DNA of 48,344 nt from Flavobacteriaceae bacterium (GCA_020854235.1 JADZFW010000041.1:1-48344), one strand, 5' to 3'. Counted from the first letter of the stretch, positions 1-48,344 are shown. Notes: generated from the letters alone by a model not told the origin. Program-made: numbers and translations.

Positions 1-169
1 ATTTGTAGAAAAAATAGATAGCAACAGCAAAAAGCATGGCAAAACTAACCCAAAAGACTGTTTCTATAGCCGCTTTTTTATGACTGACTTTTTCTGTTTT
101 CTTATGCAAAACCAGCATGTCAAAAGCAATTAAAACAAAAAAAACACTAAATAAAATGATCCAAGCCAT
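1..169 (-). CDS. TerC/Alx-family membrane protein (N-terminal part, cut by window edge)
   Basis: The reading frame starts at the ATG at 169 and runs leftward off the window, so only about 56 residues are visible. They begin MAWIILFSVFFVLIAFDMLV, continue with a short basic stretch (HKKTEKVSHKKA) and then a second hydrophobic helix (WVSFAMLFAVAIYFFY). This layout, including the conserved 'H-x-VS-x-KEA'-like segment between the first two helices, matches the N-terminus of TerC/Alx integral membrane proteins, which are linked to metal (notably manganese) homeostasis and export. It lies downstream of alaS on the same strand, separated by an AT-rich palindromic gap of 83 bp. The function is inferred from the N-terminus only. 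Confidence 0.7.
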   Translation of the reverse strand, partial: MAWIILFSVFFVLIAFDMLVLHKKTEKVSHKKAAIETVFWVSFAMLFAVAIYFFYK

Positions 170-192
170 AGTTGGTTATAGGTTTATGATTT

Positions 193-252
193 AATTGCTA
201 ATTAGCAATTTTATTAATGTGCTAATATGCAAATCTACTAATTAGCTAATTA
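193..252. repeat. AT-rich intergenic palindromes between alaS and the terC-like gene
   Basis: Two perfect palindromes sit in the short gap: an 18-bp one at 193-210 (AATTGCTAATTAGCAATT) and a 14-bp one at 239-252 (TAATTAGCTAATTA) that touches the alaS stop codon. Variants of the GCTAAT word recur between them. There is no T-run typical of an intrinsic terminator, so the role is unknown; such GCTAAT-rich filler could simply be slippage-derived. Confidence 0.5.
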
Positions 253-2862
253 TTAAATTAATTTAGAGGCATCAGCCAAAGCTTTTTCAATTCCATTTGA
301 ATTGGTGCCTCCTGCAGTTGCAAAGAAGGGTTGACCGCCACCACCGCCATTGATGTGTTTGGCCAATTCTTTTACTATATTTCCAGCATGCATTCCCTTT
401 TGTTCGACTAAATCTTTGGACACATAACACGATAAAGTCGCTTTACCATCAATCGAATTTGCAATCAACAAAAAAGCTGATGGGTGTTTTCCGCCCAATT
501 CAAATAAAATATCTTTGATACTTTGGGTATCCAAGTCCAATTTAGTCGCCAAAAATTGGATTCCGTTACGATTTTCCAGTTTTTGCTCCAAATCTCCTAC
601 TAAATTTTTAGCATTTGCTTTCTGCAATAGGGCAATTTCCTTACGCAATTGATTGAGCTCTTCCTGCATATTTTGCACAATTTCCACAGGATTTTTAGGA
701 TTTTTCAAAACCGATTTGAGATCTTCAAAAAGTCGGTTGTTTTCCATGAAATAGTTTTGAGCCGCATTCGAAGTGATGGCTTCAATTCTACGTACGCCGG
801 CAGCAATAGCACTTTCGGATACAATTTTAAAATACCAAATTTCTCCTGTATTTGAAACATGGGTTCCTCCACACAATTCCAAAGAATCGGCAAATTGAAT
901 CATACGTACACTATCTCCATACTTTTCTCCAAACAAGGCCATGGCTCCTTTTTCCATCGCTTGTTTAATGGGCAAATTACGATGTTCATCCAATGGAATG
1001 GCTGCTTGCACTTTGGTATTGACAAATTTTTCTACTTGTCTCAATTCTTCATCCGTCAATTTGGCAAAATGAGAAAAGTCAAAACGCAGACCTTTGGGAT
1101 GAACCGCCGAGCCTTTTTGTTCGACATGTGTTCCCAAAATCTGACGCAAAGCTTGATGTAACAAATGTGTAGCCGAGTGATTTCGGGCAGTCAATGCTCT
1201 TTGATGCGCATCCACTTGTGCTGTAAAAACTTGGTGTGGATTATTTGGTAAAACTTTGGTGAAATGCAACCACAAACTGTTTTCCTTTTTAACGTCGAAA
1301 ACCGGTGTTTTGCTACCATCGGCAGCAATCAGCCAACCACTATCTCCTACTTGTCCACCACTTTCAGCATAAAAAGGCGATTGATCCAAAACAAATTGAT
1401 ATAATTCACCATCTTTTTTGGAAGTTACCTTTCTATATCTCAAAACTTTTGAGAAAGTTTGCAAATTATCATATCCTTTGAATAGCGTTTCGGTTGCAGG
1501 ATTTAAAATGGTCCAATCTTCGGTTTCCATACCGGCAGCATCGCGGCTGCGTTCTTTTTGTTGTAACATTTCGGCATCAAATTCCGTTTCATTAAACGTC
1601 ATGCCGCGTTCACTCAAAATTAAAGCAGTAAGGTCTTTGGGGAAACCATAGGTATCAAATAACTCAAAAGCTTTTTTACCGGTAACTTCTTTACCTTGGG
1701 TTTCAAGGATGATACGTTCCAATAATTGTAAACCTTGTTCCAAAGTGCGCAAGAACGAATGTTCTTCTTCTTTGATAACATTGGTAACGAGATTTTGTTG
1801 AGTTTTCAATTCGGGGAATGTATTACCCATTTCCTGAACCAAAGTTGGAATCAACAAATGTATAAAAGCATCTTTTTGATTTAAAAAAGTATATCCATAA
1901 CGAATGGCTCGTCTCAAAATACGTCGAATCACATATCCTGCTCCACCATTGGAAGGTAATTGTCCATCGGCAATGGCAAAAGATACAGCTCTGATATGGT
2001 CAGCAATTACCCTAATGGCGATATTTTGCTCTTCGTTTACCCCATAGGTTACACCGGTTGTTTTTTCAATTTGATGTATCATCGGGGTAAACACATCAGT
2101 GTCATAGTTGGATTGGGTTCCTTGTAAAACCATACAAAGACGTTCAAAACCCATTCCGGTATCTACATGTTTGGCGGGTAAATATTCTAGTTTGCCATCG
2201 GCTTTGCGGTTGAATTCCATGAACACCAAATTCCATATTTCCACTACTTGTGGATGGTCTTTGTTGACCAAATCGGCTCCTGAAATATGATTTCTATCTT
2301 CTAAAGAACGGATATCAACGTGTATTTCAGAACAAGGTCCACAAGGTCCTTGATCTCCCATTTCCCAAAAATTGTCTTTTTTATTTCCTAATAAAATTCT
2401 GTCAACTGCAATGTGTTTTTTCCAATATTCAAAAGCTTCGTCGTCTTTACTTAAATTATCATCAGCACTACCTTCAAAAACCGTAACATACAAACGAGAT
2501 TTGTCAATCTTATACACTTCGGTCAACAATTCCCAAGCCCAATCTATCGCTTCCTTTTTGAAATAGTCCCCAAAACTCCAATTTCCCAACATCTCAAACA
2601 TGGTATGGTGGTAGGTATCTTTACCCACTTCTTCCAAGTCATTGTGTTTGCCTGAAACGCGCAAGCATTTTTGAGTATCGGCAATTCTATTGTGTTTAGG
2701 AGTTCCATTGCCAAGGAAATACTCTTTAAATTGATTCATCCCTGCATTGGTAAACAATAAGGTTGGGTCGTTTTTTACAACAATGGGAGATGAAGCTACG
2801 ATTTGATGTTTTTTAGATTCAAAAAAATCCAAAAACTGTTGACGAATTTGATGTGAATTCAT
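253..2862 (-). CDS. alaS: Alanine--tRNA ligase
   Basis: AlaRS charges tRNA-Ala in the cytoplasm. The 869-residue product has the full family layout: an N-terminal class II catalytic core with the motif region [11 protein letters not shown], an editing domain with the [11 protein letters not shown] zinc/HxxxH signature and the distal CGGTH motif, a coiled linker (about residues 690-740), and a C-Ala domain with the glycine run [14 protein letters not shown]. The open frame extends 20 codons further upstream, but the start chosen ([17 protein letters not shown] at 2862) is where AlaRS similarity begins; the upstream extension ([15 protein letters not shown]) does not look like AlaRS. The M23 peptidase gene is divergent. 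Length and motifs are normal. Confidence 0.97.
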
Positions 2863-2963
2863 ATTTGAGTATAAAAAAAATTCTTTCATTAAATGAAAAT
2901 GGGTATGTAATAATATATGCATTGGAAAAAAGCCAATCTCAGTACTTTAAGGTTTGACTGCTA

Positions 2964-2998
2964 AACTATTAACTATTAACCACTAACATTTAACATTT
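2964..2998. repeat. Tandem heptamers (5 units)
   Basis: Five consecutive 7-bp units: AACTATT twice, AACCACT, then AACATTT twice. They lie in the divergent gap between alaS and the M23 peptidase gene, just upstream of a -7 box. The same 7-bp periodicity with different sequence recurs at 4063-4104, 11544-11579 and 36233-36298. Confidence 0.7.
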
Positions 2999-3015
2999 TA
3001 TTTAAATAAATTTCT

Positions 3016-3023
3016 TAATTTTG
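3016..3023 (+). promoter_or_regulatory. Bacteroidota-type -7 box (TAATTTTG)
   Basis: It matches the TAnnTTTG consensus, 44 nt upstream of the M23 peptidase ATG. No convincing -33 TTTG lies at the ideal distance, so this is a partial match. Confidence 0.35.
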
Positions 3024-3067
3024 TGTTTTTATTACCTACAAGCGGCAAAAGTAAGATTTTTAAAGAC

Positions 3068-4039
3068 ATGGCAAAAGTAAAATATCATTACAATCCCGAA
3101 ACCTTATCTTTTCACAAGATAATTCCTAAAAAAAGACGCGTTCTTTTCAACGGAATTCTTTTGTTTTTGGCCATTACACTCAATGCCGTTATTGGTTTTT
3201 TTGTGTTGAATTCATTTTTTCAGTCTCCAAAAGAAAAAGCACTTAACCGGGAAATTGAAAATTTGAAAATGAATTATAAGTTACTTTCCAGAAAGGAAAA
3301 ACAGCACAATGAACGCATTGCCGAAATAGAAAACCGAGACAACACTATTTACCGTCAATTTTTTGAAGCCAGTCCCATACCCGACGAAGTGAGAAAAGCA
3401 GGCTTTGGTGGGGTCGATCGTTATAAAGATATGGATGGATTTGACAATTCAAAGATGATTATTGATTTGACTAAACAGATGGATATCTTATCCAAACGTA
3501 TCGTCGTTCAATCCAAATCTCTAGATGACATCATCAAAATGGCTGAAAATAAAGAAGAAATGCTGGCAGCAATTCCAGCTATTTCTCCTGTAAAAAAAGA
3601 GCATTTGACACATGTAGCTTCCGGTTATGGGTGGCGCATGCATCCTATTTTAAAAATCAGGAGAATGCACAATGGAATTGACTTTGTTGCCAAAGAAGGT
3701 ACTCCTATATACGCTTCAGGAACCGGTACAGTTGTGGAAGCTGAAAGAAGTTCGTCGTTTGGAAATGTAGTTAAAATCAATCATGGATTTGGATATGAAA
3801 CCGTATATGCTCATTTGAGTCGCCTTGCAGTTCCTGCGGGCAAACGGGTCAAACGCGGCGATATTATAGGTTATATGGGAAGTACAGGATTATCTGTGTC
3901 AACCCACTTGCATTACGAAGTACACAAAAACGGAAGCCCAGTAGATCCGGTTAACTTTTTCTATGGCAATTTAACTCCGGAAGAATATTTAGCTATTCAA
4001 AATGCAGCCAACCAAGAAGGTGGCCAAACATTGGATTAA
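3068..4039 (+). CDS. Membrane-anchored M23 (LytM-type) peptidoglycan endopeptidase
   Basis: The product (323 residues) has a basic N-terminal tail, one transmembrane helix (about residues 28-48), a coiled-coil segment (about 55-90) and a C-terminal M23 domain. Zinc-site motifs are present: H201-x3-D205 in MHNGIDF, and H280/H282 in STHLHYEV. Family members cleave peptide cross-links in peptidoglycan from the periplasm or, if degenerate, activate amidases; here the ligands look intact. The start chosen is MAKVKYHYNP at 3068; the open frame extends 15 codons upstream into the promoter region. A MerR regulator follows 65 bp downstream in the same direction. Its cell-wall substrate is inferred from the family. 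Confidence 0.9.
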   Translation: MAKVKYHYNPETLSFHKIIPKKRRVLFNGILLFLAITLNAVIGFFVLNSFFQSPKEKALNREIENLKMNYKLLSRKEKQHNERIAEIENRDNTIYRQFFEASPIPDEVRKAGFGGVDRYKDMDGFDNSKMIIDLTKQMDILSKRIVVQSKSLDDIIKMAENKEEMLAAIPAISPVKKEHLTHVASGYGWRMHPILKIRRMHNGIDFVAKEGTPIYASGTGTVVEAERSSSFGNVVKINHGFGYETVYAHLSRLAVPAGKRVKRGDIIGYMGSTGLSVSTHLHYEVHKNGSPVDPVNFFYGNLTPEEYLAIQNAANQEGGQTLD

Positions 4040-4062
4040 TCATATTTTATTAGAATCCTACC

Positions 4063-4104
4063 TTCTAAATTCTAAGATCTAATTTCTAATTTCTAAATTC
4101 AACC
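4063..4104. repeat. Tandem heptamers abutting a start codon
   Basis: Six 7-bp units in register (TTCTAAA, TTCTAAG, ATCTAAT, TTCTAAT, TTCTAAA, TTCAACC) end exactly at the base before the MerR ATG at 4105. The repeat therefore occupies the whole 5' leader and the normal ribosome-binding position. Confidence 0.75.
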
Positions 4105-4452
4105 ATGCATATAAACTTACCAGAAAAATTTTACTACAAAATCGGAGAAGTTGCCGAGGCATTTAAAGTTAATACTTCCTTATTGCGATTTTGGGAAAAA
4201 GAGTTCAAAATGTTGCATCCCAAAAAAGATAAAAATGGCAATAGATTATACACTAAAAAGGATGTAGAAATATTTCAGCAAATTCACTTCTTTGTAAAGG
4301 ATAAAGGCTATACTTTGGATGGTGCTAAACAAAAAATGAAAGAAAAAAAAGGCTCCAATCCAGAGACAGAATTAACAGAAAACCAATTAGTTATTGCAAA
4401 ATTGGAAAAAATTAAAGACGAATTGTTACGGATTAAACAATCTATAGAGTAA
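4105..4452 (+). CDS. MerR-family transcriptional regulator
   Basis: This 115-residue protein has the MerR winged helix-turn-helix at its N-terminus: FYYKIGEVAEAFKVNTSLLRFWEKEF, followed by the wing NGNRLYTKKDVEIFQQIHFF, and a short C-terminal helix (NQLVIAKLEKIKDELLRIKQ) likely to form the antiparallel dimer coiled coil. There is no C-terminal effector domain and there are no cysteine pairs, so no inducer can be proposed. It belongs to the small MerR proteins typically found next to M23 peptidases in Flavobacteriia. The leader is made of heptamer repeats. Confidence 0.85.
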   Translation: MHINLPEKFYYKIGEVAEAFKVNTSLLRFWEKEFKMLHPKKDKNGNRLYTKKDVEIFQQIHFFVKDKGYTLDGAKQKMKEKKGSNPETELTENQLVIAKLEKIKDELLRIKQSIE

Positions 4453-4510
4453 CATTTGTAATATTTATTCAACTAACATTCACAAACATTAACAATTAAA
4501 ACCGAAAATT

Positions 4511-5095
4511 ATGAAAAAATGGATTGTTCCTATTTCAATTATTGCCCTATTATTAATCATCGTATGGAGATTCAACAATAAAGCTGTAACTCTTAAAGAA
4601 GATGCCAACAACCGTTGGGGTGATGTAGAAAGTTCATACCAAAGAAGATACGATTTGATTGATAATTTGGTAGCGACTGTAAAAGGATATGCCGATCATG
4701 AAAAAAGCACTTTGGAAGCTGTTATTCAAGCCAGAGCCAATGCTACAAAAATCACCATTGATCCTACTAACATGACTCCTGAAAAATTGGCAGAGTTTCA
4801 ACAAGCGCAAACCGGAATGATGGGTGCATTCAATAAATTAATGGCGGTAGCCGAAAGCTATCCTGACTTAAAAGCCAACCAAAACTTTTTGGAATTACAA
4901 TCCCAAATCGAAGGAACTGAAAATCGAATTAATGTAGCGCGTGATCGTTATAATGAAGCTGTGAATCCTTATAATAAAGCGATTAAACGTTTTCCAGGTG
5001 TTGTTTTTGCTTCCCTTTTAGGATTTGATGAAATGACCTATTTCAAATCTGAAGTTGGAGCTGACAAAGCACCTAAAGTAGATTTTTCTAAATAA
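4511..5095 (+). CDS. lemA: LemA family protein
   Basis: The 194-residue product has a single N-terminal membrane helix (MKKWIVPISIIALLLIIVW) followed by a mostly helical domain. It carries the LemA hallmarks: NRWGDVESSYQRRYDLIDNLV, and ENRINVARDRYNEAVNPYNKAIKRFP near the C-terminus, ending in F-A-S-LLGF. LemA proteins have a helical-bundle fold and no firmly assigned enzymatic role; they are often encoded with TPM-domain proteins, as here (two follow). A hairpin terminator-like structure separates it from the next gene, which suggests lemA can be expressed alone. Confidence 0.93.
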   Translation: MKKWIVPISIIALLLIIVWRFNNKAVTLKEDANNRWGDVESSYQRRYDLIDNLVATVKGYADHEKSTLEAVIQARANATKITIDPTNMTPEKLAEFQQAQTGMMGAFNKLMAVAESYPDLKANQNFLELQSQIEGTENRINVARDRYNEAVNPYNKAIKRFPGVVFASLLGFDEMTYFKSEVGADKAPKVDFSK

Positions 5096-5108
5096 AAACT
5101 CAATATTG

Positions 5109-5152
5109 AAAAGAAAATAGAGTCCTCCACAGGATTTCTATTTTCTTTTTAT
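5109..5152 (+). terminator. Intrinsic terminator downstream of lemA
   Basis: A 13-bp stem (AAAAGAAAATAGA pairing with TCTATTTTCTTTT) is capped by an inner TCCT/AGGA stem and followed by further T residues. It lies 14 bp after the lemA stop and before the first TPM gene. Confidence 0.6.
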
Positions 5153-5174
5153 TTGAATCTAAATTGTTGCTGAC

Positions 5175-5612
5175 ATGAACTCTGTAGAATCTTTTTTAAC
5201 TGCTTCAGAAGAGCAGGAAATCGTACAAGCTATTCAAAAAGCCGAATTCAACACTTCGGGTGAAATCAGAGTGCATCTTGAAAAAGTTACCTCAAAAGAG
5301 GTTATGGAACGAGCCAAGGAAGTTTTTTTTGAACTCAAAATGAATCAAACCAAAGAACGAAATGGTATCTTATTGTACGTGGCCACTGACAGTAAAAAAT
5401 TTGCTATTCTCGGTGATGCCGGCATAGATCAAAAAGTTCCACCTCATTTTTGGCAAGACGAAACCGATATGATTATTGGCTTGTTTGCTCAGAAAAAAAA
5501 TTGTGAGGCATTGACAAAAGGAATCGAACAAGTTGGGGAAAAACTCAAAAATTTTTTCCCTTACCAATCAGATGATCGTAATGAATTGACCAACGAAATA
5601 TCTAAAGGATAA
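5175..5612 (+). CDS. Soluble TPM-domain protein (TLP18.3/Psb32/MOLO-1 type)
   Basis: The 145-residue product shows the TPM fold pattern: AIQKAEFNTSGEIRVHLE, then RNGILLYVATDSKKFAILGDAGIDQKVPPHFW, then a C-terminal helical segment. It has no signal peptide or membrane helix, so it is probably cytoplasmic, unlike the paralogue that follows. Its stop codon overlaps the start of the next gene by one base (TAATG), indicating translational coupling. The molecular function of TPM domains in bacteria is not settled; some have phosphatase activity in plant relatives. Sure about the family, unsure about the role. Confidence 0.85.
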   Translation: MNSVESFLTASEEQEIVQAIQKAEFNTSGEIRVHLEKVTSKEVMERAKEVFFELKMNQTKERNGILLYVATDSKKFAILGDAGIDQKVPPHFWQDETDMIIGLFAQKKNCEALTKGIEQVGEKLKNFFPYQSDDRNELTNEISKG

Positions 5613-6403
5613 TGCATTACAATAACACTCCCCATAAATCCACATTTTTAAAAGTATTTACCCTATTGCTTTTGGTTTTAGGGACATTAGACTTTAGAGC
5701 TCAAACACCCGAACTTCCTGAAAAGCCTAAGTTTCAAACTTCCGTTTATGATGAAGCCGGTTTATTGACTCCCGATCAAAAAACGCAATTAGAGCAAAAA
5801 CTCATCCATTATGCTGATTCCACTTCTACTCAAATAGTAGTTGCGACTATCTTGACAACCAATGGCGAAGAAATTGGATATTACGCCACCAATTGGGCAC
5901 ATAAATGGGGTATCGGTCAAGCTGATAAAGACAATGGTGTTTTAATTTTGGTTGCCAAGGATGATCGTAAAATGACTATTCGCACCGGTTATGGTATGGA
6001 ACATATCTTGACTGACGCTTTGAGTAGACGCATCATAGAAACCAATATGGCTCCGCATTTTAGAGAAGGCGACTATTATGGTGGATTGGACGAGGCTACG
6101 ACTGCTATTATACAAGTATTTGCCGGTGAATATGATGCTGAGCCTGTAGAGGATGTTGGAATTATTGGAGTAATCATTTTTATAGCCTTTTTCTTACTCA
6201 TATTATTTATAATTTACAAAGGAGCCAAAAATAGTGGCAATAGTGGAAGCAGTGGCGATTTCTTTGGTCCTATTATTTTAAGTAGAGGCGGACGTGGCAC
6301 CTGGGGCGGCGGTTTTGGCGGCGGTAGTTCTGGCGGAGGCGGATTCAGTGGTGGTTTCGGCGGTGGTGGATTTGGCGGCGGTGGCGCTAGTGGTGGATGG
6401 TAG
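5612..6403 (+). CDS. Membrane TPM-domain protein with glycine-rich tail
   Basis: The 263-residue product has an N-terminal signal or membrane segment (FLKVFTLLLLVLGTLDFRAQ), a TPM domain (about residues 45-160: VYDEAGLLTPDQKTQLEQ, then DNGVLILVAKDDRKMTIRTGYGMEH), a second membrane helix (about 185-208) and a C-terminal Gly/Ser tail of about 45 residues dominated by GG repeats. This is the classic YgcG-like architecture found with LemA. The TPM domain should face the periplasm, with the Gly-rich tail in the cytoplasm. It is translationally coupled to the soluble TPM paralogue upstream. Confidence 0.9.
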   Translation: MHYNNTPHKSTFLKVFTLLLLVLGTLDFRAQTPELPEKPKFQTSVYDEAGLLTPDQKTQLEQKLIHYADSTSTQIVVATILTTNGEEIGYYATNWAHKWGIGQADKDNGVLILVAKDDRKMTIRTGYGMEHILTDALSRRIIETNMAPHFREGDYYGGLDEATTAIIQVFAGEYDAEPVEDVGIIGVIIFIAFFLLILFIIYKGAKNSGNSGSSGDFFGPIILSRGGRGTWGGGFGGGSSGGGGFSGGFGGGGFGGGGASGGW

Positions 6404-6527
6404 AATGTTTATCCACCAATTATTGATTCTTTTGAATGGATTAATACTTTTTTATTCGATTTTAATTACACTTAATGCTTTTACATTATTTCTTTTGTCA
6501 AAGTAATCTGCTTTGATAATTTATATA

Positions 6528-6535
6528 TATATTTG
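6528..6535 (+). promoter_or_regulatory. Bacteroidota-type -7 box (TATATTTG) upstream of the LamG gene
   Basis: Exact TAnnTTTG match 55 nt upstream of the ATG at 6591. A TTTG at 6512-6515 is too close (12 bp) to be an ideal -33 element, so the call is tentative. Confidence 0.35.
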
Positions 6536-6590
6536 TCTATATTTAAGTGTAAATTGAAAAGAAATAGATATAATTATTAACTCCATTTTT

Positions 6591-7403
6591 ATGAAAAAGC
6601 TATGGTATTTATTGTTTTTACTACTTCTCTCTAATGAAAAAAACCATTTTCAAACAACTTCAATTAATAGTGACTTTGATCTAAGTACAGGTTTAATTGT
6701 AAATTACAGAATGAATGGAAATACTTTGGATAGCAGTGGCAACAACCTTCATGCTACAAATGTTACTGCAACACTTACAAATGATAGGTTTGGACATCCA
6801 AACAGCGCTTATGATTTCAATGGTGTAAATCAGTTTATTGATATGCCAAGCCACACGCTTCTAAGGCCAAGTTTACCAATAACAGTATCATATTGGTTTA
6901 AAAGAAGATCGTTAATTGCCAATAGGAACACTATTTTTATATTAAATTACACTCAGAATCAATATTTTGGAATTTTTTCAAGTATAACATTTGATAAAAT
7001 GGAATTTTCAATTGGAAATGGTGGTTCAACTAGTCCAAATGGGAGAAATTCATTACATGGAAATAAATTTATTGAGACTGATAAATGGTACTTTGTGGTC
7101 TGTGTCATTAGAGGATATAATAATTACAACATGTATTTGAGTGAATATAACAATCCTTCGGAATATCATGAATACACTTGTTGTAATGGAGATTTTGGGT
7201 ATTATGATGGGTATGGTACTACTTTGCAATATAATAATAACAATGGATCAATTGGAAGATATGATTCTAATGTATACAATCCTTCAAGCTATTTTGATGG
7301 TGTTATTGATGAATTTAAAATATGGAATCGAGAACTTTCATTAACAGAAATATATAGACTTTGTAAGTATGAGAGATTTGTAAATGCCAACTATTATAAT
7401 TGA
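6591..7403 (+). CDS. LamG/concanavalin-like jelly-roll protein
   Basis: The 270-residue product starts with a hydrophobic export-like segment (MKKLWYLLFLLLLS). After it comes one LamG-type fold: LIVNYRMNGNTLDSSGNNLH, then FNGVNQFIDMPSH, TVSYWFKRRS, KWYFVVCVIRG, and the closing FDGVIDEFKIWNRELSLTEI. Such modules bind carbohydrate or adhere to surfaces. Unlike most secreted LamG proteins in this phylum it stops right after the module with no T9SS sorting domain, so it may be a shortened gene or use another route. The signal peptide lacks a clean cleavage site. It sits in an AT-rich block with the T9SS cargo gene that follows 58 bp later. Confidence 0.75.
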   Translation: MKKLWYLLFLLLLSNEKNHFQTTSINSDFDLSTGLIVNYRMNGNTLDSSGNNLHATNVTATLTNDRFGHPNSAYDFNGVNQFIDMPSHTLLRPSLPITVSYWFKRRSLIANRNTIFILNYTQNQYFGIFSSITFDKMEFSIGNGGSTSPNGRNSLHGNKFIETDKWYFVVCVIRGYNNYNMYLSEYNNPSEYHEYTCCNGDFGYYDGYGTTLQYNNNNGSIGRYDSNVYNPSSYFDGVIDEFKIWNRELSLTEIYRLCKYERFVNANYYN

Positions 7404-7461
7404 AAGAATAAAACTTTATTACAATTTAAAGCAAAATATCCTGATTAAAATATCATCAATC

Positions 7462-8859
7462 ATGAAAAAAAAATTACTGTTTATTTTGTTCATTTTTTAT
7501 TCTCTATGTTATTCACAAAATTATACTGTTTTTAGTATCCCATTTCAGATATATAATGTTGAAAACGTTTTACCAAATATCGCAGATGATCATTGTTCAT
7601 CTTCAATAAATTTGATGTTTCCTTTTGTTTTTTATGGTGAAACTTATAATAATATTGTTATTAGTAATAATGGTTATATTGATTTTAACCAAAATAATGC
7701 GAATGAATTTTCCCCTTGGCAAATTAATTCAACAATACCTTCTATTAGTTTTCCTATTAAAAACTCAGTTTTGGGATGTTATCATGACTTATATAATAAT
7801 AACAACACTATATTTTACGCAACTATAGGTTATGCTCCGTATCGCAAATTTGTTGTTTCTTATATTGATAATTTTCACTTCCTAAATCTATGTGATACTC
7901 CAATAAGTTCATTTCAAATTGTATTACATGAATCATTCAATATAATTGATGTGCAATTGATTAATAAACAAAGTTGTAATGAGTGGAATAATGGTTCGGC
8001 TATTTGTGGCCTCATAAATATTGATGGTGGGCAAGCTATAACGCCACCTAACAGAAATACCGGAAATTGGACTGCATTTGAAGAAGGATGGCGTTTTACA
8101 CCTAAATCAAATAATGAATCAATTTATCGATTTGTAAAATGTGATACAGATTTAAACGGATTTGAAATTTTCAATCTTCAGGTTGTCCAACAATTTTTTA
8201 ATAATGAAAATCCTTCAAATGTTATATTTTATGAAAATATTTCTGATGCTCAAAATGGAATAAATCAAATCAATGATTTAAACTATATGAACAACTCAAA
8301 TCCTCAAATATTATACATTGAAAATGAAAGTGTTATATCAACTATTTCATTAGAGATACTCAATTGTAATTTGGATTTTGATTTGGACACAGTTCAAACA
8401 ACTGAAGAAGATTTGAATGGGGATTCAAATCTTTATAACGATGATAGTGACAATGATGGAATTCCAAATTTTTTAGACGATGATGATGACGATGATAATA
8501 TATTAACAATTAATGAGGATTATAATAATAATTCAAATCCTACAGATGATGACACCAATAACAACGGCATTTCTGATTATTTAGACATTAATGTTTCATT
8601 AAGTTTTTATGATGAAATTCAAAGTTTGACTATTTTTCCAATCCCTTTTCAAAATACTTTAAACATCTATTTGGAAGATATTGAAAATTCCATAAATGTA
8701 ACTATTTATGATTTAAATGGAAAATTAGTTTATTTTAATAATTTTAAAAATCCTGAGTCTCAAATTCAAATCCAATTAGATTATTTATCTACAGGGGTTT
8801 ATTCTGTTTTTTTAGAAAATGAAAAAATTACTCGAAAAGCAAAAATCGTAAAAAAATAA
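7462..8859 (+). CDS. Secreted T9SS cargo protein with Asp-rich calcium-type repeats and C-terminal sorting domain
   Basis: The 465-residue product has a signal peptide (MKKKLLFILFIFYSLCYSQ). An N-terminal beta-rich region follows (about residues 25-210), with NNIVISNNGYIDF and FEEGWRFTP as typical words, then an acidic stretch rich in D-x-D-x-D-G elements (about 345-405, thrombospondin type 3-like, expected to bind calcium). The C-terminus is a type A T9SS sorting domain of about 75 residues: LTIFPIPFQNTLNIYL, VTIYDLNGKLVY, LSTGVYSVFL. The frame opens 26 codons upstream inside the previous gene's end, but the signal peptide fixes the start at 7462. It should be exported by the PorU/PorV-type machinery encoded at 15-21 kb. 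The ligand is unknown. It is notably Asn- and AT-rich. Confidence 0.85.
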   Translation: MKKKLLFILFIFYSLCYSQNYTVFSIPFQIYNVENVLPNIADDHCSSSINLMFPFVFYGETYNNIVISNNGYIDFNQNNANEFSPWQINSTIPSISFPIKNSVLGCYHDLYNNNNTIFYATIGYAPYRKFVVSYIDNFHFLNLCDTPISSFQIVLHESFNIIDVQLINKQSCNEWNNGSAICGLINIDGGQAITPPNRNTGNWTAFEEGWRFTPKSNNESIYRFVKCDTDLNGFEIFNLQVVQQFFNNENPSNVIFYENISDAQNGINQINDLNYMNNSNPQILYIENESVISTISLEILNCNLDFDLDTVQTTEEDLNGDSNLYNDDSDNDGIPNFLDDDDDDDNILTINEDYNNNSNPTDDDTNNNGISDYLDINVSLSFYDEIQSLTIFPIPFQNTLNIYLEDIENSINVTIYDLNGKLVYFNNFKNPESQIQIQLDYLSTGVYSVFLENEKITRKAKIVKK

Positions 8860-8998
8860 TTTTGTTTTGGATATAATAATAGTTACGTTTAGACGCTAAA
8901 TGAAATATTTTTAGAATGGAATAATATATTTGCAATAAAATCAACTCTTTAAAACTTTTACAATCCTTTAAATTAGAAATCCTCTTAAAAATCAATAT

Positions 8999-10057
8999 TT
9001 AACCCAAAATTTCAGTTATATATTTGATTAAAGGCTGTTGTCTTTTTAATAATCCATATTTTAAAACAATTCTTTCTCTAACAATTGTTTTATCTTTATA
9101 ATTAGATTGCAAATTTATTAATATCAATTTTAGATCATTAGCATCTTTTTTATGTAAAATATAACCTGAGCCACCGATAATATCAGGTATTCCGGCTACA
9201 TTACTACCAATTGGGATACAACCACATAACATCGCTTCACACAATGCATTTGGAAACCCTTCTGAGAGTGACAATTGTAAATAATACTCATGACTATTGT
9301 ATATTTCTAATAATTCATCATGAGCAACATTAGGAAGAATTTTAAGATTTGTTGGGCAATCCTTTAACAACTTAACCTTTCCAACTATTGTGAATTGAAA
9401 TTTTGGAAAGTTTTCAGCCATTTCTACAATTAAATCGACGCCTTTTAGAAAATAACCTGTTTCATTTATTGCGGTTGTAACAGTTAAAAAAGAATGTTTT
9501 GGACGATTATGATTAGTTATGACCCATTTATCTGTATCAAAACCATTTACTACTTCAATTATAGGAGTTTGGATACTTGGGACAAAAGCCTTAATACCTT
9601 GTAATGAATATTTTAAAGAAGTATAAGTATATTTATTGAAAATCAAACTTTTGTGAACGGGTAAAATAAGACTAGCATTTTTAAAGGAGTAACGCGTAAA
9701 CCATCCTAAAATATTTTTAGAATGTGCTCCATATTTTATTTCAGGCATTTTAACACAATCTGTTCCGATAGCAATAATAACCAATGGGGTTTTTGTAATT
9801 TTATTCCAAACAGAAGGTAGAAAGCTAAGATAACCTGAAGATTGTGTTACTATAACATCAATTTTTTTAAAATTGAGAAATAAAAAAAAGAGTTGTTTAA
9901 TAAAGGCAAAAGGTAATTTCCATTTTTTATTGGTATTAAAATGGTAATTGATAACTTGAAAATCATTAGACAGTAAAAATATATCTCTTTTCACAAAACT
10001 TGATAACGAAACATACATCATTATCAAAATGGGTTTATTATTTTTGCCGTCTGTCAT
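8999..10057 (-). CDS. Glycosyltransferase, GT4-like
   Basis: The 352-residue product has a GT-B layout. The acceptor-side N-terminal half contains YVSLSSFVKRDIFLLS and VIVTQSSGYLSFLP; the nucleotide-sugar C-terminal half has VNGFDTDKW, FTIVGKV and the retaining GT4 signature SLSEGFPNALCEAMLCGCIP (the E-x7-E pair). It would transfer an activated sugar in the cytoplasm, most likely for a surface polysaccharide or glycan. It is AT-rich like the neighbouring 6.4-8.9 kb genes and divergent from the glycosyltransferase at 10181. Donor and acceptor are unknown. A -7 box lies only 7 nt upstream of the ATG. Confidence 0.85.
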   Translation of the reverse strand: MTDGKNNKPILIMMYVSLSSFVKRDIFLLSNDFQVINYHFNTNKKWKLPFAFIKQLFFLFLNFKKIDVIVTQSSGYLSFLPSVWNKITKTPLVIIAIGTDCVKMPEIKYGAHSKNILGWFTRYSFKNASLILPVHKSLIFNKYTYTSLKYSLQGIKAFVPSIQTPIIEVVNGFDTDKWVITNHNRPKHSFLTVTTAINETGYFLKGVDLIVEMAENFPKFQFTIVGKVKLLKDCPTNLKILPNVAHDELLEIYNSHEYYLQLSLSEGFPNALCEAMLCGCIPIGSNVAGIPDIIGGSGYILHKKDANDLKLILINLQSNYKDKTIVRERIVLKYGLLKRQQPLIKYITEILG

Positions 10058-10064
10058 ATGGACG

Positions 10065-10072
10065 CAAATATA
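10065..10072 (-). promoter_or_regulatory. -7 box (TATATTTG on the minus strand) very close to a start codon
   Basis: CAAATATA on the plus strand gives TATATTTG on the minus strand, ending 7 nt before the glycosyltransferase ATG at 10057. If used, the transcript would be nearly leaderless. No -33 element was found. Confidence 0.3.
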
Positions 10073-10180
10073 ATTCTATTTTAAGAATTTTGAATGTATA
10101 TTTCTAAAATACATCTTCTAATTCTGATTGAATTTGCATTCTAAATGTCTCTGAAACCGATAATTGAATAAAGAATTTAC

Positions 10181-11446
10181 ATGGCATTAAAAGCCCTTAT
10201 CATCACTTACTATTGGCCGCCTGCAGGAGGAAGTGGCGTACAACGTTGGTTGTATTTCGTCAAATATCTTCGCAACAACGGTATTGAACCTGTAGTTTTT
10301 ACGGTTGAAAATCCAAAATATCCCATTACTGATAAAAGTTTGGAAAGCCAAATTCCAGAAGGAATCGAAATCTTGCGCCAGAAAATATGGGAACCCGGAC
10401 AAATGGTTTCAAAAAACAAAAATACCGGAAGTGGATTTTTACCCGAAAAACCTACTTTGATTCAAAAGTTCAAACATTATATAAGAGCCAATTTTTTCAT
10501 TCCCGATGCTAGAAAGTTTTGGATCAATCCTTCTAGTAAAAAAATCATACAATACCTCCAAAAAAATCCTGTTGATTGGATAATTACTACGGGTCCTCCT
10601 CATTCTGTTCATTTGATTGGAAAAAAAGTAAAAGAAAAAACAGGTGTAAAATGGTTGGCTGATTTTCGAGATCCTTGGACAGAAATAGACTATTTTCATC
10701 ATTTACCTTTGACTCAAAAGAGTAAAGCTCGACATTTGGAACTAGAAACCGAAGTTTTACAAAAAGCCGATCAGGTGACTGTTGTGAGCAATACCATGAA
10801 AAGTCAATTTGAGAAAATAAATCCCAATTGTACGGTTATTACCAATGGTTTTGACGATGCCAATGTCTCAGAAGCTCCAGAAATGGACAAACCATTTACG
10901 CTCACACACATCGGAATGCTCAATGCCGACCGCAATCCCATTCTTTTGTGGGAGGTTTTAGCTGAAATGTTAGAAGAAAATGAGGATTTTGAATCTAGTG
11001 TTCAAATCAATCTGGTAGGTCATATAGCAGATGAAGTACGCAACAGCATACGTTTGTATAATCTGGAGCGTTTTGTCAATTATACCCAATATTTACCAAG
11101 TCATGCTGTAGCCGCATTTCAAATGAAAAGTCAGGTTTTGTTACTGATAATCAATAATGTTCCCAGTGCCAAAACCATTATCACCGGTAAAGTATATGAA
11201 TATTTGAGATCCAAGAGACCCATTTTGGCCATTGCGCCAACTGATGGAGATCTGGCAGACATTATTGACCATACGCAATCGGGTATTGTTGTGGATTTTG
11301 ACGATAAAGAAGGACTCAAACAAGGACTTGACTTATATTTCAAACACTTTATGAAAAATCAATTGAAAATTGAATCGATAAATGTGGAAAAATTTCATCG
11401 CAAAAATCTTACAATTCAATTAGCTGAACTGCTTAAAAAAGCGTAA
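10181..11446 (+). CDS. Glycosyltransferase, GT-B fold
   Basis: The 421-residue product begins MALKALIITYYWPPAGGSGV, the glycine-rich N-terminal loop typical of Bacteroidota group 1 glycosyltransferases. A central DFRDPWTEIDYFHHLP segment follows, and a C-terminal donor-binding half with VYEYLRSKRPILAIAPTDGDLADII. It probably acts in surface polysaccharide or lipid-linked glycan assembly in the cytoplasm. It is not in an operon with the divergent glycosyltransferase on its left; a small TPR-like membrane gene follows. Family assignment is strong, substrate is not. Confidence 0.87.
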   Translation: MALKALIITYYWPPAGGSGVQRWLYFVKYLRNNGIEPVVFTVENPKYPITDKSLESQIPEGIEILRQKIWEPGQMVSKNKNTGSGFLPEKPTLIQKFKHYIRANFFIPDARKFWINPSSKKIIQYLQKNPVDWIITTGPPHSVHLIGKKVKEKTGVKWLADFRDPWTEIDYFHHLPLTQKSKARHLELETEVLQKADQVTVVSNTMKSQFEKINPNCTVITNGFDDANVSEAPEMDKPFTLTHIGMLNADRNPILLWEVLAEMLEENEDFESSVQINLVGHIADEVRNSIRLYNLERFVNYTQYLPSHAVAAFQMKSQVLLLIINNVPSAKTIITGKVYEYLRSKRPILAIAPTDGDLADIIDHTQSGIVVDFDDKEGLKQGLDLYFKHFMKNQLKIESINVEKFHRKNLTIQLAELLKKA

Positions 11447-11543
11447 TTTTGAACCTGCTTACCGTTAGAAAGATTGGTTTTTTTTATTTAATCTCAGTAG
11501 ATTATCGACAAACTCAACCCTATTCTTTCAGTAATCTAAAAGG

Positions 11544-11579
11544 AAATCTTAAATCATAAAATCGTAAATCTAAAATAAA
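11544..11579. repeat. Degenerate tandem heptamers upstream of a start codon
   Basis: Units AAATCTT, AAATCAT, an 8-base AAAATCGT, AAATCTA and AAATAAA run to within three bases of the ATG at 11583. The pattern parallels the heptamers ending at the MerR start. Confidence 0.55.
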
Positions 11580-11582
11580 AAT

Positions 11583-12098
11583 ATGTTTCACAAATACATC
11601 AAAATAGCGTTAGCCGTTCTCATTACAGCATGGGCAGTATACGAATTTACGCAAGGTCATATCGGAATGGGAATTATGTACATTCTATTGGCAGGCGTAG
11701 TTGTCTTTTTTTACTTTAAAAATGAAATGCTGCTTTTGGCTTTTTTAAGAGTTAGAAAACAAGATTTTGCCGGAGCCAATAAATGGTTGGACAAAATTAA
11801 AAACCCAAGTAGTGCTTTGATTCGCAAACAAGAAGGTTACTTCAATTTGATGAAAGGCATCATGACTTCTCAAACCAACTTGAACGAATCTGAAAAATAT
11901 TTGAAAAATGCACTCAAATTAGGTTTGAGTATGAATCATGACATTGCTATGGCAAAATTGCAGTTGGCAGGAATAGCTATGACCAAAAGACGCAAACGAG
12001 AAGCTACAGAATTACTCAATGAAGCCAAAAAATTGGATAAATACAATATGCTCACCGATCAAATCAAGATGTTTAAAGAGCAATTGAAGAAAATTTAA
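11583..12098 (+). CDS. Small membrane protein with TPR-like cytoplasmic helices
   Basis: The 171-residue product has two N-terminal membrane helices (about residues 5-22 and 27-46). About 120 residues of helical repeats follow that look like two to three TPR units: DFAGANKWLDKIKNPSSALI, then LNESEKYLKNALKLG, then KRKREATELLNEAKKLDK. TPR segments usually mediate protein contacts. No enzymatic motif is visible. It converges on murF, with a shared terminator between them. The family is recognised in outline only; no specific partner can be named. Confidence 0.75.
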   Translation: MFHKYIKIALAVLITAWAVYEFTQGHIGMGIMYILLAGVVVFFYFKNEMLLLAFLRVRKQDFAGANKWLDKIKNPSSALIRKQEGYFNLMKGIMTSQTNLNESEKYLKNALKLGLSMNHDIAMAKLQLAGIAMTKRRKREATELLNEAKKLDKYNMLTDQIKMFKEQLKKI

Positions 12099-12120
12099 TA
12101 AACAATTTTGATATAAGTTT

Positions 12121-12157
12121 AAACGTAGGTTGAGCAATCTTCCTACGTTTTATTTTT
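12121..12157. terminator. Bidirectional terminator between the TPR-like gene and murF
   Basis: A 9-bp stem AAACGTAGG/CCTACGTTT with a 12-base loop is flanked by A and T runs on both sides, between convergent genes. Confidence 0.7.
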
Positions 12158-13415
12158 AAAACAATTCCAAAACTCTTTCCAAAGCCATACCTCTAGAACC
12201 CTTTATCAAAACAGTTTGATTTTGAAAATCTGATTTTTTAAAATGGTTTTTAAAGTCTTCAAAGGTATTAAAACTGATTGCTGTTTTGCGTTGTGTAGCA
12301 TAAAATCGGGTTCCAATCAAAAAGATGTGGTGAAATGAAAATTGTTCGATATTATCTACCAATTTCTGATGTTCGGACATACTACTTTCTCCTAACTCAA
12401 ACATATCACCCAAGATAACTACTTTATCAGACACACCACCTTTTGTAAAATTATCCAATGCTGCCTGCATACTACTTGGATTGGCATTATAAGCATCTAG
12501 AATAATTTTGCAATATCCTTGATCAATTAATTGGGAGCGTTTATTGTCCGGTTTAAAAGATTCAATAGCGGTTTTGATATCAGTGATGTTTATCCCAAAA
12601 TGTAAACCTATACTGATTGCTGCAGCAATATTGGCAACGTTGTATTGTCCGACTAATTGGGTACGAATCACGACTTGATCAACCTGAACAACTACAAACT
12701 CAGAATCTTCATCAACCAACTGCACATCACGAAGTAAAATCCGCTTATGATCTTTTGTTCGTGACATTTGATTCAAATCATTGGGGTTTACAAAAGCAAT
12801 ACCATCATTTGAATGTAGAAAATCGTATAATTCAGATTTGGCTTTAACTACACCTTCGAGTGAACCAAATCCTTCCAAATGCGCTTTGCCAAAATTGGTA
12901 ATATACCCATAATCCGGAGAGGCAATATGGCAAAGTGATTTGATTTCACCAAAATGATTAGCACCCATTTCAACAATACCCATTGCTGTCTCTTCACGCA
13001 TGGAAAGTAAGGTCAAAGGTACTCCAATGTGGTTGTTGAGGTTTCCTTTGGTTGCAACCGTTTCATATCTTTTAGACAATACGATATGAATCAATTCTTT
13101 GGTTGTCGTTTTACCATTACTACCGGTCAATCCAATGATGGGCAAATTGAGATATTTTCGATGATAAGAGGCTAATTCTTGCAAAGTTTGTAAAACATTT
13201 TCAACCAAAATATATTGAGATTGGTCTTGCCAAAACGCTACATTATCCATAACCACATAAGAAGCGCCTTTGTCAATGGCATCCATTGCAAAAGCATTGG
13301 CATCAAAATTTTCTCCTTTTAAAGCAAAGAACATACTATCGGGAATGATATTTCGAGTATCAGTTGAAATAGCTTTTTTTTGTAAAAAAAGTTGGTGTAA
13401 ATCTTTTATTTCCAT
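12156..13415 (-). CDS. murF: UDP-N-acetylmuramoyl-tripeptide--D-alanyl-D-alanine ligase
   Basis: MurF adds D-Ala-D-Ala to the peptidoglycan precursor in the cytoplasm, using ATP. The 419-residue product shows the Mur ligase order: a substrate-binding N-terminal domain (STDTRNIIPDSMFFALKGEN, FDANAFAMDAIDKGA), the P-loop GLTGSNGKTTTKE (Lys about residue 102), EMGANHFGEI, and a C-terminal domain with ILDAYNANPSSMQAAL and VILGDMFELGE. The frame allows a start three codons earlier; MEIKDLHQLF at 13415 is preferred. It lies directly downstream of gldJ on the same strand, as in many Flavobacteriia, but with a terminator hairpin between them. Confidence 0.96.
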   Translation of the reverse strand: MEIKDLHQLFLQKKAISTDTRNIIPDSMFFALKGENFDANAFAMDAIDKGASYVVMDNVAFWQDQSQYILVENVLQTLQELASYHRKYLNLPIIGLTGSNGKTTTKELIHIVLSKRYETVATKGNLNNHIGVPLTLLSMREETAMGIVEMGANHFGEIKSLCHIASPDYGYITNFGKAHLEGFGSLEGVVKAKSELYDFLHSNDGIAFVNPNDLNQMSRTKDHKRILLRDVQLVDEDSEFVVVQVDQVVIRTQLVGQYNVANIAAAISIGLHFGINITDIKTAIESFKPDNKRSQLIDQGYCKIILDAYNANPSSMQAALDNFTKGGVSDKVVILGDMFELGESSMSEHQKLVDNIEQFSFHHIFLIGTRFYATQRKTAISFNTFEDFKNHFKKSDFQNQTVLIKGSRGMALERVLELF

Positions 13416-13433
13416 AATGAGCATATCTAGTAT

Positions 13434-13464
13434 AAAAAAACCTCACCACTAGTAAGTGATGAGG
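13434..13464 (-). terminator. Intrinsic terminator of gldJ
   Basis: On the minus strand a 10-bp stem (CCTCATCACT pairing with AGTGGTGAGG, one G-U) is followed by seven T residues. It lies 24 bp after the gldJ stop and only 19 bp before the murF start. Confidence 0.75.
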
Positions 13465-13487
13465 CTTCATATCAATATTCTTGATTG

Positions 13488-15176
13488 TTATTTTTTAGTT
13501 TTACTTGGATAAGGTTTTCTTCTGTCATTAGACATTGGTCCTAATCGATCCATAGCACAACGGAATCCGATGTAATTGGTAGCTGAATACTGTGGTAAAT
13601 ATCTTCTTTGAGCCGGATCCAACCAATATTCTCTATCTCTCCAAGAACCACCTTTGTAAACTCGGGTTTTATCACTAACTAAAGTTCTGCGTTCTTTATC
13701 GTCATAAATTTGTCTTCTCATCCCACCTTCTCCAATTTCTTTAGGAATAATAGGGTGATTGTACATACGTGGTTGTACTTCAAGTTCATCTTCGTCTTTG
13801 TCATATAAACGAGTTGAAGCAATATCTCCGTCTTTAAAATCTACGTTATAAGATTTTTCATAATTATTACGCATGAATGCATCTCTTTTAGTAATCGGCA
13901 CATACATAATTTCACCCGGTAAATCGGAAGGAACAATTTTGCCATTATCCAATGTATCATAATTGATAGAAGCATAATCGGCAATAACCACTCTACCTTC
14001 ACGATCGATTTTAGGTTTGGAAAACACATTACCACGATAATAATTGAAGTCATTGGCTTCTGTATCGATAATAGGTCTGTAAACATCAGATACCCATTCT
14101 GCAACGTTACCAGACATATCATATAAACCAAATGCATTGGCTGGGTATGATTTAATAGCAATCGTAATATCGGCACCATCATTGGTCCAACCAGATACAC
14201 CGCTATAGTCCCCTTTAGCTAATTTGTAGTTAGCCAATTGGTCTCCTTGTGATTTAGATGATTTGTTTCGGGTATATCTACCATTCCAAGGGAATTTTTT
14301 ACGACCTGCTAAATTATTGTATTCTCTATTTTCAGAATTGGCTTTGGCTGCAAATTCCCATTCCGTTTCGGTAGGAAGTCTAAATTTGGGCATTAAAATT
14401 CCGTCAGACGTTTTAACGTGTCTTCCTTGGAATTCGCCTCTGCCACCACTTCTAGAATCTCCTCTTTTTCTAGGTTCCTTGCTAGGTAATCCTTTTTTGT
14501 AAATCGTTGAATCACCATCAAACAAAAAAGTAGGATCCAATAAATAGGTATCGGTAACAAAATGATCTTTACCTTCTACATTCAACGAATCCAAGTTGAA
14601 TAAGTTTTTCAAAACTCCTTTATCCATCAAGATTTTTTCATTGACTCGGTCGGTACGCCATTTACAATACTCAACAGCTTGTACCCAACTAACTCCAACT
14701 ACAGGATAATTGGCATAGGATGGATGACGTAAATAGGTTTCAGTCAATGATTCATTAAATCCTAAACGATCTCTCCATACCAAAGTATCAGGAAGAGCTG
14801 CTTCGAAAATGTATTTGTAATTTTCGTTGTCTTTAGGAAATACTTTTTCCAACCATTCCAAATAGAAAATATATTCCTGGTTGGAAACCTCAGCTTCGTC
14901 CATGTAGAATGAACGAACTTGTTGTTGCATTGGGGTAGTATTCCAATCAAACATCACATCATCTTGTACGTGACCCATTGTGAAAGTACCACCTTCTATT
15001 AAGACCATTCCGGGGGGAGTTTTTTGACCTTTATATTGCTTATCAGCAGAAAAACCTGCAGCGGCTTTATCTTTGCTAGTCCATCCGGTCAATGAACCTT
15101 TGCTGGATTTACCACCGCAACTAATCAAAGTTGTGGCAACTAATGCAATAACAGTCAATTTTGAAAGAAATCTCAT
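13488..15176 (-). CDS. gldJ: Gliding motility/T9SS lipoprotein GldJ
   Basis: The 562-residue product has a lipoprotein signal (MRFLSKLTVIALVATTLISC, acylated Cys20). An SUMF1/formylglycine-generating-enzyme-like fold follows, spread over the rest: PPGMVLIEGGTFTMGH, EVSNQEYIFYLEWL, YPVVGVSWVQAVEYCKWRTD, RLPTETEWEFAAKA, FGLYDMSGNVAEWVSDVY, and VYKGGSWRDREYWLDPAQRR with GFRCAMDR. In Flavobacterium GldJ is an outer-membrane-associated lipoprotein needed for gliding and for T9SS function, thought to act structurally rather than as an oxidase. The neighbours murF and, divergently, porU-porV-cdd reproduce the known flavobacterial order, which strengthens the call. Confidence 0.95.
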   Translation of the reverse strand: MRFLSKLTVIALVATTLISCGGKSSKGSLTGWTSKDKAAAGFSADKQYKGQKTPPGMVLIEGGTFTMGHVQDDVMFDWNTTPMQQQVRSFYMDEAEVSNQEYIFYLEWLEKVFPKDNENYKYIFEAALPDTLVWRDRLGFNESLTETYLRHPSYANYPVVGVSWVQAVEYCKWRTDRVNEKILMDKGVLKNLFNLDSLNVEGKDHFVTDTYLLDPTFLFDGDSTIYKKGLPSKEPRKRGDSRSGGRGEFQGRHVKTSDGILMPKFRLPTETEWEFAAKANSENREYNNLAGRKKFPWNGRYTRNKSSKSQGDQLANYKLAKGDYSGVSGWTNDGADITIAIKSYPANAFGLYDMSGNVAEWVSDVYRPIIDTEANDFNYYRGNVFSKPKIDREGRVVIADYASINYDTLDNGKIVPSDLPGEIMYVPITKRDAFMRNNYEKSYNVDFKDGDIASTRLYDKDEDELEVQPRMYNHPIIPKEIGEGGMRRQIYDDKERRTLVSDKTRVYKGGSWRDREYWLDPAQRRYLPQYSATNYIGFRCAMDRLGPMSNDRRKPYPSKTKK

Positions 15177-15559
15177 GTGTGTATAAATGTTAGAATTTAA
15201 AAAGTCGAATTTCGTGTAAATTATTTAATATCAATTGAATGCAAAATGATATAAAATCGATTAATACCTGTGTCAAACTTAATTTAGTCAAATTGAAAAT
15301 GACATTATTACAACGTGGCACAAACTATAATATTGTACCATCCTTGTGAAAAATCATCACAATTTGAGCGACGCAATTTACAATAAATCTTTTTTTAAAC
15401 AAGTATTTTATAAATTTTAATAGAAATGATTGTAAATTTTATTGAATAACGTTTCTTTTCCCTTTTTATTATTTAATATTGTCCTTGATTTCATTAAATA
15501 ATATATTCAAAAAAACTGCGTTTTAAGTGTATTAAAATATAGCCTGACTTTGACTTACT
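15177..15559. other. Divergent promoter region between gldJ and porU
   Basis: This is 383 bp of AT-rich sequence without a credible open frame. On the minus strand TAAGTTTG (15274-15281) fits the -7 consensus for gldJ, 98 nt from its start. On the plus strand only a one-mismatch TAATATTG (15474-15481) precedes porU. No hairpin or repeat array is seen. Confidence 0.5.
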
Positions 15560-18500
15560 ATGATTATGTCCGATAAATTTCTGTTTACAAAATATCATGT
15601 TCTAATACTTATTTGTTTGGCGTTAGCTCCATCCATATTTGCTCAGGAAACTCTGAATAAAAAATTTCAGTTGCAATGGCTGAAACCTCAAAAAATAACA
15701 CTAAATGCCGGAAAAACGATCAGTCTTCCACTTATAAATACCGCCCATATTGATACCGAACGTCTTATCCCATTTTATTTTACCCAATGGGAAGTTCCGT
15801 TAAATATGGAAATTCAAAATTTTGAATTAAGAAATATAGTATATGAAAATATTTCATCTGTTGATTTACTCGATATAAATCCGGAATCGATTCCTACGAT
15901 ACCTGAAGTAAAATTGGATGCAGTTTCTACACGTCAAATTTCAGAAGCCTTTTTGACAGTTATTCCATTGGTTAAAGATGGCAATCAATTTAAAAAAATG
16001 ATTTCATTTGAAGTTTATTATACTTTGGAAAATACTAATCATAAAGGAAAGGAAATAAAATCAACAAATAATTCGGTTTTAGCAACAGGTACGTGGTATA
16101 AAATTGCGGTTGACACTTCTGGAGTATACAAGTTAGATCGTTCATTCTTAAACGATTTGGGAATCAAAACCAACCAGATTAATCCTCAAAATATTCAAAT
16201 ATTTGGAAATGGAGGAGCGCTCTTACCATACAGAATTGGTGATTTCAGACATGATGACTTACAAGAAAATGCCATATATATTGAAGGAGAAGAAGATGGG
16301 GAGTTTGATTCTGGAGACTTTATTCTGTTTTATGCCAAAGGTCCAGAGTCTTGGAAACACAATAATACAACTGAATCATTAAGTCATGTTAGAAATATTT
16401 ACGATGACAAAGCTTACTATTTCATACATGTCGGTTCTAGCCCTGGAAAAAGAATTCAAAACGCCTCTTTGGTTGAAGGATCTCCTGTGTTAACACTTCA
16501 AAATTTTGACGATTATTGGGTTTATGAAAAAGATACTCGCAACTTGTTTGCTGCAGGCCAGCAATGGTTGGGTGAAAGTTTTGACATTCAAAATCAGAGA
16601 ACCTTTACGCATACATTTCCCAACTTGGACACTAGTATTCCCATTAGAGTAAAGGTAGTAGCTGCAGGAATTTCTTCCAGCAATACTTCCTTTCAATTGG
16701 CTGTTAATGGAAGCAATCTTTCAAATTTTAACATCAACTCCGTTTCGGGTCATACCTTGGCGATGAATGGTCAAACACAAGCTTCGACTACGGTTGGAAA
16801 TGAGCAAATCAGTCTATCACTTCAATTCAACAATGGTGGAAATTCAAGTGCCAAAGCATATTTGGATTATATTGAAATCATAGGTAAACGCAATTTGATT
16901 GTTGGTAATAAGCAATTTGTTTTCAGAAATTTTGCAACCCTAAACACTACTGGAATTATCAATTTTCAAATCCAAAATGCAACCAACATCTTTAAACTAT
17001 GGGATGTAACCGATCCCATCAACGTCAGCAACATATCCAATCAAGGAACTGGTGGTAGTTATACTTTCAACACTTTAGGCGGTCAACTTAAAGAATTTGT
17101 TATCGTTAATTCTCAAGATTACTATACGCCTTCTCGCCCATCAGATTATAGAGTACAAAATCAAAATTTACATGGATTAAGTGATGTTGATTATCTCATT
17201 ATTACCGATGAAAGTTTTACTGATGAAGCGGAAACATTAGCTCAATACCATCGATCACAATCAGGTTTAACAGTAGAAATCATCCCTTTGCATCAAATAT
17301 ACAATGAATTTGGTTCAGGATCCAAGGATATTACTGCCATTCGGGATTTTGTTAGACATGTATATCTCAATTCACCTTTACGATTAAAATACATTTTATT
17401 GTATGGTGATGCCAGTTTTGATTTTAAAAACATCAGCAATCAGACTGCCAGTGTAGTCCCTGCGTTTGAATCCATTAATAGCTTTGATATGACCAGTTCA
17501 TTTGTCACCGATGACTTTTACGGAATTGTAAGTGACATGAATGAAGGTGATTTAGACGGTTATTTCAGTCAAACACAAGATGTAGCTGTATCTCGAATTC
17601 CATTTAATACGGCTCAAGAAGCCCAAGCAATCAATGCTAAATTATTGAATTATTTTCATTCCAATTCTTTGGGTGATTGGCGCAACGAAGTATTAATGAT
17701 AGCCGATGACAGTGATGCCTATTCTGATGAAACTTTACAAATCAGTCAAGAATCGTTGGCTGACAATGTCAAGTTAAACAAACCTTTGGTCAATGTTAAA
17801 AAATTGTGGATGGATGCTTATGTGCAAGAAGTTACGGCAGGTGGATCTCGTTACCCTCAAGTGAATAATGAAATTAACAATCAAATTGAAAAAGGAGTAT
17901 TACTGATTGATTACTTTGGACATGGTGGTGAAGATGGCTTATCGGCTGAACGAATCATAGAAACGGGTCAAATCGAAAACTGGGCCAATATGGACAACTT
18001 GAATTTACTAACTGTTATTTCCTGTGAATTTGCCAGATTTGACAATCCCTACCGACCCAATACAGCAGGCGAATTGGTTATAAGAAATCCCAATGGTAGT
18101 GCTGCACATGAAATTGCTACAGCTCGAGAAGTTTTCATCAATATCGGTCAATATTTCAACCATAATTTAGTTCCCCGATTATTAGAATACACCGACAATT
18201 CATTTAGCATATCAGATCATTTGAGAATGAGTAAAAACTCAAGTATTAGTAGCAAACAGCGATATTTTATTTTTTCATTTGGAGATCCTGCTATGAAACT
18301 AGCTTTACCAAAACCTGATGTAAGGTTGACTCACATGAACGGGACACCAGTAACCCAATCTTTGGATACCATCAAGGCTTTGTCTCATATTTCATTTGAC
18401 GGGATAGTAACTTTGAGTAATGGTAATATTGATTCCAATTTTAACGGAGAGGTTTATTTAACGGTATTTGACAAACCCATGGATAGACAGACATTAAATA

Positions 18501-19396
18501 ACGATGGTTTTTCTGAAACCCTGACATTTGACACACAAGACTCTAAAATATTCAGAGGAAGAGCCAGTGTAACCAATGGACAGTTTCACATTGAATTTGT
18601 AGCGCCACAAGACATTAGAATTGCTTATGGATATGGTAAATTGAGTTTTTATGCGCACAATGGTTCAACGGACCGAGGTGGTTACAATACAGACATTGTC
18701 ATCGGTGGAATAAATTATGATGCGGCAACAGACAATACCGGTCCAACTATTCGTTTATACATGAATGACACTTCATTTATCGATGGTGGCAACACCAATG
18801 AATCACCATTGTTAATGGCTTTTATGGAAGATGAAAACGGAATCAATACATCATTTTCATCTGTAGATCACGATATCACGGCTGTATTGGATGATGACCA
18901 GCAAAATCCTTATATATTAAACGATTATTACATCACTGATGTAGATGATTATACAAAGGGCAGTTTGGAGTACAGATTACGAGATTTGTCGATAGGTTCA
19001 CATGTCATTCAACTAAAAGCTTATGACACATACAATAATCCAAGTGAGGCAACGTTACACTTTGTGGTTGTAGATGATGCTGAGTTGATTTTGGAACATG
19101 TATTGAATTATCCCAATCCTTTTGTCAATTATACTGAGTTTTGGTTTAGTCACAACAAGCCCAATGAGGCATTGGAAGTACAGGTTCAGATTTATACCGT
19201 TTCCGGTAAATTGGTCAAAACCATCAATCAAAACATTCAGAGTTCGGGGAGTCTTTCAAGAGATATTACTTGGGACGGATTGGATGATTTTGGTCAAAAA
19301 ATAGGAAAAGGTGTGTATGTTTTCAAGCTCAGCGTATCGGCTCCCAATTCGGATTTAAAAGCAGAAAAATTTGAAAAGTTGGTTATACTTCAATAA
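15560..19396 (+). CDS. porU: T9SS sortase PorU (C25 gingipain-family peptidase)
   Basis: PorU sits at the cell surface and removes the C-terminal sorting domain of T9SS cargo, attaching some of it to lipopolysaccharide. The 1278-residue product has a signal peptide (about residues 1-29, ending FAQ), a long N-terminal propeptide-like beta region, and a C25 caspase-like domain. The catalytic dyad is visible as His788 in DYFGHGGEDG and Cys822 in VISCEFARFD. The C-terminus has an FlgD-like beta domain (VQIYTVSGKLVKTI, WDGLDDFGQKIGKGVYVFKL). The spacing of His and Cys (34) is close to that in known PorU. It is divergent from gldJ and followed by porV 98 bp downstream, the conserved order. Two ATGs close together (15560, 15566) make the exact start uncertain by two codons. 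Confidence 0.96.
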   Translation: MIMSDKFLFTKYHVLILICLALAPSIFAQETLNKKFQLQWLKPQKITLNAGKTISLPLINTAHIDTERLIPFYFTQWEVPLNMEIQNFELRNIVYENISSVDLLDINPESIPTIPEVKLDAVSTRQISEAFLTVIPLVKDGNQFKKMISFEVYYTLENTNHKGKEIKSTNNSVLATGTWYKIAVDTSGVYKLDRSFLNDLGIKTNQINPQNIQIFGNGGALLPYRIGDFRHDDLQENAIYIEGEEDGEFDSGDFILFYAKGPESWKHNNTTESLSHVRNIYDDKAYYFIHVGSSPGKRIQNASLVEGSPVLTLQNFDDYWVYEKDTRNLFAAGQQWLGESFDIQNQRTFTHTFPNLDTSIPIRVKVVAAGISSSNTSFQLAVNGSNLSNFNINSVSGHTLAMNGQTQASTTVGNEQISLSLQFNNGGNSSAKAYLDYIEIIGKRNLIVGNKQFVFRNFATLNTTGIINFQIQNATNIFKLWDVTDPINVSNISNQGTGGSYTFNTLGGQLKEFVIVNSQDYYTPSRPSDYRVQNQNLHGLSDVDYLIITDESFTDEAETLAQYHRSQSGLTVEIIPLHQIYNEFGSGSKDITAIRDFVRHVYLNSPLRLKYILLYGDASFDFKNISNQTASVVPAFESINSFDMTSSFVTDDFYGIVSDMNEGDLDGYFSQTQDVAVSRIPFNTAQEAQAINAKLLNYFHSNSLGDWRNEVLMIADDSDAYSDETLQISQESLADNVKLNKPLVNVKKLWMDAYVQEVTAGGSRYPQVNNEINNQIEKGVLLIDYFGHGGEDGLSAERIIETGQIENWANMDNLNLLTVISCEFARFDNPYRPNTAGELVIRNPNGSAAHEIATAREVFINIGQYFNHNLVPRLLEYTDNSFSISDHLRMSKNSSISSKQRYFIFSFGDPAMKLALPKPDVRLTHMNGTPVTQSLDTIKALSHISFDGIVTLSNGNIDSNFNGEVYLTVFDKPMDRQTLNNDGFSETLTFDTQDSKIFRGRASVTNGQFHIEFVAPQDIRIAYGYGKLSFYAHNGSTDRGGYNTDIVIGGINYDAATDNTGPTIRLYMNDTSFIDGGNTNESPLLMAFMEDENGINTSFSSVDHDITAVLDDDQQNPYILNDYYITDVDDYTKGSLEYRLRDLSIGSHVIQLKAYDTYNNPSEATLHFVVVDDAELILEHVLNYPNPFVNYTEFWFSHNKPNEALEVQVQIYTVSGKLVKTINQNIQSSGSLSRDITWDGLDDFGQKIGKGVYVFKLSVSAPNSDLKAEKFEKLVILQ

Positions 19397-19494
19397 TTTT
19401 ACAGATATTTGAAACCCGAAATGTTTTTTAAATTCATTTTTTGATTTTTATATAACGACAAAACAGATTTTAATATATTCCCAAAAGAAGTTTT

Positions 19495-20619
19495 ATGTAC
19501 ACTAAAATACTTGTATTTACATTATTCTTATTTACCATATACAACCCCATTTTAGCACAAGAAGAGGATGAAATCAATGCCATCACGACTGCTGCTCCGT
19601 TTTTAATGATTACGCCCGATGGTAGAGCCGGAGGCATGGGTGATGTAGGCGTTGCCACCAGTCCTGATTTCAACAATCAACATCACAATCCAGCCAAAGC
19701 AGCATTCAATCAATCTTCATTATCAATTGGGGTTAACTTTACCCCTTGGATGAACAAATTGGTCAATGACGTCTATTTAGGTGGTATTTCTGCAACAGGA
19801 TTGATAGATGAAAAAAGTGCTTGGAGTGCAAGTTTTAAGTATTTTACTTTGGGTGAAATCAATTTGACTGATTACGATGGAAATGAAATTGGCATTGAAA
19901 AGCCCAATGAAATGGCCTTAGATGGAACTTACGCTTTGAAACTGAGTGAAGGATTTGCCATGGGTGTAACAATGAGATACATTCGATCTGACTTTGCTTT
20001 AAAAGTACAAGATTCTGAATTGAAAACTGTCAATACATTTAGTGTAGATATTTCAGGTTACTATGAATCCATGGAAGATAATTATGGGGATTTTAATGGC
20101 GTTTTTAGAGGTGGATTCAACATTTCAAACATTGGTCCCAAAGTATCTTATGTTGATGGTGGAAGAGAAAACTTTCTGCCTACCAATTTAAAATTGGGTG
20201 CCGGATTTGATTTTATATTTGATGATTTCAACAAAGTCAATCTAACCCTTGAAACCAATAAACTGTTAGTTCCTACACCCAATCCTGATAAAGATGATTC
20301 AGCAATAGGATTTGTGGAAGGCATGTTTTCCTCTTTTGGAGATGCTCCAGGCGGGTTTTCTGAAGAACTCAAAGAATTCACTTGGCAAGTTGGAACTGAA
20401 TACCTGTACAATGAAGCATTTGCTTTGCGTGCCGGTTATTTTCATGAAAGTAAAATGAAAGGTGCACGTCAGTTTTTCACATTAGGAGCCGGATTCAAAT
20501 TCAAAGCGACTCATATTGATGTTTCTTACTTATTTAATGCATCCGACATCAACAATCCATTAGAGAACACCTTGCGATTTTCATTAGGATTTAATTTAGG
20601 TGAAAACTTTGGTTATTAG
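19495..20619 (+). CDS. porV: T9SS outer-membrane protein PorV (LptO)
   Basis: PorV is a FadL-like 14-stranded beta barrel that shuttles cargo to PorU and binds the translocon plug complex. The 374-residue product has a signal peptide (about residues 1-22, ending ILAQ). The PorV N-terminal signature follows: TTAAPFLMITPDGRAGGMGD, VGVATSPDFNNQHHNPAKAA. Alternating beta strands follow to a C-terminal strand ending LRFSLGFNLGENFGY with aromatic residues suited to BAM recognition. Its position right after porU and before cdd matches the flavobacterial arrangement. Confidence 0.95.
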   Translation: MYTKILVFTLFLFTIYNPILAQEEDEINAITTAAPFLMITPDGRAGGMGDVGVATSPDFNNQHHNPAKAAFNQSSLSIGVNFTPWMNKLVNDVYLGGISATGLIDEKSAWSASFKYFTLGEINLTDYDGNEIGIEKPNEMALDGTYALKLSEGFAMGVTMRYIRSDFALKVQDSELKTVNTFSVDISGYYESMEDNYGDFNGVFRGGFNISNIGPKVSYVDGGRENFLPTNLKLGAGFDFIFDDFNKVNLTLETNKLLVPTPNPDKDDSAIGFVEGMFSSFGDAPGGFSEELKEFTWQVGTEYLYNEAFALRAGYFHESKMKGARQFFTLGAGFKFKATHIDVSYLFNASDINNPLENTLRFSLGFNLGENFGY

Positions 20620-20662
20620 CCAAAAATAGGGCTTTGCACAACATTTATTCGACAATAGTTTG

Positions 20663-20670
20663 TATCTTTG
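20663..20670 (+). promoter_or_regulatory. Bacteroidota-type -7 box (TATCTTTG) upstream of cdd
   Basis: Exact match to TAnnTTTG, 57 nt before the GTG start of cdd. It suggests cdd has its own promoter rather than depending on porU-porV. Confidence 0.5.
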
Positions 20671-20727
20671 CCATCCGCTATTTAGCAAAATATGTTAGAT
20701 AGGCTAAGCTCATAAACATTTAGTATA

Positions 20728-21210
20728 GTGGAAAACAAAACTATTCAAACGCAGTTTACCCTTTATCCATCTATTGCAGAACTTTCTACAGAAGATTTAC
20801 ATTTGATGAAGGCTGCTCAAAAAGCCATTCTGAATGCCTATGCACCTTATTCAAATTTTCAGGTAGGTGCTGCACTATTGTTGGAAAACGGAACGATAGT
20901 AACAGGAAACAACCAAGAAAATGCTGCCTATCCATCGGGAATGTGCGCTGAAAGAGTTGCCATTTGGAATGCCTCTTCTCAATTTCCCGGTATGGTTATT
21001 AAGAAAATTGCGATTACGGTCAAATCAAAACTCAAACAAGTAAACAAACCCGTTTCTCCATGTGGAGCTTGTAGACAAACGCTATTGGAATACGAGGTCA
21101 ATCAAAAAGCACCTATCGAAGTATTTTTTACAGGTGAAGTTGGCGTCGTAATCAAAGCAAATTCATTACAAGATTTATTGCCTTTTGCATTTGATCAATC
21201 GTTTTTATAG
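20728..21210 (+). CDS. cdd: Cytidine deaminase
   Basis: Cdd converts cytidine or deoxycytidine to uridine or deoxyuridine in pyrimidine salvage. The 160-residue product has the tetrameric-type zinc site: Cys73-Ala-Glu75 (MCAERVAIW) with the catalytic glutamate, and Cys112/Cys115 in PCGACRQ. The substrate loop PYSNFQVGAALL and NQENAAYPSG are also present. The start is a GTG (VENKTIQTQF, read as Met); the next in-frame ATG at about 20806 would remove the first helix. Cdd next to porV is a conserved flavobacterial neighbourhood with no known functional link. Confidence 0.95.
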   Translation: MENKTIQTQFTLYPSIAELSTEDLHLMKAAQKAILNAYAPYSNFQVGAALLLENGTIVTGNNQENAAYPSGMCAERVAIWNASSQFPGMVIKKIAITVKSKLKQVNKPVSPCGACRQTLLEYEVNQKAPIEVFFTGEVGVVIKANSLQDLLPFAFDQSFL

Positions 21211-21287
21211 GACGATTCGTTATTATTAGGATAATGAAGAAGGTAGGGAAAGAGTCTTTCATTAATTTACATGCCAACTAACATATC

Positions 21288-22271
21288 ATGGGATTGCATC
21301 ATCAAAATCATATCGACATCGATTTTGTTTTTACATGGGTAAATGGCAATGATCCTATACATCAGGAAAAAATCAACACTTATATAGATCCTGATAAAAA
21401 GAAGAACAAAAAATCCAATGATGCACGATTCAAGCAAGTCAATGAAATTGAATTTGCAGTGCGTTCCATTTTAAAAAATGCGCCATTTGTTCGAACCATT
21501 TTTATTGTAACGGATCAACAAACTCCTGACTTTTTGAAAAATCCGGATTTACAAAATATCGAAAGATATAAAAAAGTAAAAATTGTAGATCATACGGAAA
21601 TCTTTAGGGATTATGAAAAATACTTACCAACTTTTAATGCACGTTCTATTGAAACTTTTCTGTATAGAATCCCAGATTTAGCTGAACATTTTATCTATAT
21701 CAATGATGACTTTTTCATACTAAATCCGGTAAAACCTGAAGATTTTTTTCAAAACGGATTTCCGGTTTTAAGGGGAAAATGGTTGAAATTTGAAGAAAAT
21801 CTCATCTACAAGAAAATACTCCATTTTTTCCATTTCAAAATGGAGCATCCAGACAGAGCCGGACATAAGATAGCACAACAAACTGCAGCTAAAATAGTAG
21901 GTTTTAAAAAGTATTACAAGTTTCACCATACACCGCATCCCATGCGGAAATCAACTTTTGAAAACTTTTCAAAACTTCATCCTGAAAGTGAATTGAATAA
22001 TATTCAGCACAAATTTAGAAGTATACTTCAATTCACACCTCAAGGATTGGCCAATCATCTTGAAATAGCACAAAAAACTTGTGTTTTAAAATCCAATTAT
22101 CAATTGGTTTATTTCGGTTCGTATGACAAACCACTTTGGTTTCTACAAATGAGATTGAGATTGCTGAGTAGCATAAAAAGTAGGTTATTTCTCAACATGC
22201 AAAATTTGAGTGCATGTCCCGATACCAAACTTCAATTTCTATTACAATGGTTGCGACAAAGATTTGATTGA
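21288..22271 (+). CDS. Stealth-family sugar-phosphate transferase
   Basis: Stealth proteins transfer hexose-1-phosphate groups in capsule and exopolysaccharide synthesis and are related to the eukaryotic GlcNAc-1-phosphotransferase. The 327-residue product shows CR1 (IDFVFTWVNGNDP, about residues 10-22), CR2 (DARFKQVNEIEFAVRSILKN, then FVRTIFIVTDQQTP, VKIVDHTEIF, FNARSIETFLYRIPDLAEHF, IYINDDFFI) and a CR3-like segment (HHTPHPMRKSTFENF). The DD pair in NDDFF is the expected catalytic/metal site. No membrane helix is evident. It stands alone between cdd and a glutamine-synthetase-like gene rather than in a capsule cluster, so the polymer it acts on is unknown. Confidence 0.88.
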   Translation: MGLHHQNHIDIDFVFTWVNGNDPIHQEKINTYIDPDKKKNKKSNDARFKQVNEIEFAVRSILKNAPFVRTIFIVTDQQTPDFLKNPDLQNIERYKKVKIVDHTEIFRDYEKYLPTFNARSIETFLYRIPDLAEHFIYINDDFFILNPVKPEDFFQNGFPVLRGKWLKFEENLIYKKILHFFHFKMEHPDRAGHKIAQQTAAKIVGFKKYYKFHHTPHPMRKSTFENFSKLHPESELNNIQHKFRSILQFTPQGLANHLEIAQKTCVLKSNYQLVYFGSYDKPLWFLQMRLRLLSSIKSRLFLNMQNLSACPDTKLQFLLQWLRQRFD

Positions 22272-22322
22272 AAACCAACCAAAAAGTATAGGTAGGATAG
22301 GTTTCAAACTGTTAATTTGTCG

Positions 22323-22330
22323 TAAATTTG
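22323..22330 (+). promoter_or_regulatory. Bacteroidota-type -7 box (TAAATTTG)
   Basis: Exact TAnnTTTG match 30 nt upstream of the glutamine-synthetase-like ATG. No clear -33 TTTG. Confidence 0.4.
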
Positions 22331-22360
22331 AGGCATTCAAATTAAATCAAACTTCAATTT

Positions 22361-23872
22361 ATGGGTAGCAACAATTTTGAACTCAGTCCCAATGTATTAG
22401 AAAAATATTTGCAAAAAGAATCCAAACATTTCACCAAAAAAGACCTTATTGATTTTGTCATTGGTAATGACATTGAAATGGTTAATTTTCGATATGTAGC
22501 CGAAGATGGTCGATTGAAAACCTTGAACTTTGTCATCAATAGTGAAGCTTATTTAGATCAAATTTTAACAACCGGAGAACGCGTAGATGGTTCCAGTTTG
22601 TTTAGTTTTATTGAAGCCAGTTCGAGCGATTTATACGTTGTTCCACGCTACCAAACAGCCTTTGTCAATCCATTTGAAGAAGTCCCTTGTTTGGATATTT
22701 TATGTTCCTATTACAATAGTGAAGGGAAGCCATTGGAATCTTCACCCGAATATATTTTGCGTAAAGCCAATCAAATATTCACTCAAAAAACCGGCATGAC
22801 ATTTAAAGCTTTGGGAGAATTGGAATATTACATCATTGCCCCCAAAGAAGAAAATAAGACCTTTCCCGCCATTGATCAACGTGGCTATCACGCCTCAGAA
22901 CCATTTACGAGTTATGAATTTATCCGTAAAGAAGCCATGCGATTGATAGCGGCCAGTGGCGGTAAAATCAAATACGGACATTCGGAAGTAGGTCATTTTT
23001 CGGATGACAAATATTTTTACGAACAACACGAAATTGAGTTTTTACCTTGTGATGCAGAATCGGCTGCGCAACAATTGGTCATTGCCAAGTGGATTTTGAG
23101 AAAAGTGTGCAATGAATATGGCGTAAAAGTGAGTTTTGCTCCCAAAATTTCGGTAGGTAAAGCAGGAAGTGGTTTACACATCCACATGTTACTCGAAAAA
23201 GACGGACGCAATATCATGGTACATCAAAACGAGCTCAGTGATGTAGCCAAAAAAATGATTGCCGGTATATTGGACATGGCCGATGCATTGACCGCTTTTG
23301 GCAATACTATTCCTACCTCCTACTTGCGTTTGGTTCCCTATCAAGAAGCGCCCACCAATATTTGTTGGGGAGATCGCAACAGAAGTGTTTTGATAAGAGT
23401 ACCATTGGGTTGGAGAGGAGATTTAAACATGATAGAGGATGCCAATCCGCAAATAAAGGCTGAGCAAAAAACAGAGATTAGTAAGCAAACCGTAGAAATC
23501 AGGAGTGGTGATGGATCGGCAGATATATTCTTGTATATGGCTTCTTTGGTAGTCGCTACCTTACATGGATTGGAGATGGAAGATTCACTCCAATTGGCTG
23601 AAAAACTCTATGTCAATGTAAACATTTTCCACAATGAAAATAAAAATAGGTTATCGGAATTGAAAGGATTACCGGTTTCCTGTTATGAATCGGCGTTGGC
23701 ATTGGAACATAAAAGAGCTTTATTTGAAAAGAATGAGATTTTCCCAAAAGGACTTATCGACAACAGTATTGCCAAACTGAGATCCTACAATGATGACAAA
23801 CTAAGCGAGCGATTGTATGGCAAGCACGAAGAGATATACAAATTGGTCATGGAACATTTGCATTGTATGTAA
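22361..23872 (+). CDS. Glutamine synthetase family protein (type I-like, divergent)
   Basis: The 503-residue product has the short N-terminal beta-grasp region (about residues 30-115) and a GS catalytic domain. Expected active-site words are present: ELEYYI, SEVGHF with EQHEIEF, GSGLHIHML, SYLRLVPYQEAP, NRSVLIRVPLG and EIRSGDGSADIFLYMASL. It could make glutamine from glutamate and ammonia, or act as another gamma-glutamyl ligase. Two features differ from classical GlnA: the segment between the two metal glutamates (SEVGHFSDDKYFYEQHEIEF) is longer than the usual EVA..GQ.E, and the adenylylation loop NLYDLPPE is replaced by LYVNVNIFHNENKNR. It is followed by a strong terminator and seems monocistronic. 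Confidence 0.85.
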   Translation: MGSNNFELSPNVLEKYLQKESKHFTKKDLIDFVIGNDIEMVNFRYVAEDGRLKTLNFVINSEAYLDQILTTGERVDGSSLFSFIEASSSDLYVVPRYQTAFVNPFEEVPCLDILCSYYNSEGKPLESSPEYILRKANQIFTQKTGMTFKALGELEYYIIAPKEENKTFPAIDQRGYHASEPFTSYEFIRKEAMRLIAASGGKIKYGHSEVGHFSDDKYFYEQHEIEFLPCDAESAAQQLVIAKWILRKVCNEYGVKVSFAPKISVGKAGSGLHIHMLLEKDGRNIMVHQNELSDVAKKMIAGILDMADALTAFGNTIPTSYLRLVPYQEAPTNICWGDRNRSVLIRVPLGWRGDLNMIEDANPQIKAEQKTEISKQTVEIRSGDGSADIFLYMASLVVATLHGLEMEDSLQLAEKLYVNVNIFHNENKNRLSELKGLPVSCYESALALEHKRALFEKNEIFPKGLIDNSIAKLRSYNDDKLSERLYGKHEEIYKLVMEHLHCM

Positions 23873-23900
23873 TATGCAATAATCTATTGTTTTTAAATAA

Positions 23901-23938
23901 AAAGGCTGTACAAATTTAACTTGTACAGCCTTTTTTTT
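23901..23938. terminator. Bidirectional terminator
   Basis: A perfect 10-bp stem GGCTGTACAA/TTGTACAGCC with a 7-base loop, A-rich on the left and eight T on the right, between convergent genes. Confidence 0.85.
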
Positions 23939-23963
23939 AAGTAGTGAGTTGTTTGTCAATATA

Positions 23964-24854
23964 CTATTGGCAAAGTGCTTTTAAAGTAGATTCGATTTCG
24001 CCGGGTGTACTCATGATTTTCATAAATGTTCCCATGGTGAGATCGGGCCAATGGAGTGCAATTCTAAAACGACCGTGTAGCATGGTAGCTTGCTTGTCTT
24101 GCAGAATAATTTCATAGGGCAAAGCGGCAATATGTTCCTCACCGATTATGGGTAAAAAATGTTCCTCACCGGTTTTATAATCCAACAATCCCACCCCAAA
24201 TACGGCTACTTTCTCGGTTTTAAAAACTTGCTTGTAGATAAATTTTGTATTGCCTTTACCTGCATTTAAATTACTTTCGATAATTCTCACTCCATCGTCA
24301 AAAGACGCAAATGTTTTTAAAACGACTTTATCTTCAAATTTTGGCATTAAAGCTTTATATCGATAATTTCTCAATTCGGAAATCTTAATAGATCCCCCGA
24401 AAGGTCTATTTTCGCTACCCAAGGCAGACAATGCTCTTTCTACATCTTCGGCTACGATATTTAATTCGTCTTCATATTTGGGAAAATCATCTCGCAAATA
24501 AGCATTAAACAAGTAAAGTGGATTGAGATAAGTAATGGTCGTTCCGGAGGAAGTCGTTTTAAAAGCCACTTTCAAGGCTGATGCCAACGCCCCTCTATCT
24601 TTAACCTTGAGTGTAGTTGACTGTAAATCATCACGGGTAAAAACCAACACTCTGAGCGTAGATTTACCTTCCGGGTTGTAGTTTCCAATCAATTTAAAAC
24701 CCTCATTTTCAAGAGCAGTTTGAACAACGGTATAAGTAACGTTTAAATTATTTTTATAAACGCCAACTTTAATATAGGGAGATAATTCCTGGGAAAACAA
24801 TACAGAACAGGAAAAACTCAACAAAACTGTAAAAAGGATTGCAACTTGTTTCAT
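23964..24854 (-). CDS. Exported protein of unknown function, weakly DUF302-like
   Basis: The 296-residue product has a signal peptide (MKQVAILFTVLLSFSCSVLFSQ). A mature part of mixed alpha/beta composition follows. The first half (VVQTALENEGFKLIGNYNPE ... ITYLNPLYLFNAYLRDDFPK) recalls the pattern of DUF302 domains, and the C-terminus (LHWPDLTMGTFMKIMSTPGE) may pack with it; this resemblance is weak. There is a Cys at the penultimate residue. An alternative lipoprotein reading (SFSC at residues 13-16) is possible but the FSQ cleavage site looks better. No functional partner is adjacent. Not recognised with confidence. Confidence 0.75.
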   Translation of the reverse strand: MKQVAILFTVLLSFSCSVLFSQELSPYIKVGVYKNNLNVTYTVVQTALENEGFKLIGNYNPEGKSTLRVLVFTRDDLQSTTLKVKDRGALASALKVAFKTTSSGTTITYLNPLYLFNAYLRDDFPKYEDELNIVAEDVERALSALGSENRPFGGSIKISELRNYRYKALMPKFEDKVVLKTFASFDDGVRIIESNLNAGKGNTKFIYKQVFKTEKVAVFGVGLLDYKTGEEHFLPIIGEEHIAALPYEIILQDKQATMLHGRFRIALHWPDLTMGTFMKIMSTPGEIESTLKALCQ

Positions 24855-25035
24855 AATTATACATAATATAGGATATTTTACCAGAAGAAAGTAAAATATT
24901 GGATTAATATAAGGATTCTAGAAAGAATTCCTATTTTGGGAAATACTTTGTAAATTTAATACAAAAACAGAACATACACAATTGATATATATCAGTTTAT
25001 TGAAATTTTTACCATATTTTTTATTCAACTTTAAG

Positions 25036-25043
25036 TATCTTTG
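25036..25043 (+). promoter_or_regulatory. Bacteroidota-type -7 box (TATCTTTG)
   Basis: Exact TAnnTTTG match 30 nt upstream of the acetyltransferase ATG at 25074. Confidence 0.5.
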
Positions 25044-25073
25044 AACCAAACTGTCATCCCTAAAATTATAAAT

Positions 25074-25568
25074 ATGAACTTTACTTTGAGGCCTATTGAA
25101 AAAAGAGATAATGCTGCCCTTGCACAATTGATTAGAGGTGTATTTGAAGAACATGATGCCCCAACGGAAGGGACTGTTTATACCGATCCCACAACAGATG
25201 ATTTATTTGGGCTTTTTAAAGAAGCGTCATCTCATTTATGGGTTGCGCTTGTGGATGACCAAATTGTAGGTTGTTGTGGCATTTATCCAACGGCAGGTTT
25301 ACCGGAGCAATGCATTGAATTGGTCAAATTTTACATAACTAAAAATGCTCGGGGTTTGGGAATTGGCAAGGCTTTGATGGGAGCGTGCACTGAAATGGCT
25401 ATTGCTTCAGGATACACCCAAATGTATATTGAAAGTTTGCCTGTATTTTCAAAAGCTGTTCGTATTTATGAACAACAAGGTTTCTTTATCCTTGATAAAC
25501 CTTTGGGACAAACGGGACACAGTGGGTGTAACATTTGGATGTTGAAAAACTTGGATCCAAAAGAATAG
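25074..25568 (+). CDS. GNAT-family N-acetyltransferase
   Basis: The 164-residue product starts MNFTLRPIEKRDNAALAQLI, the typical first strand and helix of GNAT enzymes. The acetyl-CoA pyrophosphate loop is ARGLGIGKALMGACTEMAIA (R-G-x-G-x-G-K), followed by MYIESLPVFSKAVRIYEQQGF, the usual closing strand and helix. It transfers an acetyl group from acetyl-CoA to an unidentified amine. The frame opens 11 codons upstream, but that start would lie on top of the -7 box, so 25074 is chosen. No neighbour points to the substrate. Confidence 0.88.
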   Translation: MNFTLRPIEKRDNAALAQLIRGVFEEHDAPTEGTVYTDPTTDDLFGLFKEASSHLWVALVDDQIVGCCGIYPTAGLPEQCIELVKFYITKNARGLGIGKALMGACTEMAIASGYTQMYIESLPVFSKAVRIYEQQGFFILDKPLGQTGHSGCNIWMLKNLDPKE

Positions 25569-25682
25569 CGCTCGTTTTCAATTGATACTCATTTGTTTCA
25601 ATAAGAAACTCTCCATAAGCATTTGAATTGAGATTAAACATAAATGAATCACAAAAATGTGATGCTAAAAACTAAAAACCCC

Positions 25683-25690
25683 TAACTTTG
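25683..25690 (+). promoter_or_regulatory. Bacteroidota-type -7 box (TAACTTTG)
   Basis: Exact match 40 nt upstream of the SHOCT-protein ATG; a one-mismatch -33 element (TGTG, 25659-25662) lies 20 bp upstream, which is the right distance. Confidence 0.5.
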
Positions 25691-25730
25691 TATGAAACTT
25701 AAAATACAATCATTTTAAACCCAATCAACC

Positions 25731-26120
25731 ATGTCAAGAAAAGCTTATATCAAACCGACTAAACCCTCATTAATCGTAGGAATGATCGTAGTAGTATTCA
25801 TGTTTATTTTTGGAATCTTCTTTATTTCATTGCTCGTTGGAGAATCCGATAGTCATATTGGTATTGGGTTTTTGTCCATATGGCTTTTAGTTTTACTTTT
25901 AATTGGAGGATCATTTGCCTACAATTACATCAACTATGACAAAAATCCAGCTTCGAGTGTAGCTGAGGAAATTCAAATGGAAGATGGCAATACCCCTTTG
26001 GATACATCGATGCGATTTGATGAAAAATTGCGAAAATTGGATCAACTCAAAAATGAAAAACTACTATCAGAAGCAGAATATGAAGTCAAGCGCAAGGAAA
26101 TATTAGATCAAAAATGGTAG
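25731..26120 (+). CDS. Two-helix membrane protein with C-terminal SHOCT domain
   Basis: The 129-residue product has a short basic N-terminus, two membrane helices (about residues 15-37 and 46-66) and a C-terminal SHOCT motif: FDEKLRKLDQLKNEKLLSEA, EYEVKRKEIL. SHOCT is a short oligomerisation module found at the ends of many small membrane proteins. No catalytic residues are seen. It is followed by a possible 59-residue gene and dgkA, but a gap of 85 bp and no shared signals leave operon membership open. Confidence 0.8.
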   Translation: MSRKAYIKPTKPSLIVGMIVVVFMFIFGIFFISLLVGESDSHIGIGFLSIWLLVLLLIGGSFAYNYINYDKNPASSVAEEIQMEDGNTPLDTSMRFDEKLRKLDQLKNEKLLSEAEYEVKRKEILDQKW

Positions 26121-26205
26121 CTCGTATTTAGCCATTATTTATACGCCGTTTAGATGCTATTCATTGGGAATTAAACCTAATTCAATAGTTTAAACAGGTA
26201 CAAAA

Positions 26206-26385
26206 ATGCCTGAACAGTTGATTATTATACGCATTCAAGATGAAATAGCCATAAAATTAACATCATATCAACCGAGAATGATCAAATGGCTATTCCGTAT
26301 GACCTATAAAAAACAACTGCGAAGCACATCAGTGCACTCCATTAAAAAAATAATACAAAGTGAACTAATTAACTTAAATACATGA
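26206..26385 (+). CDS. Possible small basic protein translationally coupled to dgkA
   Basis: This is an ATG-started open frame of 59 codons (MPEQLIIIRIQDEIAIKLTS at the start, ending QSELINLNT). Its TGA overlaps the dgkA ATG as ATGA. The product would be strongly basic (many K and R in the second half) with no membrane helix or cysteine. The overlap and the fact that it fills the otherwise unexplained gap upstream of dgkA support it; no homologue is recognised and the frame is short enough to occur by chance. Confidence 0.35.
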   Translation: MPEQLIIIRIQDEIAIKLTSYQPRMIKWLFRMTYKKQLRSTSVHSIKKIIQSELINLNT

Positions 26386-26744
26386 AAGATTTTATTATTG
26401 GAAGGATTAAAGGTTTTCGGTATGCTATCAAAGGATTTTTTCTGTTGCTAAGAACGGAACATTCCATTATTACACAATCAGTCATCGCTTTGATAGTCAT
26501 CGGTATGGGATTTTATTTGGGAATTAGCCGTGAGGAGTGGATGATGCAGTTACTCGCTATCGGATTGGTATTGTCAACTGAAAGTTTGAATACAGCAGTT
26601 GAAAAACTCTGCGATTTTGTACATCCTGATTTTCATGACAAGATCGGATTTATCAAAGATATAGGTGCCGGCGCTGTGACATTTGCTGCATTGATTGCGG
26701 TAGTTGTGGGTATCATTATCTATTATCCCTATTTTTGCTGTTGA
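26382..26744 (+). CDS. dgkA: Diacylglycerol/undecaprenol kinase (DgkA family)
   Basis: The 120-residue product has three membrane helices (about residues 35-52, 56-72, 97-117). The DgkA signature is intact: an N-terminal amphipathic region RIKGFRYAIKGFFLL, the E in RTEHS, and STESLNTAVEKLCDFV, followed by KDIGAGAVTFAALIAVVVG. The family phosphorylates diacylglycerol or undecaprenol at the inner membrane, recycling lipid carriers for envelope synthesis; which of the two is preferred cannot be told from sequence alone. Length is normal. Confidence 0.93.
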   Translation: MKDFIIGRIKGFRYAIKGFFLLLRTEHSIITQSVIALIVIGMGFYLGISREEWMMQLLAIGLVLSTESLNTAVEKLCDFVHPDFHDKIGFIKDIGAGAVTFAALIAVVVGIIIYYPYFCC

Positions 26745-27117
26745 AGGGTTTTTAATTATCTATGGGCAGATATATAAATTAGTTGAATTTAAAAAAATCA
26801 AGTTTTCCAAATAACTTGAAATTGTTTATTTATACCTTGATTCAAAAAATACAATGCTTTAAACATGACATGTCTATGGATTTGAATTCATTTCTAAATT
26901 AAAATGACAACATCTTCTTTTGAAGACCTGAGTAGATATATATAATTACAAAAGTTTGTTTATGAAGCTATGAATTATACTTTTTAACATCTGAAAATTA
27001 CATTTGAAAACTTGCTTTATTTTTCATACTTATAAAAGTTTGTTTATAGAGGAATGAATCATGCATCCTAATCACTCCAAATTGATTTTGAAGCCTTGCA
27101 TTGTTTTTTGAAATACC
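26745..27117. other. Non-coding stretch with decayed repeat units
   Basis: 373 bp without a credible gene. From about 26998 onward, words such as TTTGTTTATAGAGGAATGAATC and CAAATTGATTTTGAAGCC align loosely with the 42-bp unit of the neighbouring array, suggesting old, diverged copies. The leftmost part (26745-26990) is AT-rich with nothing recognisable. Confidence 0.45.
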
Positions 27118-27621
27118 TGAAACTTGTTTCCGAAGACTTGAATTGTCTATCAGAATAACTGAAATTAGTTTCCGTAGGCATGAATCGAGCATCAGAATAA
27201 CTGAAATTAGTTTCCGTAGGCATGAATTGAGTATCAGAATTACTGAAATTAGTTTCCGTAGGCATGAATTGAGCATCAGAATAACTGAAATTAATTTCCG
27301 TAGGGGTGAATTGAACATCAGAATTACTGAAATTAATTTCCGTAGGGGTGAATCGAGCATCAGAATAACTGAAATTAGTTTCCGTAGGGGTGAATTGAAC
27401 ATCAGAATTACTGAAATTAGTTTCCGTAGGCATGAATTGAGTATCAGAATAACTGAAATTAGTTTCCGTAGGGGTGAATTGAGCATCAGAATTACTGAAA
27501 TTAGTTTCCGTAGGGGTGAATTGAACATCAGAAATACTGAAATTAGTTTCCGTAGGGGTGCATTGAGCATCAGAATTACTGAAATGAGTTTCCGTAGGGT
27601 TCAATTGAACATTGGAATAAG
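27118..27621. repeat. 42-bp tandem repeat array (12 units, 10 near-identical)
   Basis: Twelve units begin every 42 bp at 27118, 27160, 27202 and so on to 27580. The ten central ones (27160-27579) are near-identical; the first and last are diverged. The conserved cores are TTTCCGTAGG and ATCAGAAT. Differences are confined to five places: unit position 9 (G/A), 20-21 (CA/GG), 27 (T/C), 30-31 (GC/AC/GT) and 39-40. Position 40 alternates A,T,A,T through the first eight central units, pointing to an 84-bp higher-order unit. Because 42 is divisible by three, three of six frames stay open for 178-190 codons, but in none are the differences mainly synonymous, so I treat it as non-coding. It lies 160 bp downstream of the stop of the helical unknown gene at 27781-28491. 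Confidence 0.9.
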
Positions 27622-27780
27622 TGAAAAAAGCGCTTATAGGACATAGGCGAACAACTAGAAAGTCCTGTGAATAGAAAAACCCATGGAATTAATCACTTGA
27701 TTGTATTTTTTATTAAGTTAAAGAGGTAGACTCTATAGAAGAACATTTGATAAAGCATTTTTAAACGATTTACCTTTTTT

Positions 27781-28491
27781 CTATTTGGCTATAGGTTTGT
27801 TTTGAAAGTTATTTACATTTTTTTTAAAGCTGAATTGATCTCGAATGACGGGTTCTTTCAATAGTAATTTATATGCGATACTGGCTAAACTTATGGTACG
27901 AGAATAAATTTCGTTAAAAGTCTCAAGGGTTTCCGAGGTTTGAGTTTTTCGAGTTCCTTTTAGAAATTCCTGATTTAATTCGGCTTGAATAAATGGAATT
28001 GGGTAATTGAGAAAAGACTCGATGAGAGTTTGTTCAGTCCCTTTTGCAATAATTTCTTGTTTTAATTGGGGTGTTAAATTGGCTTTAAATTGAACCAACA
28101 ACTTGATCAAAGCTTTTTGGCTTTTAAAAGATTCATTGGCGTAAAAAGTATCCATTCCCAAAGTATTCAATATTTCATCTCGTTTTTCAGGTTCTTGTTT
28201 AAAATCTTCTCTAATTTGAAGTCTTATTTGAGAAAGGTCGTTTAATATTTGTTCCTGAAAGTTTTGAATATGTAATGTTGCTTGTCGGAGTTCTTTTGCT
28301 TTATCATTACCTAATTGATTTTGGATTGCAAATTCAATATCCACTTTGAGTTTTTGAAAAAAATCATCGGTCCATGAGCTTCTTAGTTTTTGCAATAATT
28401 CTTTGTGAAGAATTGCTGACTCTACAATACTAGCGGCAGCCAATAGCATTTCAACATCTTTGTATTTGTATTTTCTCGAAAGGGTTTTCAT
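27781..28491 (-). CDS. Helical protein of unknown function
   Basis: The 236-residue product is predicted mostly helical: YKYKDVEMLLAAASIVESAI, LHKELLQKLRSSWTDDFFQK, AKELRQATLHIQNFQEQILN, and repeated K/E/Q-rich heptad-like segments to about residue 180. The last third carries ASIAYKLLLKEPVIRDQFSF. It has no signal peptide, membrane helix, cysteine pair or nucleotide-binding motif, so it is likely cytoplasmic. Its 3' flank holds the 42-bp tandem array. I do not recognise the family; the array may or may not be functionally linked. Confidence 0.7.
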   Translation of the reverse strand: MKTLSRKYKYKDVEMLLAAASIVESAILHKELLQKLRSSWTDDFFQKLKVDIEFAIQNQLGNDKAKELRQATLHIQNFQEQILNDLSQIRLQIREDFKQEPEKRDEILNTLGMDTFYANESFKSQKALIKLLVQFKANLTPQLKQEIIAKGTEQTLIESFLNYPIPFIQAELNQEFLKGTRKTQTSETLETFNEIYSRTISLASIAYKLLLKEPVIRDQFSFKKNVNNFQNKPIAK

Positions 28492-28829
28492 AATTTTTTC
28501 AGATTATTTGAGGTGAAATTTTTTGCTAAAATATAAAATCGTTTTGAAAATAGATTTAAATTTTTGAACTGTTAGGTTAATTCGTTCCATTCTTTTTATT
28601 TTGTGAACGGAGTTTATTGATGGGTATACGTTCAATACGAGATAGTTTTGCCGTTGTTTTTTTGATATTCAGACCCATTTTGCGAGGTGCATGGAATGAC
28701 TTTTTATTTATTTTCGATTGGGATGATATCCTTCTTTAGATCCATCAAAAAAAAATCTGTTCAAATTTTATCCATCCATTTAAAATTACCTCAACGTAAT
28801 GTTCCTATCTTTGTCATTCAATACACTTT
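28492..28829. other. Intergenic region upstream of the TSUP transporter
   Basis: 338 bp between divergent genes. It contains a -7 box TATCTTTG at 28806-28813, only 16 nt before the TSUP start, and a 33-codon minus-strand frame (28577-28678, MGLNIKKTTAKLSRIERIP at its start) that I could not support as a gene. Otherwise AT-rich with nothing recognised. Confidence 0.5.
28806..28813 (+). promoter_or_regulatory. Bacteroidota-type -7 box (TATCTTTG)
   Basis: Exact TAnnTTTG match 16 nt upstream of the TSUP ATG. Transcription from it would give a leader of roughly ten bases or fewer. Confidence 0.4.
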
Positions 28830-29621
28830 ATGTTTTTTACAGAATTATTGCATGACTATGGATTTTGGACACTAGGTATTCTAAGTGTTTTTGCCTTTTT
28901 GGCAGGATTTGTCGATGCGGTGGCAGGAGGAGGCGGATTGATTCAATTGCCTGCCTTGTTGATTCAATTTCCGAATACGGCTATCCCTACCCTATTTGGC
29001 ACGAATAAGATTGCAGCATTTTCGGGCACGAGTATTTCGGCTATCCAATATGGTCGAAGAATTCGTTTTGACTTCAAGCTCTTGGCGATTGTTTCATTTT
29101 TTGCAGCCCTTGCATCTTATGCCGGTGCCAGAGTAGTGAGTTATATAGATGTTCAAACACTCAAACCCATTATTTTGGTGATTTTGATTGTGATGGTTGT
29201 TTATACCATACTCAAAAAAGATTTGGGTTTGAATCAAACAAAGGAATTGACATTTAAGAAACAAGCATTTTATGGGGCAATTTTAGCTGTGCTGTTGGGT
29301 TTCTACGATGGTTTTTTTGGACCGGGAACCGGAAGTTTTTTTGTATTGGGATTTGTACTCTTCCTTGGATTTGAGTTTATTCAAGCATCTGCCTACGCCA
29401 AGGTCATCAATTGTGTCACCAATATTTCGGCCATATATGTTTTTGTAAGTCAAGGATTTTTTATGCCTTGGATTGCTTTGTTGATGGCAGTATTCAATAT
29501 TGCAGGTACCTTGACCGGTACTCGAATGGCTTTGCGAAAAGGGAATGCTTTTGTCAGAATTGTATTTATAGTCGTAGTGAGTTTGTTAATCATAAGGTAT
29601 GCTTATGATTTATTTCAATAA
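28830..29621 (+). CDS. TSUP (TauE/SafE/DUF81) family transporter
   Basis: The 263-residue product has about eight membrane helices in two related halves. TSUP words are visible: FLAGFVDAVAGGGGLIQLPA, FGTNKIAAFSGTSISAIQY in the first half and LGFYDGFFGPGTGSFFVLGF, AKVINCVTNISAI in the second. Family members move sulfite, sulfoacetate, organosulfonates or related anions across the inner membrane, mostly outward. No neighbouring sulfur gene narrows the substrate. It converges on the sialidase-like gene. Confidence 0.9.
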   Translation: MFFTELLHDYGFWTLGILSVFAFLAGFVDAVAGGGGLIQLPALLIQFPNTAIPTLFGTNKIAAFSGTSISAIQYGRRIRFDFKLLAIVSFFAALASYAGARVVSYIDVQTLKPIILVILIVMVVYTILKKDLGLNQTKELTFKKQAFYGAILAVLLGFYDGFFGPGTGSFFVLGFVLFLGFEFIQASAYAKVINCVTNISAIYVFVSQGFFMPWIALLMAVFNIAGTLTGTRMALRKGNAFVRIVFIVVVSLLIIRYAYDLFQ

Positions 29622-29665
29622 GCGGGAGAGCCATTCCATTTCTTATTAAATTATAATTACCACCC

Positions 29666-30997
29666 TTATTTTTTAACCATAGCCGTCCAAATACTCAACT
29701 TACCGTTTTCTGAACGGGTCCATATAGGTCTTACCATTCCATTGTAACTCGAAATATTGTTGTAATCACCGAAAAAGATATCAGGATTGGGAGTAAAAGG
29801 GCTACTTGAAATACATTCCGAACTGAAAGTTGTTCCCCCATCAGTGGAAACTGAAAGCACTACGTCTGTTTGCGTATCTGAATAGGGACTACGGTCATAA
29901 TAAACGATGTAGATATAACCCGTAATCGGGTCGACACTCATCCAAGTAAAAAATTGATGTGATAGGGTTTTGTCTTGATTGACGCGTATGGGTTGAGACC
30001 AAGTTGCTCCGGCATCTGAAGATTTAATTAGAAAAACATCGGTATTGTCTTTGCCATTGCGTTGATCGGTCCAATTGATATAGATATTGCCTTTGAAAGG
30101 AGAATTGGAAACATCCACAACTGTTACGGGCATGCCATTACAACGACCGATTCCGGGAATATCTTGTGTCCAGCCACCGGTTTGATCGGCAATGACAGTA
30201 TCTTCAATCCAAGTAATGCCATTGTCCATACTTTTATCAAAATGAATTTGATTATTGACCGACCAAGCCACGTACACATTGCCATCGGTATCGACGGCCG
30301 GAACAGCACCTTCTGTGGTTTTATCATCATCCAGCGCATCACCTTCCAAATTACTGATGGTTATAGCCTCACTAAATGTGGCACCGGCATCGGTCGAAGT
30401 TGCAAATTGAATTCTGCTTTTGTGTTCGGTATTTGCGCTACCATATTTATCAAATTCGGTCCAAGTTACATAGATTTGACCAGTTGTAGGATGGACAACA
30501 GCCCATTCTTTGTCTTGTTGTTTGGGTTCGTTTTTTCCAATACCCACCCCGTCATTCCAGGTTTGTCCCCCATCAGTTGATTTTTGAATAACGATTTGAT
30601 TTAAAAATTTGGAACCAGCATAAGCTTGACCGTCGGGATTGGCGAGATGTAAGTAGTAAAAATTACACGAAGGGTCATTGACGATGCAAGGATCACCATA
30701 AACTCCAAAAGATTTGGATTTAAGAAGTTTCTTGGTCCAAGTTCTTCCCGCATCTTGCGAGTAATAAACGTTATTCAACACACTTCCTGCTACTAAATTT
30801 TGAGGATTTTGGAGATTGAATGCAATAGAAGGTTCACAAGGGCCTGTTAGAATAGCCAATCCTTCATCCATTTTTATATTTTGATAAAGCGCTTGTTTGG
30901 GTAAATTTAAATCAACGGTATCTGTAACTTTTTGTGTAGTTTTACAACCTATTAAAGCCCAAAACACAACACCATACACCATACTAATATGTCTCAT
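29666..30997 (-). CDS. Sialidase-like (BNR/Asp-box) beta-propeller lipoprotein
   Basis: The 443-residue product has a lipoprotein signal (VYGVVFWALIGC with the Cys followed by KTTQK). The mature part has at least six Asp boxes of the S-x-D-x-G-x-T-W/F type: SQDAGRTW, STDGGQTW, STDAGATF, SMDNGITW, SSDAGATW and STDGGTTF. That marks a six-bladed propeller of the sialidase/exo-alpha-sialidase superfamily. The arginine triad and Tyr/Glu pair of true sialidases could not be confirmed, so it may be a structural or other glycan-active propeller. The open frame begins 31 codons further upstream, but MRHISMVYGV at 30997 is chosen for its signal; it overlaps the divergent DUF6702 gene start by 9 bp. Confidence 0.8.
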   Translation of the reverse strand: MRHISMVYGVVFWALIGCKTTQKVTDTVDLNLPKQALYQNIKMDEGLAILTGPCEPSIAFNLQNPQNLVAGSVLNNVYYSQDAGRTWTKKLLKSKSFGVYGDPCIVNDPSCNFYYLHLANPDGQAYAGSKFLNQIVIQKSTDGGQTWNDGVGIGKNEPKQQDKEWAVVHPTTGQIYVTWTEFDKYGSANTEHKSRIQFATSTDAGATFSEAITISNLEGDALDDDKTTEGAVPAVDTDGNVYVAWSVNNQIHFDKSMDNGITWIEDTVIADQTGGWTQDIPGIGRCNGMPVTVVDVSNSPFKGNIYINWTDQRNGKDNTDVFLIKSSDAGATWSQPIRVNQDKTLSHQFFTWMSVDPITGYIYIVYYDRSPYSDTQTDVVLSVSTDGGTTFSSECISSSPFTPNPDIFFGDYNNISSYNGMVRPIWTRSENGKLSIWTAMVKK

Positions 30998-31495
30998 TTC
31001 TTTAAGTATAAATTTGTTTTGACTGTACTGATTTTCGTTTTGACATCTTTTGCAAAACACGAAGAATATTACAGCATCACCAATATTCAATACAAAGAAA
31101 ATGAAAAAACTTTACAAATCACCATGCGTTTTTTTACGAATGATATGGAAATAGCTTTGCAAAAGTTTTATGGTAAAAGTTTCGAACTAAATACCGATAG
31201 AGAAATTGCCCAAGCCAATGAATTGATTGAAGAATACATCAAACAGAAATTTAATTTGACTATTGATGGAACTCTAATCAATTACGATTGGATTGGAAAA
31301 GAATTTGAAAAAGATTCCATTTATCTCTATTTTGAAGTTCAAAATGTCGAGCCATTTAAAACCGTTGAAATACGGAATGCCTGTTTGATTGATGCATGTC
31401 CTTCACAAGAAAATATTGTCAAATTCAAAGCATTTGAAACCTATAAGAGTTTGATATTAAATAAACAAAAAGATACGGAAGCTATAATTTTTTGA
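30989..31495 (+). CDS. DUF6702 family exported protein
   Basis: The 168-residue product has a signal peptide (MSHFFKYKFVLTVLIFVLTS, then FAKHEEYY). The mature part has the DUF6702 pattern: SITNIQYKENEKTLQITMRF, FTNDMEIALQKFYG, NYDWIGKEFEKDSIYLYFEV, and VEIRNACLIDACPSQENIVK near the end. The function is unknown; the gene commonly precedes an M1-family metallopeptidase in Flavobacteriia, as here (87 bp downstream). Its ATG lies inside the first codons of the divergent sialidase-like gene. Confidence 0.85.
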   Translation: MSHFFKYKFVLTVLIFVLTSFAKHEEYYSITNIQYKENEKTLQITMRFFTNDMEIALQKFYGKSFELNTDREIAQANELIEEYIKQKFNLTIDGTLINYDWIGKEFEKDSIYLYFEVQNVEPFKTVEIRNACLIDACPSQENIVKFKAFETYKSLILNKQKDTEAIIF

Positions 31496-31525
31496 CAATC
31501 GTTATGCTGATTTCAAAGTAAAGTA

Positions 31526-31533
31526 TATTTTTG
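31526..31533 (+). promoter_or_regulatory. Bacteroidota-type -7 box (TATTTTTG)
   Basis: TAnnTTTG match 49 nt upstream of the M1 peptidase ATG; no -33 element at the right spacing. Confidence 0.35.
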
Positions 31534-31582
31534 ATACCTCTAAGAAGTTAAACTTCCCATCCATAGACCTTATTTTTTTATA

Positions 31583-33856
31583 ATGAATAAAATATTTTTA
31601 AGCCTTATCGTGACCTTAGTTTTTGTAACAGCAAAGGCACAAAACACTCCCAAAGATTCTATTTCACCAATCAAGGGACATTACAACGAGAGCAAATTCA
31701 AGCAATTACAAGAGGAATTACCGACCCCAAATGCCTATCGCACGGCTTCGGGTGCTCCGGGATTTGCTTACTATCAGCAGCAAGCCGATTACGTCATGCA
31801 AATTACTTTGGACGACAAAAATCAAAGAATTTATGGCGAAGCTACGGTTACCTATACCAACAATTCACCCGATGCTTTGGACTATCTCTGGGTACAATTG
31901 GATCAAAATATCCAAGCACCCAATTCATTGAGTAAAAAAACCAATGGAGAAGGACCAGCTATGGGGTATCAAGCACAAAAATATGTAGAAGAGTTTATGG
32001 GGAAACCTTTTGATGGCGGCTATAAACTCGATTATGTAAAAGATGCAACCGGAAAAGATATTTCCTACACCGTCAATGAAACCATGATGCGTATCAATTT
32101 GGAAAAACCATTGGCTTCCAAAGGTCAAATGGTTTTTAAAATGAAATGGTGGTACAACATCAACAACTATATGATTCATCGAGGTCGTTCGGGCTATGAA
32201 CATTTTGAAGAAGATGGAAACAACTTGTATATCATTGCCCAATTCTATCCACGTATGGCGGTTTACAATGATGCCGAAGGATGGCAAACCTTGCAATATT
32301 TGGGAACAGGTGAATTTTCGTTGGTGTTTGGTAATTTTGATGTCAAAATCACAACACCTGCCGACCATGTGATGGAAGCTACGGGTATTTTACAAAATCC
32401 CCAAGAAGTTTTCACCAAAGATCAATATAAAAGATATGAATTAGCACAAAAATCTTACGACCAACCGGTTGTCGTCGTTACGCAAGCCGAAGCTGAGGTC
32501 AGCGAAAAAGGATTTTCCGAAAAAACGAAGACTTGGCATTACAAAGCCGAAATGGTACGGGATTTTGCATTTGCCACTTCACGCAAATTGATATATGATG
32601 CACAAGCTGTGAAATTAGGCAACAAAACCGTCCTAGCCATTTCTTTGTATCCCAAAGAAGGAAATCCTTTGTGGGAACAAGTTTCTACAAAGGTCGTGGT
32701 GCATACTTTGAAATCCTATTCAGCCCATTTATTTGATTATCCTTATCCCAAAGCCATTTCCATCAATGCCAATCAACAAGGGATGGAATATCCTATGATC
32801 TGTTTCAATGGAGGACGTCCACGTGAAGATGGCAGCTGGTCGAAGCAAACTTATAACGGAACTGTTGGGGTCATTACGCATGAAGTAGGACACAATTGGT
32901 TTCCCATGATTGTCAATTCGGATGAACGCCAATGGGGTTGGATGGATGAAGGTTTGAATACTTTTACCCAATTGATGGCGCAAGAAGAATTTGAACCCGG
33001 TTTTGAATCCAGAGGTTATCCCAAAGATTTGGTCGAATACATGACCGGTGACCAAAGCAAATTGGAACCCATCATGACCCAACACGATTTGGTTCACGAC
33101 AGTGGAAAAAATGCGTATCACAAACCGGCAGCGGGATTGTACATGTTGCGCGAATTTATTATGGGACGTGAGTTATTTGATCACGCTTTTAAAACCTATG
33201 CCAATCGTTGGAAGTTCAAACATCCCTCAGTAGCCGATTTCTTCCGTACGATGGAAGATGCTTCGGGCATTGATTTGGATTGGTTCTGGAGAGGTTGGTT
33301 TTACACTACCGATGTCAATGACATTGGAATTAAAACTGTCAACCAATTTGTTTTGACCGACGAACCGACGGCTAGAGTGAAACGCATGGCAGCAGCTTAT
33401 GGCATGCCTGTAGATCAGTTTCCTAAAATGATTCACTTGGTAGCCAAAGACAGTCCCGATTACAAACCTGAATACGATCAAAACACGAATCCAACGGAAG
33501 ATTTTCAAATCTTGAAGGAATACTTGGCTAAAAATTTCACCTCCGAGGAACAAGCGCAATTGAAGAATGTCAAATACTTTTACGAAATTGTATTTGAAAA
33601 ACCGGGAGGATTGGTCATGCCGATTTTGGTTGACATCGTCTATGTCGATGGCAGTAAGGAAAGTTTTAATTTCCCTGGACTGATATGGAGATTGAATGAC
33701 AAGCAAGTGAGCAAAGTATTTCCAAGTGAAAAAGAAATCAAGGAAATCATTATAGATCCTTTGGAAATAACTGCAGATGTGAATTTGGAAAACAATTACT
33801 ATCCACGTCGTGCTGTGAGTGATAAATTTGAAGAGTTCAAAAAGAAAACGGAATAA
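31583..33856 (+). CDS. M1-family zinc metallopeptidase
   Basis: The 757-residue product has a signal peptide (about residues 1-19, ending TAKAQ), so it is periplasmic or outer-membrane facing. An N-terminal beta-saddle is followed by a thermolysin-like catalytic domain with H433-E-x-x-H437 and the third ligand E456 (THEVGHNWFP ... WGWMDEGLNTF), the gluzincin spacing H-E-x2-H-x18-E. The usual exopeptidase GAMEN motif appears as GMEYPMICFNGG, so aminopeptidase specificity is uncertain. Its C-terminal part (about 560-757) is helical plus beta. It follows the DUF6702 gene and is 11 bp from crcB. Confidence 0.93.
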   Translation: MNKIFLSLIVTLVFVTAKAQNTPKDSISPIKGHYNESKFKQLQEELPTPNAYRTASGAPGFAYYQQQADYVMQITLDDKNQRIYGEATVTYTNNSPDALDYLWVQLDQNIQAPNSLSKKTNGEGPAMGYQAQKYVEEFMGKPFDGGYKLDYVKDATGKDISYTVNETMMRINLEKPLASKGQMVFKMKWWYNINNYMIHRGRSGYEHFEEDGNNLYIIAQFYPRMAVYNDAEGWQTLQYLGTGEFSLVFGNFDVKITTPADHVMEATGILQNPQEVFTKDQYKRYELAQKSYDQPVVVVTQAEAEVSEKGFSEKTKTWHYKAEMVRDFAFATSRKLIYDAQAVKLGNKTVLAISLYPKEGNPLWEQVSTKVVVHTLKSYSAHLFDYPYPKAISINANQQGMEYPMICFNGGRPREDGSWSKQTYNGTVGVITHEVGHNWFPMIVNSDERQWGWMDEGLNTFTQLMAQEEFEPGFESRGYPKDLVEYMTGDQSKLEPIMTQHDLVHDSGKNAYHKPAAGLYMLREFIMGRELFDHAFKTYANRWKFKHPSVADFFRTMEDASGIDLDWFWRGWFYTTDVNDIGIKTVNQFVLTDEPTARVKRMAAAYGMPVDQFPKMIHLVAKDSPDYKPEYDQNTNPTEDFQILKEYLAKNFTSEEQAQLKNVKYFYEIVFEKPGGLVMPILVDIVYVDGSKESFNFPGLIWRLNDKQVSKVFPSEKEIKEIIIDPLEITADVNLENNYYPRRAVSDKFEEFKKKTE

Positions 33857-33867
33857 TTCAAGGCATT

Positions 33868-34233
33868 ATGAGGTTTGTTTTACTGGTTGGAACGGGAAGT
33901 TTTATCGGTGGCGTTTTGAGATATGGGATTTCCCACTTCATACATTTGAGATGGTCCAACGGATTTCCTTGGGGCACGATGACTGTGAATATCATTGGAA
34001 GTTTTTTAATTGGAATTGTCTTCGGCTTATTTGACAAGCAACAACTATCACCCGAATGGAAGCTGTTTCTTGCGGTGGGTATTTTGGGCGGTTTTACTAC
34101 TTTTTCAGCCTTTTCGAATGAAACCTTAAACTTTTTAAAATCCGAACAATATCAATTGGCAGCCTTGTATGTCATGGGAAGTGTTGGATTGGGATTAATG
34201 GCTACTTTTGGGGGGATGGGATTGGTGAAATAA
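33868..34233 (+). CDS. crcB: Fluoride channel CrcB/Fluc
   Basis: This 121-residue inner-membrane protein has four helices and the Fluc signatures: GTGSFIGGVLRYGIS at the start, WGTMTVNIIGSFLIGI (the Asn of the pore and the GSF turn), and GGFTTFSAFSNETL, the central sodium/phenylalanine-box region. As a dual-topology dimer it exports fluoride passively. It starts 11 bp after the M1 peptidase stop and is probably cotranscribed. No fluoride riboswitch is visible upstream, where the peptidase coding sequence lies. Confidence 0.95.
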   Translation: MRFVLLVGTGSFIGGVLRYGISHFIHLRWSNGFPWGTMTVNIIGSFLIGIVFGLFDKQQLSPEWKLFLAVGILGGFTTFSAFSNETLNFLKSEQYQLAALYVMGSVGLGLMATFGGMGLVK

Positions 34234-34284
34234 GGTTGTGGGAAAGTTGGGTTTTTGAGGTATTGTTTTACAAAGTTGGGAAAT

Positions 34285-34322
34285 CATTGTGGGGTGTGGC
34301 GAAGTTGTAAATTTCGCAAAGC
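34285..34322 (+). repeat. REP-like palindromic element (left copy)
   Basis: TGGGGTGTGGCGAAGTTGTA is followed by AATTTCGCAAAGC. The core GCGAAGTT-GTA-AATTTCGC folds into an 8-bp stem with one G-U pair. A related element in opposite orientation lies at 35255-35293, on the other side of the two small genes. Confidence 0.5.
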
Positions 34323-34335
34323 TAGAGAAGCTTGG

Positions 34336-34740
34336 CTATGGATAAAATACCGGAACTAAACTATCATTAAAAATTTTACTATGATAATTATTAACCATGC
34401 TTTTATATCTCCAAGTCATATAATGTCTATCACAATATAAGGTATCTTTACCTCGTATTATGGCAAAATCCCAAATTCCTAACCCAACTTCATCATAAAA
34501 ACCATTCGAGTTTAAATCTTCAATGATACGATTAATCTCCTTATTATTTTCTTTAGTAAATGGAATATTAAATAAAACAAGCTCTCTATTCTTATCTACG
34601 ATAAAAAATTCATCAATATTATCACCTCTGATTTCAACCCCAAGCGCATGTCTTTTATGAGTATAGAGTTTGATGTCATAAGATTTACAAGAGCTAAAAA
34701 CGATTATTAAGAGCAGTATAAATAGGCTTGTTGATTTCAT
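34336..34740 (-). CDS. Small lipoprotein of unknown function
   Basis: The 134-residue product has a lipoprotein signal (MKSTSLFILLLIIVFSSC, then KSYDIKLYTH). The mature part is about 115 residues of mixed composition (DNIDEFFIVDKNRELVLFNI, FYDEVGLGIWDFAIIRGKDT). It is not recognised. The open frame extends 12 codons upstream, but the lipobox fixes the start at 34740. It is AT-rich compared with crcB next door and lies in the same orientation as another small exported unknown; the pair is bracketed by REP-like elements. Confidence 0.65.
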   Translation of the reverse strand: MKSTSLFILLLIIVFSSCKSYDIKLYTHKRHALGVEIRGDNIDEFFIVDKNRELVLFNIPFTKENNKEINRIIEDLNSNGFYDEVGLGIWDFAIIRGKDTLYCDRHYMTWRYKSMVNNYHSKIFNDSLVPVFYP

Positions 34741-34806
34741 GGTAATAAATTTTATTTTCTTTGATTTTGTTTCCATACCACTAGTAAGGATTAGCTATGC
34801 GAATTT

Positions 34807-35211
34807 TTATTTACCATTTAAAACAGGAGAATCTGAAGGTTTTGCAAATTCTAGTTCGCAACTAACCTCACTATAATCCAGAATTAGTTTAGGGAGTGAA
34901 CTAGGATCTGAAATTTGAACACCTTCTATACTAGTTCTATTAGGCTTACATAAATAGTGTATTTCTTCTTCAATTTTGATTGCTGATCTTAATCTGTATT
35001 TTATTTTATAACATTTATCCTTTTCTAATTTAAAAATCGGGAATTCATTGTCAGATTTACTACTTATAAAAATTAGGCTATCCTGATTCAAACTTTCAAT
35101 AGTATTATAAATGTAATAATATTTAGTTTCTTTCCTATTTAAAATTTTTACAGTTAAATCCTGACTAAATAAGCTTTGAGAAAAGAATAAGATTAGAATT
35201 AATATTTTCAT
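34807..35211 (-). CDS. Small exported protein of unknown function
   Basis: The 134-residue product has a signal peptide (MKILILILFFSQSLFSQ) and a short beta-rich mature part (DLTVKILNRKETKYYYIYNT, KCYKIKYRLRSAIKIEEEIH). Two cysteines, in FKLEKDKCYK and EEIHYLCKPN, could form a disulfide. Not recognised. It is AT-rich and lies 66 bp upstream of the small lipoprotein gene on the same strand; the two may be cotranscribed. The start at 35211 is preferred over a frame extension of four codons. Confidence 0.6.
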   Translation of the reverse strand: MKILILILFFSQSLFSQDLTVKILNRKETKYYYIYNTIESLNQDSLIFISSKSDNEFPIFKLEKDKCYKIKYRLRSAIKIEEEIHYLCKPNRTSIEGVQISDPSSLPKLILDYSEVSCELEFAKPSDSPVLNGK

Positions 35212-35254
35212 TTCACTTAACATTAAAATTTATTATTTTCGACATCAATCACCC

Positions 35255-35293
35255 TTGCAGTGCGAAGTTACAAACTTTACCCCATTCCATTAC
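35255..35293 (-). repeat. REP-like palindromic element (right copy, inverted)
   Basis: Read on the minus strand: ATGGGGTAAAGTTTGTAACT then TCGCACTGC. It shares TGGGGT, AAGTTTGTAA and TTCGCA with the element at 34285-34322, in opposite orientation. The hairpin AAGTT-TGT-AACTT is intact but the outer stem is imperfect. Confidence 0.4.
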
Positions 35294-35419
35294 AACTATT
35301 CGTTATATGAAAGTTAGAAAGATTGAAACTGTAAATAATCGGGTTATCTTTTAGTGTCATATAGATTAAGTGGGTGAAACAGTTGGTGATGTAGTTTTTC
35401 AAATCCTTTCTACACATTT

Positions 35420-35770
35420 GCTAAAGCCAAAGAATTTTTTCTGAACCCTACTTCATGTTCGCGGAAGCCATAGAATTTTTTCTGAACCCTTTTTCACGTT
35501 CGCGGAAGCTGTAGAATTTTTTCTGAACCCTCTTTTACGTTCGCGCAAGCCATAGAATTTTTTCTGTACCCTTTTTCGCGTTCGCGGAAGCTTCAGAATT
35601 TTTTCTGAACCCTCCCGCACGTTCGCGCAAGCCGTAGAATTTTTTCTGAACCTTCCCGCACGTTCGCGCAAGCCTCAGAATTTTTTCTAAACCCTCCCGC
35701 ACGTTCGCGCAAGCTGTAGAATTTTTTCTGAACCTTCCCGCACGTTCGCGCAAGCCGTAGAATTTTTTCA
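35420..35770. repeat. 41-bp tandem repeat array (8.5 units)
   Basis: Units start exactly every 41 bp at 35420, 35461, 35502, 35543, 35584, 35625, 35666, 35707 and a truncated one at 35748. Each contains the invariant core AGAATTTTTTCTGAACC (with rare single changes), ends in GTTC, and begins GCG(G/C)AAGC. Variation is concentrated in a three-base slot after AAGC (CAT, TGT, TTC, CGT, CTC) and in an eight-base pyrimidine-rich slot (for example CTTTTTCA, CTCCCGCA). Units on the right are more alike than those on the left. A 41-bp period shifts frame every unit, so the open frames across it are accidental. Confidence 0.92.
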
Positions 35771-35828
35771 AAATGCTCTTGTCAATTGATTATTTGAAAA
35801 GATGTTTAGCTTAAATGCCATAAAGTTC

Positions 35829-35836
35829 TATTTTTG
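35829..35836 (+). promoter_or_regulatory. Bacteroidota-type -7 box (TATTTTTG)
   Basis: TAnnTTTG match 22 nt before the DUF486 ATG, with TTTA at 35804-35807 about 21 bp upstream as a possible -33 element. It lies just beyond the 41-bp array. Confidence 0.45.
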
Positions 35837-35858
35837 TGCCTCTTAAACCAAACTTTTA

Positions 35859-36227
35859 ATGAAATCATTTCTCACCATAACCTTATTGGTTTTATCCAAC
35901 ACCTTTATGACCTTAGCGTGGTATGGACATCTCAAATTCAAAGAATGGCATTGGTTTGCCCGATTGAGTTTGGTAGGCATCGTATTGGTCAGTTGGGGAA
36001 TTGCCCTTTTTGAGTACTTTTTTCAAGTACCTGCCAATCGCATTGGATTCAAAGGCAATGGTGGACCTTTTACTTTGATTCAACTCAAAGTGATACAAGA
36101 AGTGATCAGTTTGATCGTATTTGCAGTCTTTACCTTATTGGTTTTTAAAACCGAGACTTTTCGCACCAATCATATCATCGCATTTGCGCTATTGATTTTG
36201 GCTGTTTATTTTATGTTTAAGAAGTAA
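35859..36227 (+). CDS. DMT-superfamily membrane protein, DUF486
   Basis: This 122-residue protein has four membrane helices (about residues 3-23, 32-53, 80-98, 102-119). The DUF486 words NTFMTLAWYGHLKF, WGIALFEYFFQVPANRIGFK and FTLIQLKVIQEVISLIVF are present. Family members belong to the drug/metabolite transporter superfamily and probably form dimers, but no substrate is established. It is preceded by the 41-bp array and followed by heptamer repeats; no operon partner. Confidence 0.9.
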   Translation: MKSFLTITLLVLSNTFMTLAWYGHLKFKEWHWFARLSLVGIVLVSWGIALFEYFFQVPANRIGFKGNGGPFTLIQLKVIQEVISLIVFAVFTLLVFKTETFRTNHIIAFALLILAVYFMFKK

Positions 36228-36232
36228 TGTGG

Positions 36233-36298
36233 TTTAAAGTTTAAGGTTTAAAGTTTCATGGAACCCATCATCCATCACCCAACACCCATCACCCAACA
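36233..36298. repeat. Compound tandem heptamers (4 + 5 units)
   Basis: Two different heptamer tracts sit side by side: TTTAAAG, TTTAAGG, TTTAAAG, TTTCATG (36233-36260), then after three bases CCCATCA, TCCATCA, CCCAACA, CCCATCA, CCCAACA (36264-36298). They lie between convergent DUF486 and mscS genes. Confidence 0.8.
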
Positions 36299-36328
36299 AT
36301 CAAAATAGCTCAATCTTCTCAACAAACA

Positions 36329-37141
36329 TTAAGTCAACATTCTCACTTCTCTTTGTGGGAATGGAATGTTGATTTTTGCTTTTTGCAATACTTCTTTGGA
36401 TTGTTCGGTAACGTCAAAGTGCACTTTCCAATAATCGTCGGGTAGACACCAGCATCTTACGATGAGATGTACCGAACTTTCTCCTAGCTCGGAAACACCC
36501 ACAACGGGAAAGGGTTCTTGGAGAACCAAAGGATGATTTTCCATCACTTCGAGTAATACTTTTCTAGCTTTTTGAATATCCGCTTTGTAGTCTATCCCTA
36601 TTTTGATATCTATTCTTACGCTACCTTCTTGGGTGTAGTTGATGATGTTGCCATTGGCTAATGTCCCATTGGGAATAATGGCGAGTTTGCCGTCGGGTCG
36701 GAGTAATTTGGTGACAAATATTTGAATTTCTTTGACATCTCCTTTTTCTCCTTGCGCTTCAATAAAATCGCCTACTTTGAAAGGTTTGAAAAATAAGATC
36801 AAGGCTCCTCCGGCAAAATTGGAAAGCGAACCTTGTAGCGCCAATCCTATAGCCAAACCGGCAGCTCCCAGTGCGGCAATAAAGGAAGTGGTATTGATAC
36901 CGGCTTGGTGTAAAACGGTAAAAATCAACAAGATTTTTAGGGCGATACGGATGAGTGTTTGTAGAAAATACTTCAATCCTTCATCGAGACCTCTTTTATC
37001 CATGATTTTCTTCACCACAAAATTGATGCGTCTGATGATCCAAAAACCGATGATGAGAATGAATAGCGCAGCCAATATTTTGGTTGAATGGTCAAAGACT
37101 AAATCTTTAATCAATCCGATATAGTATTCTGTATTGTGCAT
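36329..37141 (-). CDS. Small-conductance mechanosensitive channel, MscS family
   Basis: The 270-residue product has three N-terminal membrane helices and the MscS pore signature on TM3: AALGAAGLAIGLALQGSLSN, FAGGALILFFKPFKVGDFI. A beta domain follows (LLRPDGKLAIIPNGTLANGN), then a C-terminal alpha/beta domain. This is the standard small MscS size. It opens under membrane tension to release solutes in hypo-osmotic shock. Its start codon directly adjoins the stop of the upstream DUF255 gene with no gap, so the two are probably cotranscribed. Confidence 0.94.
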   Translation of the reverse strand: MHNTEYYIGLIKDLVFDHSTKILAALFILIIGFWIIRRINFVVKKIMDKRGLDEGLKYFLQTLIRIALKILLIFTVLHQAGINTTSFIAALGAAGLAIGLALQGSLSNFAGGALILFFKPFKVGDFIEAQGEKGDVKEIQIFVTKLLRPDGKLAIIPNGTLANGNIINYTQEGSVRIDIKIGIDYKADIQKARKVLLEVMENHPLVLQEPFPVVGVSELGESSVHLIVRCWCLPDDYWKVHFDVTEQSKEVLQKAKINIPFPQREVRMLT

Positions 37142-39202
37142 TTAAAACTGGATTTTAATGGGTTTGATAGCTTCTAATACTTGTTCGCTAGGTAATAAAC
37201 AAGATTTATTGACACATACAAAAATAGATGTTTTTTCAGAATTATACCGTTGCTCCATGAGTGGCATTGTGCTGTTTTCCACGCTACCGGTTACGAGTTT
37301 GTTGGGAATATACACCGTATTGAGTTCCTTTAATTTTGTCACGGCATCATTCCCTGAAATTACGATTTCATAATACTCTGATGCCAAATCGGAAGCTAAA
37401 AACAACCAATTACTGTAACTCGAAGCATAGGTATGCATGTGTTCCAATACGTTATTGAGCATCTGACGGCTGACTTTTTCATAATGAGCATTGCCAAATA
37501 GGTGACTCAATTTGAATAAATTGCGTGCCATGATGGAATTGCCGGAAGGAATGACATCGTCGGGAACATCGATTTTGCGGTGAACCAATTCCACATCTTC
37601 ATCGGAAGTGAAAAAGAAAAATCCGGTTTCGGTATCATAGAAATGCTCCAAAGTATAATCGGTAAAAGTCTTGGCCAAATGCAAGTATTTCTCTTCCAAA
37701 GTTACTTCGTGTAAAGAAATCAATGCATCGATCAAAGTGGCATAGTCTTCCAAATAAGCATTGATTTTACTTTTACTTTCAGGATGTTTTGGATTGAAAT
37801 TGCGGTTGAGTCCACCATCGGGACGCAGCATACGGCTGATTAGAAAACGGATGTTTTTTTGCGCGATTTCCAAATAATTGGGTTGGTTGAAAACCCGGTA
37901 AGCATCACAGTAACCTTTGAGCATTAACGCATTCCACGAAGTGAGTATCTTATCGTCTAAAAAAGGTTTGGGACGTTGATCTTGAGCTTTTCGAAGTTTA
38001 GAATGCCAAGTTTGTTTGAGTTCCTGGAAAGTTTCGAGATCAAGTTTATTTTCAAAACAGAAATCCACATCCGATTGGTTTTTAATCAGTACATAGTGAC
38101 CTTTTTCCCAATGACCCAGCGTATTGATATGATAATAGCGGGCAAATAAATCAAACTCGGATGGCAGTATTTCTTTCAATTCTTTTTCCGTCCATATATA
38201 GAAAGCCCCTTCTTCTTTAACTCCTTCGGGATTGATACTATCGGCGTCAAGCGCTGAATAAAAACCACCGGTTGTGGCGTCGTAAAGTTCGGATTCGATA
38301 AATTGCAGCGTATTGAAAACCGTTTCTTTATAGAGAGGGTTTTCGGTAATTAAATAGGCTTCACTATACAAACTCACCAGTTGGGCATTGTCATACAGCA
38401 TCTTTTCAAAGTGCGGTACATGCCATTTGTGATCAGTGGAATACCGGGCAAATCCACCACGAATATGGTCGTATATCCCACCAAATGCCATTTTTTGAAG
38501 GGTCAGATTGACAAAATCGAGTAGCTTAGCATCTGCATTTTGAACAGCTATTCTCAAAAGGAAATGGTAATTGTTGGGCAAGGGAAACTTGGGAGGGCGA
38601 TTCATGCCGCCCCATTCGTGATCAAAACGTTCTTTCCAAGGCAGCAGAATAGGTGTAAAAATATGGGGTTGAATTGATTTTATTTCGTTTTGAAATGGGA
38701 CATAATCTTTTTGACGAATGCCTTGGGTTAAGTTTTCGGCATATTCCAATATTTTTTCAGGTTCTTGTTGCCAAATTCGATTGATTTCGGTGAGAATACT
38801 CATCCAATTGTCGCGCGGGTAATACGTGCCACCCCAAAAAGGTCTGCCATCGGGAAGCGTAATGCTATGTAGGGGCCAGCCACCACGTCCGGTGAGCAAT
38901 TGAACTGCATCCATATAGATTTGATCAATATCGGGACGTTCTTCTCGATCTACTTTGATACAAATGAAATGCTCATTCATGATTTTTGCTACTTCTTCGT
39001 TTTCAAAACTTTCAGCTTCCATGACATGACACCAATGACAGGTAGCATAACCGATAGATATGAGGATTAATTTGTTTTCCTTTCTAGCTTGGGTAAGCGT
39101 TTCTGTATGCCACGCTTGCCAGTTTACCGGATTATGAGCATGTTGAAGGAGGTAAGGACTCGTCTCGTGAATGAGCGCGTTGGTATATTTTAACTGAGAC
39201 AT
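37142..39202 (-). CDS. Thioredoxin-domain protein, DUF255/YyaL (SSP411-like)
   Basis: The 686-residue product has an N-terminal thioredoxin-like domain (about residues 1-165) starting [20 protein letters not shown], with the CxxC pair C55/C58 in [11 protein letters not shown] and [21 protein letters not shown] long (alpha/alpha)6-barrel-like C-terminal region follows: [74 protein letters not shown]. It lacks a signal peptide and is likely cytoplasmic. The family is widespread and of uncertain activity; a redox or chaperone role is usually inferred. It abuts mscS. Confidence 0.92.
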
Positions 39203-39230
39203 ATAATAGTTTTTAAATGATAATTCTTGC

Positions 39231-39264
39231 CCCGACTATACTCGTACCCAGAGTCAAAGTCGGG
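39231..39264. repeat. Inverted repeat CCCGACT/AGTCGGG upstream of the DUF255 gene
   Basis: A 7-bp inverted repeat with a 20-base spacer lies about 30-60 bp upstream of the DUF255 start. It could be a leader hairpin or an operator; no T-run follows it. Confidence 0.35.
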
Positions 39265-39328
39265 ATACGCGAATAGTTGGAAGTAGTTATAGATGGAGTA
39301 AAGATACAAAAGTCCGTTCAAACATACT

Positions 39329-39769
39329 TTAATACAAATCGGGACGCCGAATCATACCACCCAAATGGGCTGTATAAAGTAAGATCAGGGTATTTATTAG
39401 AAGTAAAACAAATAAGATATAGGGTAATTTTTGAGAAGGTTTTTCACCTTGTAAATATCCGGAAAGAGCCATGATACCTATAAGTCCGCTAAAAACTTGT
39501 AGGATAAAAGTTATACGTCCCCAAAGCGCGTGATTTTCAACCAAATCTTGCGGATAGTTTTGAATTACAGATTTGACATGATCCGCAGTAGCAGGACCGG
39601 TAAAATATGAAATAGACGCAACTATTGCCAATAAAATAGATGCCGCATACATCCATTTCCATTTTCTTTCAATTTGATTTTTAAGATTGGGAAACATCCA
39701 AACAGCTAGAACAGGTGTGAGAATTACCGGAATATGAACAGTGATGACATGTAGTAAATTGGAAGACAT
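39329..39769 (-). CDS. Four-helix membrane protein, DUF2231-like
   Basis: The 146-residue product has four predicted helices (about residues 12-27, 38-57, 82-103, 113-131). Conserved-looking polar residues sit at helix ends: HVITVHIPVILTPVL, YFTGPATADHV, VENHALWGRITF, and HLGGMIRRPDLY at the C-terminus. The spacing of His residues would allow haem or metal binding, but this is inference. It resembles small quinone/haem-type DUF2231 proteins. The DUF6090 gene ends up 2 bp upstream on the same strand, so they are probably cotranscribed despite different base composition. Confidence 0.75.
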   Translation of the reverse strand: MSSNLLHVITVHIPVILTPVLAVWMFPNLKNQIERKWKWMYAASILLAIVASISYFTGPATADHVKSVIQNYPQDLVENHALWGRITFILQVFSGLIGIMALSGYLQGEKPSQKLPYILFVLLLINTLILLYTAHLGGMIRRPDLY

Positions 39770-39771
39770 TT

Positions 39772-40758
39772 CTATTTAATTTTATAAAATTGGAAATCGA
39801 GAGCTTTACTATGTACATGAAAGATGGAATCGTTTTTAAAAGTCAAAAATGGATACATGCCATCATTTAACTTGTAAAAAAACTGATTGTCATTTAAATA
39901 AATAAGTTTCTTTTTGTTTTTACCATTAATCACAAAAAGGGTATCATTTTCTTCAATAATAGTTGTTGTATCTTGTAGCTGTAAAGATAGGTATTTACCA
40001 GAAATTCGTTTGATTGAAATGTTATTCAAACTTGGGTTAATGGGTTCCAATTCATATTGTTTTGCCAATTCCTCATAAGCTAAAATACCATTTTCATAAA
40101 ACATTTGATAACTTAAAAGAAAATGATAGTTTAGTTGTGCATATTGGCTTAATAATTTTTTATAATCTTTGGATGTCAATAAAAAAGAATACAATTCATC
40201 ATTTTGTTTTTCAAAATACAAGTATTGTTCAAAAGAATCTACATTTTTTACAAAAAAAGGGATACTATTTTCTTTGACAAATTTTTTAATAATACTCTCA
40301 TTTTCATTCATAAAATCTCTATAGCCATATGTGTTTCTCAGCTTTAAAATCAAATCACTGTGGTATTGTTTGTCAGAAACATTATAATTTAATAAATTAT
40401 TGTAATCAAAAACCCCAATCATACTATTCATAAATGTCATTGAAATTCCTGCCAAATCTCTTTGGTTTCTATAATCCATTTCATTAAATGAATCAAGCAT
40501 AATGAGTCGGATTAATGAATCTTGTTTTTTAAGGTAATCAATACCAATTTTAGAATTATCCAAATTGTTTTTCAACTCATTTGCCACTTTTTTAAAGTTT
40601 TGATCCATTACATTTTCATACTTTCTTGTCGTATTGTAATTATCAACCTTCATAGCAATCAAAATCCCTGAAACTATGAGAATAATCTCACCTAAAGCGT
40701 ACAAAAAGTACTTTTTAAGATTGTTGTTGAACACAAAGTTCAGTTTGTCAATTTTCAT
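39772..40758 (-). CDS. DUF6090 family single-pass membrane protein
   Basis: The 328-residue product carries the DUF6090 N-terminal signature YFLYALGEIILIVSGILIAM followed by KVDNYN, a single membrane helix at about residues 20-38. A long, mostly helical extracytoplasmic part follows (LKNNLDNSKIGIDYLKKQDS) with a beta-rich end (YLSLQLQDTTTIIEENDTLF). The function is unknown; members occur as multiple paralogues in Flavobacteriia. It is AT-rich and Asn/Lys-rich compared with its neighbours, suggesting an accessory origin. Confidence 0.82.
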   Translation of the reverse strand: MKIDKLNFVFNNNLKKYFLYALGEIILIVSGILIAMKVDNYNTTRKYENVMDQNFKKVANELKNNLDNSKIGIDYLKKQDSLIRLIMLDSFNEMDYRNQRDLAGISMTFMNSMIGVFDYNNLLNYNVSDKQYHSDLILKLRNTYGYRDFMNENESIIKKFVKENSIPFFVKNVDSFEQYLYFEKQNDELYSFLLTSKDYKKLLSQYAQLNYHFLLSYQMFYENGILAYEELAKQYELEPINPSLNNISIKRISGKYLSLQLQDTTTIIEENDTLFVINGKNKKKLIYLNDNQFFYKLNDGMYPFLTFKNDSIFHVHSKALDFQFYKIK

Positions 40759-40852
40759 TTTTGTTTATTATTATTTTGTCGGGTTTAATGGTATACCCTA
40801 TTCCTAAATAGGTAGCTAATTAATATACTTTGTACCCCTACATTGTTACAAG

Positions 40853-40886
40853 AAAAAACGCAAAGAAAAGGTAAAATTCTTTGCGT
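40853..40886 (-). terminator. Intrinsic terminator of the 40912-41778 gene
   Basis: On the minus strand a perfect 10-bp stem (ACGCAAAGAA pairing with TTCTTTGCGT, 9-base loop) is followed by a run of T. It lies 26 bp after the stop. Confidence 0.8.
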
Positions 40887-40911
40887 TTGTGTATTTATTA
40901 GTTTAATAATT

Positions 40912-41778
40912 TTAGTGTTTTCCTGTTTCAATCGCTTCACTCGGCTTTATGCCTTGATCTACTTTGCTGTAATCCAAAGTTGATCCACCCATGCTGTGTG
41001 GAATGAGATATACACTAGTCATTACAATTGTGGCAACTAAAACTACAATTCTGCTTACTAGTTCTTTCTTTTTGGGTTTAAGTCCAATAATAGCTATTGC
41101 TAAAACCCATACAAACCACATGATTAAGGTTTTATTATCCGTAAAATCACCACCGTATGGGAAACCAGTCCAATATTCACCAAAAGCATTTTTTTGCACC
41201 AATGGGCCGAGCATCATGCCGCCTATTGTCATGCCGGTCAAAGAAATAATAACCCATTTTCTCATTGTTACAGTATCAAACAAAGCACTCAATCCGGCTC
41301 TCAAACCAAAAAGGACAGCAAAAAACATAAAGAAAATATGTGGAATCAAAATACCGCCCGGAACAGGATCTTTATATCTCAATACAATGCTTTTTTCGCC
41401 TTCTTCAGGAATTCTGAAGGTTTTACCATCAACAGTACCAGTGATGTAATACTCCATTTTACCGGCGGCAGGTTGTATCGGTAATTGGGCTTCAAACTTC
41501 ATATCTTTTGAATATTCAAAGGCTATGGGAGTAATGGAATCCATGGTTTTATAGCGTTTGAAATGCAAAGTAGCCTGATAGTCTGCTGCATCTATAGTTG
41601 GTAAAGTAATGCGTGCTCCTTCGGTGGTTTCTTGCGAACGCAACAATTTGTATTTGAATTCTTTATTTGCCTGTGTAAGTTTTCCTTTAAAAGGATATGT
41701 TGGTCCGGTACTGCGTTGATAAATAACGGCGGCGATGGTCAAAATAACGGCCAAAGTCCAAAGAAATAGTTGCTTCAT
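40912..41778 (-). CDS. Membrane protein of unknown function with extracytoplasmic beta domain
   Basis: The 288-residue product has an N-terminal signal-anchor (MKQLFLWTLAVILTIAAVIY). An extracytoplasmic domain of about 120 residues follows (YPFKGKLTQANKEFKYKLLR, TTEGARITLPTIDAADYQAT). Four membrane helices come next (about residues 146-165, 175-192, 215-231, 240-258) and a short polar tail with MGGSTLDYSKVDQG. I do not recognise a named family; close relatives appear to be common in Bacteroidota genomes. It has its own promoter and terminator, so it is likely monocistronic. Confidence 0.75.
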   Translation of the reverse strand: MKQLFLWTLAVILTIAAVIYQRSTGPTYPFKGKLTQANKEFKYKLLRSQETTEGARITLPTIDAADYQATLHFKRYKTMDSITPIAFEYSKDMKFEAQLPIQPAAGKMEYYITGTVDGKTFRIPEEGEKSIVLRYKDPVPGGILIPHIFFMFFAVLFGLRAGLSALFDTVTMRKWVIISLTGMTIGGMMLGPLVQKNAFGEYWTGFPYGGDFTDNKTLIMWFVWVLAIAIIGLKPKKKELVSRIVVLVATIVMTSVYLIPHSMGGSTLDYSKVDQGIKPSEAIETGKH

Positions 41779-41825
41779 GTGTTAGTGATTATAGTTATAA
41801 ACCTTATTATTACGATTGTATGGCA

Positions 41826-41852
41826 CAAAAGTAACAGATTTACACACACAAA
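41826..41852 (-). promoter_or_regulatory. Promoter for the 40912-41778 gene
   Basis: On the minus strand TACTTTTG (41826-41833) fits the -7 consensus, 47 nt before the ATG, with TTTG (41849-41852) upstream at a 15-bp spacing, slightly short of ideal. Confidence 0.45.
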
Positions 41853-41887
41853 AAGTAACGATGAAAGAAAATGATTGCAAACTCATA

Positions 41888-41931
41888 TTTTTCAAGGCTT
41901 CCAGCCTTTAAAGGCTGGAAGCCTTGAAAAA
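41888..41931. terminator. Perfect 44-bp palindrome, probable bidirectional terminator
   Basis: Two 22-base arms match without a mismatch around a central TTTAAA, with TTTTT on one outer side and AAAAA on the other. The arm reads TTTTTCAAGGCTTCCAGCCT then TT. It lies 8 bp after the stop of the MOSC-MoaB gene and would end the molybdopterin operon. Confidence 0.8.
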
Positions 41932-41939
41932 CAAATCTA

Positions 41940-42860
41940 TCAATGCAGTTGGATATCGTGGAGCATATAAAGTGAGTGATAAACCGTTGGAAATATTTCG
42001 GTCAGATACTCTTGAACCCCTTTACTACTTCCCGGCAAACAATACACCAAGGTTTTATCTTTTACGCCGGCAATAGATCGACTGATTAAGGCATTTGGTT
42101 TTTCCATTCCGTATTTCACTCTGATTAACTCCATGATTCCGGTTATTTCTTTGTCTAAATGCGGTTTAACTACCTCGGGTGTAATATCTCTTTTGCCAAT
42201 TCCGGTTCCTCCGGTAGTAAATAGCAAATCCGTTTTGTTTTCAAAGGCACGGATTAAATGTTGTTCCAAATCTGTTTTTTCATCGGGGATGATGAATTTT
42301 TCAATATTGAATAGCCTATTGGTTTTGGTGAAAAATTCTGTTGACATTTGTTCGATCAAAGCCCCACTTTTATCTTCGTATATGCCGGCTGAAGCTCTGT
42401 CACTCAAAGTTAAAATCTTTATCCTTATGACTTTCGGTTTAAATTTCAGTACCATTCCCGATTGTAAAACAGCTTCTTTTTGCGCTCTGACAAATAGGCC
42501 ACCTATAGGAATATCTTTTGGCCCAGATTGATGAAACCTGATTAATGAGTCGGACTTTACTGTATGGGCAGTTATGGTAACTTTTAATCTCGCCTCTTCA
42601 CTAATGAGACAATCCATAGGTTTGAGTTGGGTTAAATCCATACCTTCTACAGTGATATTTTCGCCCCAAAACCCATATTCCTCGCCCAAATCAGTATAAG
42701 CTTCTTTACTCAACACGCTGATTTCACGATTCCAATAATCGGTATCTCCATCGCCATCAACACCTTTTCGGCTTACAAGTAGTTTGGAAACCTGTTTTTT
42801 GGGTTGATTTCGAATAGCAGATAAATTGACGGAAATAATTTTTATTTGTTGAGCATTCAT
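41940..42860 (-). CDS. MOSC-MoaB/MogA fusion protein (molybdopterin handling)
   Basis: The 306-residue product joins two domains. Residues about 1-145 form a MOSC domain: VSKLLVSRKGVDGDGDTDYW, EISVLSKEAYTDLGEEYGFW, GENITVEGMDL. Residues about 146-306 form a MogA/MoaB molybdopterin adenylyltransferase-type domain: IKILTLSDRASAGIYEDKSG, LLFTTGGTGIGKRDITPEVV, and SRSIAGVKDKTLVYCLPGSS. MoaB/MogA adenylates molybdopterin before metal insertion by MoeA; MOSC domains bind cofactor or sulfur carriers. The usual MOSC HGG segment is replaced (YWNREISV), and no conserved Cys is in the usual place. It starts 10 bp after moeA. Confidence 0.88.
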   Translation of the reverse strand: MNAQQIKIISVNLSAIRNQPKKQVSKLLVSRKGVDGDGDTDYWNREISVLSKEAYTDLGEEYGFWGENITVEGMDLTQLKPMDCLISEEARLKVTITAHTVKSDSLIRFHQSGPKDIPIGGLFVRAQKEAVLQSGMVLKFKPKVIRIKILTLSDRASAGIYEDKSGALIEQMSTEFFTKTNRLFNIEKFIIPDEKTDLEQHLIRAFENKTDLLFTTGGTGIGKRDITPEVVKPHLDKEITGIMELIRVKYGMEKPNALISRSIAGVKDKTLVYCLPGSSKGVQEYLTEIFPTVYHSLYMLHDIQLH

Positions 42861-42870
42861 AATAGTTTCA

Positions 42871-44046
42871 TTAAAATGAGATAAATCTTACCCGTTCATT
42901 TTCTTCCAATCGATTCTTTCCCATGGGAAATTCCATCAAACCGTCGGCTGCGATGAGTGCTTGTATGTTTCCCGAACCATTGTAGGCAACTTTATTAACT
43001 TTTCCGGAAGCGTTAATTTGAACCGGAATAAATTCTTTTTTATCTCCATTTTTCCTTTCCAACACATGGTCTAATGATAGAAAAATGGGTGGTTTTAATG
43101 CAATACAACCCATGAGTTTGTATAGAAACGGTATCGCAAATTCCTGCATTTGGACAAAAGTACTAACCGGATTTCCAGGCAAACCAATAACCCATTTTTT
43201 ATCTTTTTTGGCAAATAACAATCGTTTGCCGGGTTTCATGTGCAGTCCGTGAAAAAGAATTTCAAAACCATTTTCTTTTAAAATTTGAGGCACAAAATCA
43301 AAGTCGCCTACCGAAACGGCACCACTCATGATGAGTACCTCGTTGTTTTTTATCGAATGCAGCAATTGATCAGTGGTCAATTGATATTGGTCAGATACAA
43401 TTCCATAATAAGTAGCGTGAAATCTTTCCTGCTTGAGTTGATTCAGAATCGAATAAGCATTGGAATTTCTAATTTGCGTATCTCGAAGTGTTTCATGTGG
43501 TTCGACCAACTCTGACCCTGTAACCAAAACCCCGATTCTAGGTAATTTGTATACCATTATCCGTATTTGACCTAAGGTAGCCAATACCGCCAAATGTTGG
43601 GCTTCGAGTTTGGTCCCTTTTACTAGCATCACTTCACCTTCTTCGGCATCTTCACCTTTGTAGCAAATGTTGGTCGAACTGAACACATCATTAAAAATAA
43701 TATGATTTTCATCCCAAATTTGCACTTTTTCTTTGATGATAACCGTATCGGCTCCATCGGGAATCATGGCGCCGGTCATGATTTTGGCACATTGATTTTT
43801 TCCGATGCTATAAATGGGTTTTGTTCCTGCCGGTATCGTTTCAATCACTTCCATTGGTTCACTCAAATCTTCTTTTCGGCAAGCATATCCATCCATTGCA
43901 GATTTGTCAAAAGGAGGAAAGAACTCTTTTGTAATGATATTTTCGGCTAAAACTCTGTATAAAGCCGAATCAAAGGGAATCATTTCGGTTCCCAATGCTT
44001 CCAACGATTGAAAGGCTATAGCTTGGGCTTCTTCAAAAGTAATCAT
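42871..44046 (-). CDS. moeA: Molybdopterin molybdenumtransferase
   Basis: MoeA inserts molybdate into adenylated molybdopterin in the cytoplasm. The 391-residue product shows the four-domain layout: PPFDKSAMDGYACR near the start, AKIMTGAMIPDGADTVIIKE, the MoCF-binding core VLVTGSELVEP, MSGAVSVGDFDFVPQIL and GLPGNPVSTFVQMQEF, and domain IV (FIPVQINASGKVNKVAYNGS). A start at 44058 is possible, but the ATG at 44046 overlaps the upstream stop as ATGA, which indicates translational coupling and is preferred. Whether the metal is Mo or W cannot be told from sequence alone. Confidence 0.94.
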   Translation of the reverse strand: MITFEEAQAIAFQSLEALGTEMIPFDSALYRVLAENIITKEFFPPFDKSAMDGYACRKEDLSEPMEVIETIPAGTKPIYSIGKNQCAKIMTGAMIPDGADTVIIKEKVQIWDENHIIFNDVFSSTNICYKGEDAEEGEVMLVKGTKLEAQHLAVLATLGQIRIMVYKLPRIGVLVTGSELVEPHETLRDTQIRNSNAYSILNQLKQERFHATYYGIVSDQYQLTTDQLLHSIKNNEVLIMSGAVSVGDFDFVPQILKENGFEILFHGLHMKPGKRLLFAKKDKKWVIGLPGNPVSTFVQMQEFAIPFLYKLMGCIALKPPIFLSLDHVLERKNGDKKEFIPVQINASGKVNKVAYNGSGNIQALIAADGLMEFPMGKNRLEENERVRFISF

Positions 44047-45758
44047 TTGCTTTGCCAATTATTGATTTGTTGAAATAAGGTTTTTTCTGCATCAGGTGAT
44101 TCGATGGAAATCACATTTGAGGTATGTATTTGAAAACGATTCAATATTTCGGGAACAAAATCATTTCTAACAATCCAAACTTGGAGTACATTAGATTGTT
44201 TGCTTAAGTGCTGAATGGTTTGAAACCAACCCTTTTCTTGGAGTTCCCATTTCCCAATTTCGTCTAGAATAACTAAAGTAGGTTTGTCGTAAGTAATAGT
44301 CAAGCTTTTTTGAAATCTAGAAAAAGTATCAGCATTGACTATAAATTTGCCAATATCACCTTTTATATCCAATGGTGCTAAAGAAAGAAAAGGATATTGA
44401 TTACCCGTATTGACCTCGACCAAATCATATCCTATTGTTTCATTTTGATCCAATATTCGAGGCGCATAAAAACCTGCCAGATTTAGGTTTTTTACTTCAA
44501 ATGAGGTTAAGAAATGTTTTATAAAGTTGGTTTTCCCTTGAGCATAGTCGCCGGATATTACGAGAACATTGGATTGAGGTCTTATTTCATGCAAACGTTT
44601 TTCAGCTAGAGTTATGAGGTTTCGGATGACATCTCCGGGTCTTTTAAAAAAGGCTTTGACTTCGGGAAGATGGTTGATAATCACCGGAAGAGATTCAAAA
44701 GCCAGTTCAAGTGCTACGGGTAATTGTTTGAAGGAAGTTTTTGCAAAGTAATTCCTAATTGTCGGATTGTATAATTCAGTACCTAAAACGGCAAAACCTA
44801 CAATAACAATGGCCGCTCTGAAATTCATTTGCAAACCGATGATCAAACCTTTTAGCCATTTATCTTCATCACCTTGAATACTTGTGATGACAAAAGCTGT
44901 GAGCATGGTTATCACCACAAACCCAATCCAAAAAGAAGGTTTGGATAATTGTCGCAAACCTCGTTTGTATCGTTGGGTCCAAATAAAAATAACTGTCAAA
45001 GTAGCCGGTATCCATATGTAAATAGGTGACCAATTGATGAGGAACAACATCCCTATCAAGATGATCAAATCAATCCATAACCAACTTAAAGAATAAGGAA
45101 AATCTTGATTTTGTTTGGGTAAGAAATCAAATTCCAAACGGTTTAAGGACAGATTATTATTTTGTATCTTGTGTTCCAAACTCTTCCCAATACGCATTCC
45201 AAGGAAAACGGCAACGATACCGAAAAGGATATAAATTAGCAACAAAACTACAATAGGCATCCAGACCAAATCAAAATCAGTTTTGATTTGTTTGTTGGCA
45301 AAACCCATCAATTGTTTGTAAATTTCTACAATGTTAAAACCGTAAAAAATGATGTAATTGGCTATTTTTTGAAACAAAATCCACGACATGGCTAAGGCTG
45401 AACCCAACATAAATCCGATGGCATTTCGGCCTAATGTTCTCACCGAAATTTCAAGCAATACCGATTCCATGAAAATGGCAATCATAGGTCCAAATATGAC
45501 GGCGCTTGGGGACATGGTTTTCATCAAGGCACAAATCAATCCCGAGCGCCAAAAAAGTCCTTTGTCTTTCCATTTATAACTAGCGGCAATCATCAAAACA
45601 AAACCAATGGCAGTGAGAATGTTGCCATTAAACGGAATACGTAAATTATGTAAAAAGCTACCTAAAATAATTTCAGAAGCAGCCCATGTTGCTCCCAATA
45701 TGGCTGCTTTGAGCCATACTTCACTGATTTGGTTTGCTTTATTCATCTGCAAATTCAT
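44043..45758 (-). CDS. ECF-transporter-like membrane module fused to a THEP1-like P-loop NTPase
   Basis: The 571-residue product appears tripartite. Residues about 10-205 have five to six membrane helices resembling an ECF S-component: WLKAAILGATWAASEIILGS, SPSAVIFGPMIAIFMESVLL. Residues about 220-385 resemble an EcfT energising subunit: helices, then LQMNFRAAIVIVGFAVLGTE, FESLPVIINHLPEVKAFFKR. Residues about 395-571 are a THEP1/NTPase_1-type domain with Walker A GDYAQGKT (403-410), NLAGFYAPRI, GKFIVNADTFSRF and Walker B-like LVILDEIGKWEL (D499/E500). There is no ABC signature. I infer an inner-membrane importer or metal-loading protein. Its stop overlaps moeA (ATGA). The NTPase assignment is firm; the ECF parts are by pattern only. 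Confidence 0.7.
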   Translation of the reverse strand: MNLQMNKANQISEVWLKAAILGATWAASEIILGSFLHNLRIPFNGNILTAIGFVLMIAASYKWKDKGLFWRSGLICALMKTMSPSAVIFGPMIAIFMESVLLEISVRTLGRNAIGFMLGSALAMSWILFQKIANYIIFYGFNIVEIYKQLMGFANKQIKTDFDLVWMPIVVLLLIYILFGIVAVFLGMRIGKSLEHKIQNNNLSLNRLEFDFLPKQNQDFPYSLSWLWIDLIILIGMLFLINWSPIYIWIPATLTVIFIWTQRYKRGLRQLSKPSFWIGFVVITMLTAFVITSIQGDEDKWLKGLIIGLQMNFRAAIVIVGFAVLGTELYNPTIRNYFAKTSFKQLPVALELAFESLPVIINHLPEVKAFFKRPGDVIRNLITLAEKRLHEIRPQSNVLVISGDYAQGKTNFIKHFLTSFEVKNLNLAGFYAPRILDQNETIGYDLVEVNTGNQYPFLSLAPLDIKGDIGKFIVNADTFSRFQKSLTITYDKPTLVILDEIGKWELQEKGWFQTIQHLSKQSNVLQVWIVRNDFVPEILNRFQIHTSNVISIESPDAEKTLFQQINNWQSK

Positions 45759-45806
45759 GATTGATTTTTTTATTTAATCTTTTAATTAAACCCTACGTGA
45801 TGGTAT

Positions 45807-46625
45807 TTAATCCATTGGATGGGGATTGTAAATGGTGATTTTTTCTGCACAATATTCAAACAAGTGATAACCGGCAGCGCCTTGACTTACCATTGGAAAG
45901 AGAATTTCAGGCTTGGTAATCATCGTGCCTCCTATCATGGAAATATGATGTTCAAAAAACAATTCAGGAGGAATACTCGCCGATGGTCCTATTAAAACCG
46001 ATTTACTGCTAGGTTTGATGCTTTGCAACAAATCGTCAAAGGTATTGTTGACCAAAGTCAAGCCGGTCATAATGACTAAATCGGCTTGTGGAATGACCTC
46101 TTTATATCGATCGGCTGGGACAAAGAACTTTTGATGTTCGGGTAGAAAAGCATCTTCGTTGAGTTCCAATACTTGCAATTGACTAGACGTAGTTGCTATC
46201 TTGTGGATATACGAATTAAAAGCACCAACCATTACAATTTTGGGGAATTGTTGGAAATCCAGCGTATCTATCGGATCCGTTTGATTGGAAAAGGCATACG
46301 CATTTTGATGCAACAATTGGTGAAAATAGGCATTAAGGGTAGCTATGCGCAACATTTGAACGATGGCTGTATTTTTGGGAAAAGCAAATAATTCTCCTAC
46401 TGTTTTCCCTATAATATGCATGGGTGTAAATTCGCCGAAATCGCGTTGTTTTTTAGTGACTTGATGCACTTCGTTGCTGTGAATAACACTAGCTGTTCCA
46501 TAAAAACCATTCGACATTTTTACAGCAACTAAAAATACCCCAATCCGAACATCTTCGATGAAGAGTTGTCCGAAAGCATCGTTTGATTTTATTTGAGCCA
46601 ATTGAAAAACACGATCAATAAACAT
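45807..46625 (-). CDS. DUF4213/DUF364 putative heavy-metal chelation protein
   Basis: The 272-residue product has an N-terminal enolase-N-like DUF4213 part (about residues 15-95: EDVRIGVFLVAVKMSNGFYG, IIGKTVGELFAF) and a C-terminal Rossmann-like DUF364 part: KIVMVGAFNSYIHKIA, LNEDAFLPEHQKFFVPADRY, ADLVIMTGLTLVNNTFDDLL, LIGPSASIPPELFFEHHISM, IGGTMITKPEIL. The family is thought to bind metal ions or metallophore-like ligands and occurs beside transport and molybdenum genes; the activity is not proven. It has no signal peptide and is cytoplasmic. It starts 1 bp after the receptor stop and is followed, after 48 bp, by the ECF/NTPase gene. Confidence 0.85.
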   Translation of the reverse strand: MFIDRVFQLAQIKSNDAFGQLFIEDVRIGVFLVAVKMSNGFYGTASVIHSNEVHQVTKKQRDFGEFTPMHIIGKTVGELFAFPKNTAIVQMLRIATLNAYFHQLLHQNAYAFSNQTDPIDTLDFQQFPKIVMVGAFNSYIHKIATTSSQLQVLELNEDAFLPEHQKFFVPADRYKEVIPQADLVIMTGLTLVNNTFDDLLQSIKPSSKSVLIGPSASIPPELFFEHHISMIGGTMITKPEILFPMVSQGAAGYHLFEYCAEKITIYNPHPMD

Positions 46626-46626
46626 G

Positions 46627-48344
46627 TTATTTTTGTATAAACTGATAATATAAATTTACGTAATAATTTCTGCCGGCTTCCGGATAACCTTCTGAAAGCG
46701 CATAATTTCGGTCAAATATATTATTTATTCCTGTTTCCAAACGGATTCCATTTTTGAAATCGTATGCCAATTGAGAATGAAACACGACAAATTCAGGTGC
46801 TTTTATACCATAACTCGTGCTATATCTCTCTGAATTGTAATTGGCATTGACGTTGAAATACAAATTTTTTAAAGGTTTGACTTCCATCATGGCAATGAGG
46901 TGATGTTCGGGAACATCGGTGAATAAAACTTCGGGTTGCGAGGTGTTTTCGCGTTGGATCAAAGCATAGTTCAACAAGAGATTCAAATAATAAAGCGGAC
47001 GATAAGTCAAAGAAAAATCGGCTCCGTAAAATTGGGCTGTTCCTGTGTTTTGCATTTGGGAAATACCCGGTTCGATATTGTTGACCAATTGGATGGTATT
47101 AAAGATTTTGGAATAGAAAACTTCAGGTTTAATACTTAATTTCTCTAATGTAAACTCAGTTCCCAAATCAATATTGAAAGCTTCTTCAGATTTTAAATCC
47201 GGATTGGGTAAAGCAGTTCCCATTTTATAAGAATAACGGTCTTTCATGGTTGCAAAGCGGGTTTTGTAGGAAACCGAAGAGTTGAATTTCCACTTTTCAT
47301 TCCATTGGTATAAAGTTGCCAATTGGACATTGAAAGCTTGATTGTCGTTTTTGGGAAACTCGGCATAACTACCATCAGCATTAGTAATTTTAGCATTTTC
47401 AGCCAAAATGCTTTTTCTAAAATGATAACTTATACCGGGAATGAATTGCCATTTTACACCTTTACGCCAAACATTCTCTATCCCCAATGAGTAGGTGTCA
47501 TCTTTGATGTGTTCGGGTTTTTGACCTTCATTATGGGATTGGTGATTATCTCTTTTGTAATGTAAAGCAGTTTTGAATGTGTGGCTTTGAAAATCGGTTG
47601 CTGATTCCAAACTGGCACCATACGCAACATCGTTATAAAAACTGGTAAATGATTTGTTGGTCGTCTGAGTATTGTAGTCAGCATTGTCAAAAGATTTCAA
47701 TTGGTTGCGATACGTGTCATAAAAGACTCTAGATTTCAACAAAGTTTTGGAACCCATTTGCGTTTTGGATATGAAATAAACACTTTCCTTATTCCAATAG
47801 GGCCATTGCCAGTAGCGAACTTTGTTTAAGGGATCGGCGCCTAAATATATAGGATTGCCTTTTTCACCCATTTGTTTGATGAAGGAAAGGCTGTATTCAT
47901 CCGTATCATTAGGTGTAAAACCTATTTTAGCAGTAAATTTTCTATCTTTTCTATATGAATTGTCCCTTTGAAAATCTTCTTCTTTTGGGCTGGTTTCAAA
48001 ATCTTGAGATAAAGGCACAAATTGGCGGTCGTACTGTGAAAAAATGGATTGCAAATACCATTTTTTTTGACGTGTTCCAACATTCACATAATTATTAAAA
48101 CCTTCACCGCTCAACAAACCGGCTTTGGTTTTTAATTCAAATATTCCCAAGGGTTTTGAACTGATTAAATTGATAGTGCCACCCAAGGCATTGGGACCGT
48201 AGAGAATTGAGGAATAGCCTTTGGAAACTTCGATTTTAGCCAAATCGGCTGTGGTAAACCGAGACAAATCGGCATACCCGTCATAAGGCACATATACAGG
48301 AATTCCATCCAAATAAATAGGAATACTTCTGATGTCAAAACCTC
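46627..48344 (-). CDS. TonB-dependent outer-membrane receptor (5' end beyond window)
   Basis: About 572 C-terminal residues are visible. The frame continues past the first apparent start and off the right edge; the leading residues GFDIRSIPIYLDGIPVYVP are the middle of a TonB plug domain, followed by KIEVSKGYSSILYGPNALGG. A 22-strand barrel follows, with typical words (LKSEEAFNIDLGTEFTLEKL, GADFSLTYRPLYYLNLLLNY) and the terminal strand YYVNLYYQFIQK. It would import a large or scarce ligand with TonB energy. Its 1-bp spacing to the DUF364 gene and operon with moeA point to a metal-related ligand such as molybdate or tungstate chelate; this is inference. Confidence 0.93.
   Translation of the reverse strand, partial: GFDIRSIPIYLDGIPVYVPYDGYADLSRFTTADLAKIEVSKGYSSILYGPNALGGTINLISSKPLGIFELKTKAGLLSGEGFNNYVNVGTRQKKWYLQSIFSQYDRQFVPLSQDFETSPKEEDFQRDNSYRKDRKFTAKIGFTPNDTDEYSLSFIKQMGEKGNPIYLGADPLNKVRYWQWPYWNKESVYFISKTQMGSKTLLKSRVFYDTYRNQLKSFDNADYNTQTTNKSFTSFYNDVAYGASLESATDFQSHTFKTALHYKRDNHQSHNEGQKPEHIKDDTYSLGIENVWRKGVKWQFIPGISYHFRKSILAENAKITNADGSYAEFPKNDNQAFNVQLATLYQWNEKWKFNSSVSYKTRFATMKDRYSYKMGTALPNPDLKSEEAFNIDLGTEFTLEKLSIKPEVFYSKIFNTIQLVNNIEPGISQMQNTGTAQFYGADFSLTYRPLYYLNLLLNYALIQRENTSQPEVLFTDVPEHHLIAMMEVKPLKNLYFNVNANYNSERYSTSYGIKAPEFVVFHSQLAYDFKNGIRLETGINNIFDRNYALSEGYPEAGRNYYVNLYYQFIQK

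Follow-up and report, generated by a model that had tools for sequence, protein, structure and literature searches.

Known members of the THEP1 or NTPase_1 family are small, soluble, stand-alone proteins, and the scavenging of vitamin B12 via BtuB and the B12 riboswitch relies on a TonB receptor and an inner-membrane importer that are placed under a riboswitch for the imported cofactor. For the molybdenum cofactor (Moco), the prevailing view is that cells needing it synthesize it themselves (PMC9793310). C. elegans, however, takes up with its diet mature Moco that was made by others, and the crossing of membranes by Moco is stated as an open question in the same work (PMC9793310). We searched the literature for transporters of Moco, and for ECF transporters in connection with molybdopterin, and found no named Moco transporter. 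The protein family described here, termed S-T-N after its three modules, is a concrete, riboswitch-linked candidate for such a transporter, and it is found not in an animal but in bacteria that use Mo enzymes without having the pathway.

S-T-N resembles the ECF transporters (5EDL for the S-component, 4HUQ, and CbiQ/EcfT) in its S-component-like fold, in a T module that is homologous to EcfT/CbiQ, and in that S, T and the NTPase can be separate genes of one operon. Unlike ECF transporters, it has neither EcfA/EcfA' ABC ATPases nor an ABC signature nor the A-R-G coupling motif, it contains one THEP1 NTPase per chain with the parts usually fused, and it is found in another gene context. With THEP1/NTPase_1 (PF03266; human 2I3B) the N module shares Walker A, the DE-x-G-x-x-E motif, the fold and the Pfam match, whereas its partners are membrane modules, in the same chain or encoded alongside, and it does not stand alone. 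Like ModABC, which according to the original report on the Moco RNA (PMC2408646) also lies behind a Moco riboswitch in some bacteria, S-T-N appears to serve Mo enzymes; unlike ModABC, it lacks a periplasmic binding protein and an ABC ATPase and is present in genomes without detectable molybdopterin synthesis. The scavenging of B12 is comparable in its logic, but the cofactor and the inner-membrane machine differ.

The window, i.e. the whole stretch of 48,344 nucleotides that was analysed, is all of contig C41 of a Flavobacteriaceae assembly of 2.49 Mb in 201 contigs, which is 76% complete. It contains a minus-strand run of a TonB receptor, DUF4213-DUF364, S-T-N, moeA and a MOSC-like/Mog fusion, in that order, with the following features:

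46627..48342, minus strand: TonB-dependent outer-membrane receptor (Pfam TonB_dep_Rec_b-barrel and Plug), the first visible gene of the run, truncated where the contig ends (48344)
45807..46625, minus strand: DUF4213-DUF364 protein (Pfam E 1.1e-37)
44043..45758, minus strand: 571-aa open frame, the whole single-chain S-T-N protein
45159..45737, minus strand: S module, S-component-like membrane domain, residues 8-200 (AlphaFold2, Foldseek, conservation)
44607..45095, minus strand: T module, transmembrane coupling domain resembling EcfT/CbiQ but lacking the canonical A-R-G motif, residues 222-384 (hhalign, CbiQ search, motif count)
44064..44573, minus strand: N module, THEP1-type NTPase (NTPase_1), residues 396-565 (Pfam PF03266 E 3.3e-16; Foldseek 2I3B E 1e-5)
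44529..44552, minus strand: Walker A GDYAQGKT, residues 403-410 (G403, G408 and K409 invariant in 42 homologues)
44241..44264, minus strand: Walker B / DEIGxxEL motif, residues 499-506 (D499, E500, G502 and E505 invariant in 42 homologues)
42871..44046, minus strand: moeA, molybdopterin molybdotransferase (Pfam MoeA_N, MoCF_biosynth, MoeA_C)
41940..42860, minus strand: MOSC-like domain fused to a Mog/MoaB-type molybdopterin adenylyltransferase (Pfam MoCF_biosynth E 4.5e-23, weak MOSC E 0.03; NCBIfam)

An earlier note on this DNA, made from the sequence alone, had described one 571-residue frame with two hydrophobic blocks, an ATGA overlap with moeA, and moeA and DUF364 as neighbors. The frame was recovered at exactly these coordinates on the minus strand, and the plus strand of 44043-45758 carries stops throughout. 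The hydrophobic blocks correspond in the AlphaFold2 model to seven helices within residues 13-196 and to long helices from 224 to 329, followed by shorter ones up to 392. The ATG of moeA lies at 44046 and the S-T-N stop at 44043-44045, and both neighbor identities were confirmed by Pfam. The frame is not a chance product, because about 40 other records contain full-length homologues that share its three modules; the closest relative found is from Polaribacter sp. (L056), with 62% identity over the best segment. Homologues were collected by protein searches and alignment searches and then scored with module profiles. A single-sequence search of genome contigs with the window protein gave no match, whereas an alignment search of the same contigs succeeded. 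PDB sequence searches with the whole protein, S or T found no membrane relatives, Pfam matched no named membrane family in the window protein, and a search of a defence-system library was likewise without a match.

The modules occur in Bacteroidota and relatives, and in most loci they form a single chain. Five loci encode S-T with a separate N (L056, L086, L091, L095, L100). In L046, L047 and L052, each module has its own gene and a TonB receptor is encoded between those for T and N, and S and T genes in the same type of operon occur in L039, L044, L045 and L050, while L051 has S and N genes and a T profile below the threshold. As nature itself splits S, T and N, the three modules are defined independently of any structural model. 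Further forms are N-S fusions (L036, L038, L041, L043) and a longer S of about 320-390 aa that stands by itself or next to N (L040, L048-L050, L053, L054). A four-part MobA-S-T-N fusion (L077, 7278-9524) and an N-MobA fusion (L053, 7319-8380) link the NTPase and the transporter to the synthesis of MGD.

The assignment of the P-loop domain to NTPase_1/THEP1, also made in the earlier note, is confirmed by Pfam, with 60 bits against a gathering cut-off of 23.9, and by human THEP1 as the top PDB fold match. Conservation of the active site was counted over the 42 homologues that possess the N domain, and Walker A at 403-410 and DEIGKWEL at 499-506 retain their key residues in all of them, as does the combination of Walker A and DE-x-G-x-x-E that characterizes THEP1. 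An ABC signature (LSGG/SGGQ) was not found in any of 48 proteins, and no ABC ATPase gene was found beside the split S-T-N genes. The machine is thus an ECF-like variant that does not belong to the ECF transporters proper, as NTPase_1 stands in place of their pair of ABC-type ATPases. The architecture suggests that N is the motor and drives transport by NTP turnover.

For the T module, the split T genes were compared by hhalign with 30 CbiQ sequences from Bacteroidota, which gave a probability of 94.3 (E 1e-7, 191 columns), compared to at most 4.6% for decoy families. The set of all T sequences reached 60.7 over 113 columns, and an uncleaned CbiQ alignment matched T weakly, while the cleaned set resulted in the 94%. 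In a blind CbiQ profile search of genome G197 the T gene was the top match (E 0.0145), and T proteins match CbiQ more often than any other family (4 of 10, weak E); a tblastn search with a CbiQ protein in plasmids gave no match. T is therefore an EcfT/CbiQ-type coupling subunit by profile comparison, but it lacks the x-R-x (A-R-G) motif of the EcfT coupling helix: x-R-x is present in the C-terminal half of 29 of 30 CbiQ proteins and 9 of 65 T proteins, and its ARG form in 17 of 30 and 0 of 65, respectively. The loss of this motif and the lack of an ABC signature fit a changed motor.

The S module had to be folded alone, because Foldseek with the full-length model returned only the NTPase confidently, plus junk MFS/ABC matches. 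AlphaFold2 predicts S with a pLDDT of 90 and a pTM of 0.82, and its top Foldseek match among 350,542 PDB chains is the ECF S-component 5EDL (prob 0.99, TM 0.53/0.55, E 0.41), with 4HUQ_S at TM 0.49/0.57. Among the matches listed, only S-components come near TM 0.5, and the others are at about 0.31 or below. By this comparison S has a fold like that of the 6-TM S-components, but as the Foldseek E is weak this likeness is a resemblance of folds and not a proof of ancestry. Invariant in S are W15, K17, W25, E29, G33, P42, G45, W63, P84, G90, P91 and G140, and H37 is nearly so. The earlier proposal that an S-like and an EcfT-like part are joined to a THEP1 NTPase that replaces the ABC ATPases is thereby supported. 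The Pfam families that the split S proteins hit most frequently are ABC_cobalt, with 6 of 18 (best 4e-4), and Trep_Strep, with 4 of 18 (best 2e-4), and in both cases the similarity is weak; we take these to be S-type families of ECF transporters for cobalt or thiamine-precursor-type ligands. Together with 5EDL, these matches could suggest that S-T-N imports another vitamin, such as a thiamine precursor, cobalamin or another pterin, and that the connection to Mo is secondary. We give this almost no chance, since the informative gene contexts are mostly Mo enzymes and MobA, and since a scan of about 1.09 Mb of loci yielded Moco riboswitches only and no TPP or cobalamin riboswitch. An importer of thiamine or B12 was rejected on these grounds.

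In each of the eight split-gene loci (L039, L044-L047, L050-L052) the Moco RNA motif RF01055 sits immediately upstream of S, and in three more (L066, L068, L108) it precedes a MobA-S-T-N run, so that a Moco-responsive regulon is indicated in 11 homologous loci, with E from 1.5e-9 to 1.9e-22; no further match was found elsewhere in the scanned loci. Their alignment has the core CTCCGA...CC.CCC...GGAAAGGAG, and 15 of 23 predicted pairs show at least one compensatory change. RF01055 was matched neither in the window, whose contig ends before the start of the operon is reached, nor in most single-chain loci, and a custom model applied to the window, the other loci and about 1 Mb of the window's genome gave no convincing further riboswitch; its hits in L095 (E 0.076) and at 43051-43156 of the window (E 1) were treated as chance. 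Among the groups with representatives that the original report names in its summary, no Bacteroidota are listed (PMC2408646). The same report interprets Moco RNAs lacking P3 as sensors of the tungsten cofactor (PMC2408646). The eight split-locus RNAs have no P3-like hairpin insertion, while those of L066, L068 and L108 do, and by this rule the split-locus RNAs might sense the tungsten cofactor. A Moco-sensing RNA in an organism that is unable to make Moco indicates uptake.

The gene context was surveyed in 76 loci, many of which are on short contigs. MobA is present in 28, nearly always directly beside S and usually as the gene before it, a Mo-oxidoreductase in 25, a TonB receptor in 13, DUF364 in 8, NapD in 5, xanthine dehydrogenase in 3, and FdhD and XdhC in one each, whereas MoaA was found in none. 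At least one gene for a Mo enzyme or its cofactor occurs in 44 of the 76, and Pfam confirmed the MobA and Mo-enzyme type of example neighbors, including cofactor-binding domains. The setting beside moeA and DUF364 is a minority, and MobA, Mo-oxidoreductases and Moco riboswitches are more common. N also shows weak similarity to DUF2478 (34 of 48 members) and MobB (24 of 48), which together with the fusions to MobA would suit a membrane-anchored machine that carries or inserts Moco for MobA and periplasmic Mo enzymes and is not a transporter at all. This appears highly improbable to us, because S and T match transporter parts, a TonB receptor belongs to the operon, and carriers without synthesis need an entry route for the cofactor.

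Within the same 395 genomes of the phylum, 39 carriers were compared with 356 others: MoaC was detected in 12 of 39 against 216 of 356 (p=5e-4, Fisher) and ModA in 3 of 39 against 144 of 356 (p=1.7e-5, Fisher), p-values that overstate independence as the genomes share ancestry. MoaC was not found in 27 of the 39 carriers, MoeA was present in 16 of 42 carriers searched and not found in 26, MoaE was present in 4 of 36 and not found in 32, and MoaA was present in 4 of 34. Five of the eight riboswitch-bearing split genomes (G268, G358, G366, G499, G530; 98-99% complete) lack MoaA, MoaC, MoaE, MoeA and ModA altogether, and in four of these five a Mo-oxidoreductase is located beside the system. The single-contig 3.7-Mb genome G268 contains a NapA-type enzyme, NapD, the riboswitch, S, T and a TonB receptor; G358, G366 and G499 are of the same type, and G530 has the riboswitch and the system but no Mo enzyme in the stretch read. 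Many carriers, though not all, hence combine the use of Moco with missing synthesis genes and with Mo enzymes at the loci. In two further genomes, G291 and G378, MoaA, MoaC and MoeA are present and MoaE was not detected.

The depletion of ModA could also mean that S-T-N replaces ModABC as an importer of molybdate or tungstate, or of Mo or W bound to a metallophore, and a TonB receptor and DUF364 would be at home in metal uptake, just as Moco riboswitches can precede molybdate transporters in some bacteria (PMC2408646). We nevertheless consider this very unlikely, as S resembles an ECF S-component and as many carriers have no detectable molybdopterin synthesis and could not use the imported metal in that way; an ordinary molybdate importer was rejected for these reasons.

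The window's organism uses Moco, because the roughly 1.06 Mb of its genome that were read for Mo enzymes encode two of them, the catalytic subunit of a DMSO-reductase-type enzyme (L240, C61) and, within a purine-catabolism cluster that also has a MobA-like transferase, a xanthine dehydrogenase (L201, C21). MoaA, MoaC, MoaE and ModA were not found in its assembly, which proves little by itself as the assembly is 76% complete. The organism keeps MoeA and Mog, so that it could import molybdopterin or re-metallate Moco. S-T-N might accordingly import molybdopterin that carries no metal, or a pterin from an earlier step such as cPMP, into which MoeA and Mog insert Mo inside the cell, a view to which the moeA and MOSC-Mog genes of the window operon, the retention of MoeA without MoaC in G197, G495 and G154, and the proposed pterin-like ligands of DUF364 lend some weight. 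We think that it is unlikely, as MoeA is missing in 26 of the 42 carriers searched, and as with ModA nearly absent Mo would have to come with the cofactor. An importer of cPMP was rejected, since MoaE is missing in 32 of 36 carriers.

Many carriers need Moco, lack the synthesis genes and in some cases place the system under a Moco riboswitch, and we therefore think it quite probable that S-T-N works in the inner membrane like an ECF transporter, takes up the already assembled molybdenum cofactor (Mo- or W-pyranopterin) and has a THEP1-type NTPase for its motor. While the modules and their separability, the conserved residues of the active site, the lack of an ABC signature, the gene context, the riboswitch of 11 loci and the synthesis genes missing from many carriers are established by sequence or fold, we infer the direction of transport, the ligand and the role of N. 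Points against this reading are the presence of MoaC in 12 of 39 carriers, the weak fold match of S (E 0.41, TM 0.53), the moeA and mog genes of the window, which are also compatible with import of metal-free molybdopterin, and the lack of a riboswitch match in the window and most single-chain loci. The earlier note had left the choice between an importer of a metal or pterin and an NTPase feeding metal insertion; the survey favors a more specific reading that the note did not name, uptake of the finished cofactor, and import of molybdate and pure metal insertion are much less likely.

In the proposed import of Moco, the TonB-dependent receptor would take the cofactor across the outer membrane, S would bind it in the inner membrane, T would connect S with N, and N would turn over NTP and so drive release of the cofactor into the cytoplasm. 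There, MobA, often encoded by the adjoining gene and sometimes fused, would add GMP for bis-MGD enzymes of the NapA and DMSO-reductase types, or XdhC/MocA-type proteins would make the cofactor ready for xanthine dehydrogenase. MoeA and Mog of the window's organism may put the metal back or repair the cofactor, and DUF364 may process the pterin ligand, as a solved DUF4213-DUF364 relative has been proposed to act on a flavin- or pterin-like ligand (PMC2954201). Free Moco is unstable (PMC9793310), so that outside the cell it would have to be protected or bound to protein. We also lean, somewhat less firmly, towards the wider view of a new class of primary transporters, in which a non-ABC THEP1-type NTPase drives ECF-derived S and T modules that, jointly with a TonB receptor, import the Mo/W-pyranopterin cofactor intact, and whose carriers are often natural auxotrophs that scavenge Moco as a shared, vitamin-like compound in microbial communities. 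If true, Moco would be traded in the way that vitamin B12 is, an unrelated NTPase could take the place of the ABC motor in ECF transporters, and the assignment of Moco as substrate would be new.

Some variants stand apart from these loci. The reversed N-S fusions have a T-like tail (L036:7518-8924, L038:6959-8371, L041:7096-8514, L043:7025-8530) and adjoin HPr/PtsI or Pst phosphate genes and not Mo genes, and their ligand may be a different one. A longer S variant of about 340-360 aa is located in or near purine-catabolism clusters with YgeW/SsnA/YgfK-like genes (L040:7457-8482, L049:7462-8466, L050:17881-18945), a setting that fits xanthine dehydrogenase. Elsewhere in the window, the frames at 26998-27570 and 35535-35771 consist of near-identical short repeats and are probably not genes. 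After the operon follow two membrane genes without a Pfam match (40912-41778 and 39329-39769), counterparts of which lie beside S-T/N in Polaribacter (L056, 10940-12380).
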